Assembly: GCF_004365175.1 (NCBI RefSeq)
Contig: NZ_SOCE01000002.1
Coordinates: forward strand, 1,178,001 to 1,242,000
Origin: Kribbella voronezhensis
Lineage (GTDB): Bacteria > Actinomycetota > Actinomycetes > Propionibacteriales > Kribbellaceae
Direction: 5' to 3'
Length of the DNA: 64,000 bases
Below, piece after piece: positions 1 through 64,000 of this stretch; within the stretch, counting starts at the first letter, position 1; each line of letters opens with the position of its first letter. Both the position numbers and the translations under genes were made by a program. Under the pieces are notes generated by a model. The model was not told the origin of the DNA. It was given only the letters and a program-made list of their open reading frames with translations, and searched no databases.

Positions 1-2499
1 CTCATCTCCAACACCGTGTACCGCAACTGCACCTCCGGCATCAATGTCGAGGGCACCTCGGGCAGCTACGTCATCCAGAACAACGTCGCGGTCGACAACG
101 CCGTCTACCCGGCCTACAACGGGATCGCCTGCGCCCGCAGGGCCGGCAACATCGGGATCTGGGACTCCGCACCGCCGACCACGACCGTGGATCACAACCT
201 CGTTTGGCTGACCAAGGCCGGCACGATGTACGTCTTCAAGACCCCATACACGTCGCTGCCGGCGATGCAGACCGCGACCGGGCAGGAGGCGGCCGGCGTC
301 CAGGCCGATCCGCTGTTCTTCGACATCCCCAGTTCCGATTTCCAGCTGCGATCCGGTTCTCTCGCGATCGACCGGGGGAACTCCGGGGTCTCGGGAGCGC
401 AGGCGCGCGACATCCTCGGCAACGATCGGGTTCGCGACCCCTCGGCGAACAACTCCCAGGCTTCCGGGCCGCGCCTGTACGACGACCTCGGCGCCTACGA
501 GTACCAGCCGGACGTTGCCCCACCGCCGGCTCCGCCAACGGCGGTGTTGAGCGTGACGCCGACCACGGGCACGACGCCGTTGCTGGTCACCGCGAACGCG
601 GGTGGTTCCACCGATCCGCGGGGCGAGGCTTTGTCGTACAAGTTCGATTTCGGTGATGGCACTGTGGTGGGTCCGCAGTCCGGCGCGACGGCTGATCACA
701 CGTTCCAGACGGCGGGAAGCTTTGTGGTCAAGGTGACGGCAACTGATACCAGTGGGCTGTCGTCGACGGCCACGGCCACCGTGACGGCCAGCCAGCCGGC
801 CCAGCCGCCGACCGCGCGTCTTGTCGCCTCGCCCAACACCGGTCTCACGCCGCTGACCGTTTCGGCCGACGGCAGTTCGTCAACCGATCCGCAGGCCAAG
901 GTGCTCAGCTATGAGTTCGACTTCGGTGACGGAACCGCCAAGGCCGGACCCCAGGCCTCCAGCTCGACCAGCCACGTCTACACCACGGCCGGCAGCTACG
1001 TTCTCAGCCTGAAGGTCGTCAACAGCGACGGCCTGAGCGATACCACGACCACGACGATCACCACGACCGCACCAGCAGCACCGGTCGCCAAGCTGACGGT
1101 AACGCCAACCACAGGCACTGCCCCGCTGCTGGTCGCCGCCGACGCGGGCGGCTCTACCGATCCGCAGGGTCAAGCCTTGTCGTATTCCTTCGATTTCGGT
1201 GATGGCACTGTCGTGGGTCCGCAGTCAGGTATGACGGCTGATCACACGTTCCAGACGGCGGGAAGCTTTGTGGTCAAGGTGACGGCGACCGATACCAGTG
1301 GGCTGTCGTCGACGGCCACCGCCACCGTGACGGCCAGCCAACCCGCCCAGCCGCCGACCGCGCGCCTTGTCGCCTCGCCCAACACCGGTCTCACGCCGCT
1401 GACCGTTTCGGCCGACGGCAGTTCGTCAACCGATCCGCAGGCCAAGGTGCTCAGCTATGAGTTCGATTTCGGTGACGGAACCGCCAAGGCCGGACCCCAG
1501 GCCTCCAGCTCGACCAGCCACATCTACACCACGGCCGGCAGCTACGTTCTCAGTCTCAAGGTCGTCAACAGCGACGGCCTGAGCGACACCACAACCACCA
1601 CCATCACCACAACCGCACCCATAGCGCCGGTCGCCAAACTGACCGTGACGCCAACCACAGGAACAGCGCCGCTGCCGGTCACCGCCAACGCGGGCACCTC
1701 CACCGATCCGCAAGGACAGACCTTGTCCTACTCGTTCGACTTCGGTGACGGCACTACGGTCGGTCCGCAGGCCTCGGCTATCGCGACTCACACCTACCCG
1801 ACCGCGGGCACCTACACAGTGCGCGCAACGGTCACCAACACCAGTGGGCTCAGCACCGTCGCCAGTCAGACCGTCACGGTCGCGCCGGCTCCGGCGTACG
1901 TCGGGCAGTTGGCGACCGCGTCCGCGAACACCCTGAAGTCCAGTGCTGTGCTCACCCTGACTCGCGCGGCGAACGCCGGCGACCTGATCGTCGTGACCGC
2001 GCGGACCGCCGATTCGCTCGGAGCAGCGACTGCGAAGGACGATGCCGGCAACACCTACACGCTCGCGACGACCCGCACGGATGCCGCCCTGGCCCGAATC
2101 ACCGTGCTGTCCGCGGTCGCCACCCACGCGTTGGCGATCGGAGCTCACATCACCGTCAGCTTCCCGCCCAGTACGTCGTACCTGGTGGCTGCGGACGACC
2201 TCGTCGGTGTCAAAGCTGTCGACCAGACAGTGAGCGCGACCGGCGGAACCGCCGCCTTCTCCTCCGGGCCGACGGCGATCACCACTGCCCCGCGCGAGGT
2301 TGCGATGGGGGTCGTCAGCCTGAGCGGCGGCAGAGGTGCGCCGGCCTGGGCCGCCGGGTGGACCACCATCGGCGCGACCAATGTCAGCTCCAGCTACTTG
2401 TCCCGCGCCTATCGCCTCACGACCGCGACCGGCACGGTCACGGCCGGCGGAACGGCCACCGGCACCTGGATCGCAGGGGTGGTGACCTTCAAACCCTGA
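1..2499 (+). CDS. Secreted beta-helix protein with five PKD domains, 5' end missing
   Basis: The frame is open from base 1, so the start and any signal peptide lie outside the window; 832 codons are visible. The first ~165 residues look like the end of a right-handed parallel beta-helix (short Asn/Val-rich turns, then DPLFFDIPSSDFQL and LGAYEYQ, typical of the C-terminus of such folds). Five PKD domains follow (about nt 538-792, 809-1075, 1084-1338, 1345-1621, 1630-1890), each with the hallmark DFGDGT. The last ~200 residues form a Thr/Ala-rich beta domain I do not recognise. PKD modules usually act as spacers or carbohydrate contacts in extracellular polysaccharide-active enzymes. A lyase or hydrolase role is inferred; no catalytic residues are visible in this part. 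Confidence 0.8.
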   Translation, partial: LISNTVYRNCTSGINVEGTSGSYVIQNNVAVDNAVYPAYNGIACARRAGNIGIWDSAPPTTTVDHNLVWLTKAGTMYVFKTPYTSLPAMQTATGQEAAGVQADPLFFDIPSSDFQLRSGSLAIDRGNSGVSGAQARDILGNDRVRDPSANNSQASGPRLYDDLGAYEYQPDVAPPPAPPTAVLSVTPTTGTTPLLVTANAGGSTDPRGEALSYKFDFGDGTVVGPQSGATADHTFQTAGSFVVKVTATDTSGLSSTATATVTASQPAQPPTARLVASPNTGLTPLTVSADGSSSTDPQAKVLSYEFDFGDGTAKAGPQASSSTSHVYTTAGSYVLSLKVVNSDGLSDTTTTTITTTAPAAPVAKLTVTPTTGTAPLLVAADAGGSTDPQGQALSYSFDFGDGTVVGPQSGMTADHTFQTAGSFVVKVTATDTSGLSSTATATVTASQPAQPPTARLVASPNTGLTPLTVSADGSSSTDPQAKVLSYEFDFGDGTAKAGPQASSSTSHIYTTAGSYVLSLKVVNSDGLSDTTTTTITTTAPIAPVAKLTVTPTTGTAPLPVTANAGTSTDPQGQTLSYSFDFGDGTTVGPQASAIATHTYPTAGTYTVRATVTNTSGLSTVASQTVTVAPAPAYVGQLATASANTLKSSAVLTLTRAANAGDLIVVTARTADSLGAATAKDDAGNTYTLATTRTDAALARITVLSAVATHALAIGAHITVSFPPSTSYLVAADDLVGVKAVDQTVSATGGTAAFSSGPTAITTAPREVAMGVVSLSGGRGAPAWAAGWTTIGATNVSSSYLSRAYRLTTATGTVTAGGTATGTWIAGVVTFKP
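643..1620 (+). repeat. Near-identical tandem duplication inside the PKD gene
   Basis: Bases 643-1074 recur almost unchanged at 1189-1620, an offset of exactly 546 bases (182 codons, two PKD domains). The segment from the DFGDGT codons of PKD1 to the end of PKD2 matches PKD3-PKD4, with mainly third-position differences. The fifth PKD domain is more divergent. This points to a recent in-frame two-domain duplication. Confidence 0.9.
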
Positions 2500-2534
2500 C
2501 GCCACGACCGAGCTCCGCGCAGCGCGACACTGAC

Positions 2535-2565
2535 TTGACCACTGTGACAGTTGTACTGTCACAAT
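2535..2565 (+). promoter_or_regulatory. MerR-type promoter/operator of the CoA-transferase operon
   Basis: A -35 TTGACC (2535-2540) and a -10 CACAAT (2560-2565) are separated by 19 bp, the long spacer typical of MerR-activated promoters. The spacer carries the dyad TGTGACAGT-TGT-ACTGTCACA (2543-2563), arms perfect over 9 bp. The same architecture, with ACTGTGACA-N5-ACTGTCA, recurs at 10058-10088 beside a merR gene. Start-site position and regulator are inferred. Confidence 0.75.
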
Positions 2566-2571
2566 ATGGGA

Positions 2572-3693
2572 ATGGGTCCGCTGCGTGGAGTGAAGGTTGT
2601 CGAGCTGGCAGGGATCGGGCCGGCGCCGTTCGCCTGCATGCTGCTGGCGGAGCTGGGCGCCGAGGTGCTGCGGATCGATCGGCCGGGCGGTGGGCTCGCG
2701 TTCGGACCGCCTGAGCTGGAGCTGCTGAATCGTGGGCGTCGCAGCGTTGCGCTCGACCTGAAGAAGCCAAGCGCTGTCGACGCCGTCCTCGAGTTGGTCG
2801 CGAGCGCCGATGTGCTGGTCGAGGCCTTCCGGCCGGGAGTCGCCGAGCGGCTCGGCCTGGGGCCGGAGGAATGTCAGGCGGTCAACCCGAAACTCGTGTA
2901 CGCGCGGATGACCGGGTGGGGACAGGACGGCCCGCTCGCCCAGTCGGCCGGACACGACATCGACTACCTCGGACTCTCCGGCGCGTTGCATGCGATCGGC
3001 CGGGCCGGCGGACCACCGCAGGTGCCGGCGAACCTGCTCGGCGACTTCGCCGGCGGATCCCTGTACCTCGTCGTCGGCGTGCTCGCCGCCCTGGTCGAAG
3101 CCCGGGGGAGTGGGCGTGGTCAGGTGATCGACGCCGCGATCGTGGACGGCGCCGCTCACCTCACCACGGTGCTGCTGGGCGCGTTGGCGGGCGGCAACTG
3201 GAAGCAGGAGCGTGGCACGAACCTGCTCGACACGGGCGCGCCGTTCTATGACGTCTACGAGACCTCGGACGGCGAATACATGGCGGTCGGAGCGATCGAG
3301 CCGCAGTTCTACGACGAACTGATCCAGCGGCTCGGGGTCACCGCGCCGGATCGGTACGACGTGACGAACTGGCCCGAGCTCCGCAAGACGCTCGCCGAGG
3401 TCTTTGCCGGCCGGACCCAGGCCGAGTGGACCGAGGTGTTCGACGGCACGGACGCCTGCGTCTCGCCGGTCCTGCCACTGGCCGGTGACCATCCCCATCT
3501 CGTTGCCCGAGGCATCTTTGTCGAGAAGGACGGCATGCGGCAGTCGGCTCCGGCGCCCCGGTTCTCCCGTACGCCGACGTCGCTCGGCAGTGCGCCGGCG
3601 CGCCCAGGCGAGCACACCCGCGAGGCGTTGGCCGACTGGGGAGTCACCGGAGTCGACGAGTTGCTCGCGAGCGGAGCCGCCGTACAGGCCTGA
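2572..3693 (+). CDS. CaiB/BaiF-type CoA-transferase family III (alpha-methylacyl-CoA racemase-like)
   Basis: The 373-residue protein is full length for family III CoA transferases. It begins GPLRGVKVVELAGIGPAPF and carries the AMACR-like GHDIDYLGLSGAL around residue 122, with the Asp expected in the active site, plus GQVIDAAIVDG. Closest functional reading is alpha-methylacyl-CoA racemase, which epimerises 2-methyl-branched acyl-CoAs before beta-oxidation; CoA transfer is the alternative. I chose ATG 2572 because the promoter's -10 ends at 2565, so a leaderless transcript would begin near this codon; ATG 2566 and TTG 2551 lie at or inside the promoter. It is followed 71 bp later by an acyl-CoA dehydrogenase in the same direction. 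Confidence 0.85.
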   Translation: MGPLRGVKVVELAGIGPAPFACMLLAELGAEVLRIDRPGGGLAFGPPELELLNRGRRSVALDLKKPSAVDAVLELVASADVLVEAFRPGVAERLGLGPEECQAVNPKLVYARMTGWGQDGPLAQSAGHDIDYLGLSGALHAIGRAGGPPQVPANLLGDFAGGSLYLVVGVLAALVEARGSGRGQVIDAAIVDGAAHLTTVLLGALAGGNWKQERGTNLLDTGAPFYDVYETSDGEYMAVGAIEPQFYDELIQRLGVTAPDRYDVTNWPELRKTLAEVFAGRTQAEWTEVFDGTDACVSPVLPLAGDHPHLVARGIFVEKDGMRQSAPAPRFSRTPTSLGSAPARPGEHTREALADWGVTGVDELLASGAAVQA

Positions 3694-3764
3694 GCCAGGC
3701 GCCGGCCGGGCGCCCGCAGTACGGGACAAGCGTTGGAATCGCTGTACAGACAGGAGAATCGCCC

Positions 3765-4907
<1,143 letters not shown>

Positions 4908-4909
4908 AC

Positions 4910-4941
4910 GCCCGGTGCTCCGGGCGGGGCGGGGCCCGGAG
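4910..4941. terminator. Overlapping GC-rich hairpins between convergent genes
   Basis: GCCCGG-tgct-CCGGGC (4910-4925) overlaps the stronger CTCCGGGC-N8-GCCCGGAG (4918-4941), so the two hairpins are mutually exclusive. They sit between the stops of the acyl-CoA dehydrogenase and the convergent membrane-protein gene. There is no U-tract, which is common for actinobacterial terminators. Confidence 0.55.
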
Positions 4942-4952
4942 GACTGGGGGGT

Positions 4953-5642
4953 TCAGGCAGCTGCGGAAGCAATCCGCGTGGGGGAGGTGGTGAGCGTGGG
5001 GGTGCGGCGGGCGCTGCGGAGGATGCTGATGCTCACCGCGAGGGTCCACAGGCTCCAGAGCATGCCCATGCTGGCCGTGGTACCCCAGCCTTGGACGGCG
5101 TAGAAATTGGACGGGTTGTCATTGGAGTAGATCGCGGGGACGAACGCCAGGTTGATCGCGGCGAGGACGAGCGCGGACCGGCCGACCCACTTGGGGAGCA
5201 GGCGCAGCCGTAGTACGACGATGCCGAGTGCGATCAGGAACAGTCCCATCAGCAGGCGCGAGATCAGCCCCTGCATCAGGTACTGCGCGGCCGCGAACGG
5301 GCCCTCCTTGGTGGTGTCGATGTCGTGGTCGACCGAGATGGCGGCGCCGGCCTCCATCGACTGGGGGACGAACACCATCGCCACCCAGAGCAGCCCGGCT
5401 GCCTGGATCACGCCGGAGATCCAGTCCGACGCGACGTCGACCTGATGGATCAGCTGCCGCAGGCCGGTGAAGAACAGGATGTAGAAGACGCAGCCGGTGA
5501 TGCCGATCAGGCTGCGGGTCAGGATGTTCCAGTCCGGCGGCGCGCCGGAGTAGAGGAAGTAGAGCGGCACCTGGACGACGATCAGCGCACTCGCGATGAT
5601 CCCGAACAGGCCTGCGTACCGGCGGACGACGGATTCCGGCAT
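4953..5642 (-). CDS. DUF4386-like multi-pass membrane protein
   Basis: The 229-residue protein has about six hydrophobic segments (near residues 10-32, 45-62, 78-97, 127-147, 155-175, 190-210), with short polar loops and a basic C-terminal tail. It resembles the DUF4386 family of unknown function. The start is supported by AAGGAG a few bases upstream. It is divergent from a TetR gene, and the shared 112-bp region holds three inverted repeats, so it is the likely target of that repressor. TetR-controlled membrane proteins are often stress- or compound-responsive, but no transport motif is visible. Confidence 0.7.
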   Translation of the reverse strand: MPESVVRRYAGLFGIIASALIVVQVPLYFLYSGAPPDWNILTRSLIGITGCVFYILFFTGLRQLIHQVDVASDWISGVIQAAGLLWVAMVFVPQSMEAGAAISVDHDIDTTKEGPFAAAQYLMQGLISRLLMGLFLIALGIVVLRLRLLPKWVGRSALVLAAINLAFVPAIYSNDNPSNFYAVQGWGTTASMGMLWSLWTLAVSISILRSARRTPTLTTSPTRIASAAA

Positions 5643-5663
5643 GGTTCTCTCCTTAGCTGGTCA

Positions 5664-5737
5664 ACGAGACGTCTCGTCTCATGGCGAGACGCTACGTCTC
5701 GGTCTAGTCCACTGTCAAGACACAACGTCTCGTCTTG
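5664..5737. promoter_or_regulatory. Triple TetR operator region
   Basis: Three dyads share the half-site GAGACG or a close variant. ACGAGACGTCTCGT (5664-5677) is a perfect 14-bp palindrome. CGAGACG-CTA-CGTCTCG spans 5685-5701. CAAGAC-N10-GTCTTG (5716-5737) contains a further ACGTCTCG. They lie between divergent genes for the membrane protein and a TetR regulator. A -10-like TAAGCT (5741-5746) lies eight bases before the tetR ATG. Binding by that TetR is inferred. Confidence 0.75.
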
Positions 5738-5754
5738 TTGTAAGCTCTGCAGAC

Positions 5755-6333
5755 ATGACCAGCCCGAATCCCGACCGTCGTAGCGAACGAGCCCGCCAGG
5801 CGATCCTCGAGGCGGCCCTCGAGCTGTGCCAGCAGCAGTCGTTCGCCGGCCTGACGATGGAAGGCATCGCGAAGCGGGCCGGGGTGGGCAAGCAGACGAT
5901 CTACCGCTGGTGGCCGTCCAAAGCGGCGATCCTGCTCGAAGCCCTGATGGAGCGGGCCGTCGACACGCTCGACTTCCCGGACACCGGCGACGTCGTCGCC
6001 GACCTGCGCACGCAGATGACCTTGGTCGTCCACGCCTTCAACGACCCGATGTTCTCCGCGTACAGCCGCGGTCTGATCGCCGCCGCCCAGAGCGATCCCG
6101 AGATCGCCGCCGCCGTCGTCGACACGGTCATCAAACCTCGCGTCGACCTGTGCGTGGAGCGCTTGGAGAAGGCGCAGAAGTCCGGCGATCTGCGAGCCGA
6201 CCTCGACCCGCAGGACGTCGTCGAGCTGCTGTACGCACCGTTGTACTACCGCCTGCTCCTGCACACCCGCCCGGTCACCGAGGCGCAGGTCGACACAATC
6301 CTCCAATTGACCTTCACCGGCGTCGCCGGCTGA
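5755..6333 (+). CDS. TetR/AcrR family repressor
   Basis: The 192-residue protein has an N-terminal HTH (residues ~10-57: RQAILEAALELC, then MEGIAKRAGVGKQTIYRWW) typical of TetR. The all-helical C-terminal ligand domain (FNDPMFSAYSRGLIAAAQ) resembles the AcrR-like TetR_C subgroup. ATG 5755 is chosen because it precedes the conserved basic start of the HTH domain; upstream in-frame codons run through the operators. It probably represses itself and the divergent membrane protein via the three dyads at 5664-5737. The effector is unknown. Confidence 0.88.
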   Translation: MTSPNPDRRSERARQAILEAALELCQQQSFAGLTMEGIAKRAGVGKQTIYRWWPSKAAILLEALMERAVDTLDFPDTGDVVADLRTQMTLVVHAFNDPMFSAYSRGLIAAAQSDPEIAAAVVDTVIKPRVDLCVERLEKAQKSGDLRADLDPQDVVELLYAPLYYRLLLHTRPVTEAQVDTILQLTFTGVAG

Positions 6334-6384
6334 CGGCAGTCGTGGTTGACTTCCCTCAGCAGTTCGAGCCGAGGGAGGTCCCTG

Positions 6385-6981
6385 ATGGACATCGTGTCGC
6401 CGGGGTTCACCGGACGTCGCAGGAGTGGGACGGAGCTGCCGCCCGGGCAGTACCTGACCCATGAGTTCCCGGTGTTGTCGGCAGGCCCGACTCCGCACAT
6501 CCTCCCGGAGCACTGGGAGTTCACCGTGACCACCGAGACCGGCGAGGTGCACCGCTGGGACTGGGCCACCTTCACCTCGCTGCCGGCCGAGGAGATCACC
6601 CGGGACCTGCACTGTGTCACCCGCTGGTCGAAGCTCGGCACCGACTGGAAGGGCGTCTCGCTCGACACCCTGCTGGCCGATGTCGAAACCGGCGCCGACT
6701 TCGCGATGGCCCACAGCTACGGCGGCTACACCACGAACCTCCCGCTGGAAGACCTGCTCGACGGCCAGGCCTGGATCGCCTACGAGTACGACGGCGAGCC
6801 GCTGAACCCCGAGCACGGCGGGCCGGCCCGGTTGCTGGTCCCGCACCTGTACCTGTGGAAGAGCGCCAAGTGGGTGCGCGGCCTGGTCCTGTCCGACACG
6901 GACGATCTCGGGTTCTGGGAGAGCGTCGGGTATCACGAGTACGGAGACCCATGGAAAGAACAGCGCTACGCCGGCGACTGA
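6385..6981 (+). CDS. Molybdopterin-dependent oxidoreductase (sulfite-oxidase Mo domain, soluble)
   Basis: The 198-residue protein matches the sulfite-oxidase/MsrP-type Mo-cofactor domain. LHCVTRWSKLGTDWKGV (around residues 73-89) places a Cys as the expected Mo ligand, followed by HSYGGYTTNLPL and HGGPARLLVPHLYLWKSAKW. No signal peptide or Tat motif is visible, so it should be cytoplasmic. A GGGAGG ribosome site precedes ATG 6385. It overlaps the next gene, a flavin reductase, by 31 bases. That suggests a two-component system in which the reductase passes NAD(P)H electrons to the Mo centre. The substrate is unknown; sulfoxides, N-oxides or oxyanions are possible. Confidence 0.8.
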   Translation: MDIVSPGFTGRRRSGTELPPGQYLTHEFPVLSAGPTPHILPEHWEFTVTTETGEVHRWDWATFTSLPAEEITRDLHCVTRWSKLGTDWKGVSLDTLLADVETGADFAMAHSYGGYTTNLPLEDLLDGQAWIAYEYDGEPLNPEHGGPARLLVPHLYLWKSAKWVRGLVLSDTDDLGFWESVGYHEYGDPWKEQRYAGD

Positions 6982-7703
6982 CCTGGCAGGTCGGCACGGT
7001 CACCGAGATCCGCCAGGAGACGGCGACCGCCCGGACACTGGTCGTCGACGTCCCCGACTGGCCTGGCCACCTGGCCGGCCAGCATCTCGACGTACGGCTG
7101 ACGGCACCGGACGGGTATCGCGCCTCCCGGTCGTACTCGCTCGCGTCCGCCTGGACCGGCGAGACGATCGAGTTGACGGTCGAGGAGGTGCCCGACGGCG
7201 AGGTTTCGCCGTACCTGGTCGAGGTGCTGAAGGTCGGCGATCCGCTCGAGGTGCGGGGTCCGGTCGGCGGCTGGTTCGTCTGGCGGCCGGAGCAGGCCGG
7301 CCCGATCCAGCTCATCGCCGGGGGATCGGGCGTCGTGCCGCTGATGGCGATCCTGCGCGCGCACGCGGCCGCCGGCGGCACGCCCCCGGCCAAACTCCTG
7401 TACTCCGTCCGCAGGCCGACGTCGGTCATCTATCTGAGCGACCTGAAGGAGATCGCGGCCTCGGACGATGTCGAGGTCACCTTCGCCTACACCCGGGAGG
7501 CCCCACCCGGCGAGCCGCGCGTCGGCCGGGTCGACGCCGACCTGCTCGACGCCATCACGTTCACCCCGAAGGACGAGCCGACGACGTACGTCTGCGGCCC
7601 GACGCCTTTCGTGGAGGCGGTCGCCGATCTGCTCGTGGCCGCCGGTCACGACCCGGCCCGCGTGAAAACCGAACGCTTCGGACCCACAGGAGGACCGCGA
7701 TGA
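6951..7703 (+). CDS. Ferredoxin-NADP reductase-like FAD/NAD(P) oxidoreductase
   Basis: The 250-residue protein has the two-domain FNR fold. The FAD-binding barrel contains RSYSLASA (RxYS motif, near residue 60). The NAD(P) domain contains LIAGGSGVVPLMAILR (near residue 122) and ends with YVCGPTPFVEAVADLL. It lacks a plant-type 2Fe-2S domain, so it is a plain flavin reductase. ATG 6951 lies inside the end of the molybdoenzyme gene. Its stop overlaps the next start in ATGA (7700-7703), so the three genes are tightly coupled. Its likely role is electron donor to the molybdoenzyme (inference). Confidence 0.85.
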   Translation: MERTALRRRLTWQVGTVTEIRQETATARTLVVDVPDWPGHLAGQHLDVRLTAPDGYRASRSYSLASAWTGETIELTVEEVPDGEVSPYLVEVLKVGDPLEVRGPVGGWFVWRPEQAGPIQLIAGGSGVVPLMAILRAHAAAGGTPPAKLLYSVRRPTSVIYLSDLKEIAASDDVEVTFAYTREAPPGEPRVGRVDADLLDAITFTPKDEPTTYVCGPTPFVEAVADLLVAAGHDPARVKTERFGPTGGPR

Positions 7704-7975
7704 CCGCCGATGTTCCGACCTACCTGGACGGCAATGCCGCGGCCGGTGCGCTGCGAGAGGTGTTCGCGGTCGACCTCACCGCCGCGGTCGCCCGCTGCAA
7801 CGGCTGCGGTCGGACCGGGGTCTTCGCCGAAGCGCGGGTGTATGTGGATGCGCCGGGCATGGTTGCGCGGTGCAGCGGCTGCGACGGCGTACTGCTTCGC
7901 GTCGTCAACACCCCCACCGACACCTACCTCGACCTTCGCGGCCTGACGTATCTACGGGTGTCAAACGCCGAGTAA
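7700..7975 (+). CDS. Small zinc-ribbon protein, DUF6510-like
   Basis: The 91-residue protein has two CxxC pairs, CNGCG (~residue 32) and CSGC (~residue 57), spaced as in a zinc ribbon, and a C-terminal LDLRGLTYLRV. It resembles the DUF6510 family of unknown function. The start codon overlaps the reductase stop (ATGA), so it belongs to the redox operon. It could be a metal-binding partner or electron carrier, but nothing in the sequence proves it. A strong hairpin follows its stop at 7977-8012. Confidence 0.75.
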   Translation: MTADVPTYLDGNAAAGALREVFAVDLTAAVARCNGCGRTGVFAEARVYVDAPGMVARCSGCDGVLLRVVNTPTDTYLDLRGLTYLRVSNAE

Positions 7976-7976
7976 T

Positions 7977-8012
7977 CCGCCTGGTCCGGTCGGGCATGAC
8001 CGGACCAGGCGG
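7977..8012. terminator. Bidirectional hairpin terminator
   Basis: Perfect 15-bp arms, CCGCCTGGTCCGGTC (7977-7991) and its complement (7998-8012), flank a 6-base loop. It sits just past the stop of the zinc-ribbon gene and ahead of the stop of the convergent hydrolase, so it can end both transcripts. Confidence 0.85.
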
Positions 8013-8015
8013 GTC

Positions 8016-9197
8016 CTACGGCAGGTCCTTCCGGATGTCGAGCCGGGCGAAGGATCGCAGTGGCTGGACCGAGCCGGTGAGGATCGGGTCGGCCGTCCGG
8101 TCGCCGAGCAGGTACCGCCGGAAGAACGCTGACAGATAGGTAGATGCCACCAACCGCTGTTGGGTTTCGGTCAGTTGCTTGTCGGCGCGGTGCGGGTCGT
8201 CGTCCGAGGTGCAGTAACCGGGCTTCGGCGGGTTGGGTGTCGCGGCATCGTCGTACGCGCCGACCTGGCCGCTCGACGGGGACCACTGGGTGTTGTAGAA
8301 GTCGTGGTTCGCCCCGTGCACGTAGTACTCGTAGACCGGCGCGGTGTTGTGCGCGTTGAGGTAGCGAAGGTGTCCGTCGACCGCGCGGTCGCAACTCCCC
8401 ACGAAGACGGCGACGGGGAGGTTGGTGATCCGGTACGGCGTGTACTCGGGGTTGTCCGGGTTGTCGTCAGGGGCGTACGGCTCCGCCGCCGCGAGCGGAA
8501 CCACGGCCTTGATCTTCACCCCGGCCGGCCAGTTCTGCTGGTTCACATCGGCGGCTTCGAGCAACGTGCCCCGGCCACCTCGTGAGTGACCCATCAGGCC
8601 GACGTCGGTGAGATCCGCGTGTCCACGGAAGTCGACCGGCCGGCCGTGGTCGAGCACCTTGCCGGCCAGCGGTCCGCCGCCGGTCGCGCTCAGCCGCTGC
8701 CACATCGACAAGTGCTTGCTGATCAGAGCGGCCCGTGCCGCGTCCTGGTCCTGGCCCAGGTACGACGGTTCGACGCCCTTCGCGCTGATCGAGACCACGA
8801 TCATGCCTTGGGAAGCGAGCTTCTCGCCGAGGTAGTCGTATCCACGCTGACTCGGCAGCGGCGGCGTCCCCTTCGCACACGGCCAAGCGGCCAGCTTCGA
8901 ATAGTCCTGCTCGTCCCACGCCTGACGGTCCGCGCAGGTGATCCACGACCCGTGCGACATCAGTACTACGGGATACCGGTGGTGAGCCAGGTCCTTCGGG
9001 TAGTGCACGACTGCGGTCAGCTCGGCGCGCGCCGTCGTACCGTCCTGGGTAGGCGGAAGCTGGAAGGCGGTGGCGCCGAGGTCGTATGTTGCGGTTCCGA
9101 CCGGATGGAGTGCTGAAGCTCGGGCAATAGTTGCCGTCGGCACCAACAGTGCGCCGGTCAGGGCGCATGCGGTGGCGACGGTCAGCAGTTTCCTCAT
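8016..9197 (-). CDS. Secreted alpha/beta hydrolase
   Basis: The 393-residue precursor starts MRKLLTVATACALTGALL, a clear Sec signal peptide ending near ARASA (about residue 30). The nucleophile elbow is GHSRGG (~residue 200). RYPVVLMSHGSW (~residue 75) supplies the oxyanion strand. HGANHDFYNTQW near the C-terminus carries the probable catalytic His. It resembles the PAF-acetylhydrolase/chlorophyllase-like secreted lipase group. ATG 9197 is preferred over GTG 9224 because the signal peptide begins there. It lies 56 bp downstream of merR on the same strand. The substrate is unknown; an ester is likely. Confidence 0.8.
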   Translation of the reverse strand: MRKLLTVATACALTGALLVPTATIARASALHPVGTATYDLGATAFQLPPTQDGTTARAELTAVVHYPKDLAHHRYPVVLMSHGSWITCADRQAWDEQDYSKLAAWPCAKGTPPLPSQRGYDYLGEKLASQGMIVVSISAKGVEPSYLGQDQDAARAALISKHLSMWQRLSATGGGPLAGKVLDHGRPVDFRGHADLTDVGLMGHSRGGRGTLLEAADVNQQNWPAGVKIKAVVPLAAAEPYAPDDNPDNPEYTPYRITNLPVAVFVGSCDRAVDGHLRYLNAHNTAPVYEYYVHGANHDFYNTQWSPSSGQVGAYDDAATPNPPKPGYCTSDDDPHRADKQLTETQQRLVASTYLSAFFRRYLLGDRTADPILTGSVQPLRSFARLDIRKDLP

Positions 9198-9253
9198 ACC
9201 GCTGCGACGCGAGGCCTGGACCACCGGTTGTCCAGGTCGGCGTCAGGATTTTC

Positions 9254-10033
9254 TCAGCGCCGGGGCGGTTTGGTCCGCGAGCGGCGGATGGTGTCGCGCT
9301 GGGTCTCGCCGACGGCGCGCTCGTAGGCGAGCACGAGGCCCTGGATCGTCACCGGCTTGAAGCGCTCGACGAGTTGCTGGATGTGCTCGGGCGGCCCACC
9401 GGAATCGCGGTAGTGCGGCCAGACCTTGGTCCGGAACACCTCGGTGAGTTCCTCGGCGATCGCGCGGCCGTGGTCGGCGAAGATCCGCCCGGCGTCGAGC
9501 ACGGCCTCCACCGGCAGGTCGAGGTCGAGCAGTTCCACCCCGAGGCTGAGATGCGCGGTCGCCACCTGGAACACGTCCTCGTCCGGCGTCGGCTCCACCA
9601 CCCCGAGGGCGACCAGCATCTCGATGTCGTCGTCGGTCAGGTCGCGACCGGTACGGCGTACGAGGGTCGCGCGGTCCAGCGTCTCGGGCAGGTCGCGCAT
9701 CCACGGCGTCAGCAGGGTGCGGTGCAGCGCGATGTCCTGCGGGGTCGCGTCGGTGGGGATCCGGTCCAGGTAGCCCTCGATCGCGGAGAGCGTGAACCCG
9801 TGCGCCTGCAGCTCACGGACCAGGTCGAGGCGCGCGATGTGCTCGGGTCCGTAGTACCCGACGCGTCCACGGCGTACGGGTGGGGGAATCAGGCCCCGGC
9901 CGGCGTAGAAGCGCAGGGTGCGGACGGTCATGCCGACCCGGGCGGACAGTTCGTCGACGGTCAGCGTCGCTTCGTGCTCGCCACTCGGCGTGGGCTCGGC
10001 AGGAACGGGCGACAAGGGCCGTGACACAGGCAT
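9254..10033 (-). CDS. MerR family regulator, probable beta-oxidation regulator
   Basis: The 259-residue protein has an N-terminal MerR winged helix (residues ~30-100: LTVDELSARVGMTVRTLRFY, then GYYGPEHIARLDLVRELQ) and a long ~150-residue helical C-terminus without metal-binding Cys pairs, so it is not a metal sensor. ATG 10033 follows a -10-like TATGAT by seven bases on the minus strand, suggesting a leaderless transcript; ATG 10045 is an alternative start. It is divergent from thiolase-fadB, whose promoter has the MerR-type 19-bp spacer with a dyad. The same dyad lies at 2543-2563. I infer that it controls both operons, possibly sensing an acyl-CoA. Confidence 0.85.
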   Translation of the reverse strand: MPVSRPLSPVPAEPTPSGEHEATLTVDELSARVGMTVRTLRFYAGRGLIPPPVRRGRVGYYGPEHIARLDLVRELQAHGFTLSAIEGYLDRIPTDATPQDIALHRTLLTPWMRDLPETLDRATLVRRTGRDLTDDDIEMLVALGVVEPTPDEDVFQVATAHLSLGVELLDLDLPVEAVLDAGRIFADHGRAIAEELTEVFRTKVWPHYRDSGGPPEHIQQLVERFKPVTIQGLVLAYERAVGETQRDTIRRSRTKPPRR

Positions 10034-10057
10034 GGCGCAGATCATAGTGGGCAGCAC

Positions 10058-10088
10058 TTGTTCACTGTGACACCATCACTGTCATAAT
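10058..10088 (+). promoter_or_regulatory. MerR-type promoter/operator of the thiolase-fadB operon
   Basis: A -35 TTGTTC (10058-10063) and a -10 CATAAT (10083-10088) are 19 bp apart. The spacer holds ACTGTGACA-CCATC-ACTGTCA (10064-10084). This 31-bp layout is the same length as the one at 2535-2565 and shares all 16 bases of the two half-sites. The divergent merR gene begins 25 bases away. Confidence 0.78.
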
Positions 10089-10123
10089 CGGGATGCCCCT
10101 ACCGGTCTGACGACGGGATCAGC

Positions 10124-11346
<1,223 letters not shown>

Positions 11347-11350
<4 letters not shown>

Positions 11351-13488
11351 TCGACTGGAAGAACGACGACGGCGTCATCACCTTGACGATGGATGACCCC
11401 GGCGCGTCCGCGAACACCATGAACGACACGTATCTTGCCGCGATGGGCGCGACCGTGGAGCGCTTGCAGGCTGAGAAGGACACCATCAAGGGTGTCGTGA
11501 TCACCAGCGCCAAGCAGACCTTCTTCGCCGGTGGCAACCTGGAGATGCTGTCGCGGATCCAGCCGGAGAACGCGGCCGAGGTCTTCGCCACGATCGAGGA
11601 GGTCAAGCGGCAACTGCGCGCGCTGGAGACCCTCGGCGTACCGGTCGTTGCCGCGATCAACGGTGCTGCCCTCGGCGGCGGGCTGGAGATCGCGCTCGCC
11701 TGTCATCACCGGATCGTTGCCGATGACAACAGAATCGAGCTCGGCGTTCCCGAGGTGACGCTCGGCCTGCTCCCGGGCGGCGGCGGTGTCACCCGCACGG
11801 TCCGGATGCTCGGCCTTCAGGACGCGCTGCTGAAGGTCCTCCTTCAGGGCCAGCGGATGAAGCCGGCCCATGCCAAATCGGTCGGCATCGTCGACGAGAT
11901 CGTCCCGGCGGACGAACTGCTGAGCAGTGCCTACCGATGGATCGACGAGTACGACGGTGATGCCAAGCAACCGTGGGATCGTGACGGGTACAAGATCCCG
12001 GGCGGTACGCCGGCCTCGCCGAAGCTGGCCGCGTTCCTCCCCGCCTTCCCCGCGAATCTGCGCAAGCAACTGAAGGGCGCGCCCTACCCAGCACCCCGAG
12101 CGATCATGAGCGCTGCCGTCGAAGGCAGCCAGGTCGACTTCGCCACGGCTTCGCGGATCGAGTCCCGGTACTTCGTGGAGCTCGCGACCGGCCAGATCGC
12201 GAAGAACATGATCAACGCGTTCTTCTTCGAGCTCCAGGCGATCAACGCCGGAGCGTCGCGGCCGGCCGGCGTACCGCAGTACAAGGCTCGCAAGGTCGGC
12301 GTACTCGGTGCCGGGATGATGGGCGCGGGGATCGCGTATGTCTGCGCGAAGGCCGGTATCGAGGTCGTTCTCAAGGACGTCTCGCTGGAGGCTGCGGAGA
12401 AGGGCAAGGCGTACTCCGAGAAGCTGCTCGCCAAGCAACTGCAGAAGGGCCGGACGACGGCCGGCAAGGTCGAGGAGTTCCTCAGCCTGATCACGCCGAC
12501 CGCGGACCCGAACGACCTGGCCGGGTGCGACCTGGTGATCGAGGCGGTGTTCGAGAGCGAGGAGCTCAAGCAGAAAGTGTTCGCCGAGATCGCCGGCGTG
12601 GTCGAGCCCGACGCGTTGCTCTGCTCGAACACGTCGACGCTGCCGATCACCTCGCTCGCCGACGGGATCGACCGGCCGGACGACTTCGTCGGGATGCACT
12701 TCTTCTCGCCGGTCGACCGGATGCCGCTGGTCGAGCTGATCGTGGGGGAGAAGACCTCCGACCGGGCGCTCGCGCAGGCCTACGACGTGGTGCGGCAGAT
12801 CAAGAAGACACCGATCGTGGTCAACGACAGTCGTGGCTTCTTCACCTCCCGCGTCTTCGGCACGCTGGTGATGGAGGGTGCGGCGATGGTTGCCGAGGGC
12901 GTGAACCCGGTGACGATCGAGCGCGCCGCGACCCAGCTGGGCTTCCCGGCGCCGCCGCTGGCGATGCTCGACGAGGTGACGCTGACGCTGCCGATGAAGA
13001 TCCGCGATGCCGCGCGGGCGGCCGGGGACAGTGCGGGCGCCTTCGACGATCACCCGGGGATGGCGGTGGCCGACCGGCTGGTGAGCGAGTTCGACCGGCG
13101 CGGGAAGGCGGCCGGCGCAGGGTTCTACGACTATCCCGCGGACGGCCCGAAGCGCCTGTGGCCGGGATTGTGGGAGCACTTCGTCAAGGACGAGGTCGAT
13201 CCGCCCTTGATCGACCTGCAGGAGCGGCTCGCGTTCGCGATGTCGCTGGAGACGGTCAAGTGTCTCGACGAGGGCGTACTGCGCTCGGTTGCCGACGCCA
13301 ACATCGGCTCGATCCTCGGCATCGGCTTCCCACCCTTGCACGGCGGCGCGCTGCAGTACATCAACGCGTACGCCGGTGGGCTCGCCGGCTTCGTCGAGCG
13401 CGCCCGCGAGCTCGCCACGGCGTACGGGGAGCGGTTCGACCCGCCGGCGCTGCTGGTGAAGAAGGCGGAAGCGGGGGAGAAGTTCTGA
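11347..13488 (+). CDS. fadB: Multifunctional fatty-acid oxidation protein (enoyl-CoA hydratase / 3-hydroxyacyl-CoA dehydrogenase)
   Basis: The 713-residue protein has an N-terminal crotonase domain ([43 protein letters not shown] with a catalytic Glu). A linker leads to the NAD-binding domain [16 protein letters not shown] (~residue 317) and two C-terminal HAD domains with [16 protein letters not shown] (catalytic His). It converts trans-2-enoyl-CoA to 3-hydroxyacyl-CoA and then 3-ketoacyl-CoA for the upstream thiolase. The start overlaps the thiolase stop. Its own stop lies two bases from the stop of the convergent tetR gene. Confidence 0.93.
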
Positions 13489-13490
13489 GC

Positions 13491-14102
13491 TCAGGCCGGT
13501 CGGCGGCCGGGATCGGCGTAGCTGCCCAGGTAGGCGAGCGCCGCGTCGAGGGAATTGCGGAGCGGATCGGCCCGGCGCAGGGTCTGGCTGAGCAGTAGGC
13601 CGCCTTGGAGAGCAGCAAGGAGTGACTGCGCGAGAACGTCGGGGTCGGCGTCCTCGCGCAACTCTCCGCGCGCCCGCATCGTCTCCAGGCCGCGCCGGAA
13701 CAGGTCCAGCCACTGCTCGTACCCGGCGGCGAGGTCGGCGCGCGTCTCGGCGTCGGACTCCACCAGCTGACCGGCCAGCGAGCCGAAGTCGCAGCCGCCC
13801 TGGAAGTCTCGTGCGGCCTGCCGCTCGACGACCCGGTCCGCCCAGCGCTGCCAGGCTGCAAACGAATCGAGTTCGGGTGTCTGCTGCAGCCGCACCATCT
13901 TGTCGGCCTGCCAGGCGATGACGTCCTTGATCAGCGTCCGTTTGTCGCGGAAGTAGTGCGTCATCTGAGAGCCACTGACGCCGGCCGCCTTGCGGACATC
14001 CTCGATCTGCGTGCCGGCCACGCCCTGCTTCAGCACCAGGTCGGCTGCCACCGCCAGAATTCGTGCGCGGGTAGCCCGCCCTTTGGCGGTCAGCTCTGCC
14101 AT
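13491..14102 (-). CDS. TetR family regulator
   Basis: The 203-residue protein has an N-terminal HTH (KGRATRARILAVAADLVL, then IEDVRKAAGVSGSQMTHYF) and a helical C-terminal domain containing FQGGCDFGSLAGQLVESD, typical of a TetR_C subgroup common in actinobacteria. The gene converges on fadB with a 2-base gap. A dyad, TGGGAT-N4-ATCCCA, lies 22-37 bp upstream of its ATG and is its likely autoregulatory site. Whether it also acts on a neighbouring operon cannot be told from sequence. Confidence 0.87.
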   Translation of the reverse strand: MAELTAKGRATRARILAVAADLVLKQGVAGTQIEDVRKAAGVSGSQMTHYFRDKRTLIKDVIAWQADKMVRLQQTPELDSFAAWQRWADRVVERQAARDFQGGCDFGSLAGQLVESDAETRADLAAGYEQWLDLFRRGLETMRARGELREDADPDVLAQSLLAALQGGLLLSQTLRRADPLRNSLDAALAYLGSYADPGRRPA

Positions 14103-14123
14103 GGTGGCACTGTAACGCGGTAC

Positions 14124-14139
14124 TGGGATCGCAATCCCA
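14124..14139. promoter_or_regulatory. Probable TetR autoregulatory operator
   Basis: The inverted repeat TGGGAT-CGCA-ATCCCA has perfect 6-bp arms. It lies 22-37 bp upstream of the divergently read tetR start at 14102, where an autorepressor would bind. No experimental support is possible from sequence alone. Confidence 0.5.
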
Positions 14140-14396
14140 TAAAATTGTCATCAACTGCGCGCGAGCGTTCGAACCTGACGGTTGATGTCCATTTATGGCG
14201 ATATCGCCAGGTCCGTCAGCGTTTCGGTCTTGCGGACGAGCGGCTTTTCCGTCAGGGTGAAGCCGCTTCTCCAACGATTCACCCAGCGGTAATGTCGCAG
14301 GGTACCGGATGGTCGGCAGCTGCTGTACCCGAACTGTCACCACTCGGCACTGTTGCGATGTTCGAGTTAGTTGTAACGTGTCCGAAACCGGAGATG

Positions 14397-14411
14397 CTTA
14401 ACGCCGTTAAG
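14397..14411. promoter_or_regulatory. Palindromic operator candidate ahead of ABC operon 1
   Basis: CTTAACG-C-CGTTAAG is a perfect 15-bp palindrome, AT-rich for this genome, placed 57-72 bases before ATG 14469. Position and symmetry fit a repressor site. No cognate regulator gene lies directly beside it. Confidence 0.5.
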
Positions 14412-14468
14412 TAAATCCGGAACCGCTTGCGCCGCAGGGCCGCGGCGCCGCTTTCGGAGGTGTATTCC

Positions 14469-15746
14469 ATGCCTGCTCACCTGCCGTCGCCGGGAATGTC
14501 ACGGCGCGACCTGCTCAAGCGCACCGGCGGCCTGGCCGCCCTGGCCGCCTTCGCCGCTGCCTGTGGTGGCAATACCGGCCGGCCATCCGACTCCGGCGGC
14601 GGGAACAAGGTCAACCTGTCGCAGTGGTACCACCAGTACGGCGAGACCGGCACCAAGGAAGCCGCCCTGAAGTACGCCAAGGCCTACACCGACGCCAATG
14701 TCAGCGTGCAGTGGACGCCGGGTGACTACGGCAGCAAGCTGTCGTCCGGTCTGCTGTCGAACAAGGGGCCGGACGTCTTCGAGAGCCAGCTCAACATCGG
14801 CATGGTCAAGAGCAACCAGGTGGTCGCGCTGGACGACATCATCGCCGACGTCAAGGACGACTTCCAGCCGGGGGACCTGGCAACGAACACCGTCGACGGC
14901 AAGGTCTACGGCATCCGGATGATCGTCGACCCCCAGGTCATCTACTACCGCAAGAGCCTGCTGGACAAGGCCGGGATCAAGCCACCGGAGACGATGGACG
15001 ACCTCATCGCCGCGGCGAAGGAGCTGACCACCAACAAGGTGAAGGGCATCTTCGTCGGCAACGACGGCGGCCTGGCCCTCGGCGGCCCGGCGGTCTGGTC
15101 GTCCGGCGGCAGCTACCTGACCGACGACCACAAGCCCGGGTTCACCGGTGAGCGGGCGGCGCAGGCCTTCTCCAAGTTGCACGAGCTGTACGCGAGCAAG
15201 AGCGTCCTGCTCGGTTCGCCGACCGACTGGACCGACCCCGGGGCGATCAACCAGAACCTCTGTGCGATGCAGTGGATCGGCATGTGGGCGGTGCCGGGCA
15301 TGCAGAAGGTTCTCGGCGACGACCTCGGCGTGATCCCCTTCCCGAAGCTGGACGCCCAGGGCAAACCGGCGGTGTACTCCGGCGGCTGGACCCAGTTCGT
15401 CTCCGCGAAGAGCCCGAACGTGGACGCGGCGAAGAAGTTCGTCAAGTGGCTGTGGATCGACAAGCAGGACTTCCAGGAGGACTGGTCGCTGAACTACGGC
15501 TTCCACATCCCGCCCCGCAAGAGCCTGGCCGCCAAGGCTGCGAAGCTGCAGAACGGCGTCGCGGCCGACACCGTGAAGCTCAACGCCGACTACGGCCACA
15601 CCGACAACCCGGCCTGGACCCCGAAGATGGGTACGGCGTTCGGCGACATGCTCACCAACATCATCCGCAAGGGCGCCGACCCGGCCGGTGAGATCAGCAA
15701 GGCGGAGAAGACGGTCAACGCCGAGCTGAGCCGGCTGTTCGGATGA
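14469..15746 (+). CDS. Sugar ABC transporter substrate-binding lipoprotein
   Basis: The 425-residue protein begins with a Tat-type signal, SRRDLLKRTGGLAALAAF, ending at the lipobox Cys in AAACGG. It should be exported folded and lipid-anchored. The mature part is a family 1 extracellular binding protein (VNLSQWYHQYGETGTKEAAL at its start, then GPDVFESQLN and VYYRKSLLDKAGIKPPETMDDL-like segments). ATG 14469 has GGAGGT at 14455-14460. It overlaps the first permease gene (ATGA). An oligosaccharide or sugar ligand is inferred from family and from two MalF/MalG-type permeases. No ATPase gene follows, so a shared MsiK-like ATPase is expected. Confidence 0.9.
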   Translation: MPAHLPSPGMSRRDLLKRTGGLAALAAFAAACGGNTGRPSDSGGGNKVNLSQWYHQYGETGTKEAALKYAKAYTDANVSVQWTPGDYGSKLSSGLLSNKGPDVFESQLNIGMVKSNQVVALDDIIADVKDDFQPGDLATNTVDGKVYGIRMIVDPQVIYYRKSLLDKAGIKPPETMDDLIAAAKELTTNKVKGIFVGNDGGLALGGPAVWSSGGSYLTDDHKPGFTGERAAQAFSKLHELYASKSVLLGSPTDWTDPGAINQNLCAMQWIGMWAVPGMQKVLGDDLGVIPFPKLDAQGKPAVYSGGWTQFVSAKSPNVDAAKKFVKWLWIDKQDFQEDWSLNYGFHIPPRKSLAAKAAKLQNGVAADTVKLNADYGHTDNPAWTPKMGTAFGDMLTNIIRKGADPAGEISKAEKTVNAELSRLFG

Positions 15747-16696
15747 GCACGCGCACCGCGCCGGCCCCTGTCCCCAGGGAGTCGGCGCGGAGGGGCGCCC
15801 GGCGTACCAAAGGAATCGCGGGCAACACGCTGTGGTTCTGGCTGTTCGTCGGGCCGTTCGTGGTCGGGCTGCTGATCTTCTCCTACCTGCCGATCATCTG
15901 GAGTCTGATCCTCAGCTTCTTCGAGGCCTACAACACCGTCACCCCGTCGAAGTTCGTCGGCTTCGGCAACTACGTCGACATGCTCACCGACCACAACTTC
16001 CTGTCCAGCCTGGGCACGTTCACGCTGTTCGCGATCTTCATCGTGCCGCTGACGTTCGTGCTGTCGCTCGCCCTGGCGTTGCTGGTGAACCAGGTCAAGA
16101 TCGCCCGCGCCTTCTTCCGTTCGGTGTTCTTCCTGCCGACCGCCTGCTCGTACGTCGTGGCCTCGCTGATCTGGCGGTTGTCGATCTTCAACGGCGTCCG
16201 GTTCGGTCTGATGAACACGATCCTCGGCTGGTTCGGCATCGACGGGATCGCCTGGCTGTCCACGGTCGACCCGCCGTGGTACTGGATTCCCATCGTGACG
16301 GTGCGGCTGTGGCTGCAGCTCGGCTTCTACATGATCCTGTTCATCGCCGGCCTGCAACGCATCTCGCCTTCGCTGTACGAGGCGGCGTACGTCGACGGCG
16401 CCAAGCCTGGGTGGCAGACCTTCCGCTACATCACCCTGCCGCAGTTGCGGGCGACCTCGGTCGCCGTGCTGATCCTGAACCTGATCGCCGCCTACCAGGC
16501 GTTCGACGAGTTCTACAACCTGATCGGCAACGTGAACTTCGCCCGGCCGCCGCTGGTCTACCTGTACGGCATCTCGCTCGGCTCGATCCAGGACCTCGGC
16601 CACGGCTCGGCCGGTGCGCTGATCCTGGCCGTGATCATCATGTTGGTCACGCTGTTGCAGAACAAGATCTTCGGCTTCGGAAAGGCGGGCGACTGA
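15743..16696 (+). CDS. Sugar ABC transporter permease, MalF type
   Basis: The 317-residue membrane protein has about six transmembrane segments, the first near residues 30-55. It carries the EAA loop EAAYVDGAKPGWQTFRYITL (~residue 213), where the ATPase docks. The start overlaps the binding-protein stop in ATGA, and its stop overlaps the next permease start. It forms half of the translocation channel for the substrate delivered by the upstream lipoprotein. Confidence 0.9.
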   Translation: MSTRTAPAPVPRESARRGARRTKGIAGNTLWFWLFVGPFVVGLLIFSYLPIIWSLILSFFEAYNTVTPSKFVGFGNYVDMLTDHNFLSSLGTFTLFAIFIVPLTFVLSLALALLVNQVKIARAFFRSVFFLPTACSYVVASLIWRLSIFNGVRFGLMNTILGWFGIDGIAWLSTVDPPWYWIPIVTVRLWLQLGFYMILFIAGLQRISPSLYEAAYVDGAKPGWQTFRYITLPQLRATSVAVLILNLIAAYQAFDEFYNLIGNVNFARPPLVYLYGISLGSIQDLGHGSAGALILAVIIMLVTLLQNKIFGFGKAGD

Positions 16697-17580
16697 TGAC
16701 CGCCATCGATCGTACGACCGGCGCCCCGCAACCGATCGGCTACTCGCGCAGCACGCTCGGCCGGGTGGCCCTGGTTCTGCGCTGGATCGCGTTGTTCATC
16801 GCCGTGATCCTGTTCCTGCTGCCGTTCTATCTCGTACTGCGTAACGCGCTGTCCACCGAGTCGGACATCACCTCGCCGTCCTGGACGCTGTTCCCCAAGC
16901 ATCTGCAGTGGGGCAACATCAAGGAGTTGTTCAACGACACCCAGGTGCCGATGGCGAGAGCGCTGTACAACTCGGCCGTGGTCGGCGTTCTCGGGACGGC
17001 CGGGCAGTTGCTGCTGGCCTCGATGGCCGGCTACGGATTGGCGCGGATCCCTTATCGGCACGCCGACAAGGTGTTCTACGCGATCGTGGCGACGCTGATG
17101 ATCCCGGGTGCGGTGACGTTCATTCCCAGCTTCATCGTCGTGTCGTCTCTCGGCTGGGTGAGCACACTGCGGGGACTCATCATCCCGACGTTGTTCAGTG
17201 GGTTCGCGGCGTTCTTGTTCCGGCAGTACTTCCTCAATTTCCCCCGGGAACTCGAGGAGGCGGCGCGGGTCGACGGCGCGGGACATTTCGGGACGTTCTG
17301 GCGGATCGTGGTGCCGAACTCGCTGCCGTTCTTCGCCGCGCTGGCCGCCATCACCTTCATCGGCAACTGGAACTCGTTCCTGTGGCCACTCGTGATCGGC
17401 CAGGATTCCTCGTCCTGGACGATCCAGGTCGCCATGTCCACCTTCGTGACAGCGCAGACGATCAATATCCACGAGTTGTTCATGGCGGTGGCGGTGTCGA
17501 TCCTGCCGCTGGTCCTGATCTTCGCCTTCCTCCAGCGCTACCTGATCCAGGGCGTGACCCAGTCCGGTATCAAAGACTGA
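16696..17580 (+). CDS. Sugar ABC transporter permease, MalG type
   Basis: The 294-residue membrane protein has six predicted segments, starting ALVLRWIALFIAVILFLLPF, and the EAA loop LEEAARVDGAGHFGTFWRIV (~residue 192). The start codon ATG 16696 overlaps the preceding TGA. It completes the importer's channel. No ATP-binding subunit follows. The operon ends before a tandem-repeat region. Confidence 0.9.
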   Translation: MTAIDRTTGAPQPIGYSRSTLGRVALVLRWIALFIAVILFLLPFYLVLRNALSTESDITSPSWTLFPKHLQWGNIKELFNDTQVPMARALYNSAVVGVLGTAGQLLLASMAGYGLARIPYRHADKVFYAIVATLMIPGAVTFIPSFIVVSSLGWVSTLRGLIIPTLFSGFAAFLFRQYFLNFPRELEEAARVDGAGHFGTFWRIVVPNSLPFFAALAAITFIGNWNSFLWPLVIGQDSSSWTIQVAMSTFVTAQTINIHELFMAVAVSILPLVLIFAFLQRYLIQGVTQSGIKD

Positions 17581-17599
17581 AGAAGGACCTCGCTTCGCT

Positions 17600-17627
17600 C
17601 GGGCGGGTGGGGAATGCGCTTCGCCCG
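17600..17627. terminator. Weak hairpin after ABC operon 1
   Basis: CGGGCG (17600-17605) pairs with CGCCCG (17622-17627) across a 16-base loop, 20 bases after the permease stop. The stem is short and lacks a U-tract, so this is only a candidate terminator. Confidence 0.3.
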
Positions 17628-17758
17628 GTGATGGAGGTGAGAGCACTCCACTCGTAGTCCGGTGATGGAGGTGGGAGCGCTCCGCTCGCAGTCCGGTGAT
17701 GGAGGTGGGGGCGCTCCGCTCGCCGTCCGGTGGTGGACGGCGAGCGGGCTCCCGCGGC
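17625..17758. repeat. 34-bp tandem repeat, four copies
   Basis: Units start with CCGGTG at 17625, 17659, 17693 and 17727, an exact 34-bp period. The first three read roughly CCGGTGATGGAGGTG then GAGAGCACTCC, GGGAGCGCTCC or GGGGGCGCTCC then a CTCG run; the fourth is degenerate. The middle of each unit resembles the core of CebR/LacI-type boxes. It lies between two convergent gene ends, so a promoter role is unlikely. Confidence 0.75.
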
Positions 17759-17765
17759 GTACCGC

Positions 17766-18296
17766 CTATTCGGCGATCTGGTAGGTCGGGGTGATGATGG
17801 CGCGGGCCAGGGTGTGGAAGGCGAGGTTGAAGCTGACCACGGCCGGGCTGGCGTCGCCGTCGATGTCCAGTGCCTCGACGTCGATCGCGTGCACGACGAA
17901 GTAGTAGCGGTGCACCTGGTCGCCGGGCGGCGGGGCAGCGCCGCCGTACGCCTTGGTGCCGAAGTCGGTGCGGATGTGGAAGGCGCCGTTGTCGAGCCGC
18001 TCGGTCGTGCCCGCGCCGGTCGGCAGTTCGGTGACCGTGGCCGGCAGGCCGACCAGCACCCAGTGCCAGAAACCGGACGGCGTCGGCGCGTCCGGGTCGA
18101 AGCAGGTGACGACGAACCCCTTGGTCTCCGCCGGGAAGCCCTCCCAGCCGAGCTGCGGCGACCTGTTGCCACCGGCAAAGGCGTGGTCGTCGTCGAGCGG
18201 CTGACCGTCGGCGACATCGGTGCTGGTGACGGTGAAGGAGCCGGCCTTCGGGAGCAGTTCGTACGGGTCCGGGCTGACTGGCCGATCGAGCGACAT
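17766..18296 (-). CDS. YbhB/YbcL family Raf-kinase-inhibitor-like (PEBP) protein
   Basis: The 176-residue protein has the PEBP ligand-pocket signatures [20 protein letters not shown] (~residue 65) and [11 protein letters not shown] (~residue 128), with no signal peptide. PEBP proteins bind phosphate or phospholipid headgroups; bacterial members have no settled role. The start at 18296 is supported by GGAGGATC just upstream and removes an 18-residue extension. Its 3' end faces the 34-bp repeat array. Confidence 0.88.
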
Positions 18297-18474
18297 CCGT
18301 GATCCTCCGGATCTGTGGTCCGATGTGGTGATTCCGACATTACTGTCCACAGATCGCGGGATCGGTCCGGGGCGGGTTCGCCGGGATGCGAAGATCGTCC
18401 TTGGCCGCGTCCAGGCGGTCGCGCGCCGGAGTCGAGGGCTCCGGGGCGGTGAAGGCTAGTGGGAGGACCCTGCG

Positions 18475-19569
18475 GTGGAGGAGTACCTGGCCGGGATCGG
18501 CCCAGCGGACGAGGCAGCCATGCGAGCCGCCACGGAGCGTCAGCTCAGCCTGACGAAACCGGCCGGTTCCCTCGGCGTACTGGAGGAGTTGTCGATCCGC
18601 GTCGCCGGGATGACCGGGGTCTGCCCGCCCGAGGTGCCTGCGCCTGCCGTCGTCACGGTGTTCGCCGCTGACCACGGTGTGCACGCGCAGGGAGTCTCTC
18701 CGTGGCCGCAAGAGGTGACGGCCGCGATGCTGGCGAACTTCGCGGGTGGGGGCGCCGCGGTGAACGCCTTCGCGGCCAACAACCGCGTCGACGTTCGCGT
18801 CGTCGATGTCGGCGTCGCCTCGGATGTCGAGGCGCTGGACATCGTGCACGCGAAGGTGCGCGCCGGGACCCGCGATCTCTCCGTGGAGAACGCACTCTCG
18901 GACGACGAGGTCCGGGCCGCGATCGGGGTCGGCTTCGACCTGGCCGGCAAACTCGTCGGTGACGGCTATCGGTGCCTGCTGACCGGCGACATGGGCATCG
19001 CCAACACGACCGCGTCCGCTGCCTTGATCGCGACCTTCACCGGTGCGACGGCTGCCGATGTGACCGGCCGGGGCACCGGCATCGACGATGCGACGCTCGC
19101 CCACAAGACCGAGATCGTCTCGGCCGCGCTCGCGCGCCACGAAGTACCGGCGTCTGATCCGCTCGGTGCATTGGCGGCGTACGGCGGGTTGGAGCATGCC
19201 GCCCTCGCGGGGTACATCCTTGGTGGGGCAGCGCACCGGGTTCCGGTGATCCTGGATGGCGTGATCGCCGGCGCGGCCGCGCTGGTCGCCCAGGCGCTGC
19301 ATCCCGCCGCGATGGACTACTGCGTCGCCGGCCACCGTTCAGCTGAGCCCGGCCACGCGGTAGCCCTGAAAACGCTCGGCCTCCAGCCGCTCGTCGACCT
19401 GGATCTCCGGCTCGGCGAAGGCACCGGCGCCGTTCTGGCCTATCCCATCCTCACCTGCGCCGTCCGCGCTCTGACCGAAATGGCCACCTTCGAATCCGCC
19501 GGCATCACCTCGAACGAAGACCCCGCAGACGCCACCCCCGGCGCCTCCAGTGGTGGAGGGGTGGCGTGA
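18475..19569 (+). CDS. cobT: Nicotinate-nucleotide--dimethylbenzimidazole phosphoribosyltransferase
   Basis: The 364-residue CobT carries TKPAGSLGVLEEL near the N-terminus, VFAADHGVHAQGVSPWPQEV, GDMGIANTTAS (~residue 172), GHRSAEPGH and the C-terminal LGEGTGA with the catalytic Glu. It activates lower-ligand bases to alpha-ribotides in cobalamin assembly. GTG 18475 is supported by GGGAGG 10 bases upstream. The stop overlaps the next start (GTGA). No cobalamin riboswitch is visible in the short region upstream. Confidence 0.93.
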   Translation: MEEYLAGIGPADEAAMRAATERQLSLTKPAGSLGVLEELSIRVAGMTGVCPPEVPAPAVVTVFAADHGVHAQGVSPWPQEVTAAMLANFAGGGAAVNAFAANNRVDVRVVDVGVASDVEALDIVHAKVRAGTRDLSVENALSDDEVRAAIGVGFDLAGKLVGDGYRCLLTGDMGIANTTASAALIATFTGATAADVTGRGTGIDDATLAHKTEIVSAALARHEVPASDPLGALAAYGGLEHAALAGYILGGAAHRVPVILDGVIAGAAALVAQALHPAAMDYCVAGHRSAEPGHAVALKTLGLQPLVDLDLRLGEGTGAVLAYPILTCAVRALTEMATFESAGITSNEDPADATPGASSGGGVA

Positions 19570-20819
19570 GCGAGAGCGCGCCTTATCTGTCCGGGCTGGT
19601 ACTGACCGGGCGGCGAGTGGTTGTGGTCGGGGGTGGGGGAGTCGCGCAGCGGAGGTTGCCGCGGCTGCTCGAGACCGGTGCGCAGATCGAACTGATCTCG
19701 CCGGCGATCACCCCGACCATCGAGGGTCTCCTCACCAACCCCGACCTGCGCTGGGTCGAGCGCGGCTACGAGCCAGGCGATCTGGACGGCGCCTGGTACG
19801 TCGTGGTGGCGACCGACGACGCCGAGGTCAACGATCAGGTGTCGGCCGAGGCGGAGGAGCGCCGGATCTTCTGCGTCCGGTCGGACGACCGGTCCCGTGC
19901 GACGGCATGGACGCCGGCCTCGGGGCAGCACGATCACGTGACCATCGGCGTACTCGGCGGCGGCGATCACCGGCGGTCGGCCGCCGTACGGGACGCGATT
20001 CTGGAGGAGTTGCGCACTGGCGCGCTCGGAGCTCGTGACTCGCTGGACAAGAAGCCGGGGGTGTATCTGGTCGGGGGCGGTCCGGGGGATCCGGACCTGA
20101 TCACCGTGCGCGGACGGCGTCTGCTCGCCGAGGCGGACGTCGTGGTCGCGGACCGGCTGGCGCCGCAGCCGCTGCTGGAGGAGTTGCATCCGGAGGTCGA
20201 GCTGATCGACGCGGCCAAGCTTCCTCGCGGCCGATCGGCTCAGCAGGAGGAGATCAACCGGATCCTGGTCGACAGGGCCCAGCAGGGCAAGATCGTCGTA
20301 CGGCTCAAGGGTGGCGATCCTTATGTCTTCGGGCGCGGCTTCGAAGAGGCGATCGCGTGCGCCGAGGCGGGCGTGAGCTGGACTGTGGTGCCGGGGATCA
20401 CCAGCTCGATCTCGGTGCCGGCGGTGTCGGGCATCCCGGTGACGCATCGCGGGGTGACGCACGAGTTCACCGTGGTGTCGGGGCACATCCCACCGGGTCA
20501 TCCGGATTCGCTGATCAACTGGCAGGCGCTGGCCCAGTTGCAGGGCACGCTGGTTCTGCTGATGGCGGTGGAGAACCTGCCGAAGATCGCCGAAACGCTG
20601 ATCAAGCACGGCCGGTCAGCCGCCACGCCGGCAGCGGCGATTGCCGACGGCACCCTTCCCGGCCAGCGCATGGTCACCTCGGACCTCGCCGGGATCGCCG
20701 CCGCGATGGAGGCGGAAGGTATCGGCGCCCCCGCGATCGTTGTCATCGGCAACGTCGTGGAAGTGGCGAAGCTGGTCCGGGAAACCTCCGGAAACGTGGT
20801 GGAGCGCGGTCTCGGATGA
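19566..20819 (+). CDS. cysG: Fused precorrin-2 dehydrogenase / uroporphyrinogen-III C-methyltransferase
   Basis: The 417-residue bifunctional protein has an N-terminal NAD-binding domain (VVVVGGGGVAQRRLPRLLE) that oxidises precorrin-2. The C-terminal SUMT domain (PGVYLVGGGPGDPDLIT ~residue 160; RLKGGDPYVFGRG; VVPGITSSISVPA) methylates uroporphyrinogen III at C2 and C7. It feeds cobalamin or siroheme synthesis. It is translationally coupled to cobT upstream (GTGA) and to a trmH-type gene downstream (ATGA). The ferrochelatase residues cannot be judged from sequence alone, so cobA is an equally fair name. Confidence 0.9.
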   Translation: MSESAPYLSGLVLTGRRVVVVGGGGVAQRRLPRLLETGAQIELISPAITPTIEGLLTNPDLRWVERGYEPGDLDGAWYVVVATDDAEVNDQVSAEAEERRIFCVRSDDRSRATAWTPASGQHDHVTIGVLGGGDHRRSAAVRDAILEELRTGALGARDSLDKKPGVYLVGGGPGDPDLITVRGRRLLAEADVVVADRLAPQPLLEELHPEVELIDAAKLPRGRSAQQEEINRILVDRAQQGKIVVRLKGGDPYVFGRGFEEAIACAEAGVSWTVVPGITSSISVPAVSGIPVTHRGVTHEFTVVSGHIPPGHPDSLINWQALAQLQGTLVLLMAVENLPKIAETLIKHGRSAATPAAAIADGTLPGQRMVTSDLAGIAAAMEAEGIGAPAIVVIGNVVEVAKLVRETSGNVVERGLG

Positions 20820-21640
20820 CGCTCGTTCCGGTGGAGGACGCGGCTGACGAGCGGCTCGCGGACTACGTCCAGCTGCGGGAGGTGAACCTGCGCCGCCTGC
20901 TCGAGGAGGAGCACGGGCTGTTCATCGCCGAGGGCGACAAGGTGATCCGGCGCGCGGCCGAAGCCGGGTACGAGCCGCGGTCGTTCCTGCTCGCGCCGCG
21001 CTGGCTGGAGTCGCTGTCCGACGTACTGGAGAAGTGGCCCGCCACACCCTTGTACCTCGTATCCGAGGAGCTGGCCGAGCAGGTCACCGGATTCCACGTG
21101 CACCGGGGCGCGCTGGCGTCGTACCGGCGTCGTGCGCCGGAGTCGTTGGAGACCTTGCTCGACGGGTTGCCGGCCGTTTCGCGGGTGGCGATTCTGGACG
21201 ACATCGTCGATCACACCAACGTGGGCGCGGGTTTTCGAGCCGCCGCGGCGATGGGTGTCGACGCGGTCCTGGTGACGCCGACATGCGCCGACCCGCTGTA
21301 CCGGCGCTCGGTGAAGGTGTCGATGGGGACCGTGTTCCAGGTGCCGTGGACGCGGTTGTCGTCGTGGCCGGGGGAGCTGCAAGCCTTGCAGGACAGGGGT
21401 TTCGTGGCCGCCGCCTTCGCGTTGACCGATGACTCGATCAGCCTCGACGAGCTCGCGGGCGCACAGCACGAGCGACTGGCACTGATCTTCGGGACGGAAG
21501 GGCACGGCCTGAAGCAGCACGTACTCGATCGGGCCGACGTGACGGTCCGCATCCCGATGGCAGGCGGCGTCGACTCCCTCAACGTCGCCTCCTCCGCGGC
21601 CGTAGCCTTCTACGCCACCCGCCCTGCCGCACCGAAGTAG
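20816..21640 (+). CDS. TrmH/SpoU family RNA 2'-O-ribose methyltransferase
   Basis: The 274-residue protein has an N-terminal substrate-binding region and a C-terminal SPOUT domain with the three SpoU motifs: ILDDIVDHTNVGAGFRAAAA (~residue 126), LALIFGTEGHGL (~residue 222) and IPMAGGVDSLNVASSAAVAF (~residue 246). It methylates a ribose 2'-OH in rRNA or tRNA with SAM. It is coupled by ATGA to cysG, although the function is unrelated; the link may be co-expression only. Confidence 0.9.
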   Translation: MTLVPVEDAADERLADYVQLREVNLRRLLEEEHGLFIAEGDKVIRRAAEAGYEPRSFLLAPRWLESLSDVLEKWPATPLYLVSEELAEQVTGFHVHRGALASYRRRAPESLETLLDGLPAVSRVAILDDIVDHTNVGAGFRAAAAMGVDAVLVTPTCADPLYRRSVKVSMGTVFQVPWTRLSSWPGELQALQDRGFVAAAFALTDDSISLDELAGAQHERLALIFGTEGHGLKQHVLDRADVTVRIPMAGGVDSLNVASSAAVAFYATRPAAPK

Positions 21641-21699
21641 CTGCCCTCGGCTCCGTGGTCATGGTGAGAACATGGGTTTCAAGACGGGGGGAGACAAAC

Positions 21700-22233
21700 A
21701 TGCGTACGACGGATCGCCTCCTGCTGAGGCCCTATCGCGATGAGGACCGGCCGGCGTTCGCCGCGATGAACGCTGATCCAGAAGTGATGAAGTACCTCGG
21801 CGGCGAACCACTGACGCGTGAGCAGTCGGACGAGATCACGGCAGGCGCCAATCAGCGGTATGTTGCCGAGAGCATCGGATTCCTCGCCGTCGAGCGCCGC
21901 TCCGACGGCGCCTTTCTGGGCGCCTGCGGGCTGATGCGACCCGACGAATGGTTCCCGGGTGAGATCGAGGTCGGCTGGCGCCTGGCGCGCGAGTACTGGG
22001 GGCACGGCTACGCCACCGAAGCCGCCATCTCCTGGCTCGACCACGCGTTCCGGGAACGCTCCGACCCCCGGGTGATCGCCGTCGCCGACACCCCGAACCT
22101 CAACAGCATCGCAGTGATGAAACGCCTGGGTATGACCTTCGACCACGAAACCGAACTGGTCGAAGACGGCGTCCCGTTCGACGCCACCATCTACTCCATC
22201 ACCCGCGAGGCCTGGCTCTCCCGAGAGCGCTAG
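21700..22233 (+). CDS. GNAT family N-acetyltransferase (RimJ/RimL type)
   Basis: The 177-residue protein begins RTTDRLLLRPYRDEDRPAF and has the GNAT acetyl-CoA motif in REYWGHGYATEAAISWLDHA (~residue 106), then VADTPNLNSIAVMKRLGM, as in RimJ/RimL-type acetyltransferases. GGGGGGAG precedes ATG 21700. The amino acceptor is unknown; ribosomal protein, antibiotic or small amine are all possible. Confidence 0.88.
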   Translation: MRTTDRLLLRPYRDEDRPAFAAMNADPEVMKYLGGEPLTREQSDEITAGANQRYVAESIGFLAVERRSDGAFLGACGLMRPDEWFPGEIEVGWRLAREYWGHGYATEAAISWLDHAFRERSDPRVIAVADTPNLNSIAVMKRLGMTFDHETELVEDGVPFDATIYSITREAWLSRER

Positions 22234-22244
22234 TCGACCGCTGG

Positions 22245-22330
22245 TCAGGCGAACCTGTCGAGCTCCGCGATGTCGGCGTCGGTGAGCTCGGTCGAACTGC
22301 TCGCCCGCGACCGCATCGTCGTACAGACCG
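22245..22330 (-). pseudogene. Possible 3' relic of an oxidoreductase gene
   Basis: Read on the minus strand, the bases before the TGA at 22245-22247 encode ELTDADIAELDRFA. That pattern is common at the C-terminus of aldo/keto reductases and similar proteins. The frame gives no plausible start or fold upstream, so it would be a decayed remnant. The match is short and could be chance. Confidence 0.2.
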
Positions 22331-22365
22331 ACGGGCCACCGGCTCAACTGCCCTCCGATTGCGTC

Positions 22366-22411
22366 TTGACCGGGTGGTGGGAATGCGCAATCCTTCGGGA
22401 AAGCGCATTCC
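22366..22411 (+). promoter_or_regulatory. Promoter with two LacI-type boxes
   Basis: TTGACC (22366-22371) could serve as a -35. Two near-palindromic 14-bp boxes with central CG follow: GGAATGCGCAATCC (22380-22393) and GGAAAGCGCATTCC (22398-22411), 18 bp apart centre to centre, each with one mismatched pair. They also form a larger inverted repeat, GGAATGCGC-N14-GCGCATTCC. They precede the aldehyde dehydrogenase start at 22437. The LacI regulator at 27079-28128 is the obvious candidate to bind. Confidence 0.6.
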
Positions 22412-22436
22412 TGGTCAGTGAGGTGGAGGTCGGTCG

Positions 22437-23867
22437 ATGGCGGGTTCGGCGGGTGGGTGGTGGGAGTACGAGGCGCAGGTCTGGATCGATGGGTGGTGTG
22501 AACCGCCGGCGTCGGAGTGGGCGCCGGTGCTGGACAAGGCGGCGGGGAAGGCGTTCGCGCGGTACGGGAGTGCGTCGGCCGAGCAGGTCGACCGGGCGGT
22601 GCGATCGGCGCGGCGGGCGCAGGCAGAATGGGCCGAGGTCGACGCGAACACGAGAAGCGAGATTCTCCGGGCGTTCGCGCGGGAGTTGGAGAACCGGCAC
22701 GACGAGTTGATCACGCTGATCGTCCGCGAGACCGGGGGTACGACCGCAAAGGCCGAGGAAGAGCTCGGCCAGTCGATCAACCAGTTGCTCAACTCCGCGA
22801 CCCAGCTGACCGAGAACGCCGGCGCGATCCTGCCGCCGTACAAGAGCGGCAAGATCTCGCTCTCCCGGACGGTGCCGCTCGGCGTGATCGGGCTGATCGT
22901 GCCGTGGAACTATCCGATGAGCCTGGCGATGCGAGCCCTGGCGCCCGGGCTCGCCTACGGCAACGCGGTGGTGCTGAAGCCGGCCGAGCTCACCCCGATC
23001 GCCGGCGGTCAGGTGCTGGCCGAGGCGGCGAAGGCAGCCGGCGTACCGGCGGGGGTCTTCAACGTCGTCCCCGGAGACGGCCCGGAAACGGGGAGAAGGC
23101 TCTCTGAGCATCCCGACCTGGATCTCATTCACTTCACCGGCTCGTTCGAGGTCGGCCAGCAGATCGCGGCGTTCGCCGGGAAGAACTTCCGGGCCGCGGC
23201 GACGGAGCTCGGCGGCGACAACGCGTTCGTCGTGCTGGATGACGCGGATCTCGACCAGGCCGTCAGCTGTGCGCTCTGGTCATCGCTTTGGTACCAGGGC
23301 CAGACCTGCATCACCTCCGGGCGGCACATCGTGATGCGGCAGATGGCCGACGAGTTCACTGCGGCGGTCGTCGAGCGGGTCTCGAAGCTCCGGGTCGGCG
23401 ATCCGCTGCGCGATGATGTGGATCTGGGCCCGATCATCAGCGAGACCCAGCTCCAGCGGTTCGACGAGGGGCTCGTGAAGCCGTCGATCGAGGCCGGTGC
23501 GAAGCTCGCGACAGGTGGCACGTACGACGGATTGTTCTACCAGCCGGCGGTGCTGACCGGCGTGACCCCGCAGATGCCGGTGTTCACCGAGGAGATCTTC
23601 GGGCCGGTGATGCCGATCACCGTCGTCGACAGCGAGGCGGAAGCACTCGAGTTGGTGAACCGCCATCGCACGTTGATGAACTCGGTCTTCACCGGCGACC
23701 CGATGCGTGGTCTGGCCTTCGCCCAAAAGGTGAAGAGCAACGAGGTCCATGTGAACGACGGCTACGCCCGGCACGGCGGCGAGGGCCAGTTGGCCGGCTA
23801 CACCCACCGGCAATGGATCGGTATCCAGACCACTCCCACCACCTACCCGTCCTGGGCGTCGAAATGA
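22437..23867 (+). CDS. NAD(P)-dependent aldehyde dehydrogenase
   Basis: The 476-residue enzyme shows all ALDH landmarks: VPWNYPMSLAMRALAPGLA, the cofactor-loop FTGSFEVGQQIA, catalytic Glu in ATELGGDNAF, catalytic Cys in WYQGQTCITSGRH (~residue 285) and EEIFGPVMPI. Overall it resembles the benzaldehyde/vanillin dehydrogenase group. ATG 22437 has a GGAGG ribosome site. It is the first gene ahead of a sugar ABC importer, with only a 71-bp gap. A sugar-derived aldehyde such as lactaldehyde or glycolaldehyde is therefore a reasonable substrate guess. Confidence 0.9.
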   Translation: MAGSAGGWWEYEAQVWIDGWCEPPASEWAPVLDKAAGKAFARYGSASAEQVDRAVRSARRAQAEWAEVDANTRSEILRAFARELENRHDELITLIVRETGGTTAKAEEELGQSINQLLNSATQLTENAGAILPPYKSGKISLSRTVPLGVIGLIVPWNYPMSLAMRALAPGLAYGNAVVLKPAELTPIAGGQVLAEAAKAAGVPAGVFNVVPGDGPETGRRLSEHPDLDLIHFTGSFEVGQQIAAFAGKNFRAAATELGGDNAFVVLDDADLDQAVSCALWSSLWYQGQTCITSGRHIVMRQMADEFTAAVVERVSKLRVGDPLRDDVDLGPIISETQLQRFDEGLVKPSIEAGAKLATGGTYDGLFYQPAVLTGVTPQMPVFTEEIFGPVMPITVVDSEAEALELVNRHRTLMNSVFTGDPMRGLAFAQKVKSNEVHVNDGYARHGGEGQLAGYTHRQWIGIQTTPTTYPSWASK

Positions 23868-23912
23868 CAAGAACAAAAGCGAAAAGCAAAGACAAAAACA
23901 CAAACTTCGGTA
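23868..23912 (+). other. A-rich leader ahead of ABC operon 2
   Basis: The stretch after the aldehyde dehydrogenase stop is strongly purine/A-rich (runs such as aaaagcgaaaagcaaagac), strikingly different from the ~68% GC around it. It ends before the GAGGAG ribosome site of the binding-protein gene. It may keep the leader unstructured or mark an RNase cleavage region. Confidence 0.5.
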
Positions 23913-23938
23913 CGGGGTGTTGGCGAGGAGTCCGGAAG

Positions 23939-25258
23939 ATGAAGACACCCAAGAGCGTCGCCGCGGTCGGCGTACTGGTCGCGGTGACACTCGCCGTGGC
24001 GGGTTGCTCCGGCACCGACGACAAGCCCGCCGCCAGTACGTCGAGTAGCGCCGCCGAGAAGGTGACGCTGACCTACGTCAACTGGGACGGCGGCATGGAC
24101 AAGGTCGTCGACGAGTGGAACAAGCTGAACCCGAACATCCAGGTGAAGCTGAGCAAACCGTCCGGCACCGGGTACACGCTCTACAACAAGCTCATCACCA
24201 ACAACAAGGCCGGCACCAACCCGGACGTCACCGAGGTCGAGTACCAGGCGCTGCCGGCGCTGATCGCGAACCAGGTGGTCGTTCCGATCGACGGCTACGT
24301 GCAGGATCTGGCCTCGAAGTACGACAAGAACGCGCTCTCTCAAGTCAAGTTCGAGGGCAAGACGTACGGCGTACCGCAGAACGTCTGCCCGATGGTGTTC
24401 TTCTACCGCAAGGACGTCTTCGACAAGCTGGGGGTGAAGCCGCCGAAGACCTGGGACGAGTACGCCGCGGCGGCGGCCGCGATCCACAAGGCGGACCCGA
24501 AGAAGTTCATCGGGAACTTCACGGCCGCCGACCCCGGCTGGTTCGCCGGGCTCGCCCAGCAGGCCGGGGCCAACTGGTGGAAGGCCGACGGCGACACCTG
24601 GACCGTGAACATCAACGATGCCGCCAGCAAGAAGGTCGCCGATTACTGGGACGGCCTGATCAACAAGGGTCTGGTGAGCCCGCAACCGAACTGGTCGGCC
24701 CAGTGGAACACCGATATGAACAACGGCACCATCGTCGGCTGGGTCGGCGCGCAGTGGGGGCCGAACCAGTTGCCGTCGATCGCGAAGGACACGGCCGGCA
24801 AGTGGGCCGCCATACCGCTGCCGGCCTGGACCGCCGGTGACACCACGGTCGGCATCTGGGGTGGCGAGACCGAGGCGGTCACGGCCAACTCCAAGCACCC
24901 CGCCGAGGCGGCCAAGTTCGTCGAGTGGATGAACTCGTCGGAGGCCGGGATGAGTTCGCTGATCAGCAACGTGCAGGTGTTCCCGGCCTCCAGCCAGGGG
25001 CAGCAACTGCCGGTGCTGAAGACGCCACCGCCGTTCATGTCGACGCAGCCCGACTACAACACGCTGATGGCGACGGTCTCGAAGGGTGTCCGGACCTTCG
25101 ACATCTGGGGTCCGAACGCCAACGTCACCTTCGACTCGTACTCGAACGCGTTCGGAGCGGCGCTCCAGAAGAAGACAGCGCTCTCTGGCGCTCTCGACAC
25201 CATGCAGGAGGCCACCGTCAGCGACATGAAGAAGCTGGGCTTCCAGGTGGCCGGCTGA
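23939..25258 (+). CDS. Sugar ABC transporter substrate-binding lipoprotein
   Basis: The 439-residue precursor starts MKTPKSVAAVGVLVAVTLAV with the lipobox VAGC (Cys ~residue 22), so it is a Sec lipoprotein. The mature part is a family 1 solute-binding protein (VTLTYVNWDGGMDKVVDEW; VPQNVCPMVFFYRKDVFDKL). Its Trp-rich segments (WDGLINKGLVSPQPNWSAQW) suit stacking on sugar rings. GAGGAG lies about 10 bases before ATG 23939. The following permease starts one base after its stop. Confidence 0.9.
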   Translation: MKTPKSVAAVGVLVAVTLAVAGCSGTDDKPAASTSSSAAEKVTLTYVNWDGGMDKVVDEWNKLNPNIQVKLSKPSGTGYTLYNKLITNNKAGTNPDVTEVEYQALPALIANQVVVPIDGYVQDLASKYDKNALSQVKFEGKTYGVPQNVCPMVFFYRKDVFDKLGVKPPKTWDEYAAAAAAIHKADPKKFIGNFTAADPGWFAGLAQQAGANWWKADGDTWTVNINDAASKKVADYWDGLINKGLVSPQPNWSAQWNTDMNNGTIVGWVGAQWGPNQLPSIAKDTAGKWAAIPLPAWTAGDTTVGIWGGETEAVTANSKHPAEAAKFVEWMNSSEAGMSSLISNVQVFPASSQGQQLPVLKTPPPFMSTQPDYNTLMATVSKGVRTFDIWGPNANVTFDSYSNAFGAALQKKTALSGALDTMQEATVSDMKKLGFQVAG

Positions 25259-25259
25259 G

Positions 25260-26195
25260 ATGAGCCAGTCGCGTGCTCTCGGCCGGAGCACAGCTGCCAC
25301 CTCCGCGACGAAAGTCCGCGGGCGTGGCGGTCTGCTCCCGGTCCTCCTGGTCGCCCCGGCCGTGGTTCTGCTGGCCCTGTTCACGATCGCCCCGGCGGTC
25401 TACGCGATCTTCCTCAGCTTCCGCCGGATGAAGGTCGGCCGCGGCCTGCTCGGCGGCGGCAAGCCGACCGGGGTGTTCGCGGGTTTCACCAACTATGCGG
25501 CGACTCTGACCGACAGCGAGTTCTGGGCGAGCCTGGCCAGGATGCTGTTGATCGCGGCCTTCGGCGTGCCGATGACGGTGATCCTGGCGGTGGTGTTCGC
25601 GCTCTGCCTGGATGCGAAACGCGCCCGTCTGGTCGGGTTCGCCAGGTTGGCGATCTTCCTGCCGTACGCCGTACCGGGTGTCGTCGCCTCGCTGTTGTGG
25701 GGGTTCATGTATCTGCCGGCCACGAGCCCGATCGGCGGCGACGTCGTCGACTACTTCGGCAACCGGGGAATCTTCTTCTCGGTCGCGAACGTGGTGGTGT
25801 GGGGAGTCGTCGGCTTCAACATGGTGATCCTCTACACCGCGGTCCGGAGTCTGCCGAAGGAGCTGTTCGAGGCGGCCGAACTCGACGGCGCCTCGGAGTT
25901 GCAGATAGCGCTCCGCGTGAAGCTGCCGATGATCACGCCGGCGGTGGCGATGGTGGCGTTGTTCTCCGTGATCGGCGCGCTGCAGCTGTTCAACGAGCCG
26001 ACCACGCTGAAGCCGCTGGCGAACGCGATCTCGTCCACCTGGGTCCCGTTGATGCGGGTCTATACCGATGCCTTCGTCAACAATTCGATCTACGAAGGCG
26101 CCGCGACGTCGTTCATCCTGATCACCATGACGGTCGCCGCGACGGTGCTGGTCAACGTCGCCAGCCGCCGAATCACCCGGAGGCAGAGCAGATGA
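25260..26195 (+). CDS. Sugar ABC transporter permease, MalF type
   Basis: The 311-residue membrane protein has six segments beginning near residue 25 (LLPVLLVAPAVVLLALFTIA) and the EAA loop LFEAAELDGASELQIALRVK (~residue 200). The start lies one base after the binding-protein stop, and its stop overlaps the next permease. It should pair with the MalG-type subunit downstream. Confidence 0.9.
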   Translation: MSQSRALGRSTAATSATKVRGRGGLLPVLLVAPAVVLLALFTIAPAVYAIFLSFRRMKVGRGLLGGGKPTGVFAGFTNYAATLTDSEFWASLARMLLIAAFGVPMTVILAVVFALCLDAKRARLVGFARLAIFLPYAVPGVVASLLWGFMYLPATSPIGGDVVDYFGNRGIFFSVANVVVWGVVGFNMVILYTAVRSLPKELFEAAELDGASELQIALRVKLPMITPAVAMVALFSVIGALQLFNEPTTLKPLANAISSTWVPLMRVYTDAFVNNSIYEGAATSFILITMTVAATVLVNVASRRITRRQSR

Positions 26196-27082
26196 CCACG
26201 ATGGAGCTGACCCGGTCGGTCGCAGTACAGGACGTTCGGTCACGTCGGCAGCGGATCAATTGGGCGCCCACGATCATCTTGCTGATCGGCGCCTTGTACT
26301 GCGTACTTCCGGTGCTCTGGATCGTCATCGCGTCCACCAAGTCCAACGACGAACTCTTCTCCACGGCGCCGTTCGTCCCGGCGTTCACCGGCGGATTCTG
26401 GACGAACCTGCGGGCGCTGTTCACCTACAACCACGGCATCTTCGGCCGCTGGGTACTCAACTCGGTGATCTACGCGATCGGCGGCGGGTTGCTGTCGACT
26501 GCGATCGCCGGCGCCGCGGGGTACGCGTTGGGCAAGTACCGCTTCGTCGGCAGCACCGTGCTGTTCCGGACGATCGTCGCGGCCGTGTTGTTGCCGCAGA
26601 TCATGCTGGCGATCCCGCAGTTCCTCTTGCTGGCGAAGTTCGGGATGACCAACAACTACGCGTCGGTGTTGCTGCCGCAACTGGTCAGCCCGTTCGCGAT
26701 CTACCTGTGCAAGATCTACGCCGAGGCGTCGGTGCCGGACGAGATCATGGAGGCGGCCCGGATCGACGGCGGCAGTGAGTGGCGGATCTTCCGGTCGGTC
26801 GGCGCGCCGCTGATGCTGCCGGCGCTGGTGACCGTGTTCCTGCTGCAGTTCATCGGGATCTGGAACAACTTCCTGCTGCCGTTCGTGATGATCAACAACG
26901 ACCACCTGTACCCGCTGACGCTCGGGCTCTACGGCCTGATGATCATCACCGGCGGCCAGGCCGCGCAGTACTCGATCGTGATCGCGGGCGTGCTGGTGTC
27001 GATCGTTCCGCTGGCGATCCTTTTCCTGAGCCTGCAGCGCTACTGGAAGATCGACCTGATCAGTGGCGGGGTGAAGCTCTAG
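26192..27082 (+). CDS. Sugar ABC transporter permease, MalG type
   Basis: The 296-residue membrane protein has six segments (first near residue 26, WAPTIILLIGALYCVLPVLW) and the EAA loop IMEAARIDGGSEWRIFRSVG (~residue 185). ATG 26192 overlaps the previous TGA. Its TAG stop shares the palindromic CTAG at 27079-27082 with the stop of the convergent lacI gene. There is again no ATPase subunit in the operon, so a global ATPase must serve both importers. Confidence 0.9.
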   Translation: MTTMELTRSVAVQDVRSRRQRINWAPTIILLIGALYCVLPVLWIVIASTKSNDELFSTAPFVPAFTGGFWTNLRALFTYNHGIFGRWVLNSVIYAIGGGLLSTAIAGAAGYALGKYRFVGSTVLFRTIVAAVLLPQIMLAIPQFLLLAKFGMTNNYASVLLPQLVSPFAIYLCKIYAEASVPDEIMEAARIDGGSEWRIFRSVGAPLMLPALVTVFLLQFIGIWNNFLLPFVMINNDHLYPLTLGLYGLMIITGGQAAQYSIVIAGVLVSIVPLAILFLSLQRYWKIDLISGGVKL

Positions 27083-28128
27083 CCGATCGGCGGCGTGCTG
27101 GCCCGGAGTACGGGATAGGCCGGCACTGTCCTGCGGGTGAGGACGGTGTCGGTCGTGGTCGCGCGGTACACGGCCTCCTGCGCGACCGCGTTGAGCGCGA
27201 CGTGCACCGTGGTCAGCTTCGGTACGACGTCGCGCAAGGTGGTGATGTCGTCGAAGCCGGCCACGCCGATGTCCTCCGGGATCCGGAGACCGCGCTCTCT
27301 CAACCCCGCAAGGGCTCCCAGCGCCATGTCGTCCGTCACCGCGAACACGAGTTGCAGGTCGCGCAGCTCGTCGTCGCTCAGCCCGAGCACGAACTCACGC
27401 GCTCCCGCCCAGCTGAAACCCGGACGGTGGACTCGGGTCGCGGCATCGGCGACACCGGACTCGACCAGCCCTGTGACGAAGCCGTCGACTCGTTGCCCCA
27501 TCGACAGCAGGGGAGTCGCACTGCCGAGCACCAGGCAGCGCCGGTAGCCGAGCGCGGCCAGCTCCCGAGCGAGCTGCCGCGATCCCTCGTGATTGTCGAA
27601 GTCGACGGTCTCGAACGGAAGATCCGACCGGCTGATCAGTACGACGCGGCCGCCTGTCTCCTGGTAGCGGTTGAGTTCGTCGATCAACTGCTGCTCGGAC
27701 GGCGGGTCGACGTACCCGGTGCCGGCCAGGATGATCGCGCGGGGCTGCTGACCGCGGAGCTCCCGCACGAGGTCGAGCTCGCGATCGGCCTGTCGCTCGG
27801 TGACAGCGATCGACACGTGCAGCCCGAGCGCCTCGGCCTGCTTCATGATCTCGGCCGCCATCGCGGAGAAGTACGGATCGGAGATCAGGCTGATCACGAG
27901 TGCGATGGTTCTCGATGTACCGCGGGCCATCGCCTGGGCCGGCAGGTTCGGGGTGTAGCCGAGTTCCCGGGCGGCCTGGAGAACGCGCTCTCTGTAACTC
28001 TCGGCGACCTTCCGGGCGCTGCCGTTCAGTACCCGCGAAGCGGTCGGCTGGGAGACGCCGGCATGCCGGGCGACGTCGTCGAGCGTGACGGGCCGCCTGG
28101 GCGGAGATTCGCTCGGCGTACCGGTCAT
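27079..28128 (-). CDS. LacI family transcriptional regulator
   Basis: The 349-residue regulator has the LacI HTH plus hinge (VTLDDVARHAGVSQPTASRV; then ARELGYTPNLPAQAMA) and a periplasmic-binding-like effector domain (RTIALVISLISDPYFSAMAA; FAVTDDMALGALAGLRERGL; VAGFDD). It converges on the ABC importer operon and overlaps its stop by four bases. It is the likely repressor of the aldehyde dehydrogenase-importer operon, relieved by the imported sugar. The proposed boxes lie at 22380-22411, 5 kb away but directly at the operon promoter. Confidence 0.9.
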   Translation of the reverse strand: MTGTPSESPPRRPVTLDDVARHAGVSQPTASRVLNGSARKVAESYRERVLQAARELGYTPNLPAQAMARGTSRTIALVISLISDPYFSAMAAEIMKQAEALGLHVSIAVTERQADRELDLVRELRGQQPRAIILAGTGYVDPPSEQQLIDELNRYQETGGRVVLISRSDLPFETVDFDNHEGSRQLARELAALGYRRCLVLGSATPLLSMGQRVDGFVTGLVESGVADAATRVHRPGFSWAGAREFVLGLSDDELRDLQLVFAVTDDMALGALAGLRERGLRIPEDIGVAGFDDITTLRDVVPKLTTVHVALNAVAQEAVYRATTTDTVLTRRTVPAYPVLRASTPPIG

Positions 28129-28172
28129 TCCGGCAGCTTATCGGCCGAAATGCGCTGGACGGCCGTGATGAG

Positions 28173-28739
28173 ATGACCAGCGTGCAGAAAGTCGTCTTGA
28201 TCACCGGAATGCAGGCCGCCGGCAAGTCCACCATCGCCCCGCTGCTGGCCGGCCGCCTCGGCCCACCGGCCGCCACTGTCGACGGAGATGTCTTCTACCA
28301 CGCGGTCGTCGCGGGTGCCGCCGGGATGACGCCCGACCCGTCCCCGGAAGCACTTCGCCAGCTCCAACTCCGGTACGACGCCAGCGCCCTCGTGGCCCGC
28401 CACTATCTCGAGGCCGGCTTCGACTTCGTCTGCTCGGACATCATCCTCGGCGAGTACGTCGCCCGCTGGCTCGACTCCTTCGATGGCGTGGCCGAGCCGT
28501 ACCTGGTCGTACTGACGCCATCCGTCGAGTCGATCGTCGACCGCGAACTCGCCCGCGGCTCCAACTCCTACCGCGACTGGCAAGGCCCGGGTATGACCCT
28601 GGCCGACGCCGTACGGGCACTCCAGGAAGGCCTCAAGGACATCCCGCGACGAGGTCTGTGGCTCGACACCACCGGCCAGACCGCCGAGGAATCGGTTGCT
28701 GCGATCCTTGCGGACGACCTCGAGGCCGCCCGCTGGTGA
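28173..28739 (+). CDS. P-loop kinase/phosphotransferase-like ATPase
   Basis: The 188-residue protein opens with VVLITGMQAAGKSTIAPLLA, a Walker A (GMQAAGKST, ~residue 12). A DGD motif follows (TVDGDVFYHAVV), and YLVVLTPSVESIVDRELARG is typical of small-molecule kinases related to chloramphenicol phosphotransferase and AAA_33 proteins. It reads divergently from lacI over a 44-bp gap. The substrate is unknown. Its stop is separated by one base from the convergent deformylase stop. Confidence 0.8.
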   Translation: MTSVQKVVLITGMQAAGKSTIAPLLAGRLGPPAATVDGDVFYHAVVAGAAGMTPDPSPEALRQLQLRYDASALVARHYLEAGFDFVCSDIILGEYVARWLDSFDGVAEPYLVVLTPSVESIVDRELARGSNSYRDWQGPGMTLADAVRALQEGLKDIPRRGLWLDTTGQTAEESVAAILADDLEAARW

Positions 28740-28740
28740 G

Positions 28741-29346
28741 TCAGGCGTTGAGGCCCTCGTCGGAGTGTTCTTCGGAGTTGAGCATGGGGGAGACGGGCCA
28801 GTCGGCGGGGTAGTCGGGGGCCAGTTCCTCGGCTTCGGCGAAGAGGCGTTTGCGGTACTTGCGGGAGAGGCGGTCGCCGAAGACGGTGCCCTGGGTGTGA
28901 TCCGTTTCGTGCTGGAGGCAGCGGGCGAGCAGGCCGGTGCCTTCGTAGCTGACCGGGTTGTTGTTCTCGTCGACGCCGGTGACGCGGGCCCAGTCGGGGC
29001 GGGCGCACTTGGTGAAGGCGCCGGGCAGTGACAGGCAGCCTTCCTCGCCCTCGTCGAGTTTGCGGTCCTTGCCCTCGGGGAGTTCGAGCTTCGGGTTGCA
29101 GACGACGCCCTGGTGGCGGTTGCCGTCCTTGTCGGGGCAGTCGAAGACGAACAGCTGCAGGTCGACGCCGACCTGGTTCGCGGCCAGCCCAACACCCTCG
29201 GCAGCGTTCATGGTCGCGACCATGTCGGCCACCAGCTGGTGCAGTTCCTCGCCGAACTCGGTGACGGGCTTGTTCAGGTGGTGCATCGGCTCTTCACCCC
29301 ACCGGGTGATCGGCAGCACGGAACCGTTCGTTGGCAGCGTAGACAT
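28741..29346 (-). CDS. def: Peptide deformylase
   Basis: The 201-residue enzyme has all three family motifs: GVGLAANQVG (~residue 52), EGCLSLPG with the metal-ligand Cys (~residue 102) and QHETDHTQG with the two metal-ligand His and catalytic Glu (~residue 145). It removes the formyl group from nascent N-terminal fMet. The highly acidic C-terminal tail (SEEHSDEGLNA) is an extension beyond the catalytic core. No methionyl-tRNA formyltransferase gene is next to it. Confidence 0.95.
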   Translation of the reverse strand: MSTLPTNGSVLPITRWGEEPMHHLNKPVTEFGEELHQLVADMVATMNAAEGVGLAANQVGVDLQLFVFDCPDKDGNRHQGVVCNPKLELPEGKDRKLDEGEEGCLSLPGAFTKCARPDWARVTGVDENNNPVSYEGTGLLARCLQHETDHTQGTVFGDRLSRKYRKRLFAEAEELAPDYPADWPVSPMLNSEEHSDEGLNA

Positions 29347-29426
29347 GCCGGAAATCCTATCCAGCCACCCCGGCCACTCTCCGCCAGCACCCCGAAAGCG
29401 AATGCCGGCGGAGAGGGAGGACGTGG

Positions 29427-30242
29427 TCAGGCGTTGTTGACCTCGTTGCGCCAGGCGACCCAGTCGCGCAGGAGGCCGAGGTCGTAGTCGGGGCCGGAGA
29501 CGCTGACGGTGAAGAGGCGGGTGCCGACGTCGAGGAGCGACTTGCCGATCTGGTCCGGGGTCTTCGTACCGACACCGGTGGAGCGCTCGATCTCGCCCGG
29601 GTCGCGGCCGATCGTCTTGCAGTGTTCGTCCAGTACGGCGTGCTTGTGCGCGATCGTCTCGGCATCGCCGAAGCCGTGCCAGATGTTCGCGTGCTGGGCG
29701 ACCAGCTTCAGCGTCTTCTTCTCACCGCCGCCACCGATCAGCACCGGGATGTCGCGGGTCGGAGCCGGGTTGAGCTTGGTCCAGCGCTGCTCGATCCGCG
29801 GCAGCGCCTCGCCGAGCGCGTCGAGCCGGCCGCCCGCAGTACCGAACTCGTAGCCGTACTCGTCGTAGTCACGCTCGAACCAGCCCGATCCGATCCCGAG
29901 GATCAGCCGGCCGTCGCTGATGTGGTCGACGGTGCGCGCCATGTCGGCGAGCAGGTCGGGATTGCGGTACGAGTTGCAGGTCACCAGCGCGCCGATCTCG
30001 ACCCGCTCGGTCGCCTCGGCCCACGCGGCCAGCATCGTCCAGCACTCGAAGTGCAGGCCGTCGGGCTCACCGGACAGCGGGTAGAAGTGGTCCCAGTTGA
30101 ACGCCACGTCGACCCCGATCTCCTCGGCGGCCGCGACGGTGCGCCGGATGTCGGCGTACGAGGCGTGCTGGGGCTGGACCTGGAGGCCGATCCGGACCGG
30201 GAAGGCGCTGTACGGACGGGGCGTTGCGTCGGTCGATGTCAT
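29427..30242 (-). CDS. LLM class F420-dependent oxidoreductase
   Basis: The 271-residue protein has a luciferase-like TIM barrel: FPVRIGLQVQPQHASYADIR at the start, DVAFNWDHFYPL, VEIGALVTCNSYRNPDLLAD, GRLILGIGSGWFERDYDEYG and IPVLIGGGGEKKTLKLVA. This pattern fits the F420-using subgroup, reducing or oxidising an unknown substrate with coenzyme F420. Upstream of its start lies the perfect palindrome CGGAGGATCCTCCG (30265-30278), possibly an operator for this gene or the divergent radical SAM gene. Confidence 0.85.
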   Translation of the reverse strand: MTSTDATPRPYSAFPVRIGLQVQPQHASYADIRRTVAAAEEIGVDVAFNWDHFYPLSGEPDGLHFECWTMLAAWAEATERVEIGALVTCNSYRNPDLLADMARTVDHISDGRLILGIGSGWFERDYDEYGYEFGTAGGRLDALGEALPRIEQRWTKLNPAPTRDIPVLIGGGGEKKTLKLVAQHANIWHGFGDAETIAHKHAVLDEHCKTIGRDPGEIERSTGVGTKTPDQIGKSLLDVGTRLFTVSVSGPDYDLGLLRDWVAWRNEVNNA

Positions 30243-30264
30243 GACCTGAGCCTATACGCCGTTG

Positions 30265-30278
30265 CGGAGGATCCTCCG
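30265..30278. promoter_or_regulatory. Palindrome between LLM and radical SAM genes
   Basis: CGGAGGATCCTCCG is a perfect 14-bp palindrome in the divergent intergenic region, 23 bases upstream of the LLM start and 110 bases upstream of the radical SAM start. It could be an operator. It also contains a Shine-Dalgarno-like core on both strands, so chance is possible. Confidence 0.35.
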
Positions 30279-30387
30279 GTACGGTCACGATCCGGGCGCC
30301 CGTAACGGATCTGGTCTACCGTCGATGTAGCTGTCGAGGGGGAGGGGCCTTCAGCATGCGCAAAGATCGACTGGGTGGGCGGTAGCC

Positions 30388-31485
30388 GTGCGGATGCTGC
30401 CCGTGCGGCCCTGGGCGGACAGGGCCAGGCTTGCCGTGTTCTTCAGCAGGCTCGCCGTCAAGGAACACCTCCGTCCGGGCCTGCACGTCAAGCCGCTGGC
30501 GGCGGAACTGTTCCTGACCGACAACTGCAACTTGAAGTGCGTCAGTTGTGCCTGCTGGCGAACTGTCACCCGCAAGGAGCTCGACGGCGCCGAGTGGCGC
30601 GACGTGATCGACCAGCTCGCCGCGCTCGGCATCGTCAAGGCCAACTTCACCGGCGGCGAGCCGCTGTTGCGCCGGGACGCCCCGGAGCTGATGGCTTACG
30701 CGTACAGCCGCGGCATCCGCAATCTGCACGTCAACACCAACGCGGTGCTGCTCGACGAAAGACGCCGTACCGCGGTCCTCGACGCGGGCGTCCGTAGTTT
30801 CAACATCTCCGTCGACGGTCCCGACGCCGAGATCCACGAGCGGGTCCGCGGCGTCGACGGCTCCTTCGACAAGACGATCGGACGGCTGACCGAACTCGTC
30901 GAGGAGCGCGCCCGGCTGAAGCTCCGGGTCCGGATGAACTTCACCGTGATGCGCTCCAACATCGAGTCGCTCCCGGACATGATGCGGCTCGCACAACGGT
31001 TGAAGGTCCAGCTCTACCTGAACCTGGCGACCGACCGCACCTTCTTGTTCCGGGCCGGCCAGGTGACGTTGGAGACCAGGATCGGCACCGAGCAGATCAA
31101 CGCGGTGCTCGCGGAGGTGGAGCAGTTGTTGCGGGCCGATGGGCGCTTTCTGCCGCACTTCTCCGAGCTTTCCTACCTGCGAAGGCATTTCGACGACGTC
31201 CTGCAGCAGGACCTGCCGTGTGCCGAGTCGCAGCTCAAGCTGATGATCCATTCCACCGGCGAGGTCGGTGGTTGCTGGGCACACGATGCCCACGACAACG
31301 TTCGGGACAAGCCGATCGCCGAGATCATCGACAGCCGGCGCTATCGCGACGACCACGACCGGTTCTTCGCCAAGGACTGCAAAGGGTGCGGCAGCAACTA
31401 TGCGCTGAATCTCGCCTGGCGGCCGAGCAGTCACCTCGACAACCTGCTCTGGCATGCGGGTCTGCGCAGCCTCGCGGCTTCATGA
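30388..31485 (+). CDS. Radical SAM enzyme with auxiliary Fe-S-like C-terminus
   Basis: The 365-residue protein carries CNLKCVSC (CxxxCxxC, Cys 47/51/54) to bind the SAM 4Fe-4S cluster, then the GGEP motif in NFTGGEPLLRR. Strands NLHVNTNAVLL and FNISVDGPDAEIHERVRG fit the radical SAM barrel. The C-terminus has further Cys in DLPCAES, GGCWAHD and DCKGCGSNY, consistent with a SPASM- or twitch-like extra cluster. GTG 30388 is given; ATG 30394 is possible. A SAM methyltransferase overlaps by ATGA, and sugar-nucleotide genes follow, so a modified glycan, lipid or peptide is the likely substrate class (inferred). Confidence 0.85.
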   Translation: MRMLPVRPWADRARLAVFFSRLAVKEHLRPGLHVKPLAAELFLTDNCNLKCVSCACWRTVTRKELDGAEWRDVIDQLAALGIVKANFTGGEPLLRRDAPELMAYAYSRGIRNLHVNTNAVLLDERRRTAVLDAGVRSFNISVDGPDAEIHERVRGVDGSFDKTIGRLTELVEERARLKLRVRMNFTVMRSNIESLPDMMRLAQRLKVQLYLNLATDRTFLFRAGQVTLETRIGTEQINAVLAEVEQLLRADGRFLPHFSELSYLRRHFDDVLQQDLPCAESQLKLMIHSTGEVGGCWAHDAHDNVRDKPIAEIIDSRRYRDDHDRFFAKDCKGCGSNYALNLAWRPSSHLDNLLWHAGLRSLAAS

Positions 31486-32252
31486 GGTCATCGGCCGACC
31501 TGTACGACGCGCTCGCGCCGACGTACGAGGATCACTTCACGGCGCCACATCGCAAGGCCTACGACGACCTGGCGTGGGAAGCCTGCTGCGAGGCCATCGG
31601 TACGGCGCCTGGTCTGGTGATCGATGTCGGGTGTGGCGTCGGCCGGTGGGCGCGCCGGTTCGTCGACCAGGGTCACTGGGTGATCGGGATCGAACCAGCG
31701 CCCGGGATGTCGGACCGGGCCGCCCTTCTGCAAGGTGAAAGCTTCACCCTGCTTCGCGATCGGGTCGAGCAGGTCGAGTTGGAGACCGGGGTGGCAGACG
31801 CTGTCGTTGCCATGGGCTCCTTGCAGTACACGGCCGATCCGGCCGCGGCCATTGCCTTGTGCGCCACCTGGCTCAAGCCGGGCGGCGTGCTCTGCGTGCT
31901 GGTCGACTCACTGTTCGGCCTGGTGGTCGAGTTGATGCGCGCCGGCCGGACCAGCGAGGCGATGCAAAGGCTGGACACCCGGCTTGGTGTCTGGCGCATC
32001 GATGACCAGGAGGCCGATCTCCACCTACTCGACGCCGACACCTTGGGGGACGCTTTCAAACAGGCAGGATTGGAGGTGCTCAGTACTTCGGGGTTGCTGG
32101 TCGGCGCCAGTCTCATCGGCCGCGACGAGTTGATCGCTGCTCTGAGCGCCGACTACGGCCGACAACTCGACCAGGAGCGCGCGATGGCGAACTGTCGAGA
32201 CCTCGCCGATCTCGGCAAGCAATTGCTGGTCATCGGTCGCCGGACTGCATGA
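31482..32252 (+). CDS. Class I SAM-dependent methyltransferase
   Basis: The 256-residue protein has SAM motif I in VIDVGCGVGRWARRF (~residue 46), the acidic loop VIGIEPAPGM, and motif III-like WLKPGGVLCVLVDS. Its start overlaps the radical SAM stop, so the two are co-translated and may act on the same molecule. Its 3' end overlaps that of the convergent fusion gene by 23 bases. The methyl acceptor is unknown. Confidence 0.85.
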   Translation: MRSSADLYDALAPTYEDHFTAPHRKAYDDLAWEACCEAIGTAPGLVIDVGCGVGRWARRFVDQGHWVIGIEPAPGMSDRAALLQGESFTLLRDRVEQVELETGVADAVVAMGSLQYTADPAAAIALCATWLKPGGVLCVLVDSLFGLVVELMRAGRTSEAMQRLDTRLGVWRIDDQEADLHLLDADTLGDAFKQAGLEVLSTSGLLVGASLIGRDELIAALSADYGRQLDQERAMANCRDLADLGKQLLVIGRRTA

Positions 32253-34278
32253 TTCGCAGTACTGCGCAGACCACGCGCTCGGCGTCGGCCGGGTTGAGCT
32301 CCGACGACATGGGCAGGGCGAGCACCTCGTCGGCCAGCGCTTCGGTGACCGGTAGCTCGACGGATGGTTCGGCCAGACCGTGCCAGTCCTCGCGATGCAG
32401 CACAGGCGCGTAGTACGGCTTGGTGCCGATACCTCGGCGGCCGAGTTCCGCGGCCAGTCGATCACGGTCGGGGAACCGGGCCACCCAGTGCACCCACGCG
32501 TGCTGGTCGCCGGCCCTCACCTCTTGGGGAACCGCCAGCGGCGCTAGCTCCGCATAGGCTTCGGCCACTCGCTGCCGCCTTTCGACGAGAACGTCGAGGT
32601 GCTCCACCAGATCCACCGCGGCGGCGGCATGTACTTCGCCGAGCAGCGACGACCGGGTCCAGTCGATCGGCCTGACCAACTTGTGCAGGCGATCGGTGGG
32701 GATGACGACGAAGCCGCCGGCGCCGGCAGCCGACACCACCTTGGCGAAGCTCATCGAGAACGAGTGCGCGTCGGCCTGGGTGCCGACCGGCAGGCCGTTG
32801 GACATGCTGCCGAGGGCCGCGGCGGAGTCGGCGACCAGGCGTACGCCGTACCGGTTGCAGATGGTGCGAACTGCCGGGTAATCGGCCGGCGCACCAAGGG
32901 TGTCGACGGCAACGACCAGGCTCACATCGCCCTGCGACAAGGCGGTTTCGAGGCAGTCCGGATCCAGGGTCCAGGTCTTCGGATCGACGTCGCAGAAACG
33001 GAGTCTGTAGCCGAGTTGGGCTATTGCTTCAGCAGTTGCGACGAAGGTGAAGGACGGCAGTACGGCGACCTGCCCCGGCGACGCCGATCCCGCGACGGCC
33101 AGTACGGCGAGGCGCAGCGCCGCAGTACCCGATGCTGTTGCCAGCAACGTCTGCTCATCGGTCAGCTCAAGTCGCGCCGCCAGCAACTCGGTGAGCCTCG
33201 TGGTCAGAGGGCCACCACTCTTCAGTACGCCGGTTTGCAGCGCCGCGGCGGATCGTGCGGCAACGACATCCGGGGCGAACGGGAGTGGCGGGATGACCAC
33301 CGGAAGAGGTTGGAGGTGAGGCTCGGCCTCGTTGGCCAGGTAGCGAACGAAGGTGCGCAACGTTGAGTGGAGATGTTCGTCCTCGACCACATCGAGCATG
33401 CGGAGGAACGGTTTGACGTCGAGTTCGCCACTGCTGTCGTCGGCGGGTGAGGGCACGACTTGCACCGGTACGTCGAGGTCGAGTTCGTCGAGCACGAGCT
33501 TGGCCAGGTCGATGAGGCGCAGCTTGCCGGTGCCTGCGTTGACGAGGCCGGCCACGTCGTCCCGCAGTACGGCGTCGGCCAGGTCGCTCGCGGCGACGAA
33601 GGTCCGGACGCTGTCCGTGACGCGGATCGGCAGGCCGACCAGAGCTCGTCGGGTGACGCGGGCAACGACTCTGTCCTGACCTCGGCCGAACAGGTTGGCC
33701 GCCCGGAAGATGGTCAGCCGGTTGGCCGGAACCACGGAGGCGACGAGGAGTTCCTGGGCTCGTTTCGCCAGGCCGTAGACCCAGCGACCGGACGGGTCGG
33801 CTTCGGCAAGCTCACGGCACAACGCCGCCGCGATCCAGGGTGGGCAGGGATTGCGGGCGAGCTGGATCGCCTTCTCGCACCAGTCGGCGAGGGCGGCGTC
33901 ATCCAGCGGAAGCTCACCAGCCGTGTGCTCGGCCAGTGGCGGCGATGCGGTCCCGTAGACCTCGGCGGACGAGACCAACGTGACGTCCTTGCCCGCGAGG
34001 GCGGGCAGCAACCTGGCGGTGGTCAAGGCGTTGTCGAGCACGAGCCGCCAAGGGTGAGCCGAGCGCGGATCGCTGTTGCCGGCCAGCAGAACCACACGTC
34101 CGTCGGGAAGCTCGGGCGGGTCTGTCAGCAGCTCGAGCTGGTGGAACTCGGTGCCGTCCGAAGGCGGCCGCCGATCGACGACGATGACCTGGCGACCCGA
34201 CGTACGGGCGCGGTCACGCACGGCTGAGCCGACGAATCCCGATCCACCGACTAGCACCACCGGATGGCTTCTGGCCAT
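32230..34278 (-). CDS. Fusion of NAD-dependent sugar epimerase/dehydratase and DegT-type aminotransferase
   Basis: The 682-residue protein has an SDR-type sugar-nucleotide domain (~residues 1-310: VVLVGGSGFVGSAV Rossmann motif, SSAEVYG, and WVYGLAKRAQELL giving YxxxK). A DegT/DnrJ/EryC1/StrS aminotransferase domain follows (~330-682: TASGTAALRLAVLAVAG, PSFTFVATAEAIAQLG, and SFAKVVSAAGAGGFV with the probable PLP Lys near 512). Dehydratase and aminotransferase normally act in sequence to make amino sugars as separate proteins, so the fusion suggests channelling. ATG 34278 begins directly with the Rossmann strand. No stop or frameshift separates the halves. Confidence 0.85.
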   Translation of the reverse strand: MARSHPVVLVGGSGFVGSAVRDRARTSGRQVIVVDRRPPSDGTEFHQLELLTDPPELPDGRVVLLAGNSDPRSAHPWRLVLDNALTTARLLPALAGKDVTLVSSAEVYGTASPPLAEHTAGELPLDDAALADWCEKAIQLARNPCPPWIAAALCRELAEADPSGRWVYGLAKRAQELLVASVVPANRLTIFRAANLFGRGQDRVVARVTRRALVGLPIRVTDSVRTFVAASDLADAVLRDDVAGLVNAGTGKLRLIDLAKLVLDELDLDVPVQVVPSPADDSSGELDVKPFLRMLDVVEDEHLHSTLRTFVRYLANEAEPHLQPLPVVIPPLPFAPDVVAARSAAALQTGVLKSGGPLTTRLTELLAARLELTDEQTLLATASGTAALRLAVLAVAGSASPGQVAVLPSFTFVATAEAIAQLGYRLRFCDVDPKTWTLDPDCLETALSQGDVSLVVAVDTLGAPADYPAVRTICNRYGVRLVADSAAALGSMSNGLPVGTQADAHSFSMSFAKVVSAAGAGGFVVIPTDRLHKLVRPIDWTRSSLLGEVHAAAAVDLVEHLDVLVERRQRVAEAYAELAPLAVPQEVRAGDQHAWVHWVARFPDRDRLAAELGRRGIGTKPYYAPVLHREDWHGLAEPSVELPVTEALADEVLALPMSSELNPADAERVVCAVLRIMQSGDR

Positions 34279-34372
34279 GACTCGGTTCCCCCTGGATCCC
34301 CAACCGCGGCCGGCCCCCCGATGCCGCGTTCCGGGAACTGTAACCGTTGCCGATCCCGATTACCATGACGGG

Positions 34373-34837
34373 ATGACGCAGGGGGGCCGGCGGACGTTGT
34401 TGGTGTCGAGCAGTGGGGGAGTCCTGCTCGACGTGCTTGCGTTGCGCCCGTGGTGGCGCACGCAGGAGGTGTCGTGGGTGGCGGTGGAGGCACCGGATAC
34501 GGCCGAGTTGCTGGCCGCGTACGAGGTTCGCTGGGAGCCCGAGCTTCGGCCTCGCGACGTCGGTGCGCTTGTGCGGGCGGTGTTGCGCGCCCGATCGGCC
34601 TTGCGCGGTGGCCGAATCGAGCTGGTTGTCTCGGCGGGGAGCGGCGTGGCCGTGCCCTACTTCTTGGCCGCGCGCCTGGCCGGAGTACCGGCTGTGTGGG
34701 TAGAGACGTTCAACGTGATCGGCAAGCCCGGTCTGGCGGCTCGGCTCTGCGCCGCGTTGGCGAGCCAGGTGGTGGTTCAGCATCCTGAGTTGCTGGCGCG
34801 GCACCGTCGCGCGGTGAACGTCGGTGAACTCTATTGA
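34373..34837 (+). CDS. Alg14/PssD-like glycosyltransferase membrane-anchor subunit
   Basis: The 154-residue protein starts with a glycine-rich strand (RRTLLVSSSGGVLLDVLALR), then ELVVSAGSGVAVPYFLAARL and VWVETFNVIGKPGLAARL. This pattern matches Alg14/PssD/CpsF, the acceptor-binding partner of a split GT28-type glycosyltransferase. Its stop overlaps the TTG start of the next gene, which encodes the Alg13-like donor half. The pair would add a sugar, possibly GlcA, Gal or GlcNAc, to a lipid-linked acceptor. Confidence 0.75.
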   Translation: MTQGGRRTLLVSSSGGVLLDVLALRPWWRTQEVSWVAVEAPDTAELLAAYEVRWEPELRPRDVGALVRAVLRARSALRGGRIELVVSAGSGVAVPYFLAARLAGVPAVWVETFNVIGKPGLAARLCAALASQVVVQHPELLARHRRAVNVGELY

Positions 34838-36069
34838 GCCGGCTCAGTGTCTTCGTCACGGTCGGGATGGGGCCGTGGCCGTTCGACCGGCTGATCGCGG
34901 CCAGCTCGTCGTTGTGCGGCGATCATGAGGTCTTCATGCAGACCGGTACGTCGACGGTGGTGCCGCCGTGCTCGTCCGCTCCTTTCATCGGCTACGAGGA
35001 GACGGTACGACGCCTCGCGGAGGCCGATGTGGTGATCACCCATGCGGGCAACACAGTGCGACTCGTGGAACGGATGGGCAAGGTGCCGATCGCGATCGCC
35101 CGGGAGGCTTCGCGCGGTGAGATGCGTAACGATCACCAGGTCGAGTACCTTCGCGCCGAAGAGCCGCGAGGTCGCGTCATCGCCTTGTGGGGCGACTTGT
35201 CGGAGCTCGGCCGGGCGGTAGCGGAGCATCCGCGGCGGGAGCAGCAGTTGCTGGCGGCAATGAAACCACTTGCTGAAGTCAACGAAACCGCGCTGGAAGC
35301 CGTTATGTCGTTGGCTGTTCGTCCCGTTGCTCCTGACAACGTTTTCGAGAAGCACCCGACTGCTCGCTATGCCTGGGCTTTCGAGCAGCTGCGGTCGCGG
35401 ACGGGGCGTCATCTCGATCTCGGGATCGGTGACGGAACCTTCTTGTCTGCGCTTGCGGACCGTACTGCGCTGCAGGTGGTCGGTGCGGACCCACATCCCG
35501 CCTATCTGGCCTCATGTCCAGGTGATCGACCTCTCGTGCGGGTGGGTGAAGAGCTGCCCTTCGCGGATGCGTCCTTCGACTCGGTCACCATGCTGGACGT
35601 GCTCGAGCACACCCGCGATGAGCGTTCAACCCTTGCGCAAGTTCATCGTGTACTACGGCCGGGTGGGCTGCTGGTGCTGACGGTGCCGGCGCAGCATGTG
35701 TTCTCGTTCCTCGATCCGGACAACGCCAAGCTGCGAATGCCTCGGCTCCATCGGACGGTCTATGCGGCGCGGTTCGGGCGGGAGGTCTATCGACAGCGGT
35801 TCGAGGACTCGTCGGACGGGCTGCGCGGTGACATGGCTTGGGAGCGCGACGAGCACACGAACTACCGGCCTGCTGAGCTGCTTGAAATGCTTGGGCAGGC
35901 AGGGTTTCAGCCACAGTCGCGGGACGGCGCCAATCTGTTCTGGCGATTCCTGCAGATTCCGGCGCTGCTGGCGCCGCAGCGAGCACGCGTTCTCTTCGAT
36001 CTCCCGCTACGGGTGGACGGCTCGCTCTTCCGATCGGCCAACCTCTTCCTCACCGCCGTTCGTGGCTAG
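34834..36069 (+). CDS. Alg13/PssE-like glycosyltransferase fused to a SAM methyltransferase
   Basis: The 411-residue protein begins like Alg13 (LSVFVTVGMGPWPFDRLIAA). It carries ADVVITHAGNTVRLVERMGK and an IAREASRGEMRNDHQVEYL block equivalent to the family's DDHQ motif (~residues 62-110). After ~180 residues a class I methyltransferase begins: HLDLGIGDGTFLSALADR (~residue 193), PFADASFDSVTMLDVLEHTR, LRPGGLLVLTVPAQH. TTG 34834 overlaps the Alg14 stop. Such a fusion could methylate the freshly transferred sugar, or the lipid-linked product. The fusion is intact. Confidence 0.78.
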   Translation: MSRLSVFVTVGMGPWPFDRLIAASSSLCGDHEVFMQTGTSTVVPPCSSAPFIGYEETVRRLAEADVVITHAGNTVRLVERMGKVPIAIAREASRGEMRNDHQVEYLRAEEPRGRVIALWGDLSELGRAVAEHPRREQQLLAAMKPLAEVNETALEAVMSLAVRPVAPDNVFEKHPTARYAWAFEQLRSRTGRHLDLGIGDGTFLSALADRTALQVVGADPHPAYLASCPGDRPLVRVGEELPFADASFDSVTMLDVLEHTRDERSTLAQVHRVLRPGGLLVLTVPAQHVFSFLDPDNAKLRMPRLHRTVYAARFGREVYRQRFEDSSDGLRGDMAWERDEHTNYRPAELLEMLGQAGFQPQSRDGANLFWRFLQIPALLAPQRARVLFDLPLRVDGSLFRSANLFLTAVRG

Positions 36070-36999
36070 CACCTGCCTGAACCACGTGATCGTTCGCGTG
36101 ATGCCTTCGTCGAAACCTGTCTGCGGTTCCCAGCCGTCGAGGACCTTGGTCGCCAGACTGATGTCCGGCCGGCGGACCATCGGGTCGTCCTCGGGGCGTG
36201 GGATGTGCACGAGCTCGGACGTCGACCCCACCAGCTCGCGAACCCGGGTGGCGATGTCCCGAACGGTCAGCTCGTCGGGGTTCCCCAGATTCAGCGGGCC
36301 CGGGTGATCGGAGGCGGCGAACCTGCTGACTCCCTCGACCAGATCGCCGACGTACTGCACGGACCGGGTCTGGCTGCCGTCGCCGGCGATCGTCAACGGC
36401 AGACCCCGGATCGCCTGCGTGACGAAGGCCGGGATCGCTCGACCGTCATCGGGGCGCATGCGTTCGCCGTACGTGTTGAAGATCCGCGCGATGCCGGTGT
36501 TCACCCCATGCGTACGCCGGTACGCCATGGTCAGCGCCTCGGCGTACCGCTTCGCCTCGTCGTACACACCCCGCGGTCCTACTGGGTTCACGTGACCCCA
36601 GTAGTCCTCGCGCTGCGGGTGCTCGCGTGGGTCGCCGTACGTCTCGGAACTGGACGCGAGGATGAACCGCGAGCGTTTCTCCCGGGCGAGTCCGAGAGCG
36701 TGCAGGGTGCCGATGGCGCCAACGGTCAACGTCTCGATCGGCAGCTGGAGGTAGTCGACCGGACTTGCCGGTGAGGCGAAATGAAGGACCAGGTCGATCG
36801 GTCCCGGTACGTGGATGTAATCGACCAGGTCGCAGCGCACGAGCCGGAAGTCCGGCGACTCCAGCAGATGCTGAACATTGGCCGGACTACCGGTGACGAA
36901 ATTGTCCAGAGCGACGACCTGGTAGTCGTCGGCCAGCAAACGCTCAGACAGATGCGACCCGAGAAACCCGGCCCCACCGGTCACCACTGCACGCCGCAT
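36007..36999 (-). CDS. NAD-dependent UDP-glucuronate decarboxylase-like epimerase
   Basis: The 330-residue extended SDR has VVTGGAGFLGSHLSERLL at the N-terminus, SSSETYGDPREHPQREDYWG, YDEAKRYAEAL (YxxxK), IARIFNTYGERMRPDDGRAI and SVQYVGDLVEG. This is closest to UDP-xylose synthase/UDP-glucuronate decarboxylase, with UDP-sugar 4-epimerase as the alternative. The start at 36999 has GGAGGGGG just upstream. It overlaps the 3' end of the Alg13-methyltransferase gene by 63 bases in the opposite direction. It probably supplies a UDP-sugar donor for the cluster. Confidence 0.87.
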   Translation of the reverse strand: MRRAVVTGGAGFLGSHLSERLLADDYQVVALDNFVTGSPANVQHLLESPDFRLVRCDLVDYIHVPGPIDLVLHFASPASPVDYLQLPIETLTVGAIGTLHALGLAREKRSRFILASSSETYGDPREHPQREDYWGHVNPVGPRGVYDEAKRYAEALTMAYRRTHGVNTGIARIFNTYGERMRPDDGRAIPAFVTQAIRGLPLTIAGDGSQTRSVQYVGDLVEGVSRFAASDHPGPLNLGNPDELTVRDIATRVRELVGSTSELVHIPRPEDDPMVRRPDISLATKVLDGWEPQTGFDEGITRTITWFRQVLATNGGEEEVGRSEERAVHP

Positions 37000-37259
37000 C
37001 AGATCCCCCTCCGTCGGCGAGTCCCCCCGGACCCTCTCGCTCAGCGTAAGCCCACCACGCCGCAACTTCCCCGATCTCGAGCGCATCGAGCCTGGACGGT
37101 CGCCGCGGACGGCTCCGAGGGGCCGGCACCTACAACGTCGATATCCCCGGTTTTGGCGTCAGGCCGACGATCTGGCTGATGGACAGCAACGGCATGCATC
37201 GGCATCACTGGCCTGCCGTCCAGTTGGCGCTCTGCCGGCTGACCCTCCGGGCGGCGACG

Positions 37260-37292
37260 CTTGAACCCGGGTGGCGGTCACCTGGGTTCAAG
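37260..37292 (+). promoter_or_regulatory. Long hairpin next to the ribosome site of the AAA gene
   Basis: CTTGAACCC (37260-37268) pairs with GGGTTCAAG (37284-37292), and an inner GGT/ACC extends the stem past one G-U pair to about 13 pairs with a 7-base loop. The ribosome site GAGGGG begins right after the stem and ATG 37305 follows. It could be an operator, an attenuator or a translational control hairpin. Confidence 0.55.
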
Positions 37293-37304
37293 CGAGGGGT
37301 GTCG

Positions 37305-38729
37305 ATGGACGAACCGGATGAGGTTGCGGAGTTCGCGAGGCTGTTCAACGGGTTTCTGGAACGGATGCAGAATCCTCCGTCCGAGAACCCGCGGGAGAGC
37401 CTCAGAGAGCGGTTGCTGGCGTATCTCGGCATGGATCCCGAGGAGCTGCCGGTGGTGGCCGCGTCGTTCCCGTCCTTCGATCTGCCGAACGTCCAGCTCG
37501 CCGTCGAGGCGTGGTTCGACAGCTTCGAGGTGGTCGGCCTGGCCGGATCCGATCGCGGCCACTACACCTTCTCCGAGCTGCTGGAGGTCTCGGCCCACCG
37601 CCGGTACGGCATCGGCGCGGTCGACTACCAGCGCATCTCGATCGCCGTCGACCAGGAGATGGATTGCGTCGCCTTCGGGTTCTACCTGGCCAGTCAGGGC
37701 GACGACCGGTACGTCGCGTTGCTGCGAGCCGCCAACCCGCAGTACGGGCGGCCCACGGTGCAACTCGAGGTCGTTGCTACTAGCAAGGAAGCCGGAGAGC
37801 GCTTCCTCGGGGAGCTGCCCGCGCTGATCCTCGAGCACAACGTCTTCCGCGGGCAGGTGGTCTCGTTCGAAGGGCACCAGTTCGAGCGGGGCGTCGGGCC
37901 GTTCCGGTTGCACGCGCGACCGGAGATCTCTCGCGACGACGTAGTACTGCCGGACGGCGTACTGGAACGCGTCGAGCGCGAGGTGATCGGCATCGCGGAG
38001 CACCGCGAGGTGCTGCTCGCAGCCGGTCAGCACCTACGTCGCGGCGTACTGCTGTATGGGCCGCCGGGGACCGGGAAGACGCACACCGTGCGGTATCTGT
38101 TGTCGCGGCTGCCTGAGTTCACGGTGGTGCTGCTGGCGGGCACAAGCATCGGGTTCATCTCCGAGGCATGTGGGCTGGCACGGATGCTGCAACCGGCGCT
38201 GGTGGTGCTCGAGGACTGCGACCTGGTGGCGGAAGCGCGGGACCACGCGTACGGCGGAGGTCCGCTGCTGTTCCAGGTACTGAACGAGATGGACGGACTC
38301 ACCGAGGAGGCGGATGTCGCTTTCCTGCTCACCACCAACCGCGCCGACCTGCTGGAGCCCGCCCTGAGCCAACGCCCCGGCCGGGTCGACCTGGCAGTCG
38401 AGATACCGCTCCCTGACGCTCCCGGCCGCTCCCGGCTGCTGTCGCTCTACGGACCGGGCCTTGAGTTGAGCCCCGCGGCCGTCGAGGACGTGGTCGCAAT
38501 GACCGACGGCACCACGGCTTCGTTCGCCAAGGAGCTCGTACGCCGCGCAGTACTCCTCGGCGCCGAGAACGACTCGCCACCCGGCGACGCAGAACTGAAA
38601 GCAGCCGCCGAAGACCTCCTGTCCACCCGCGACGCTCTGACCCGCCGCCTCCTAGGCGCCACCGAGCCGGCCCCCTACACACCCCCACCGGAAGCAACCC
38701 CCGGCTTGGCCCCACCCATGTCCTACTAA
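37305..38729 (+). CDS. AAA family ATPase with unknown N-terminal domain
   Basis: The 474-residue protein has a ~230-residue N-terminal region of unknown fold. A single AAA module follows: Walker A LLYGPPGTGKTHTVRYLL (~residue 252), Walker B LVVLEDCDL (~300), sensor-1 VAFLLTTNRADLL, and LSQRPGRVDLAVEIPLPD with the arginine finger (~355). It ends in a Pro-rich tail. ATG 37305 is preferred over ATG 37179 because the upstream part is low in conserved features and a ribosome site and hairpin precede 37305. It resembles Bcs1/FtsH-like single-ring ATPases. The substrate is unknown and no partner gene is next to it. Confidence 0.82.
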   Translation: MDEPDEVAEFARLFNGFLERMQNPPSENPRESLRERLLAYLGMDPEELPVVAASFPSFDLPNVQLAVEAWFDSFEVVGLAGSDRGHYTFSELLEVSAHRRYGIGAVDYQRISIAVDQEMDCVAFGFYLASQGDDRYVALLRAANPQYGRPTVQLEVVATSKEAGERFLGELPALILEHNVFRGQVVSFEGHQFERGVGPFRLHARPEISRDDVVLPDGVLERVEREVIGIAEHREVLLAAGQHLRRGVLLYGPPGTGKTHTVRYLLSRLPEFTVVLLAGTSIGFISEACGLARMLQPALVVLEDCDLVAEARDHAYGGGPLLFQVLNEMDGLTEEADVAFLLTTNRADLLEPALSQRPGRVDLAVEIPLPDAPGRSRLLSLYGPGLELSPAAVEDVVAMTDGTTASFAKELVRRAVLLGAENDSPPGDAELKAAAEDLLSTRDALTRRLLGATEPAPYTPPPEATPGLAPPMSY

Positions 38730-38774
38730 CAACCCCGTCCCGGTCTGTCGGAGGCGGCCACTAGGTTGCGGTTC

Positions 38775-39278
38775 ATGGATCTCAACGGACGGCCCGACCC
38801 GCCCACCGAAGCGGGGGAGAAGGAGACGCTGGTCGCGTTTCTGGACTTCCACCGCGCCACACTCCGCTGGAAATGCGAAGGGCTGACGCCTAAGCAACTC
38901 GGTACGGCCCTCCTCGCCCCGTCGCGGCTGACGCTGCACGGATTGATCCGGCACCTCACCGAGGTCGAGGTCGGCTGGTTCGTCGGCACATTCACCAACG
39001 AACCGGTCGTCTACGCCTACACCTCACCCGACAACCCCGACGCCGACTGGAACGACCTCAACCCTGCCGCGTACGCCGACGACCTGCGCCGGTATGACGA
39101 GGCGGTCGACCGAGCCCGCGCCGCCATCGCCGACCTCGACCCCGACTTCATCGGCGAAGACGAAGGCAAACGCTTCACCCTGCGCTGGGTGCTCGCCCAC
39201 ATGATCGAGGAATACGCCCGCCACAACGGCCACGCCGACCTCCTCCGAGAACACCTCGACGGCGCCACCGGCGAATAA
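38775..39278 (+). CDS. DinB family protein (DUF664)
   Basis: The 167-residue four-helix-bundle protein has HGLIRHLTEVEVGWF (~residue 55) and HMIEEYARHNGHADLLRE (~residue 140), supplying the His ligands of the DinB metal site. Many actinobacterial DinB/DUF664 proteins are thiol transferases using mycothiol or bacillithiol; the substrate is unknown. ATG 38775 is chosen; TTG 38766 is a possible upstream start. Confidence 0.82.
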   Translation: MDLNGRPDPPTEAGEKETLVAFLDFHRATLRWKCEGLTPKQLGTALLAPSRLTLHGLIRHLTEVEVGWFVGTFTNEPVVYAYTSPDNPDADWNDLNPAAYADDLRRYDEAVDRARAAIADLDPDFIGEDEGKRFTLRWVLAHMIEEYARHNGHADLLREHLDGATGE

Positions 39279-39310
39279 CCAGCCGGCAACTGCCGGCCCA
39301 CCCGTCGCCT

Positions 39311-39415
39311 CTCCTGCGTCGAGGCTCCCACCCACCCTCAGACGCGGCTCCTCCGTCGCCACCTGACCTGCGCTCTCGCCAAGGCGCGCCACCTTCGTAC
39401 TGCCGGGTCGTGGCC
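39311..39415 (+). repeat. ~105-bp direct repeat, copy 1
   Basis: It begins CTCCTGCGTCGAGGCTCCC and ends with TCGTGGCC. Copy 2 at 39458-39560 keeps the order of blocks (ACCCACCCT, ACGCGGCTCCTCCG, TGACCTGCG, CGCCAAGGCG, TCGTGGCC), with scattered substitutions. Confidence 0.75.
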
Positions 39416-39457
39416 GCACCTGGTGCTCCGATTGCTACCGGCCCACTCCGTCGGAGT

Positions 39458-39560
39458 CTCCTGCGTCGGCGCTCCTGCCCACCCTGGAACGCGGCTCCTC
39501 CGTTGCCGCTTGACCTGCGTCGTCGCCAAGGCGGATCACTTCGTGCCGGTGCTCGTGGCC
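39458..39560 (+). repeat. ~105-bp direct repeat, copy 2
   Basis: It starts CTCCTGCGTCGGCGCTCCTG, 147 bases after copy 1, and carries the GGAACGCGGCTCCTCCG block. The same block is also found reversed at 39707-39757. Confidence 0.75.
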
Positions 39561-39706
39561 CGCAAGTGGAGCTGCGACAGCGAGTGTTGCGACAGGGTTC
39601 GCGGGGACAAGGCGGTGGTCACGAGATACACGAGGCAGACCGACCCGGGTACTCAGCTCGCCTGTACGAATCGCGTGCGCTCAGCGACAGCGCAGCTGAG
39701 CGGCGA

Positions 39707-39757
39707 CGGAGGAGCCGCGTTCCAGGGTGGGCGGGAGCCGCGACGCAAGGAGCGGCG
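39707..39757 (-). repeat. Partial inverted copy of the ~105-bp repeat
   Basis: Read on the minus strand this is CTCCTTGCGTCGCGGCTCCC followed by GCCCACCCTGGAACGCGGC and TCCTCCG, matching the first half of copy 2. Two short follow-on GGCGACGGGGTGGG blocks occur at about 39753-39766 and 39778-39791. Confidence 0.65.
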
Positions 39758-39840
39758 ACGGGGTGGGCGCGTGCAGCGGCGACGGGGTGGGTGGTAGTTC
39801 GAGTGGTTGCGGATTGGTGGGGGATGGTTACTGTCTGGGC

Positions 39841-40827
39841 ATGAGCTTGAAGTCGAGCATTTCGCCGGTTCGTTGGGATCCGCCGCCCGCGCCTCCGGAG
39901 CGGCAGCCGCGCGACCTGGATGTACAGGTTGTCGCGCTACCGGGTGAGGGGCCCGAGGACGTGTTGATCGACGAGGACGGCAGTGTGATCACCGGGCTGC
40001 TCGACGGCCGGATCCTCCGGGTCAGCGCGGACGGCCAAACGATCACGCCCCTCGCCGACACGGGTGGCCGCCCACTGGGCATCGAATGGTTGCCCGATGG
40101 CAAGGTGTTGATCTGTGACGCCAATCGTGGGTTGCTCACGCTCGACAAGGACAACCGGATCGCGACCTTGCTCGGGGAGGTCGACGGGCGGCCGATGAAG
40201 TTCTGCAACAACGCAGACGTACTGCCTGACGGCACGATCTTCTTCACCGACTCGTCCACCCGCTTCGGCGTCGCCGAGTGGATGGCCGACCTGTTGGAGC
40301 ACTCCAGCACCGGCAGCGTCTACCGCCTGACGCCCGACGGCGAGCTCACCAGACTCGTCACCGGGCGGCCGTTTCCTAACGGCGTCGCGCTGAGCGGCGA
40401 CGGCAAGACCCTGTTCTTCGCCGAGACAGCGAGCTACGCCCTCTACAAACTCGATCTGACCAACGCCGACGCCGAGCCCGTGCTCGTGACCGCCGTGCCA
40501 GGCCTGCCGGACAACATCGCGCGCGGTTCCGACGGCCTGATCTGGGTCGCCATCGGCTCTCCGCGCAACGCACTCCTCGACTTCCTGCTGCCGAAACCGC
40601 CCGTACTACGGAAGCTCGTCTGGGCCCTCCCCGAGGCGGTCAAGCCGAAGGCGGCTGATGTCATCGAGATCCAGGCGTACGACGACGACGGCAGGCTGGT
40701 CCACGATCTGCGTGGCAAGCATCCCGATTTCCGCATGCCCACCGGCGTCCGGGAACGCGATGGCAAGGTCTGGCTCAGCAGCATCGGCACGCGCACCCTC
40801 GCCACTTTCCGGACCCCACTGCGCTGA
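39841..40827 (+). CDS. SMP-30/gluconolactonase or strictosidine-synthase-like beta-propeller protein
   Basis: The 328-residue protein has propeller-type repeats: GPEDVLIDEDGSVITGLLDG, GRPLGIEWLPDGKVLICDAN, NNADVLPDGTIFFTDSS and RPFPNGVALSGDGKTLFFAE. It resembles the strictosidine synthase/APMAP group more than true gluconolactonases. No signal peptide is present. Its likely activity is an esterase or lactonase, but the substrate is unknown. ATG 39841 lies six bases after a -10-like TACTGT, suggesting leaderless translation. Confidence 0.8.
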   Translation: MSLKSSISPVRWDPPPAPPERQPRDLDVQVVALPGEGPEDVLIDEDGSVITGLLDGRILRVSADGQTITPLADTGGRPLGIEWLPDGKVLICDANRGLLTLDKDNRIATLLGEVDGRPMKFCNNADVLPDGTIFFTDSSTRFGVAEWMADLLEHSSTGSVYRLTPDGELTRLVTGRPFPNGVALSGDGKTLFFAETASYALYKLDLTNADAEPVLVTAVPGLPDNIARGSDGLIWVAIGSPRNALLDFLLPKPPVLRKLVWALPEAVKPKAADVIEIQAYDDDGRLVHDLRGKHPDFRMPTGVRERDGKVWLSSIGTRTLATFRTPLR

Positions 40828-40856
40828 ACAACAGCGTGCGGGCGACCAAGGACAGC

Positions 40857-41648
40857 TCAGCCGAGTTGCCAGGAGCGTTTCGACAGGCCGTACCAGAAGC
40901 CGTCGACCACGGTCTCCGCCGTGCCGAGTGACTCCTCCGCCGCCCCCAGCGACACGAAGAGCGGTGCGAAGTGCTCGGTGCGGGGATGCGCGATCTCGGC
41001 TGCCGGCCCCTTGTGCAGGAAGTCGATCAGCGAGTCGACGTCCTGCGCTGCCAGCGCCCGCCGAGCCCAGTCGTCGAACTCGACCGACCATGTCGGCGCT
41101 GGTCCGTCGGGCCGGCCGCTCAGGTTGATCGCCCGGAGGTTGTGCGTCGTGAACCCGCTGCCGACGATCAGCACGCCCTGGTCCCGCAGCGGCGCCAGCT
41201 TGCGCCCGATCGCGAACAGTTCGGCCGGGTCGAGAGTCGGCATCGACACCTGAAGGACCGGGATGTCGGCGTCGGGGTACATCTCCTTCAGCGGTACGTA
41301 GGCGCCGTGGTCGAGCCCGCGCGTCGGATCGTCGTACACGGGCGTGCCGGGGGACTGCAGGAGCTTGCGCACCTGGTTCGCCAGCTCCGGAGCGCCGGGC
41401 GCCGCGTACTGCACTTCGTAGTACCGGTCGGGGAAGCCGTAGAAGTCGTAGAGCAGCGGCACGGTTTCGGTCGCGGCGAGGGTGAGCGGGGCCGCCTCCC
41501 AGTGCGCCGACACGATGAGGATCGCCGTGGGCTTCGTGATCGCTGCCGAGACCGTGGCGAGTTCCGCGGTCCAGACGCGGTCGTCCGCCAGCGGTGGCGC
41601 ACCGTGGCTCAGGTACAGCACCGGCGTCCGGCTGATCTCGACTGTCAT
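40857..41648 (-). CDS. DODA-type extradiol ring-cleavage dioxygenase
   Basis: The 263-residue LigB-fold protein has the metal-site motifs LYLSHGAPP (~residue 12), ILIVSAHWE (~43), LDHGAYVPLKEMYPDADIP (~111), GFTTHNLRAI and EHFAPLFVSLG (~225), placing the His ligands seen in 4,5-DOPA/YgiD-type enzymes. It opens catechol-type rings at an extradiol position. An AGG-rich ribosome site lies before ATG 41648. The gene is divergent from an LLM enzyme across 97 bases. Confidence 0.87.
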   Translation of the reverse strand: MTVEISRTPVLYLSHGAPPLADDRVWTAELATVSAAITKPTAILIVSAHWEAAPLTLAATETVPLLYDFYGFPDRYYEVQYAAPGAPELANQVRKLLQSPGTPVYDDPTRGLDHGAYVPLKEMYPDADIPVLQVSMPTLDPAELFAIGRKLAPLRDQGVLIVGSGFTTHNLRAINLSGRPDGPAPTWSVEFDDWARRALAAQDVDSLIDFLHKGPAAEIAHPRTEHFAPLFVSLGAAEESLGTAETVVDGFWYGLSKRSWQLG

Positions 41649-41745
41649 GGCGATCCTGCCTCTCGGGAAAGTCTTACTCCTTCCAATGTAGTTGAACCCT
41701 CAATCTATTCCCAGAGGTCAGCAGGCACCGGTTAGGGTGCGAGGC

Positions 41746-42597
41746 ATGCGATTCGGAATCACGATCCTGCCCGAGTACCGCTGGTCGACGGCGGCGCCGA
41801 AGTGGCGGCGCGCGGAGGAGTTGGGCTTCGATCACGCGTGGACCTACGACCACCTCACCTGGGGCGGCCTGCAGGACTCACCGTGGTACGGGACGATGCC
41901 GACGCTGACAGCGGCGGCGATGGTCACGTCGACGATCAAGCTCGGCACCTTCGTCACCTCGCCGAACTTCCGGCACCCGCTGACCCTCACGCGCGACATC
42001 CTCGCGCTGGACGACATCTCGGACGGCCGGTTCCTCTGCGGGATCGGCGCCGGCGGCGGCATCGACACGACCATCCTCGGTGGCGACGACCTGAGCCCGC
42101 GGCAGAAGGTCGACCGGCTGACCGAGTTCGTCGAACTGCTGGACAAGCTGCTCACCACCGACGGCGTGGACTACAAGGGCGAGTACTTCGAGACGCGCAA
42201 CGGCCGCACGTTGCCGGGCTGCATCCAGCAACCACGGGTCCCGTTCGTCATGGCCGCGAACGGACCACGTTCGCTCCGCCTGGCCGCGAAGTACGGCGCC
42301 GGCTGGGTCACCACCGGCAAGAAGGGCGTCGACGACTGGTACGCCGGTGTCGCCGAACTCAGCCGGCGGCTGGACGACGTACTGGCAGGGAAGTCGCTCG
42401 ATCGCTACCTCTCGCTGGACGACGGCGGGTACGCGCTCAGCAGCGCTGCCGCGTTCGAGGACGCGGTTGGCCGGGCCGCGGAGCTCGGCTTCACCGACGT
42501 CATCACGCACTGGCCTCGCGCCGAGGGCGTGTACGGCGGTTCGGAGGCCGTCCTCGAAGAGGTTGCCGCCGACATCATTCCTCGCTTGCGCGGGTAG
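41746..42597 (+). CDS. LLM class flavin-dependent (F420-type) oxidoreductase
   Basis: The 283-residue TIM-barrel protein has MRFGITILPEYRW, FDHAWTYDHLTWGG, IKLGTFVTSPNFRHPLTL and the VPFVMAANGPRSLRLAAKYG block, as in F420-dependent luciferase-like enzymes. A TAGGGT hexamer ends seven bases before ATG 41746, another likely leaderless start. Its last 23 bases overlap the end of the convergent DUF6328 gene. The substrate is unknown. Confidence 0.85.
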   Translation: MRFGITILPEYRWSTAAPKWRRAEELGFDHAWTYDHLTWGGLQDSPWYGTMPTLTAAAMVTSTIKLGTFVTSPNFRHPLTLTRDILALDDISDGRFLCGIGAGGGIDTTILGGDDLSPRQKVDRLTEFVELLDKLLTTDGVDYKGEYFETRNGRTLPGCIQQPRVPFVMAANGPRSLRLAAKYGAGWVTTGKKGVDDWYAGVAELSRRLDDVLAGKSLDRYLSLDDGGYALSSAAAFEDAVGRAAELGFTDVITHWPRAEGVYGGSEAVLEEVAADIIPRLRG

Positions 42598-43072
42598 AAC
42601 GCCGGACCCAGAGCGGTACGACGTACCAGAACAGGACGAACCAGGCGAGCACGATCCCGACGACGATGAAGGCCGCGGTCCTGGACAGCACGACGTCGAT
42701 CGCCAGCAGGACGCCGCTGGCGATCGCCAGGATGAGGAAGAACAGACCGCCGGCGGCCATCCGGCCGGCGATCGGGATCATCCGGTCGCGCATCTTCTTC
42801 TGGAACAGGATCCGGTGGAACGACACCGGCGCCAGGAACAGGCCGACCGCGAGCGCGCTGGTGATCAGAGTGCCGGCGAAGACGTCGTGGGTGAACGCGT
42901 CCGCTTCCTGGAAGCGATTGCTGAACGGGATGCTGAGCAGGAAGGCGAACAGGATCTGGGTGCCGGTCTGGGCCAGCCGCAGTTCCTGCAGCAGTTCGTT
43001 CCACTGGCGGTCGAGCCGCTCTCCGGCGTCTTCGTCCTCGCGCAGATAGCGGCCGTGTGCGTCGTCAGTCAT
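42575..43072 (-). CDS. DUF6328-like membrane protein
   Basis: The 165-residue protein has a charged N-terminus (RLDRQWNELLQELRLAQTG) and about four hydrophobic segments: TQILFAFLLSIPF, LITSALAVGLFLAP, AAGGLFFLILAIASGVLLAI and IVVGIVLAWFVLFWYVV. It resembles the DUF6328 family of unknown function. The start at 43072 is chosen for the GAGGAG ribosome site upstream. The longer frame to 43195 would run through the terminator hairpin at 43155-43190. Confidence 0.78.
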   Translation of the reverse strand: MTDDAHGRYLREDEDAGERLDRQWNELLQELRLAQTGTQILFAFLLSIPFSNRFQEADAFTHDVFAGTLITSALAVGLFLAPVSFHRILFQKKMRDRMIPIAGRMAAGGLFFLILAIASGVLLAIDVVLSRTAAFIVVGIVLAWFVLFWYVVPLWVRRSTRASEE

Positions 43073-43154
43073 CGGTCTCCTCGCTGTTGCGGGGCCTGTA
43101 CCCACGAGCAGTAACCGGCTATGCGCTCGCGGGACAAGCATGCACAGGGCAACA

Positions 43155-43190
43155 GGAAGGGCCGCACACCGATCGGTGTGCGGCCCTTCC
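43155..43190. terminator. Perfect 36-bp hairpin terminator of the cold-shock gene
   Basis: Bases 43155-43190 are fully self-complementary: GGAAGGGCCGCACACCGA is followed by its exact complement. It lies 33 bases past the csp stop (minus strand), downstream of the gene, and ahead of the DUF6328 promoter region. Confidence 0.88.
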
Positions 43191-43222
43191 CTCAATCAGT
43201 TCTTAGAAGGCTGATCCGGAGA

Positions 43223-43426
43223 TCAGATCGGGCGGATGTTCTCCGCCTGAAGGCCCTTCTGGCCCTGGGTGATCTCGAACTCGACGCGCTGGTTCTCGTC
43301 CAGCGAGCGGAAGCCCGAGGTCTGGATGGCCGAGTAGTGCGCGAACACGTCCGCGCCACCGTCATCCGGGGTGATGAAGCCGAAGCCCTTGTCAGCGTTG
43401 AACCACTTGACAGTACCGACAGCCAT
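43223..43426 (-). CDS. cspA: Cold-shock domain protein
   Basis: The 67-residue protein is a single cold-shock OB fold with RNP1 KGFGFI (~residue 13) and RNP2 DVFAHY (~residue 27). It binds single-stranded RNA and DNA as a chaperone. AAGGAGAT sits 7 bases upstream of ATG, a near-ideal ribosome site. It is monocistronic, bounded by the hairpin at 43155-43190 downstream and a long upstream region. The subtype name cspA is by similarity only. Confidence 0.95.
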
Positions 43427-43908
43427 TGTTGTCTATCTCCTTGATGGCTTGTAACAAGACGCGATCCACACCTCATGAACCGCGTGTCGCCGAAAGGCCC
43501 CAGACGACGAAACCGGCCGTACAGCACAGCAAAAGTCAGTGGGAGTCCAAAACTGCAACGCGATAACTGTAGCCGATCTCGGGCGCTGTGTGGGGGGTGA
43601 CCGCGAACACGTGTCGCGGAAAGTCGCCGCCCGCCACGCTGCGTATCCGGCTCGTGGCAGTGCGGGCGGGCAGCGGCGGGCCCCGACCAGTCCGCCCGGC
43701 AGACAACGAAACCCACGCCGACCTGCTGTTTTCCCACCCGCCCCGCTCCCGCAAGCGATTTCGTTCGCCGACAAGGAAGGACAATCCGGTCTGTACGCCG
43801 GGTAATTGCGCACCGGCCTGGCAGAAAATCATCGGCGTGTCGCGCTCACCTGGACAACGGTTCCGCGGCAGGCGAAGGTGGGGCTTCGACCTGAGAGGGA
43901 GGCTGGAC
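43427..43908. other. Long region upstream of the cold-shock gene
   Basis: This 482-base gap separates the divergent csp and emfourin genes. Past the csp ribosome site lies the 11-bp palindrome CTTGTAACAAG (43448-43458). Part of the region is probably the csp 5' leader, which in many bacteria controls cold-induced translation. I see no clear promoter hexamers and no convincing gene. Confidence 0.45.
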
Positions 43909-44187
43909 TTGATCCTCAAAGTGGTACGCACCGGCGGATTCGCCGGGTTGGTCGCGCAGGGAGAGCTCGACACCGGTGTCGAGCCGGACGGCGAGCGGCT
44001 CGAGCGGATCGCCCAGGCGCTGGATCAGGGGCAGCTGGGGTCCGGTCGTCCACAGCCCGATCGGTACGCCTACCGGCTCGAGCTGCGCGACCACGCGGCT
44101 GCCGAGCCGACACTGCTCACCGTGGCCGAGCAGGACCTCGATCAGGACGCGGCCTGGCTCGTCGACCGCGTTCTGAAGCAGAACTAG
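43909..44187 (+). CDS. Emfourin-like (protealysin-inhibitor family) protein
   Basis: The 92-residue protein begins ILKVVRTGGFAGLVAQGEL, the N-terminal pattern of emfourins, small inhibitors of thermolysin-type M4 peptidases. It ends in LTVAEQDLDQDAAWLVDRVL. The start is TTG 43909 with GGGAGG at 43897-43902; no in-frame ATG or GTG lies between the ribosome site and the conserved N-terminus. No M4 peptidase gene is present in this window, unlike the usual pairing. A strong terminator follows at 44190-44218. Confidence 0.75.
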   Translation: MILKVVRTGGFAGLVAQGELDTGVEPDGERLERIAQALDQGQLGSGRPQPDRYAYRLELRDHAAAEPTLLTVAEQDLDQDAAWLVDRVLKQN

Positions 44188-44189
44188 CA

Positions 44190-44218
44190 GGGGAGTCCCG
44201 GTAGCACCGGGACTCCCC
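44190..44218. terminator. Hairpin terminator between convergent genes
   Basis: GGGGAGTCCCGGT (44190-44202), loop AGC, ACCGGGACTCCCC (44206-44218). Perfect 13-bp arms sit between the emfourin stop and the hexosaminidase stop. Confidence 0.85.
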
Positions 44219-44223
44219 ACTGC

Positions 44224-45837
44224 TCAGTGCCAGTCGATCTCAGGTGCGCGGTAGAAGTTCACGCTGAGCTCGTCCCATCGTGAACCCTGTGCGCCCAGGC
44301 GGCCCTTGTAGGCCGTCCAGTCGAGCGCCGACGCCTGCGACCAGCCCAGCTCGGCGATACCGGGCAGACGCGGGAAGGCCATGTACTCGAGCTTGTCGAG
44401 GTCATCCAGCGTCTCGGTCCAGATGGGTGCCTCCACACCCGCCACTGCGCCGGCCGGCAGGTCGGGGACCAGCGTCGAGGGATTCCAGTCGTACGCCGTC
44501 CGTACGTCGACCAGTCCCGCCCAGTCCTGCCCGTACGGCGTGCTCTCGTCGTACTTCATGTCCAGGTACGCCCGGTTGGCCGGAGACATCACCACCTTGG
44601 CGCCTTGAGCAGCGGCCTTCCGCGCGAGCTCCTGCGACCTCTCGTCATCAGTACCCCAGTACTGCGCGATGCTTCCCGCCGGCAGCGGTGTGTCGGCGAT
44701 CTCCTGCCAGCCCATCACCCGCTTGTGCTGCTTGGTGACCAGAGCCGCTGCCTTCGGTACGAAGGTCAGGTAGTCCGAGTGCGGCGTCGAGTGCGCCTCG
44801 TCGCCGCCGAGGTGGACGATGTCACCGGGATTCTGCTGGGAGACCTCGCGGAACACGTCGTCGAGGAACTTGTAGGTGATGTCCTTGCCGACGCACAGCG
44901 AGCTGAAGCCCACGTCGGTGCCGGTGTAGAGCGGCGGCGCCACCCCGTCGCAGTTGAGTTCCGCGTACGACGCCAGGGCCGCGTTGGTGTGCCCAGGGGT
45001 GTCGATCTCGGGGATCACCGTCATGTAGTGGTCCGCGGCGTACCGGACGATCTCGGCGTACTGCGCCTTCGTGTACGAGCCGCCGGGCGTCCCGTTGACC
45101 TCCAGGCTGCCGCCGTACGTCGTGAGCCTCGGCCAACTGTCGATCTGGATCCGCCAGCCCTGGTCGTCCGACAGGTGCAGGTGCAGCTTGTTCAGCTTGT
45201 AGAGCGACGCGAGGTCGATGTAGCGCTTCACCTCGGCGACCGAGAAGAAGTGCCGCGAGACGTCGAGCATCGTGCCGCGATAGGCGTACCGCGGCGAGTC
45301 GGCGATCGTCGTACCGGCAATACGCCAGGGCCCGGCCTGCCGCGTCTTGGCGTCGGCTTTGGCAGGCAGGAGCTGCCGCAGCGTGGTCACGCCGCGGTAC
45401 AAGCCCTCGGGAGTGGCGGCGGTGACAGTGACGGTGGAGCGCTCGACACGCAGCTGGTAGCCCTCAGTGCCCAGCGAGGCCGGGCCGTTGGTCGACAGCC
45501 GGATGTCGGCGAAGCCGGGCAGCACGGGGAGCACCGGAAGGCGGTAGCCAGTGGAGCGTCGCAGCTGTGCGGTGAGCTGGTCAGCCACCTTCTTCGCAGC
45601 GCGGCTTTCCTTGGCGGACGAATCGACGCCGACGATGCTCCACGGCTTCAGTGTGAAGGTCTGGTTGGGGAGGGTGTGCTGCGACGTGGGCTGTGGGATC
45701 AAAGCGGGCACCGCCTGGCTGTAGCTCTGAGGCTGGGCGAGGGCGGGCGTGGTGGCGATCAGGGGAGTCGCTAGCAGGGCGGCCGTGAGGAGACCGGTGA
45801 GCGAGACCCGACGGCTGGGGCGAAGATGTCGGTCCAT
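44224..45837 (-). CDS. Secreted beta-N-acetylhexosaminidase, GH20
   Basis: The 537-residue precursor has a signal peptide (RRVSLTGLLTAALLATPLIA, cleavage after TPALA near residue 34). An N-terminal GH20b domain (PALIPQPTSQHTLPNQTFTL) precedes the GH20 barrel: RGTMLDVSRHFFSVAEVKRY, KLHLHLSDDQGWRIQI and the catalytic Asp-Glu pair in VHLGGDEAHS (~345). It releases terminal GlcNAc/GalNAc from chitin oligomers or glycans outside the cell. TTGACT-N17-AACACT-N7-ATG upstream is a plausible leaderless promoter that fixes the start at 45837. Confidence 0.92.
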   Translation of the reverse strand: MDRHLRPSRRVSLTGLLTAALLATPLIATTPALAQPQSYSQAVPALIPQPTSQHTLPNQTFTLKPWSIVGVDSSAKESRAAKKVADQLTAQLRRSTGYRLPVLPVLPGFADIRLSTNGPASLGTEGYQLRVERSTVTVTAATPEGLYRGVTTLRQLLPAKADAKTRQAGPWRIAGTTIADSPRYAYRGTMLDVSRHFFSVAEVKRYIDLASLYKLNKLHLHLSDDQGWRIQIDSWPRLTTYGGSLEVNGTPGGSYTKAQYAEIVRYAADHYMTVIPEIDTPGHTNAALASYAELNCDGVAPPLYTGTDVGFSSLCVGKDITYKFLDDVFREVSQQNPGDIVHLGGDEAHSTPHSDYLTFVPKAAALVTKQHKRVMGWQEIADTPLPAGSIAQYWGTDDERSQELARKAAAQGAKVVMSPANRAYLDMKYDESTPYGQDWAGLVDVRTAYDWNPSTLVPDLPAGAVAGVEAPIWTETLDDLDKLEYMAFPRLPGIAELGWSQASALDWTAYKGRLGAQGSRWDELSVNFYRAPEIDWH

Positions 45838-45900
45838 GACCGGAAGTGTTCGTCTGCTCACTGGCGGAGTCAAGATCTTTCAGCAAACTCCTTGCCTTAC

Positions 45901-46674
45901 TCAGCCGTACTTCCGCGCCATCGCCACTGCCGGTGCGACATAGGCGGTTCCGAACATCACCAGATGCGTCAGTAGCGGGTGGAGCCGGTGCAGGCCTACC
46001 CGGTCGCGCCAACCGTCCGTCAACGGGTGCGCCTCGTCGTAGGCTCGCAGTACGCGCTCCAGCTGCGGCATGCCGAACAGGCCCAGCATGGCCAGGTCCG
46101 TCTCGCGGTGGCCGCCATGGGCAGCCGGGTCGATCAGGTGAACGCCGCGGGCGGTCCAGAACACATTCCCCGACCACAGATCACCGTGTATCCGCGACGG
46201 CCGCTCCGCCGGATCGTCGTACACATCCGCCTCCAGCCTGCGGCACAACCGCTCGAAGACCGCCAGTTGCGCCCCGTCGATCGTGCCTTTGTCGTACGCC
46301 GTCCGCACATACGGCTGAATCCGGTACGCCGAGTAGAACGCGCCCCACGACTCCACGGGCTCCAGTGCGTGCGGCAACTCGATCGTGCCGATGAAACCGT
46401 CCGTCTCCCAGCCGTCAGGCGGTACGCCGAAGTGGCGCGCGCCCGCGTCGTGGATGATCGCCAGCCGCCGGCCGAGTTCGTCAGCGGCAGCGCCGGTCGG
46501 CGGTACCGGCTCGAGTCGCGGCGTGACGAGCCGGCCGGCGGAGACCTCGAGCGGCTCGACCACCGGTACGCCGCCCGGCACGGCCAGCCAGCGCAGGCCG
46601 GCGGCCTCGACCTCGAAGAATCCGGGCGGAGCATCGTGGCGCTCTTTCACGAACGCGACGGGCGGGACGGTCAT
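45901..46674 (-). CDS. Fructosamine kinase family protein
   Basis: The 257-residue protein has the kinase active-site block RIHGDLWSGNVFW (~residue 163) and DPAAHGGHRETDLAMLGLFG (~183), equal to the catalytic loop and metal-binding Asp region of fructosamine-3-kinases. It likely phosphorylates Amadori products for protein or amino-acid deglycation. It lies upstream of the hexosaminidase on the same strand with a 63-bp gap. It is divergent from a VOC protein gene. Confidence 0.88.
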   Translation of the reverse strand: MTVPPVAFVKERHDAPPGFFEVEAAGLRWLAVPGGVPVVEPLEVSAGRLVTPRLEPVPPTGAAADELGRRLAIIHDAGARHFGVPPDGWETDGFIGTIELPHALEPVESWGAFYSAYRIQPYVRTAYDKGTIDGAQLAVFERLCRRLEADVYDDPAERPSRIHGDLWSGNVFWTARGVHLIDPAAHGGHRETDLAMLGLFGMPQLERVLRAYDEAHPLTDGWRDRVGLHRLHPLLTHLVMFGTAYVAPAVAMARKYG

Positions 46675-46839
46675 GACCGGAACTCTGCCAGTTCCGCGGC
46701 CAATTCGACTGAAGTGTCAACAAGCCGTGTCGAAAGATGCGCGAGGGGTGTCCGACCTGTCATCGTTGGCGGCCGGGCCTTCTGACCAGGACGGGCCTGG
46801 CCGCAGGGAACGACCCTGATTCATGAAGCTGGAGGACAG

Positions 46840-47241
46840 ATGACGCAGGTGGCAGAGCAGCCGGGCAGTACTGCCGGGCGGCTCGGCTCGGTGGTACTGG
46901 ACTGCCCGGATCCACTCGAGCTCGCCCAGTTCTACTCAGCGCTCTTCGGTCTCGAGATCGACGAGCACGGTGACAGCGATTGGCGGAGCCTGACCGGCCC
47001 CGGCTCGACCCTCGCCTTCCGGCGTTCGGAGGACTACGTACCCGCCACCTGGCCGAGTACGGACGCACAGCAACTTCACCTCGACCTCATCGTCGACGAT
47101 CTGGCCAGCGGTCACGCGACGGTCGTCGCGCTCGGCGCCGAGCCGCTCGACCCCGTCGACGCCCCACCGGCGCAGAACGAGCGGGGCTGGCGGGTCTACG
47201 CCGACCCGGCCGGTCACCCGTTCCGGATCTGCCTGGAATAG
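46840..47241 (+). CDS. VOC family (glyoxalase-like) protein
   Basis: The 133-residue protein has the paired beta-alpha-beta-beta-beta modules of the VOC fold: GSVVLDCPDPLELAQFYSAL and LHLDLIVDDLASGHATVVAL, ending RVYADPAGHPFRICLE. It is one metal-site half-barrel and probably works as a dimer. GGAGG lies just before ATG 46840. The reaction is unknown; lyase, dioxygenase or resistance protein are all possible. Confidence 0.85.
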   Translation: MTQVAEQPGSTAGRLGSVVLDCPDPLELAQFYSALFGLEIDEHGDSDWRSLTGPGSTLAFRRSEDYVPATWPSTDAQQLHLDLIVDDLASGHATVVALGAEPLDPVDAPPAQNERGWRVYADPAGHPFRICLE

Positions 47242-47256
47242 CAGCCGGTACTGCGT

Positions 47257-47296
47257 GGCGCCGGCCGACCCGCCCCGGGTCGGCCGGCGCCTTTTT
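47257..47296 (+). terminator. Intrinsic terminator with U-tract
   Basis: GGCGCCGGCCGACCC (47257-47271), loop GCCCC, and the exact complement (47277-47291) are followed by TTTTT (47292-47296). This is the clearest Rho-independent terminator in the window, ending the VOC gene. Confidence 0.93.
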
Positions 47297-47370
47297 GCTG
47301 CCTGGACCACTTCTGGTCCAGTCCGTTTGCATTCGCCTGAGACGGGCAGTGGAAGCGCGGAGGTGCCGTC

Positions 47371-48246
47371 TTGTTCGAAGGTTTCGAGGAGTTCGAGCTC
47401 CCGACTTCCGGTACGACGATCAGAGGCCGGCGCGGTGGAGCCGGGCCACCGGTGTTGTTGCTGCACGGGTTCCCGCAGACCCACCTGATGTGGCATCGAG
47501 TGGCGCCCGGGCTGGCTGAACATTTCACGGTGATCGCCACTGATCTCCGGGGTTTCGGCGACAGCGGGAAGCCGGCCAGCTCGGCCGACCATTCGCCGTA
47601 CGGCATGCGGGAACTCGCCCGCGACCAGGTCGAGGTGATGGAGGCGCTGGGTCACCGCAGCTTCAGCGTGGTCGGCCACGATCGCGGCGCGCGGTGCGCG
47701 TACCGGATGACGCTCGATCATCCGGAGCGGGTCGATCGCCTGGCACTGCTGGACATTGTGCCGACCGCGGAGGCGTTCGATCGCGCGGACAAGGATTTCA
47801 GTCTGGGCTATTGGGTCTGGTCGTTCCTCGCGGCACCCGAGCCGATCCCGGAGACGCTGATCGCCGGGGCGCCGGAGGTGTTCGTCGGTGCGTTGCTCGA
47901 CGGCTGGTCCACGAGACCGGACGTGTTCGATGCCGAGGTGCGCGCGGAGTACATCGAGAAGTTCCGGGATCCGGCGACGGTGCATTCCATCTGCGAGGAG
48001 TACCGCGCGGCGGCCACGCTGGATCACGAGCATGATCGCCTCGATCGGGCTCAGGGCCGGCGGATCACCTGCCCGGTCCTGGCGCTCTGGGATCCCGGTG
48101 GCGCGGTGGCGCAGTGGTACGACCCGCTGGAGATCTGGCGGGAGTGGGCCACCGACGTGAGCGGGGGAGCGGTCGGCGCCGGTCACTTCTTCGCCGAAGA
48201 GGCACCGGACGAGACGTTGGAACGATTGCTCGGGTTCCTGCTGTGA
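47371..48246 (+). CDS. Alpha/beta hydrolase of the haloacetate (fluoroacetate) dehalogenase type
   Basis: The 291-residue protein matches the haloacetate dehalogenase layout: LLLHGFPQTHLMWHRVAPGL, ATDLRGFGDSGKP, nucleophile Asp in VVGHDRGARCAYRMTLDHPE (~residue 107), and the catalytic His in AGHFFAEEAPDETLERLL. An Asp nucleophile fits dehalogenase or epoxide hydrolase chemistry rather than an esterase. TTG 47371 is supported by GGAGGT eight bases upstream. The true substrate is unknown. Confidence 0.82.
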   Translation: MFEGFEEFELPTSGTTIRGRRGGAGPPVLLLHGFPQTHLMWHRVAPGLAEHFTVIATDLRGFGDSGKPASSADHSPYGMRELARDQVEVMEALGHRSFSVVGHDRGARCAYRMTLDHPERVDRLALLDIVPTAEAFDRADKDFSLGYWVWSFLAAPEPIPETLIAGAPEVFVGALLDGWSTRPDVFDAEVRAEYIEKFRDPATVHSICEEYRAAATLDHEHDRLDRAQGRRITCPVLALWDPGGAVAQWYDPLEIWREWATDVSGGAVGAGHFFAEEAPDETLERLLGFLL

Positions 48247-48250
48247 GCGA

Positions 48251-48286
48251 TTGACAAGATGTTGTCAAAGTGACAAACTGTTGTCA
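48251..48286 (+). promoter_or_regulatory. MarR double operator over the promoter and start codon
   Basis: Site 1 TTGACAA-GATG-TTGTCAA (48251-48268) covers a -35 TTGACA. Site 2 TGACAA-ACTG-TTGTCA (48271-48286) ends on the A of the ATG. Both have the same half-site TTGTCA. With a -10-like CAAACT (48274-48279), 17 bp from the -35, the transcript would be leaderless. The marR gene two genes later in this operon is the likely regulator. Confidence 0.78.
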
Positions 48287-48909
48287 TGTCAGAAACCACC
48301 CGTTCCGTTGTTCATCTCGCTGTTTACGACACGCTCGCCGACTGGGAGACCGGTTTCGCGACCGCGCACCTCAACAAGCCCCTGTGGCACAAGACGCCGG
48401 GCCGGTTCGCGGTCTCGACGGTCGGGCCGAGCGCGGCGCCGATCACCACGATGGGCGGCCTGCGGATCACGCCGGACGTCGTGCTCGCGGACCTGAAGCC
48501 GGCTGACAGCGCGATGCTGATCCTGCCGGGCAACGACATCTTCGCGACCGAGGCGTTCGTGCCGTTCGCGGAGAAGGCCCGGGAGTTCCTCGACGCCGGC
48601 GTGCCTGTTGCGGCGATCTGTGGCGCCACGGGCGGTCTGGCGATGGCCGGGCTGCTGGACGACCGTGCTCACACCAGCAACGCCGCGGCGTTCCTGGACA
48701 GCCTTGGCTACAAGGGCGGAGCGCTGTACCGCGACGAGCCGGCCGTGACGGACGGCGACCTGATCACGGCGAGCGCGACGGCGCCGGTCGAGTTCGCCCG
48801 CGAGATCCTCGCGCGTCTCGACGTGATGGAGCCGCAGGTGCTCGCCTCCTGGTACAAGCTGTACGGGAAGAAGGACCCGGCCGGGTTCTACGAGCTGATG
48901 TCCGCCTGA
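48286..48909 (+). CDS. DJ-1/PfpI family protein
   Basis: The 207-residue protein has the DJ-1/PfpI fold with VPVAAICGATGGLAMAGLL (~residue 106), where the Cys takes the nucleophile-elbow place. LILPGNDIFATEAF and HLAVYDTLADWETGFATAHL precede it, as in YdeA-like members. It may be a glyoxalase III, chaperone or protease-like protein; none is proven. The promoter overlaps a double MarR site and it is co-directional with marR 20 bases downstream, so the pair is likely autoregulated. Confidence 0.85.
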   Translation: MSETTRSVVHLAVYDTLADWETGFATAHLNKPLWHKTPGRFAVSTVGPSAAPITTMGGLRITPDVVLADLKPADSAMLILPGNDIFATEAFVPFAEKAREFLDAGVPVAAICGATGGLAMAGLLDDRAHTSNAAAFLDSLGYKGGALYRDEPAVTDGDLITASATAPVEFAREILARLDVMEPQVLASWYKLYGKKDPAGFYELMSA

Positions 48910-48929
48910 CCAGAGGAACCGACGGCACG

Positions 48930-49379
48930 ATGACCAAGCGCGAACAGGAACTGCTCAGCGCCGCCGCGCTGACCGCTTTCAAGCTGAACGGGCAGTTCCT
49001 GGAGCTGGCCGAGCATCTGGCTCGGCCAGCGGGCCTGACGGCTACCTGGTGGCAGGTGCTCGGCGCTGTCCTCCACCAGCCGCTTTCGGTGTCGGCCATC
49101 GCGCGCGAGATGGGCATCACGCGTCAGGCGGTGCAACGGACCGCCGACGTACTGGTCGACCGAGGTCTGGCCGAGTATCACGACAACCCCGCCCATCGTC
49201 GGGCCAAACTGGTTGCCCTCACCCCCGAAGGGCGCGCCGCCAACTCAGCGATCGGCCCACACCACGCCCAGCACGCCCGCCAGCTCAGCGGCGTGCTCGG
49301 CGAGGACCAACTGGCCGACGCCGTGGCCGCCCTGACGAAGCTCTCCGAGGCGCTCGACGCCTTGGAGCTGTCCGACTGA
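48930..49379 (+). CDS. MarR family transcriptional regulator
   Basis: The 149-residue protein has the MarR winged helix (LSVSAIAREMGITRQAVQRT, then LVDRGLAEYHDNPAHRRAKL with the wing). GAGGAA lies upstream of ATG 48930. It should bind the paired dyads at 48251-48286 and repress the DJ-1 gene and itself. MarR-DJ-1 pairs often respond to reactive carbonyls or phenolics; the effector here is unknown. Confidence 0.9.
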   Translation: MTKREQELLSAAALTAFKLNGQFLELAEHLARPAGLTATWWQVLGAVLHQPLSVSAIAREMGITRQAVQRTADVLVDRGLAEYHDNPAHRRAKLVALTPEGRAANSAIGPHHAQHARQLSGVLGEDQLADAVAALTKLSEALDALELSD

Positions 49380-49443
49380 AAGTTCCGGAACCAGTCTCGG
49401 GGAACGTTCCCTTGACACCTGAGGGCTGACCGACGACTCTCTC

Positions 49444-49457
49444 AGAGAGCGCTCTCT
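49444..49457. promoter_or_regulatory. LacI-type (CebR-like) operator
   Basis: AGAGAGCGCTCTCT is a perfect 14-bp palindrome with the central GAGCGCTC core seen in actinobacterial CebR/LacI-type glycan regulators. It sits 49-62 bases upstream of the discoidin-beta-helix gene start, so that gene is probably induced by a glycan. Confidence 0.65.
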
Positions 49458-49505
49458 CACCCTGCAGGACGATGCCGCCCATCACGTCTCCTGATTGGTT
49501 CCTTC

Positions 49506-52154
49506 ATGCCTACTTCTTCGCTGGCCGGAGCGCGCTCTCCGGCTCTCCGGCGCTGGCTGGTCCTGCTGACAGCCGCGTTCCTGATCGCGACAGCTCTCGT
49601 CGTAGCGCCGGGCGGCAGAGCTCAGGCTGCCGACACGCTGCTGTCGCAAGGCAAGACCGCCACCGCCTCGAGCACCGAGAACGGCGGCACTCCTGCCGCG
49701 GCCGCAGTCGACGGCAACACCGGCAGCCGATGGGCCAGCGCGTTCGCCGATCCCCAATGGCTACAGGTGGACCTCGGCGCGACCTCAGCCATCAGCCGCG
49801 TAGTACTGAACTGGGAAGCCGCCTACGCGAAATCCTTCCAGCTCCAGGTCTCAGAGAGCGCTTCCGGCCCGTGGACCTCGATCTACACGACGACTACCGG
49901 CACCGGCGGCATTCAATCCGTCGATGTGACCGGCAGCGGTCGCTACGTCCGCATGCTCGGCACCCAGCGCGCCACCGGCTACGGCTACTCGCTCTGGGAG
50001 TTCCAGGTGTACGGCGGTACCGCTGACGGCTCGCCCGCGTGCGGCACCGCCAACACTGCCCAGGGCAAGACTGCGACGGCGTCGAGTACCGAGAACGGTG
50101 GCACCCCGGCCTCCGCGGCTGTCGACGGCAACCCCGGCACCCGCTGGTCAAGTGCCGCAGCCGATCCTCAGTGGCTCCAGGTCGACCTGGGTTCCGCACA
50201 GACGATCTGCCAGGTCGTGCTCAGCTGGGAAACGGCGTACGGCAAGGCGTTCCAGCTCCAGGTCTCCGACAACGCGGCCGGCCCCTGGACCTCGATCTAC
50301 ACAACCACGACTGGCACGGGCGGGACGCAGAGCCTCGACGTCACCGGCACCGGCCGGTACCTGCGAGTCAACGGCACCCAGCGCGGTACGGCGTACGGCT
50401 ACTCACTCTGGGAGCTCGTAGTGCACACCACTGGCGGCGGTAGCGGCCCCGTGATCCCGCCGACCGACCCGATGAACCCCGACTTCGGTCCGAACGTCTC
50501 GGTGTTCACCCCGGCCACCCCGCAGGCGCAGATGCAGGCGAAGCTCGACCAGGTCGCCGCACTGCAGCACACCAACCAGTTCGGCAGCGAGCGCTACGCA
50601 CTGCTCTTCAAGCCGGGCACGTACGCCGCCGACGTCAACCTCGGCTTCAACACCCAGGTCGCCGGCCTCGGCCTCTCGCCGGACGACGTGAACATCAACG
50701 GGCACGTCCGGGTCGAGGCCGACTGGCTGCAGCAGGGCGACAACCCGAACAACAAGCAGAACGCCACGCAGAACTTCTGGCGCTCGGCAGAGAACATGGC
50801 GGTCACCCCGCCGAACGGCCAGATCGAGCGCTGGGCGGTCGCCCAAGCAGCGCCGTACCGTCGGATGCACCTCAAGGGCGCGCCCGAGATCCAGCTCTGG
50901 AGCGGCGGCGACGGCTGGGCGAGTGGTGGCCTGTTCGCCGACACGAAGATCGACAACACCGTCGTGTCCGGCTCGCAGCAGCAGTGGTTCTCGCGGAACT
51001 CGGAGTTCGGCAGCTGGACCGGATCGGTGTGGAACATGGTGTTCGTCGGTACGACGGGAGCTCCGCCGCAGCACTTCCCGGACCCGGCCCACACCGTCGT
51101 CGGCACGACACCGGTGATCCGGGAGAAGCCGTTCCTGTACGTCGACAACGCCGGCAGCTACAACGTGTTCGTCCCGGCGCTTCGCCAGAACTCGTCCGGC
51201 ACCAGCTGGTCACACGGACCGGCCGCCGGTACTTCGATCTCGCTCAGCCAGTTCCTGGTCGCCAAACCCGACACCCCGGTCGCCACGATCAACGCGGCGC
51301 TCGATCAGGGCAAGCACCTGCTGTTCACGCCGGGTGTCTACCACCTGACCGACACGATCAAGGTGACCAAGCCGAACACCGTCGTCCTCGGGCTCGGGAT
51401 GGCGACGCTGACTCCGGACACGGGAAAGAGCGCGATCTCCGTTGCTGACGTCGACGGGGTCAAGCTCGGCGGCCTGCTGATCGACGCCGGCCCGGTGAAC
51501 ACGCCGGTCCTGGTCGAGATCGGGCCGCCCGGATCCAGGGTCAACCACGCGGCGAACCCGACGTCGCTGCACGACGTGTTCGTTCGCATCGGTGGAGGCT
51601 CGCACCTCGGCAAGGCAACGGTCAGCTTGCAGGTCAACAGCAACAACGTGATCGGCGATCACATGTGGCTCTGGCGGGCCGACCACGGCGACCAGGTCGG
51701 CTGGGACGTGAACACCGCGGCCAACGGGTTGGTTGTCAACGGCAACGACGTGACCATGTACGGCCTGTTCGTCGAGCACTACCAGCAGTTCGAGACGCTC
51801 TGGAACGGCAACGGCGGCAAGACGTACTTCTACCAGAACGAGATGCCGTACGACGTACCGAACCAGGCCGCCTGGACGAGCGGCGGCAGCACCCAGGGCT
51901 GGGCGGCGTACAAGGTCGCCAACAGCGTCACCACCCATGAGGCCTGGGGCGTCGGCAGTTACTCGTTCTTCCAGACGAACCCGTCCATCGTGGCCAGTCA
52001 CTCCTTCGAGGTCCCGGACACCCCCGGCGTCCGCTTCCACGACCTGGTCTCGGTATCTCTCGGCGGCGTCGGCACGATCGCCAACGTCATCAACAACACC
52101 GGCGGCCCGGCCAACGCCACCACCCAGCAACGCTATCTGGTCAGCTACCCGTAA
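49506..52154 (+). CDS. Secreted two-discoidin, pectate-lyase-like beta-helix protein
   Basis: The 882-residue precursor has a signal peptide (RRWLVLLTAAFLIATALVVA, cleavage near AQA, residue ~41). Two F5/8 type C (CBM32-like) domains follow (~45-168 and 183-306: GNTGSRWASAFADPQWLQVD, then GNPGTRWSSAAADPQWLQVD). A ~550-residue right-handed beta-helix (~325-880: HLLFTPGVYHLTDTIKVTKP, TVVLGLGMATLTP) ends in a domain with GWDVNTAANGLVVNGNDVTM. It looks like a polysaccharide-degrading enzyme, possibly GH87- or lyase-like, but I cannot assign the catalytic residues. A CebR-like operator precedes it and a terminator follows. Confidence 0.75.
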   Translation: MPTSSLAGARSPALRRWLVLLTAAFLIATALVVAPGGRAQAADTLLSQGKTATASSTENGGTPAAAAVDGNTGSRWASAFADPQWLQVDLGATSAISRVVLNWEAAYAKSFQLQVSESASGPWTSIYTTTTGTGGIQSVDVTGSGRYVRMLGTQRATGYGYSLWEFQVYGGTADGSPACGTANTAQGKTATASSTENGGTPASAAVDGNPGTRWSSAAADPQWLQVDLGSAQTICQVVLSWETAYGKAFQLQVSDNAAGPWTSIYTTTTGTGGTQSLDVTGTGRYLRVNGTQRGTAYGYSLWELVVHTTGGGSGPVIPPTDPMNPDFGPNVSVFTPATPQAQMQAKLDQVAALQHTNQFGSERYALLFKPGTYAADVNLGFNTQVAGLGLSPDDVNINGHVRVEADWLQQGDNPNNKQNATQNFWRSAENMAVTPPNGQIERWAVAQAAPYRRMHLKGAPEIQLWSGGDGWASGGLFADTKIDNTVVSGSQQQWFSRNSEFGSWTGSVWNMVFVGTTGAPPQHFPDPAHTVVGTTPVIREKPFLYVDNAGSYNVFVPALRQNSSGTSWSHGPAAGTSISLSQFLVAKPDTPVATINAALDQGKHLLFTPGVYHLTDTIKVTKPNTVVLGLGMATLTPDTGKSAISVADVDGVKLGGLLIDAGPVNTPVLVEIGPPGSRVNHAANPTSLHDVFVRIGGGSHLGKATVSLQVNSNNVIGDHMWLWRADHGDQVGWDVNTAANGLVVNGNDVTMYGLFVEHYQQFETLWNGNGGKTYFYQNEMPYDVPNQAAWTSGGSTQGWAAYKVANSVTTHEAWGVGSYSFFQTNPSIVASHSFEVPDTPGVRFHDLVSVSLGGVGTIANVINNTGGPANATTQQRYLVSYP

Positions 52155-52158
52155 TTCA

Positions 52159-52193
52159 TGATTCCTGGGAGGCGCCAAACCTCCCAGGAATCA
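52159..52193. terminator. Bidirectional hairpin terminator
   Basis: TGATTCCTGGGAGG (52159-52172), loop CGCCAAA, CCTCCCAGGAATCA (52180-52193). Perfect 14-bp arms end exactly at the hrpA stop codon (52191-52193) and follow the discoidin gene's stop by 4 bases. Confidence 0.88.
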
Positions 52194-55100
52194 CGCTGTC
52201 GTCAGAGCCTTGCGAATGCGTTTGTCGGACACCGGGTACGGCGTGCCGAGCGTCTGCGCGAACAGGCTGATCCGGAGTTCCTCGAGCATCCAGCGAACCT
52301 CGAGGAGCTCCGGAGTCGGGTATTTGCCGGCGGGAATCGCTCTCAGACGTTTCTCGTACTCCGCCGTCAGCGTTTGCACGACGGCCATCCCCGAGCGGTC
52401 TCGCATCGCGTTGGCGCCGATCTTGTCGAGGCGCTGCTCGATCCCGCGCAGGTAGCGAACCAGGTCGGGCAGCCGCTGAGCGCCCGCCTCGGTGATGAAG
52501 CCGCGATGCACGAGACCTTCCAGCTGGCCCCGAACGTCGGAGAGCGCGGCCAGCAAAGCCGGGCTGGAGGCACGGGAGATCTGCTTGTCGACGGTGCGTG
52601 CGTGAGCGAGCACCTGCTCGACCTGCTGGAGGATTGTGAGCACGGTGTCCGCGAGATCGGAGCGGACGGCGTCCCGTAGTACGGAGAAGGCGGTGAGGTT
52701 CCAGGCCGGGCCGCCCGCGGCCATCATCAACTGGTCGACCGCCGCGGAGATCGCGTCGTCGAGCAGGTCACCGACGTTGCGGTGCGGTCCGGCCAGCAGG
52801 GTCATCTTCTGCTGGTTCGTCAGGTTGCGCTGGACGACGTCGATCACCGAAGGCATCGTCAGCAGCAGGAGCCGGCGGGTGCCGGTCCACATCGCCGCCG
52901 CCTGGTCGCGTTCGGTTTCCTGCAGCCGGATCGCCACGCTCTTGCCCTCGTCGACCAGCGCCGGATAGCCCGCGACCGTCAGCCCGTTGCGATGCTCGGA
53001 GAAGGTCTTCGGCAGGTCACCGAAGGTCCAGTCGGTCAGCCCGGAGCGCTCCAGGCCGCTGACCGCCTTCGACGCCACTTGCGAGATGGCGGCCTTGGTC
53101 TTGGGCTTCAGGCGTTCCTTGAGGGTCGCAAGGTCCTTGCCCTCGGCCACCGTTTTGCCATGGTCGTCGACGACCCGGAACGTCATCCGCAGATGCTCGG
53201 GAATCCGGCTCCAGTCCCAGTCCTCCGGCTCGATCTGGACGTCACGCATCGAGCGGAACTCGCGTGCCAGTGCGTCTGTGAGCGGACCTGAACTCTGATC
53301 CAGGGCCGGCAACACCCGGCGGGCATGGTCGGGCGCCGGCACGATGTTGCGGCGGATTGCCTTGGGCAACGATTTGATCAGCGCCGTGACCAGTTCCTCG
53401 CGGAAGCCGGGAACACTCCACTCGAAGCCGTCGGCAGTGACCTGGTTGAGGACCAGCAACGGGATGTGCACTGTGACGCCGTCGGCGTCGGTGCCCGGCT
53501 CGAACGCATAGGTCAGATCGAAGGTCATCCCGTTCTGCGTCCAGGTGAGCGGGAAATCGCGTTCCTCGATCTCCGCACCCTCACGAACCACCAGCGACCG
53601 CTCGAAGTCGAGCAGATCAGGATCGCGCTGCCGCGCCTTCTTCCACCAGGTGTCGAAGTGCCGACCGGTGACCACCTCGGGGCCGAGCCGCTCGTCGTAG
53701 AAGGCGAACAGCGTCTCGTCGTCGACCAGCAGGTCGCGCCGCCGGGTTCGTTCCTCGAGCTCCTCGACCTCTTCGATCAGCTTGCGGTTCTCGTGGAAGA
53801 ACTTGTGGTGCGTGTCCCAGTCGCCCTCGACGAGCGCATGCCGGATGAACAGCTCGCGCGACACCTCGGCGTCGACCTTACCGTAGTTGACCTTGCGCCG
53901 GGCAACGATCGGTACGCCGTACAGGGTGACCTTCTCGTACGCCATCACCGCGCCGGCCTTGCGCTCCCAGTGCGGCTCGGAGTAGCTGCGCTTGATCAAG
54001 TGCCCGGCCAGGTCCTCGGCCCATTCCGGCTCGATCTTCGCGTTCACCCGGGCCCACAGCCGCGAGGTCTCGACGAGCTCGGCGGCCATCACGAACTGCG
54101 GTGGTTTCTTGAACAGACCAGAGCCGGGGAAGATCGCGAACTTGGCACCGCGCGCCCCGAGGTACTGGTGCTGGTTCGCGGGATCCTTCATGCCGAGGTG
54201 CGAGAGCAGGCCGGCCATCAGCGAGATGTGCACGTTCTGCGGGTCGGCGGCGCCGCCGGAGTTGAGCGTGACGCCGATCTGCGCCGCGACCTGGCGGAGC
54301 TGGGCGAAGATGTCCTGCCATTCGCGGACGCGGAGATAGTTGAGGTACTCGTTGCGGCACATCCGGCGGAACTGGTTGCCGGAGAGCTCGTTCTGCTGCT
54401 TCTTGAGGTAGTTCCACAGGTTGAGGAAGCCGAGGAAGTCGGAGTTCGGGTCCCGGAAGCGCGCGTGTTGCTGGGTTGCCTGCGCCTCAGCGTCGGTTGG
54501 GCGCTCGCGCGGGTCCTGGATCGAGAGCGCGGAGGCGATCACCATCACCTCGCGGACACAGCCGTGCTTGTCGGCCTCGACGATCATCCGGGCCAGCCGC
54601 GGGTCGAGCGGGATCTGGGCGAGCTGCTTGCCGATCGGGGTGAGCCGGCGGTTGCGGTCGGAGGACTTGGTGGAGTCGATGGCGCCGAGTTCGGTGAGCA
54701 GTTGCAGGCCGTCGGTGATACTGCGCTTGTCCGGCTCGTCGATGAACGGGAACGCGGCGATGTCGCCGAGCCCGATCGACGTCATCTGCAGGATGACCGA
54801 GGCGAGGTTGGTACGCAGGATCTCCGGGTCGGTGAACTCCGGCCGGCTCTCGAAGTGCTCCTCGGAGTACAGCCGGATACAGATGCCGTCGCTGGTCCGG
54901 CCGCAGCGGCCCTTGCGCTGGTTCGCGCTGGCCTGGGAGACCGGCTCGATCGGCAGGTGCTGGACCTTGGTGCGATGGCTGTAGCGGGAGATCCGCGCAG
55001 TACCGGGGTCAATCACGTACTTGATGCCGGGGACCGTCAGCGAGGTCTCGGCGACGTTCGTCGCGAGCACGATGCGGCGGCTGGAGCCGTGCGAGGAGAA

Positions 55101-56453
55101 GACGCGATGCTGCTCGGCGTTGGACAGGCGGGCGTAGAGGGGGAGGACCTCGACCCCACCGCCGGGCCGGCCGCGTTGCGCGGCGTACTTCTCGTTCAAC
55201 GCGTCCGCGGTGTCGCGGATCTCCCGCTCGCCGCTGAGGAAGACGAGGACGTCGCCGGGCGCCTCGTACTCGAGTTCGTCGACCGCGTCGAGGATCGCCT
55301 GGGTCTGGTCACGGTCGATCGTGCTCGGGTCGTCGGGGTCGTTGATCGGGCGGTAGCGGACCTCGACCGGGTAGGTCCGGCCGGAGACCTCGACGATGGG
55401 CGCGGGTTGACCTTGAGCGTCGGCGAAGTGCTCGGCGAAGCGCTCCGGGTCGATCGTCGCCGAGGTGATGATCACCTTGAGGTCCGGGCGACGGGGGAGG
55501 AGCTGGCGCAGGTAGCCGAGGATGAAGTCGATGTTGAGGCTGCGCTCGTGCGCCTCGTCGATGATGAGCGTGTCGTACCGGCTCAGTTCGCGGTCGCGCT
55601 GCAGTTCGGCGAGCAGGATGCCGTCCGTCATGAGCTTCACCAGAGAGCGCTCACTGACCTTGTCGGTGAACCGTACGGCGTACCCGATGGTCTCGCCGAG
55701 TTCGGTGCCGAGCTCCTCGGCGATGCGCTCGGCGACCGTGCGGGCGGCGAGGCGGCGCGGTTGGGTGTGACCGATCATGCCGTGCACGCCGCGACCGAGT
55801 TCGAGACAGATCTTCGGGATCTGGGTGGTCTTTCCGGAGCCCGTTTCACCGGCGATCACGACGACCTGGTGGTCGCGGATCGCCGCCGCGATGTCGTCCT
55901 TGAGCTGACTGACCGGAAGCTCTTCGGGATAAGAGATCTCCGGTACGGCGAGCCGCCGGCGCTCCACCTTCTGCTCGGCCTGCTCGATCGCATTCGCGAC
56001 GCCCTGGAGCGCCTGGTCGCGCTTCCCCGCTTCCTTGATCCCCCGAACCCGCTCCAACCGCCGCCCGAGCTGCTCCCGATCCCCAGTCATCACCCCGTCA
56101 AGCCGCTTCACCAACTCACCCAGCGACAAACTCTCCGAAGCGTTGCGCGAGAGCACATTCTCCGAGGCGCCGCCCGGGTGCGCCTTCTTCGAGGTGTCGC
56201 GCGGGAGCGCATTGTCCGAGGTGGCGCCGCCTCGGGGCGGATCGGCTGGGGCGCTGTGGGAGAGCGCATCCTCGGAGGTGCTGCCTGCGGGCGCGCCCTC
56301 CGCACCGGCCGCCGGGCGCGGCGACTTCGGGGAATTGGGGTTCTTGCCGCGGCGTCGGCGACGGCGTGGCGCCGGACCCTGCGCGGGGGCCGGGTCCGGT
56401 GAGGTGGAGGCAACTGGGGAGGGACGCGGCGATTCGGTCCGGGCATCAGGCAT
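52191..56453 (-). CDS. hrpA: ATP-dependent RNA helicase, HrpA family (DEAH-box)
   Basis: The ~1420-residue helicase starts with a ~110-residue low-complexity, Pro/Ser/Arg-rich tail. It then has Walker A VIAGETGSGKTTQIPKICLE (~200), DEAH in IIDEAHERSLNIDF (~297), motif III SATIDPERFAEHF, motif VI QRKGRCGRTSDG (~514), the helicase-associated domain and the long C-terminal HrpA-specific (DUF3418-like) region. It unwinds RNA and resolves stalled or collided ribosomes in bacteria. ATG 56453 is taken; ATG 56492 would add 13 residues. It is monocistronic, ending at the terminator 52159-52193. Confidence 0.94.
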   Translation of the reverse strand: MPDARTESPRPSPVASTSPDPAPAQGPAPRRRRRRGKNPNSPKSPRPAAGAEGAPAGSTSEDALSHSAPADPPRGGATSDNALPRDTSKKAHPGGASENVLSRNASESLSLGELVKRLDGVMTGDREQLGRRLERVRGIKEAGKRDQALQGVANAIEQAEQKVERRRLAVPEISYPEELPVSQLKDDIAAAIRDHQVVVIAGETGSGKTTQIPKICLELGRGVHGMIGHTQPRRLAARTVAERIAEELGTELGETIGYAVRFTDKVSERSLVKLMTDGILLAELQRDRELSRYDTLIIDEAHERSLNIDFILGYLRQLLPRRPDLKVIITSATIDPERFAEHFADAQGQPAPIVEVSGRTYPVEVRYRPINDPDDPSTIDRDQTQAILDAVDELEYEAPGDVLVFLSGEREIRDTADALNEKYAAQRGRPGGGVEVLPLYARLSNAEQHRVFSSHGSSRRIVLATNVAETSLTVPGIKYVIDPGTARISRYSHRTKVQHLPIEPVSQASANQRKGRCGRTSDGICIRLYSEEHFESRPEFTDPEILRTNLASVILQMTSIGLGDIAAFPFIDEPDKRSITDGLQLLTELGAIDSTKSSDRNRRLTPIGKQLAQIPLDPRLARMIVEADKHGCVREVMVIASALSIQDPRERPTDAEAQATQQHARFRDPNSDFLGFLNLWNYLKKQQNELSGNQFRRMCRNEYLNYLRVREWQDIFAQLRQVAAQIGVTLNSGGAADPQNVHISLMAGLLSHLGMKDPANQHQYLGARGAKFAIFPGSGLFKKPPQFVMAAELVETSRLWARVNAKIEPEWAEDLAGHLIKRSYSEPHWERKAGAVMAYEKVTLYGVPIVARRKVNYGKVDAEVSRELFIRHALVEGDWDTHHKFFHENRKLIEEVEELEERTRRRDLLVDDETLFAFYDERLGPEVVTGRHFDTWWKKARQRDPDLLDFERSLVVREGAEIEERDFPLTWTQNGMTFDLTYAFEPGTDADGVTVHIPLLVLNQVTADGFEWSVPGFREELVTALIKSLPKAIRRNIVPAPDHARRVLPALDQSSGPLTDALAREFRSMRDVQIEPEDWDWSRIPEHLRMTFRVVDDHGKTVAEGKDLATLKERLKPKTKAAISQVASKAVSGLERSGLTDWTFGDLPKTFSEHRNGLTVAGYPALVDEGKSVAIRLQETERDQAAAMWTGTRRLLLLTMPSVIDVVQRNLTNQQKMTLLAGPHRNVGDLLDDAISAAVDQLMMAAGGPAWNLTAFSVLRDAVRSDLADTVLTILQQVEQVLAHARTVDKQISRASSPALLAALSDVRGQLEGLVHRGFITEAGAQRLPDLVRYLRGIEQRLDKIGANAMRDRSGMAVVQTLTAEYEKRLRAIPAGKYPTPELLEVRWMLEELRISLFAQTLGTPYPVSDKRIRKALTTA

Positions 56454-56518
56454 GTCAGCACCCAGTTTAAGCGGCCGACTCCAACCGCTCATGTGGTTTA
56501 CCCATCAACGCCCCGGCG

Positions 56519-56899
56519 TCAGCCGCCGACCGGCTCCACGCGTCGGCGCAGCAGACAGAATTCGTTGCCCTCCGGATCAGCAAGCACATGCCACGGCTCT
56601 TCCCCGGTCTGCCCGACATCCGCCCTTCGTGCGCCGGCCGCGAGCAACCGTTCGAGCTCCGCATCCTGCTCGGTATCGGTCGGATTCACATCGAAGTGAA
56701 TCGGAAGCTTGCCCCGCCGAGGCGCAGTACTCCGGTTGAACACCAGAATCGGCGAAGTCCCCGCGTCATCCGGCGGCCCGATCTCCAGGTCGTCGCCGTC
56801 CCAGCGGAGCTCGACATACCCGAGCACCTCACACCAGAAGTCCGCAAGCCGCTGCGGATCGACACAGTCGATGACCAGCTCAGTAATCCGACAAGCCAT
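56519..56899 (-). CDS. VOC family (glyoxalase-like) protein
   Basis: The 126-residue protein has ITELVIDCVDPQRLADFWCE and a second half KLPIHFDVNPTDTEQDAELE ending WHVLADPEGNEFCLLRRR, the standard VOC pattern of actinobacterial small glyoxalase-like proteins. It reads toward hrpA with the same strand and a 65-bp gap, upstream of it. A repeat array lies on its 5' side (56987-57325). Function unknown. Confidence 0.85.
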   Translation of the reverse strand: MACRITELVIDCVDPQRLADFWCEVLGYVELRWDGDDLEIGPPDDAGTSPILVFNRSTAPRRGKLPIHFDVNPTDTEQDAELERLLAAGARRADVGQTGEEPWHVLADPEGNEFCLLRRRVEPVGG

Positions 56900-57332
56900 G
56901 CCCCGACCCTAATGCGCCCCCCAATCCACCCACAGCCACCTGCCGCGCCTACACCACGCACGACCGCCCGGCACCTGGCACCAGGCATCCAGCTCTGGAC
57001 AACCACGCACCCTGGGGCGACGCCAGCTCCGGACACCTCGCGGCCCGCGCTGACACCCAGCTTCGGACCCACACGCCCCGCGCTGACACCCCGCTTCGGA
57101 CGCACGCACCCTGGGGTGACACCCCGCTTCGGACCCACGCACCCGGGGGTGAGACCCAGCTCCGGACACGACGCGTCCCGCGCTGACACCAGCACCGGAC
57201 ACCTCGCGCCCCCGCGCTGACGCCAGTTCCGGACGCCACGCGCGCTGCGAGGACGCCCAGCACCGGACACCACGCGCCTTGCGCTGACACCAGCACCGGA
57301 CAACCACGCGCCTTGCGCTGACATCCTTGCGG
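56900..57332. other. Tandem-repeat-filled intergenic region
   Basis: Most of this 433-base gap is the 33-34-bp array described separately. Open frames span it in several phases because of GC bias; none looks like a real protein beyond the repeat itself. No terminator or promoter could be told apart from the repeat. Confidence 0.6.
56987..57325. repeat. 33-34-bp tandem repeat array, about ten copies
   Basis: Consensus on the plus strand is roughly ACACCAGCACCGGAC followed by ACCACGCGCCTTGCGCTG, repeated about ten times with drift. The ends are least diverged; the middle copies carry CCCCGCTTCGGAC variants. Unit length switches between 33 and 34, so the array is not held to a reading frame. 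Minus-strand units open GTCCGGTG-n-TGG, like the 34-bp repeats at 17625-17758. Confidence 0.75.
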
Positions 57333-57740
57333 TCAGTCGTCTCGTGACGAGGGGACCTTGACGGCGAGCACCGGGACGGGGGCTTCGAGGAGTACGCGCT
57401 GGGCGGTGCTGCCGAGGATGAGTTTGCCGACCGGGCTTCGTCGGCGCAGGCCGAGGACGATCAGCCCGACCTCTTCCTCTGCTGCGGCCTTCAGAAGCTC
57501 CCCGGCGACATCGCCGCTGCCGACCGCCTGTTTGATCGTCACCTCGACGCCCCGCTCGCGAAGCTTCGTCTCGGCCGCGGCCAGCTCTTCGGAGTTCGCG
57601 TACCGATTGTCGAGAAAGGTGTCACCGCGGCTGGTGTTGAGCAACAGGATGGAAGCGCCACGCAGTACGGCCTCCGCCCCCGCAGCTTCCAGAGCGGCCT
57701 CACCTTCGGGCGTCGGCACGTACCCGACCAGGATCTTCAT
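57333..57740 (-). CDS. Universal stress protein (UspA family)
   Basis: The 135-residue protein has ILVGYVPTPEGEAALEAAGA at the N-terminus and GLRRRSPVGKLILGSTAQRV near residue 97, the GxxG-x9-G(S/T) ATP-binding signature of UspA proteins. The early Asp is replaced by GYV, which is a variant. It is a cytoplasmic stress protein of uncertain effector. The repeat array lies on its 3' side. Confidence 0.92.
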   Translation of the reverse strand: MKILVGYVPTPEGEAALEAAGAEAVLRGASILLLNTSRGDTFLDNRYANSEELAAAETKLRERGVEVTIKQAVGSGDVAGELLKAAAEEEVGLIVLGLRRRSPVGKLILGSTAQRVLLEAPVPVLAVKVPSSRDD

Positions 57741-57818
57741 ACCCCCACTCTCCCATCAGCCCCGTCCACCCCCTCCCATCCGCTCCGGATCGTCGCACTC
57801 TGGCTGAGTTGTTTGGCG

Positions 57819-59480
57819 TCAGGTGTCGTGGAGGTGGCGGCGGAGGACTTTTCCGGTGGCATTGCGTGGGAGGCTGTCGACGAGGACTACTTTGCGGGGC
57901 GCCTTGTAGCGGGCCAGGTTCGAGCGGACGTGCTCGATCAGCTCGTCGGGGAGCGTTTCTCGGGAGGCGTCGTTCGACGGTACGACGTACGCGATCAGGC
58001 GCTGGCCGAATTCCTCGTCCGGAGCGCCGACCACGGCCGCGTCGAGGACGCCCGGGTGGCTCATCAGGCAGTCCTCGACCTCGACCGGGTACACGTTCTC
58101 GCCGCCGGAGACGATCATGTCGTCCTCGCGCCCGTCGACGAAGAGCCGGCCGGCGGAGTCCAGATGGCCGAGATCGCCCGTGCTCATCCGGCCGTCGACG
58201 GTCGTCTTGCTGCTGCCGTCGGAATAGCCGCCGAAGACGAGTCCGCCACCCGCGAAGATCCGCCCGGTCTCGTCGACCGGAAGCACCTGGTCGTCGTCGC
58301 CGAGGATCCGCACCGAACTCCCGAGACAGGGTCGGCCGACCGTGCCGGGTGCGGCCAGCAGATCTGCTGACGTGGCGATCGTCGCGATCCCGATCTCGCT
58401 GGACCCGTACGCATCGGACAGGATCGGCCCGAACTGCGAAATGAACCGCTCCGCCAGCGCCGGACCGAGAGCGGACGCGCCGGAGATCACCGCGCGCAGC
58501 GAACTGAGGTCGTGCTCGGCGATAGTGGCCGGTCCGAGCGCGAGCATCCGTTGCAGCATGACCGGTACGGCGACGACGGATCCCGCCCGGTTCGCCTCGA
58601 TCGAGGCGAGCACGGCCGCGGCGTCGTACCGGCGGGCCAGGACCAGCGGCGAACCGAGGAACAGCGCGAGCATGGAGGTGAGCAGACCGAGCCCGTGGAA
58701 CAGCGGCGGGCAGATCACCATCGGCTCACCGGCGCGGAGACCGATTCGGTCCAGCATGCTGGCGGTGAGTCCGATCAGCCCGGCCGCGGTCGGCGCTCGG
58801 GGCGCCGCCTTCGGCGTACCGGTGGTACCCGAGGTCAGGATGGTGATGTGCCCCGGCTTGTCCGGTGCAGGCGGGGGAGGAGCCGACCCGGAGGCCAGTT
58901 CGTCGAGTCCGACTGCGCTGGAGTGGTCCTTCCAAGCCAGCAGGGTCGGCACCTCGGCGTCGATGGCGAACTCTTCGTCGTGGATCAGCAGGTCCGGCCG
59001 ATGCTTCTCGAGCACGGCCTTGAGTTGCGGCGCGGCGAACTCGGTGTTCACGAACAACACGTCCGCCCCGAGCCGAGACGTCGCCAGCGTCGCCTCGAGG
59101 AACCCGCGGTGGTTCCGGCAGAGCACAGCAACTTTGCTCCCGGCAACAATCCCGTACTGCGTATGCAGTTCGGCAGCCTGCTGCGCACAGCGCTGGTCGA
59201 GTTCGCGGTAGGTCAAGCTGCCGCGCTCGTCGATCACCGCGCACTGATCCGGATATCTGATCGCCGCGACGGCCCCGAGCGCCGCCATCGACTGACCCCA
59301 CTGGCGGAGGACCCGCTCGATCGGCACGAGGTGGGACGGCCGCACCGACCGCCAGACCCCGGAACGGATCAGGCCGACCGACACCCCCGCAGCCTCGGAA
59401 GCACCACGGACCAGCCAGTCCGGCGGCCGCATCGGCCCGATCGGCCGCGGCATCATCCGCGCTCGCTCCATCGGTCTCAT
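57819..59480 (-). CDS. AMP-binding acyl-CoA synthetase
   Basis: The 553-residue enzyme has the P-loop-like TILTSGTTGTPKAAPR (~residue 215), ISGASALGPALAERF, LSDAYGSSEIG, VFGGYSDGSS, STGDLGHLDSAGRLFVDGRE and C-terminal Lys in PRNATGKVLRRHL. It adenylates a carboxylic acid and makes its CoA thioester. The gene follows an SDR gene (59523-60404) by 42 bp on the same strand and was probably transcribed with it. A fatty-acid substrate is likely. The first ~55 residues are an unusual Arg/Pro-rich extension, so a later start is possible. Confidence 0.88.
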   Translation of the reverse strand: MRPMERARMMPRPIGPMRPPDWLVRGASEAAGVSVGLIRSGVWRSVRPSHLVPIERVLRQWGQSMAALGAVAAIRYPDQCAVIDERGSLTYRELDQRCAQQAAELHTQYGIVAGSKVAVLCRNHRGFLEATLATSRLGADVLFVNTEFAAPQLKAVLEKHRPDLLIHDEEFAIDAEVPTLLAWKDHSSAVGLDELASGSAPPPPAPDKPGHITILTSGTTGTPKAAPRAPTAAGLIGLTASMLDRIGLRAGEPMVICPPLFHGLGLLTSMLALFLGSPLVLARRYDAAAVLASIEANRAGSVVAVPVMLQRMLALGPATIAEHDLSSLRAVISGASALGPALAERFISQFGPILSDAYGSSEIGIATIATSADLLAAPGTVGRPCLGSSVRILGDDDQVLPVDETGRIFAGGGLVFGGYSDGSSKTTVDGRMSTGDLGHLDSAGRLFVDGREDDMIVSGGENVYPVEVEDCLMSHPGVLDAAVVGAPDEEFGQRLIAYVVPSNDASRETLPDELIEHVRSNLARYKAPRKVVLVDSLPRNATGKVLRRHLHDT

Positions 59481-59522
59481 CGCCGCTCGCCCACCGATCT
59501 CATTCCGATCGCCCTACCGGCG

Positions 59523-60404
59523 TCATGACTTGCGCTTCGGCTTGTCGGTGCGGCGGAAGTACTGCTCGAGCAACCGGTCCGTGGGAACCCGCAGCAAGTT
59601 GCCGAGGGCATCGGCAGGACGAACGAAGGGCGGCGTGATGTTGTGCGGCTTGTTGGCGACGGCCGCACACACCTGGTCAGCCGCCTGCTCCGGGCTCAAC
59701 CCTGGCAGCTGATTGAGGAGTGGAGTCGGTGAACTCATCCGCGTGTGCACAAGCCCCATGTAGACCGTCGACGTCGTCACCCCGTCGTTCCTGACCTCTT
59801 GTGACACGCAGCGCAGCCACACGTCGAAGGCGCTCTTTGAAGCCAGGTACGCCGACCAGCGCGCCATCGGCGGAGTGCGCACCCCAGCCGTCGACACATT
59901 GACGATGTGCCCGGACCGGCGCTCGCGCATCGACGGCAGCAACTCCAGTACGAGCTTGGCCGGCCCGAGATAGTTGACGGAGTTCGTCCGCTCGATGTCG
60001 TGGAACCGCTGGTACGAGTCCGCGACCGACCGCCTGATCGACTTGCCCGCGTTGCTCACCAGCACGTCGACGTGCCCGTGATCGGCCAGCACGCCGGCGA
60101 CGAGTTGCTCGATCGACGCGGTGTCCGCCAGGTTCGTCGGATAGTCGAAGGCCTTGCCTCCGTCGGCGCGGATGCCGTCGGCGACGACCTTCAACTGATC
60201 CGCGGTCCGGGCGACGAGCAGCACCGTCGCCCCGGCCCGCGCCAGCCGCTTGGCTGTCGCCTCACCGATCCCGTACGACGAGCCGGTCACCATCACGACC
60301 TTGCCGCGCACGGCCGCGGCGAGCCGGTCATCGGCAACCCGGCTCCGCCCATTGGTCAGCGCGACGAGCAGAGGCCAACCCGGCGGACGCTTCGGAGTCA
60401 CCAT
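59523..60404 (-). CDS. SDR family NAD(P)-dependent oxidoreductase
   Basis: The 293-residue classical SDR has VMVTGSSYGIGEATAKRL (TGxxxGIG), VSNAGKS and SAYLASKSAFDVWL (YxxxK). A ~30-residue basic N-terminal extension and the C-terminal VRPADALGNLLRVPTDRLLE recall long-chain SDRs linked to lipid metabolism. The start at 60404 lies seven bases after a -10-like TAATGT (minus strand), a likely leaderless start. It precedes the acyl-CoA synthetase, suggesting one lipid-related operon. Confidence 0.85.
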   Translation of the reverse strand: MVTPKRPPGWPLLVALTNGRSRVADDRLAAAVRGKVVMVTGSSYGIGEATAKRLARAGATVLLVARTADQLKVVADGIRADGGKAFDYPTNLADTASIEQLVAGVLADHGHVDVLVSNAGKSIRRSVADSYQRFHDIERTNSVNYLGPAKLVLELLPSMRERRSGHIVNVSTAGVRTPPMARWSAYLASKSAFDVWLRCVSQEVRNDGVTTSTVYMGLVHTRMSSPTPLLNQLPGLSPEQAADQVCAAVANKPHNITPPFVRPADALGNLLRVPTDRLLEQYFRRTDKPKRKS

Positions 60405-60513
60405 GGGCCCGACATTACCGGCTAGTAGCCAATCTGGGCAGAGGCAGCTCGGAGCAAGCTCAGCTGAAACCACCTCGGCAGGGGAGAGCGGGTCAGGGAC
60501 AATTCGGCCGCCC

Positions 60514-61311
60514 TCAGTTGACCTCCCTGGCGACGCGCTCCAGCCAGTCCCGGAGCAGGACGCCCATCAGGCCCGCCTGCTCGATCTGGAGGTTGTGCCC
60601 CGCTCGGTCGAGCACGGCGTACGTAGCTCGTGGGTAGTGGGGGAGCAGCGCGTACTGATCGGCGTACCCCGTGATGGAGTCTTGGCGACCGCACAGGACC
60701 AGCGTCGGCCGCTCGTACACGGGACCGCTCTCCGGTGCGACCGTCAACGCCCAGTTCTTCCGGATCCTGTCCATCGCCTCGGCGTCGGCGGCGTCCAGGC
60801 CGGGGAGCACGTCCGCGCGGTACTGCCGCAAGGTCTCGGCCGTCTGGATCACAGCAATCTCGGTGAAGTCCTCGACCTCCTGTGGGCTGAGGGATTCGAC
60901 CAGACCAGGATCGACCTGCAGAACCACGTGGTCGGGAACGGTCCGCTCGGCGTGCTCGAGCGCTGTCCCGATCGGGCAGATCAGTCCGAGCCCGAGCACC
61001 TGCGACGGCCGTTGGGCGACCAGACCGCGCGCGAGATAGCCGCCGTACGACTCCCCGATCAGCACGAACGGTTCGTCGCCGATCTCCGTGTCGATGAACT
61101 CGATCAGCGCGGCCATGATCCCGTCTGAGCTGTCGATGGTCCCGGCGGGACTCGCGCCCATCCCTGGCAGGTCGGGATAGAGCCGTCGGTAGCCCGGAAC
61201 GTCCGCGAAGAAAGGCTCGAGTGGCCCGGTCATCAGCCGGTGATCCGGCGTCCAGCCGTGCAGAGCGAGGACCGGAATACCTTCTCCGTGGGAGACGTGG
61301 TGAAGCGTCAT
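60514..61311 (-). CDS. Alpha/beta hydrolase
   Basis: The 265-residue protein has VLALHGWTPDHRLM (~residue 15), the nucleophile elbow VLIGESYGGYLARGLVAQRP (~residue 87, GESYGG), an Asp in CGRQDSITGYADQY and the catalytic His in RAGHNLQIEQ. It is a typical serine esterase or lactonase of unknown substrate. ATG 61311 has a GGAAAGG site upstream and drops an unlikely 23-residue extension. It reads divergently from the M24 peptidase gene. Confidence 0.85.
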   Translation of the reverse strand: MTLHHVSHGEGIPVLALHGWTPDHRLMTGPLEPFFADVPGYRRLYPDLPGMGASPAGTIDSSDGIMAALIEFIDTEIGDEPFVLIGESYGGYLARGLVAQRPSQVLGLGLICPIGTALEHAERTVPDHVVLQVDPGLVESLSPQEVEDFTEIAVIQTAETLRQYRADVLPGLDAADAEAMDRIRKNWALTVAPESGPVYERPTLVLCGRQDSITGYADQYALLPHYPRATYAVLDRAGHNLQIEQAGLMGVLLRDWLERVAREVN

Positions 61312-61421
61312 GTCGTGCCTTTCCGTGCGCAGCGCCGGCCGGTCCCGGGATGCCGATCCAGCTGGCAGAAGTTCTAACAACTCGCTCCGACAATTTCCGT
61401 CAGCTCACATAGTCTCGACCC

Positions 61422-62549
61422 ATGTCCTCACGTTCATTGCATCTTCAGGCTCCTGACGCCAGCGTTCTGCGTGCTCGGTTGGGGCGGGCGAAGGAGGCCG
61501 CGGCCGGTACCGGGCTGCTGATCGCGCCGGGCTCGGATCTGCGGTATCTGATCGGCCAGGCCGGCGGCTCGTTCGAACGCCTCACGACGCTCGTCATCCC
61601 GGCCGATGGCGATCCGGCGCTCGTCGTACCGAAGCTGGAGGCGCCCGGCTACGCCGACGTACCGACCGATGAGCTCGGGATCGAGATCCTCACCTGGGTC
61701 GACGGCGATGATCCGTACGCGGTGGCGGCGGCGCGGCTGCGTGGGTCAGAGCGGGTCGCGGTGAGCGACTTCACCCCTGCACTCCATGTCCTCGCCTTGC
61801 GGGCGGCGTTGCCCGGCGTCGACCAGGTGCTGGCCGGACCGATCGTGCGCGAACTGCGGATGCGCAAGGACGCAGCCGAGATCGAGGCGCTCCGCGAGGC
61901 GGGAGCAGCGATCGATCGCGTCCACGCCCGCGTCGGCGAATGGTTGCGGGCAGGCCGCACTGAAGCGGAGGTCGGAGCTGATATTGCCGCTGCGATCGTC
62001 GAGGAAGGGCACGAGCGGGCCGACTTCGTCATCGTCGGTAGTGGACCGAACGGAGCCAGTCCGCATCACGACGTGTCCGACCGGGTGATCGAGCCGGGCG
62101 ACGTCGTGGTGGTGGACATCGGCGGACCGATCGCGGCCGGGTACTTCTCGGACTCGACTCGCACGTATTCCGTTGGCGAGCCACGCGAGTCCGGCGTACT
62201 GGCGACCTACGCGGTCCTACAGGAGGCGCAGCAGGCGGCCGTCGACGCCGTGCGTCCGGGCGTCAACGCGGAGTCGATCGACCACGCCGCACGTCGGGTG
62301 ATCGCGGCTGCCGGGTTCGGGGAGTTGTTTATCCACAGGACCGGCCACGGGATCGGCCTCGACGTGCACGAAGAGCCGTACATTGTCAGTGGGAACGAGC
62401 TGATTCTCGAACCAGGCATGGCTTTCAGCGTCGAGCCAGGCATCTACTCCGACGGCAGATGGGGGGCACGAATCGAAGACATCGTGGTAGTCACAGACAC
62501 CGGCGTGGAGTCCTTCAACCAACGCCCGCACACCCTCACGATCGTCTGA
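61422..62549 (+). CDS. M24 family Xaa-Pro aminopeptidase
   Basis: The 375-residue protein has a creatinase-type N-domain. A pita-bread C-domain follows with all five metal ligands: Asp in VVVDIGGPIAAGYFSDSTRT (two Asp, ~residue 230-240), His in HRTGHGIGLDVHEEPY (~307), Glu in SVEPGIYSDG and Glu in GARIEDIVVV. It cleaves N-terminal residues next to proline. ATG 61422 follows a TAGTCT-like hexamer by six bases. The gene converges on glxA with a possible hairpin between them. Confidence 0.9.
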   Translation: MSSRSLHLQAPDASVLRARLGRAKEAAAGTGLLIAPGSDLRYLIGQAGGSFERLTTLVIPADGDPALVVPKLEAPGYADVPTDELGIEILTWVDGDDPYAVAAARLRGSERVAVSDFTPALHVLALRAALPGVDQVLAGPIVRELRMRKDAAEIEALREAGAAIDRVHARVGEWLRAGRTEAEVGADIAAAIVEEGHERADFVIVGSGPNGASPHHDVSDRVIEPGDVVVVDIGGPIAAGYFSDSTRTYSVGEPRESGVLATYAVLQEAQQAAVDAVRPGVNAESIDHAARRVIAAAGFGELFIHRTGHGIGLDVHEEPYIVSGNELILEPGMAFSVEPGIYSDGRWGARIEDIVVVTDTGVESFNQRPHTLTIV

Positions 62550-62564
62550 TTCCGTACTGCGGGT

Positions 62565-62593
62565 CGCGGGCCGGCGTGAGTGGTCAGCCCGCG
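62565..62593. terminator. Weak hairpin between the M24 and GlxA genes
   Basis: CGCGGGC (62565-62571) pairs with GCCCGCG (62587-62593) across a 15-base loop, overlapping the last codons of the GlxA gene. It has a short stem and no U-tract. Confidence 0.4.
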
Positions 62594-63573
62594 CGGAAGG
62601 TCTTGCGGTAGGCGAGGGGGGAGACGCCCAGTTCGGTGCGGAGGTGGTGGCGTAGCGACGCCGCCGTACCGAGGCCGGCCGATTCCGCAACGCGGTCGAC
62701 GGAGAGGTCAGTCGTCTCCAGCAAGTGGCACGCGTGGCGGACGCGTTGCTGCAGCAACCACGTGCCGGGGGACTGACCCGTCTCGGCTTTGAACCGTCGG
62801 CTGAACGTCCGCACGCTCATCCGCGCCTGCTCGGCCAACGTGGTGAGGCTCAGTTCCTGGTCGAGCCGTTCGAGCGCCCATGCCCGGGTCGGACTGGTTC
62901 CCTCGGTGCCCTCATCAGGCATCACCCGCTCGATGTACTGCGACTGCCCGCCGTCCCGCCACGGCGGTACGACGCAGTGCCGGGCTGAGCGATTCGCGAC
63001 CTCACTTCCGAAGTCGCGTCGGACGAGATGGAGGCAGAGGTCGACCCCGGCCGCCAAGCCGGCTGACGTGATGATGTCGCCGTCGTCGATGAAGAGGAGG
63101 TCCTCGTTGAGCAGCACCTTCGGATAGAGCGAGCGGAACAGGTCAGCGCGCTGCCAGTGTGTGGTCGCAGGCCGGCCGTCGAGCAACCCGGCCGCGGCGA
63201 GGACGAACGCGCCCGTACAGATCGAGGCGATCCGGGTCCCCGGACGGATCAGTGCGAGCGCTTCGGTGACCTCGTCCGGCAGCGTGCCCTCGTGCCGCGG
63301 CTGAGGGATGTACGTCCCCGGGACGATCACCGTGTCGGCCTCGGCCAGCGCCTCCATGCCGTAGTCGGGCACCAGCGAGAACCCGGCGGCCGAGCGGACG
63401 GGCGCCGTGGTCAGCCCGCAGATGCGCACGTCGTACAGGGGTGTGCCGTCGGAGCGGGTGGCGTTGCCGAAAACGGTCGGCGGGATGGTCAGGTCGAAGC
63501 CGACCACCGGTTCGAGAGCGAGCACGGCGATCCGGTGCGGCTTGACCGCACGGAGGTGGCTGGAGGAGGCCAT
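62584..63573 (-). CDS. GlxA family transcriptional regulator (DJ-1/PfpI plus AraC HTH)
   Basis: The ~329-residue protein has an N-terminal DJ-1/PfpI-like domain (RIAVLALEPVVGFDLTIPPT; Cys in IASICTGAFVLAAAGLL, ~residue 120). A C-terminal AraC DNA-binding domain follows (LTTLAEQARMSVRTFSRRFK; then VDRVAESAGLGTAASLRHHL). GlxA-type regulators sense small metabolites and control adjacent enzymes or exporters. Start codons at 63573, 63579 and 63591 are all possible; the first common residue of the fold is nearest 63573. It is divergent from an MFS gene across TTCCGG repeats. Confidence 0.85.
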   Translation of the reverse strand: MASSSHLRAVKPHRIAVLALEPVVGFDLTIPPTVFGNATRSDGTPLYDVRICGLTTAPVRSAAGFSLVPDYGMEALAEADTVIVPGTYIPQPRHEGTLPDEVTEALALIRPGTRIASICTGAFVLAAAGLLDGRPATTHWQRADLFRSLYPKVLLNEDLLFIDDGDIITSAGLAAGVDLCLHLVRRDFGSEVANRSARHCVVPPWRDGGQSQYIERVMPDEGTEGTSPTRAWALERLDQELSLTTLAEQARMSVRTFSRRFKAETGQSPGTWLLQQRVRHACHLLETTDLSVDRVAESAGLGTAASLRHHLRTELGVSPLAYRKTFRAG

Positions 63574-63582
63574 GGCCATATC

Positions 63583-63624
63583 TTGACACATGGTGGCATT
63601 CCGGCCACTGTTTCCGGACCGGAA
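63583..63624 (+). promoter_or_regulatory. MFS promoter with clustered TTCCGG operator
   Basis: A -35 TTGACA (63583-63588) and a -10 CACTGT (63606-63611) have an ideal 17-bp spacer. TTCCGG-A-CCGGAA (63612-63624) is a perfect 13-bp palindrome over the start-site region. More TTCCGG copies flank it (63599-63604 and 63626-63631). GlxA binding at these sites, activating or repressing both divergent genes, is the natural inference. Confidence 0.7.
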
Positions 63625-63643
63625 TTTCCGGCATCCTCGCCGG

Positions 63644-64000
63644 GTGACAGTGATTCTGGAGAAGAAGACCGCCCGGCTGCACCGCGCCTGGCCGGTCGCC
63701 GCCGTGGGTTTCATCACCTTGATCGGGGCCGCCGGCTTCCGTTCCGTGCCGAGTGTCCTGATCGATCCGCTGCACGAGGAGTTCGGCTGGTCGCACGCCA
63801 CGATCTCCGCCGCGGTGTCGATCAACCTGATGCTGTTCGGCCTGATCTCGCCGTTCGCGGCCGCGCTGATGGACAAGCTCGGCCTGCGCCGGGTCGTCAG
63901 CGCAGCGCTGGTGCTGATCGCACTCGGCAGCGGGCTCACCGTCTTCATGACTTCCTCCTGGCAACTGCTGCTGTGCTGGGGACTCCTCGTCGGCGTCGGC
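63644..64000 (+). CDS. MFS transporter, truncated by the window end
   Basis: The frame opens at GTG 63644 (GTG 63650 is an alternative) and runs to base 64000 without a stop, giving 119 codons. It begins (M)TVILEKKTARLHRAWPV. Hydrophobic segments (PVAAVGFITLIGAAG, ISAAVSINLMLFGLISPFAA and VVSAALVLIALGSGLTVF) with ALMDKLGLRRV between TM2 and TM3 match the MFS loop 2-3 pattern. EEFGWSHATISAAVSINLML resembles oxalate/formate-antiporter-like and Pht1-type carboxylate carriers. It starts under a promoter with TTCCGG operators and is divergent from the GlxA regulator. Confidence 0.8.
   Translation, partial: MTVILEKKTARLHRAWPVAAVGFITLIGAAGFRSVPSVLIDPLHEEFGWSHATISAAVSINLMLFGLISPFAAALMDKLGLRRVVSAALVLIALGSGLTVFMTSSWQLLLCWGLLVGVG

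Follow-up and report, generated by a model that had tools for sequence, protein, structure and literature searches.

A conserved fusion of an SDR to a DegT-family PLP enzyme in a transferable-looking, putative amino-sugar cassette of Kribbella

ArnA, CalS9 and AtmS9 release a 4-keto-pentose, from which separate PLP enzymes make the 4-amino-pentose (PMC10338323). In the ArnA/ArnB system the extended SDR that makes the UDP-4-keto-pentose is fused to another pathway enzyme, a formyltransferase, and the ketone is aminated by a separate DegT enzyme, ArnB. A 2025 study of ArnA discussed substrate channelling to ArnB, with an ArnA-ArnB complex that was not isolable, and reported no other evolutionarily stable fusion of the ArnA dehydrogenase domain (PMC12650200). 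The calicheamicin/AT2433 route, in which CalS9 or AtmS9 is followed by a CalS13-like PLP enzyme, combines a UDP-glucuronate decarboxylase with a DegT aminotransferase as separate proteins encoded in antibiotic clusters (PMC10338323).

The locus described here lies in a 64,000-nucleotide stretch of the genome of Kribbella voronezhensis, a soil actinobacterium (contig NZ_SOCE01000002.1, positions 1,178,001 to 1,242,000; referred to as the window), and differs from ArnA in that the SDR is fused directly to a DegT-family enzyme that is most likely an aminotransferase; the C-terminal half is of the DegT type and no Formyl_trans match is present in the fusion (Pfam). The fusion gene is the third of a six-gene cassette that encodes, in order, a radical SAM enzyme, a methyltransferase (MT1), the SDR-DegT fusion, PssD, a PssE-methyltransferase fusion and a UDP-glucuronate decarboxylase (UXS) homologue, and this cassette is a more informative context than the fusion alone. 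The features, in window coordinates, are as follows.

30280..37311, unstranded: whole cassette insert, with approximate bounds placed where homology with empty-site genomes ends
30388..31485, plus strand: radical SAM enzyme with CxxxCxxC at Cys47/51/54 and invariant Cys278/296/331/334
31482..32252, plus strand: MT1, a class I SAM methyltransferase, with a 4-bp overlap with the radical SAM gene
32230..34278, minus strand: SDR-DegT fusion gene, 682 aa with an ATG start, one ORF in four genomes
32233..33303, minus strand: end of the linker and the DegT/DnrJ/EryC1/StrS half (residues 326-682), with SGTAAL, D484 and Schiff-base K513
33376..34278, minus strand: SDR half (residues 1-301), with GGSGFVG at 11-17, S104, E106, Y168, K172, N195 and R225
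33784..33936, minus strand: SDR insert of ~40 residues (about residues 115-165) with two predicted helices, recognised by alignment with other extended SDRs
34279..34372, unstranded: divergent intergenic region of 94 bp defined by the gene positions, with good sequence conservation across the Kribbella copies
34373..34837, plus strand: PssD/Alg14-like glycosyltransferase subunit (NCBIfam PssD, E 5e-16; Pfam Alg14, 2e-5; below the curated cut-off)
34834..36069, plus strand: PssE-like glycosyltransferase fused to a class I methyltransferase, from profile matches, one ORF in four genomes
36007..36999, minus strand: UXS homologue, identified by phmmer against human UXS1; the ORF extends to 37086

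An initial annotation had described a 682-residue frame joining an SDR to a PLP enzyme with a lysine near 512, and closer analysis bears this out. The frame reads from 34278 to 32230 without an internal stop in its 682 codons, and by the Pfam gathering cut-offs residues 7-238 belong to PF01370 (Epimerase; 69.3 bits versus a cut-off of 20.9) and residues 344-673 to PF01041 (DegT_DnrJ_EryC1; 191.1 bits versus 19.8). The SDR half contains GGSGFVG (11-17), SSAEVYG from position 103 and YGLAK (168-172), and carries the GxxGxxG and S/T...YxxxK signature, with G11-G17, S104, Y168 and K172 invariant in four genomes. In the PLP half, ADSAAALG starts at 483 and the Schiff-base lysine is found at 513 within FAK, with both D484 and K513 invariant; indeed, all of the catalytic residues of the fusion are invariant in the four genomes. 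No frameshift is evident, the reading frame being uninterrupted in each of the four, and third-position GC is high throughout the linker (0.72-0.73 at codons ~300-450). Nor is there a convincing start between the domains: M294, the sole ATG in that stretch, does not recur in Nocardioides, and neither M294 nor the inter-domain GTG and TTG codons are preceded by a Shine-Dalgarno-like sequence. There is no sign that either domain is dead: the catalytic residues are invariant, and dN/dS between Kribbella species is about 0.12-0.17 per half. The fusion is thus a real single protein of SDR and DegT parts in which the catalytic residues of both halves are intact. The chance that a frameshift or assembly error has joined two adjacent genes is practically negligible, as the identical single ORF is present in four independent genomes of two genera with both the linker and the coding signal conserved, and an artefactual origin was rejected on these grounds.

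Full-length versions of the fusion are present in Kribbella monticola (L009, which is one contig with G014; 91% identity), in a second Kribbella (G018; 83%), and in an uncultured Nocardioides MAG (60%). Comparisons between Kribbella species give dN/dS values of 0.16-0.17 (SDR half) and 0.12-0.15 (aminotransferase half), and both halves are therefore maintained by purifying selection. The fusion occurs in three of the 38 genomes of the window's GTDB family, and samples from the higher ranks, with 397 genomes for the order, 395 and 385 for the class and 387 for the phylum, gave no further fused match, these counts deriving from genome samples and similarity-limited searches that unrelated SDR-DegT fusions elsewhere would escape. 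A looser search of the class (385 Actinomycetia genomes) returned as its other strong matches the aminotransferase half alone, starting near profile position 312-380, which agrees with the earlier statement that the two steps normally reside in separate proteins. A split version was not found: the free-standing Actinomycetia aminotransferases that were examined have no SDR half encoded within 1.5 kb. Architecture databases occasionally list the PF01370 and PF01041 pair, and no SDR-DegT fusion was found in the open-access literature searched. The fusion is rare and conserved; its component families are known and their combination is unusual.

A phage or plasmid origin was also considered and rejected, as no full-length match is present in those records: among 72,556 plasmid records and 50,697 phage records there is no place where 80% of the fusion protein is covered, and viral contigs contain no full-length match. 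A viral structure library yielded only generic SDRs and other SDR fusions of giant viruses.

Cassette gene order and orientation are identical in Kribbella and Nocardioides, with roughly 57-71% protein identity. The radical SAM protein (30388-31485) has seven invariant cysteines with Fe-S type spacing, and no NCBIfam model reaches its cut-off; the four extra cysteines are consistent with a SPASM-like auxiliary cluster. The next genes resemble the two-part glycosyltransferases PssD/PssE and Alg14/Alg13, with the PssD and PssE models matching 34373-34837 and 34834-36069, but differ in that the scores are under the curated cut-offs and the PssE part (residues 6-132, E 3e-13) is fused to a methyltransferase (Methyltransf_11, residues 194-282). 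This is a second fusion within the cassette, conserved in all four genomes. Assignment of the last gene as a UDP-glucuronate decarboxylase is strong, from a phmmer match to human UXS1 (E 8e-100 over 315 residues) and from the UXS-type block SSSETYGDP that the translated gene contains. The genome also has another copy of UXS (65% identical, at C2:828167) and a clear UDPG/GDP-mannose dehydrogenase homologue that would supply the uronate for UXS. The cassette has candidates for both kinds of gene of the CalS9/CalS13 route, a UXS homologue that might release 4-keto-xylose and a putative DegT aminotransferase; it differs in that the aminotransferase similarity is only E 1e-21, and we know of no radical SAM or PssD/PssE partners in CalS9/CalS13-type clusters.

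The fusion gene was earlier said to be convergent with its neighbors and to have its own promoter. Convergence holds on the MT1 side, where the genes are tail-to-tail and overlap by 23 bp (32230-32252), but not on the PssD side, where they diverge across a 94-bp gap. It is this divergence that makes a promoter of its own a fair inference, and the promoters of both the fusion gene and PssD should lie within 34279-34372. A promoter and terminator scan, which has little power in this organism, found no sigma-70-like site, and Rfam searches gave no RNA element.

The closest solved relatives of the SDR half are MoeE5, a UDP-glucuronate/glucose 4-epimerase, and human UXS1, both stand-alone proteins with about 20-23% identity to it. 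An AF2 model of this half (12 sequences; pLDDT 85, pTM 0.85) confirms the SDR fold, and Foldseek places it nearest to MoeE5 (in complex with UDP-glucuronate; E 4e-16) and human UXS1, followed by 4-epimerases including GalE; a profile search agrees, with MoeE5 and UDP-glucuronate decarboxylases/4-epimerases as the closest solved relatives. The half is nonetheless very divergent, and transfer of a substrate from its homologues is therefore weak: no NCBIfam SDR model matches at E 1e-3, and there is no second match in its own genome and none in plasmids. It also differs from other extended SDRs in the ~40-residue helical insert, which sits between the catalytic Ser and Tyr, contains invariant PCPPW and CR, and has confidently predicted helices at 127-140 and 147-159 in the AF2 model. 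The insert could act as a lid or offer the aminotransferase domain a surface to dock on; the AF2 model of the full-length fusion (four sequences) is of low confidence (pLDDT 45).

The PLP half has as its best solved relatives the sugar aminotransferases QdtB, WbpE and ArnB, along with unnamed DegT entries, and the CalS13 structure 4zas matches residues 329-670 of the fusion. It departs from its relatives in having A or P where H or Q is usual, three residues past the PLP Asp, and in replacement of the Asp/Glu of the GEGG/GDGG motif by A or Q. We consider it most likely to be an NDP-sugar aminotransferase. A sugar dehydratase of the ColD/E1 type shares the PF01041 fold family, and ColD/E1 entries do occur among the weaker matches; however, ColD-type enzymes have His in place of the Schiff-base Lys, whereas Lys513 is present and invariant here and the best matches are aminotransferases, so that a dehydratase is very improbable.

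Our preferred explanation, held with modest confidence, is that the fusion is a bifunctional NDP-sugar C-oxidase/aminotransferase within an amino-sugar cassette. The N-terminal NAD-dependent extended SDR would oxidize a ring carbon of an NDP-sugar, most likely C4, to a ketone, which the C-terminal PLP enzyme would convert to an NDP-amino sugar by transamination from an amino-acid donor. The two halves probably work one after the other on a single sugar. The cassette UXS would supply UDP-xylose or UDP-4-keto-xylose from UDP-glucuronate, which makes UDP-4-amino-4-deoxy-pentose the most likely product, although the identification of the sugar as a UDP-pentose is itself tentative. The amino sugar may be methylated by MT1 or the PssE-linked methyltransferase and possibly remodeled by the radical SAM enzyme, and the PssD/PssE-type glycosyltransferase would then transfer it to a lipid-linked or cell-surface glycan; whether the cassette has such a glycan role is an evenly balanced question. 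Channelling of an unstable keto-sugar between the fused halves, as suggested in the initial annotation, is plausible. The more ambitious proposal, that the SDR-aminotransferase oxidizes and aminates an NDP-sugar without release of the ketone, and that a mobile six-gene module with a radical SAM enzyme and a glycosyltransferase-methyltransferase fusion makes a methylated 4-amino-pentose not described before and attaches it to a glycan of actinobacteria, is speculative and rather unlikely to hold in full.

The main difficulty for the oxidase/aminotransferase explanation is that a UXS releasing UDP-4-keto-xylose directly would make oxidation by the fused SDR unneeded, and the SDR could therefore be an epimerase. 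In this main rival the SDR acts at a different cassette step, as a 4-epimerase or a decarboxylase, the DegT half aminates the keto-pentose released by UXS, and the fusion only fixes the stoichiometry of the two without any hand-over. The structures nearest to the SDR are indeed those of 4-epimerases (MoeE5, GalE) and UXS1, a separate UXS is encoded in the cassette, and enzymes related to UXS are able to release the 4-keto-pentose (PMC10338323), but the fusion partner of the SDR is specifically an aminotransferase and this pairing is kept across two genera, and on balance we regard simple co-expression as unlikely. The initial annotation carried the flavor of a dTDP-hexose pathway, implying an NDP-hexose 4,6-dehydratase as the SDR and a 4-amino-4,6-dideoxyhexose as the product of the aminotransferase. 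Although the aminotransferase half is related to the QdtB, DesI, PseC and WecE families, which use dideoxyhexoses, the cassette contains a UXS and no 4,6-dehydratase of a known kind. Moreover, the 4,6-dehydratases of the RmlB/PseB type have a T-D-E or T-D-K triad, whereas the catalytic block of the fused SDR is S-A/V-E-V-Y-G (S104-A105-E106, with V at 105 in Nocardioides), and a 4,6-dehydratase is disfavored because the middle Asp, or any acid at that position, is absent. The hallmark of UXS and the ArnA dehydrogenase is a T-S-E triad together with sugar-site N and R; the fused SDR differs from this at the middle residue but has invariant E106, N195 and R225, and so keeps the Glu common to decarboxylases. 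With this triad, the MoeE5/UXS relatives and the cassette UXS, the hexose route is quite improbable and a UDP-uronate or pentose substrate is the likelier of the two. Under the preferred oxidase/aminotransferase explanation, a natural covalent SDR-aminotransferase makes direct hand-over of the keto-intermediate testable by comparison of the fused and split proteins.

The amino-sugar cassette is also transferable-looking. In Kribbella it is flanked by a luciferase-like gene to the left and an AAA ATPase gene to the right, and we examined the syntenic place in six Kribbella genomes lacking the fusion. Four of these (G009, G010, G011 and G020) have the luciferase-like gene directly adjoining the AAA ATPase gene, with homology to the window ending near 30280-30295 and restarting near 37311; the other two have neither the cassette nor the AAA gene. 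These empty sites show the cassette to be a discrete presence/absence unit of ~7 kb, either acquired in one subclade or lost elsewhere. Its GC content (66.6%, versus 67.4% for the window) matches the host and thus gives no sign of recent foreign DNA, and no target-site duplication was seen, in that neither junction region, each searched separately, contains a direct repeat. Such a compact cassette, with six genes, two fusions and empty sites in relatives, would suggest that Kribbella and Nocardioides have an amino sugar or glycan yet to be characterised.

The insert carries at its right edge a near-perfect 16-nt inverted repeat (37258-37294; CGCTTGAACCCGGGTG/CACCTGGGTTCAAGCG with a 5-nt loop), a possible operator, terminator or insertion scar. 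It lies just upstream of the likely start of the AAA ATPase gene at 37305; the annotated start of that ORF (37179-38729) at 37179 is probably too early, as the empty-site homologues begin near 37305. In the Nocardioides MAG (L010, 6-4252) the cassette adjoins the C terminus of a ketoacyl-ACP-synthase-III-like protein and a 3-beta-HSD-like SDR, and these flanks, unlike those in Kribbella, recall the OleA/OleD olefin genes.
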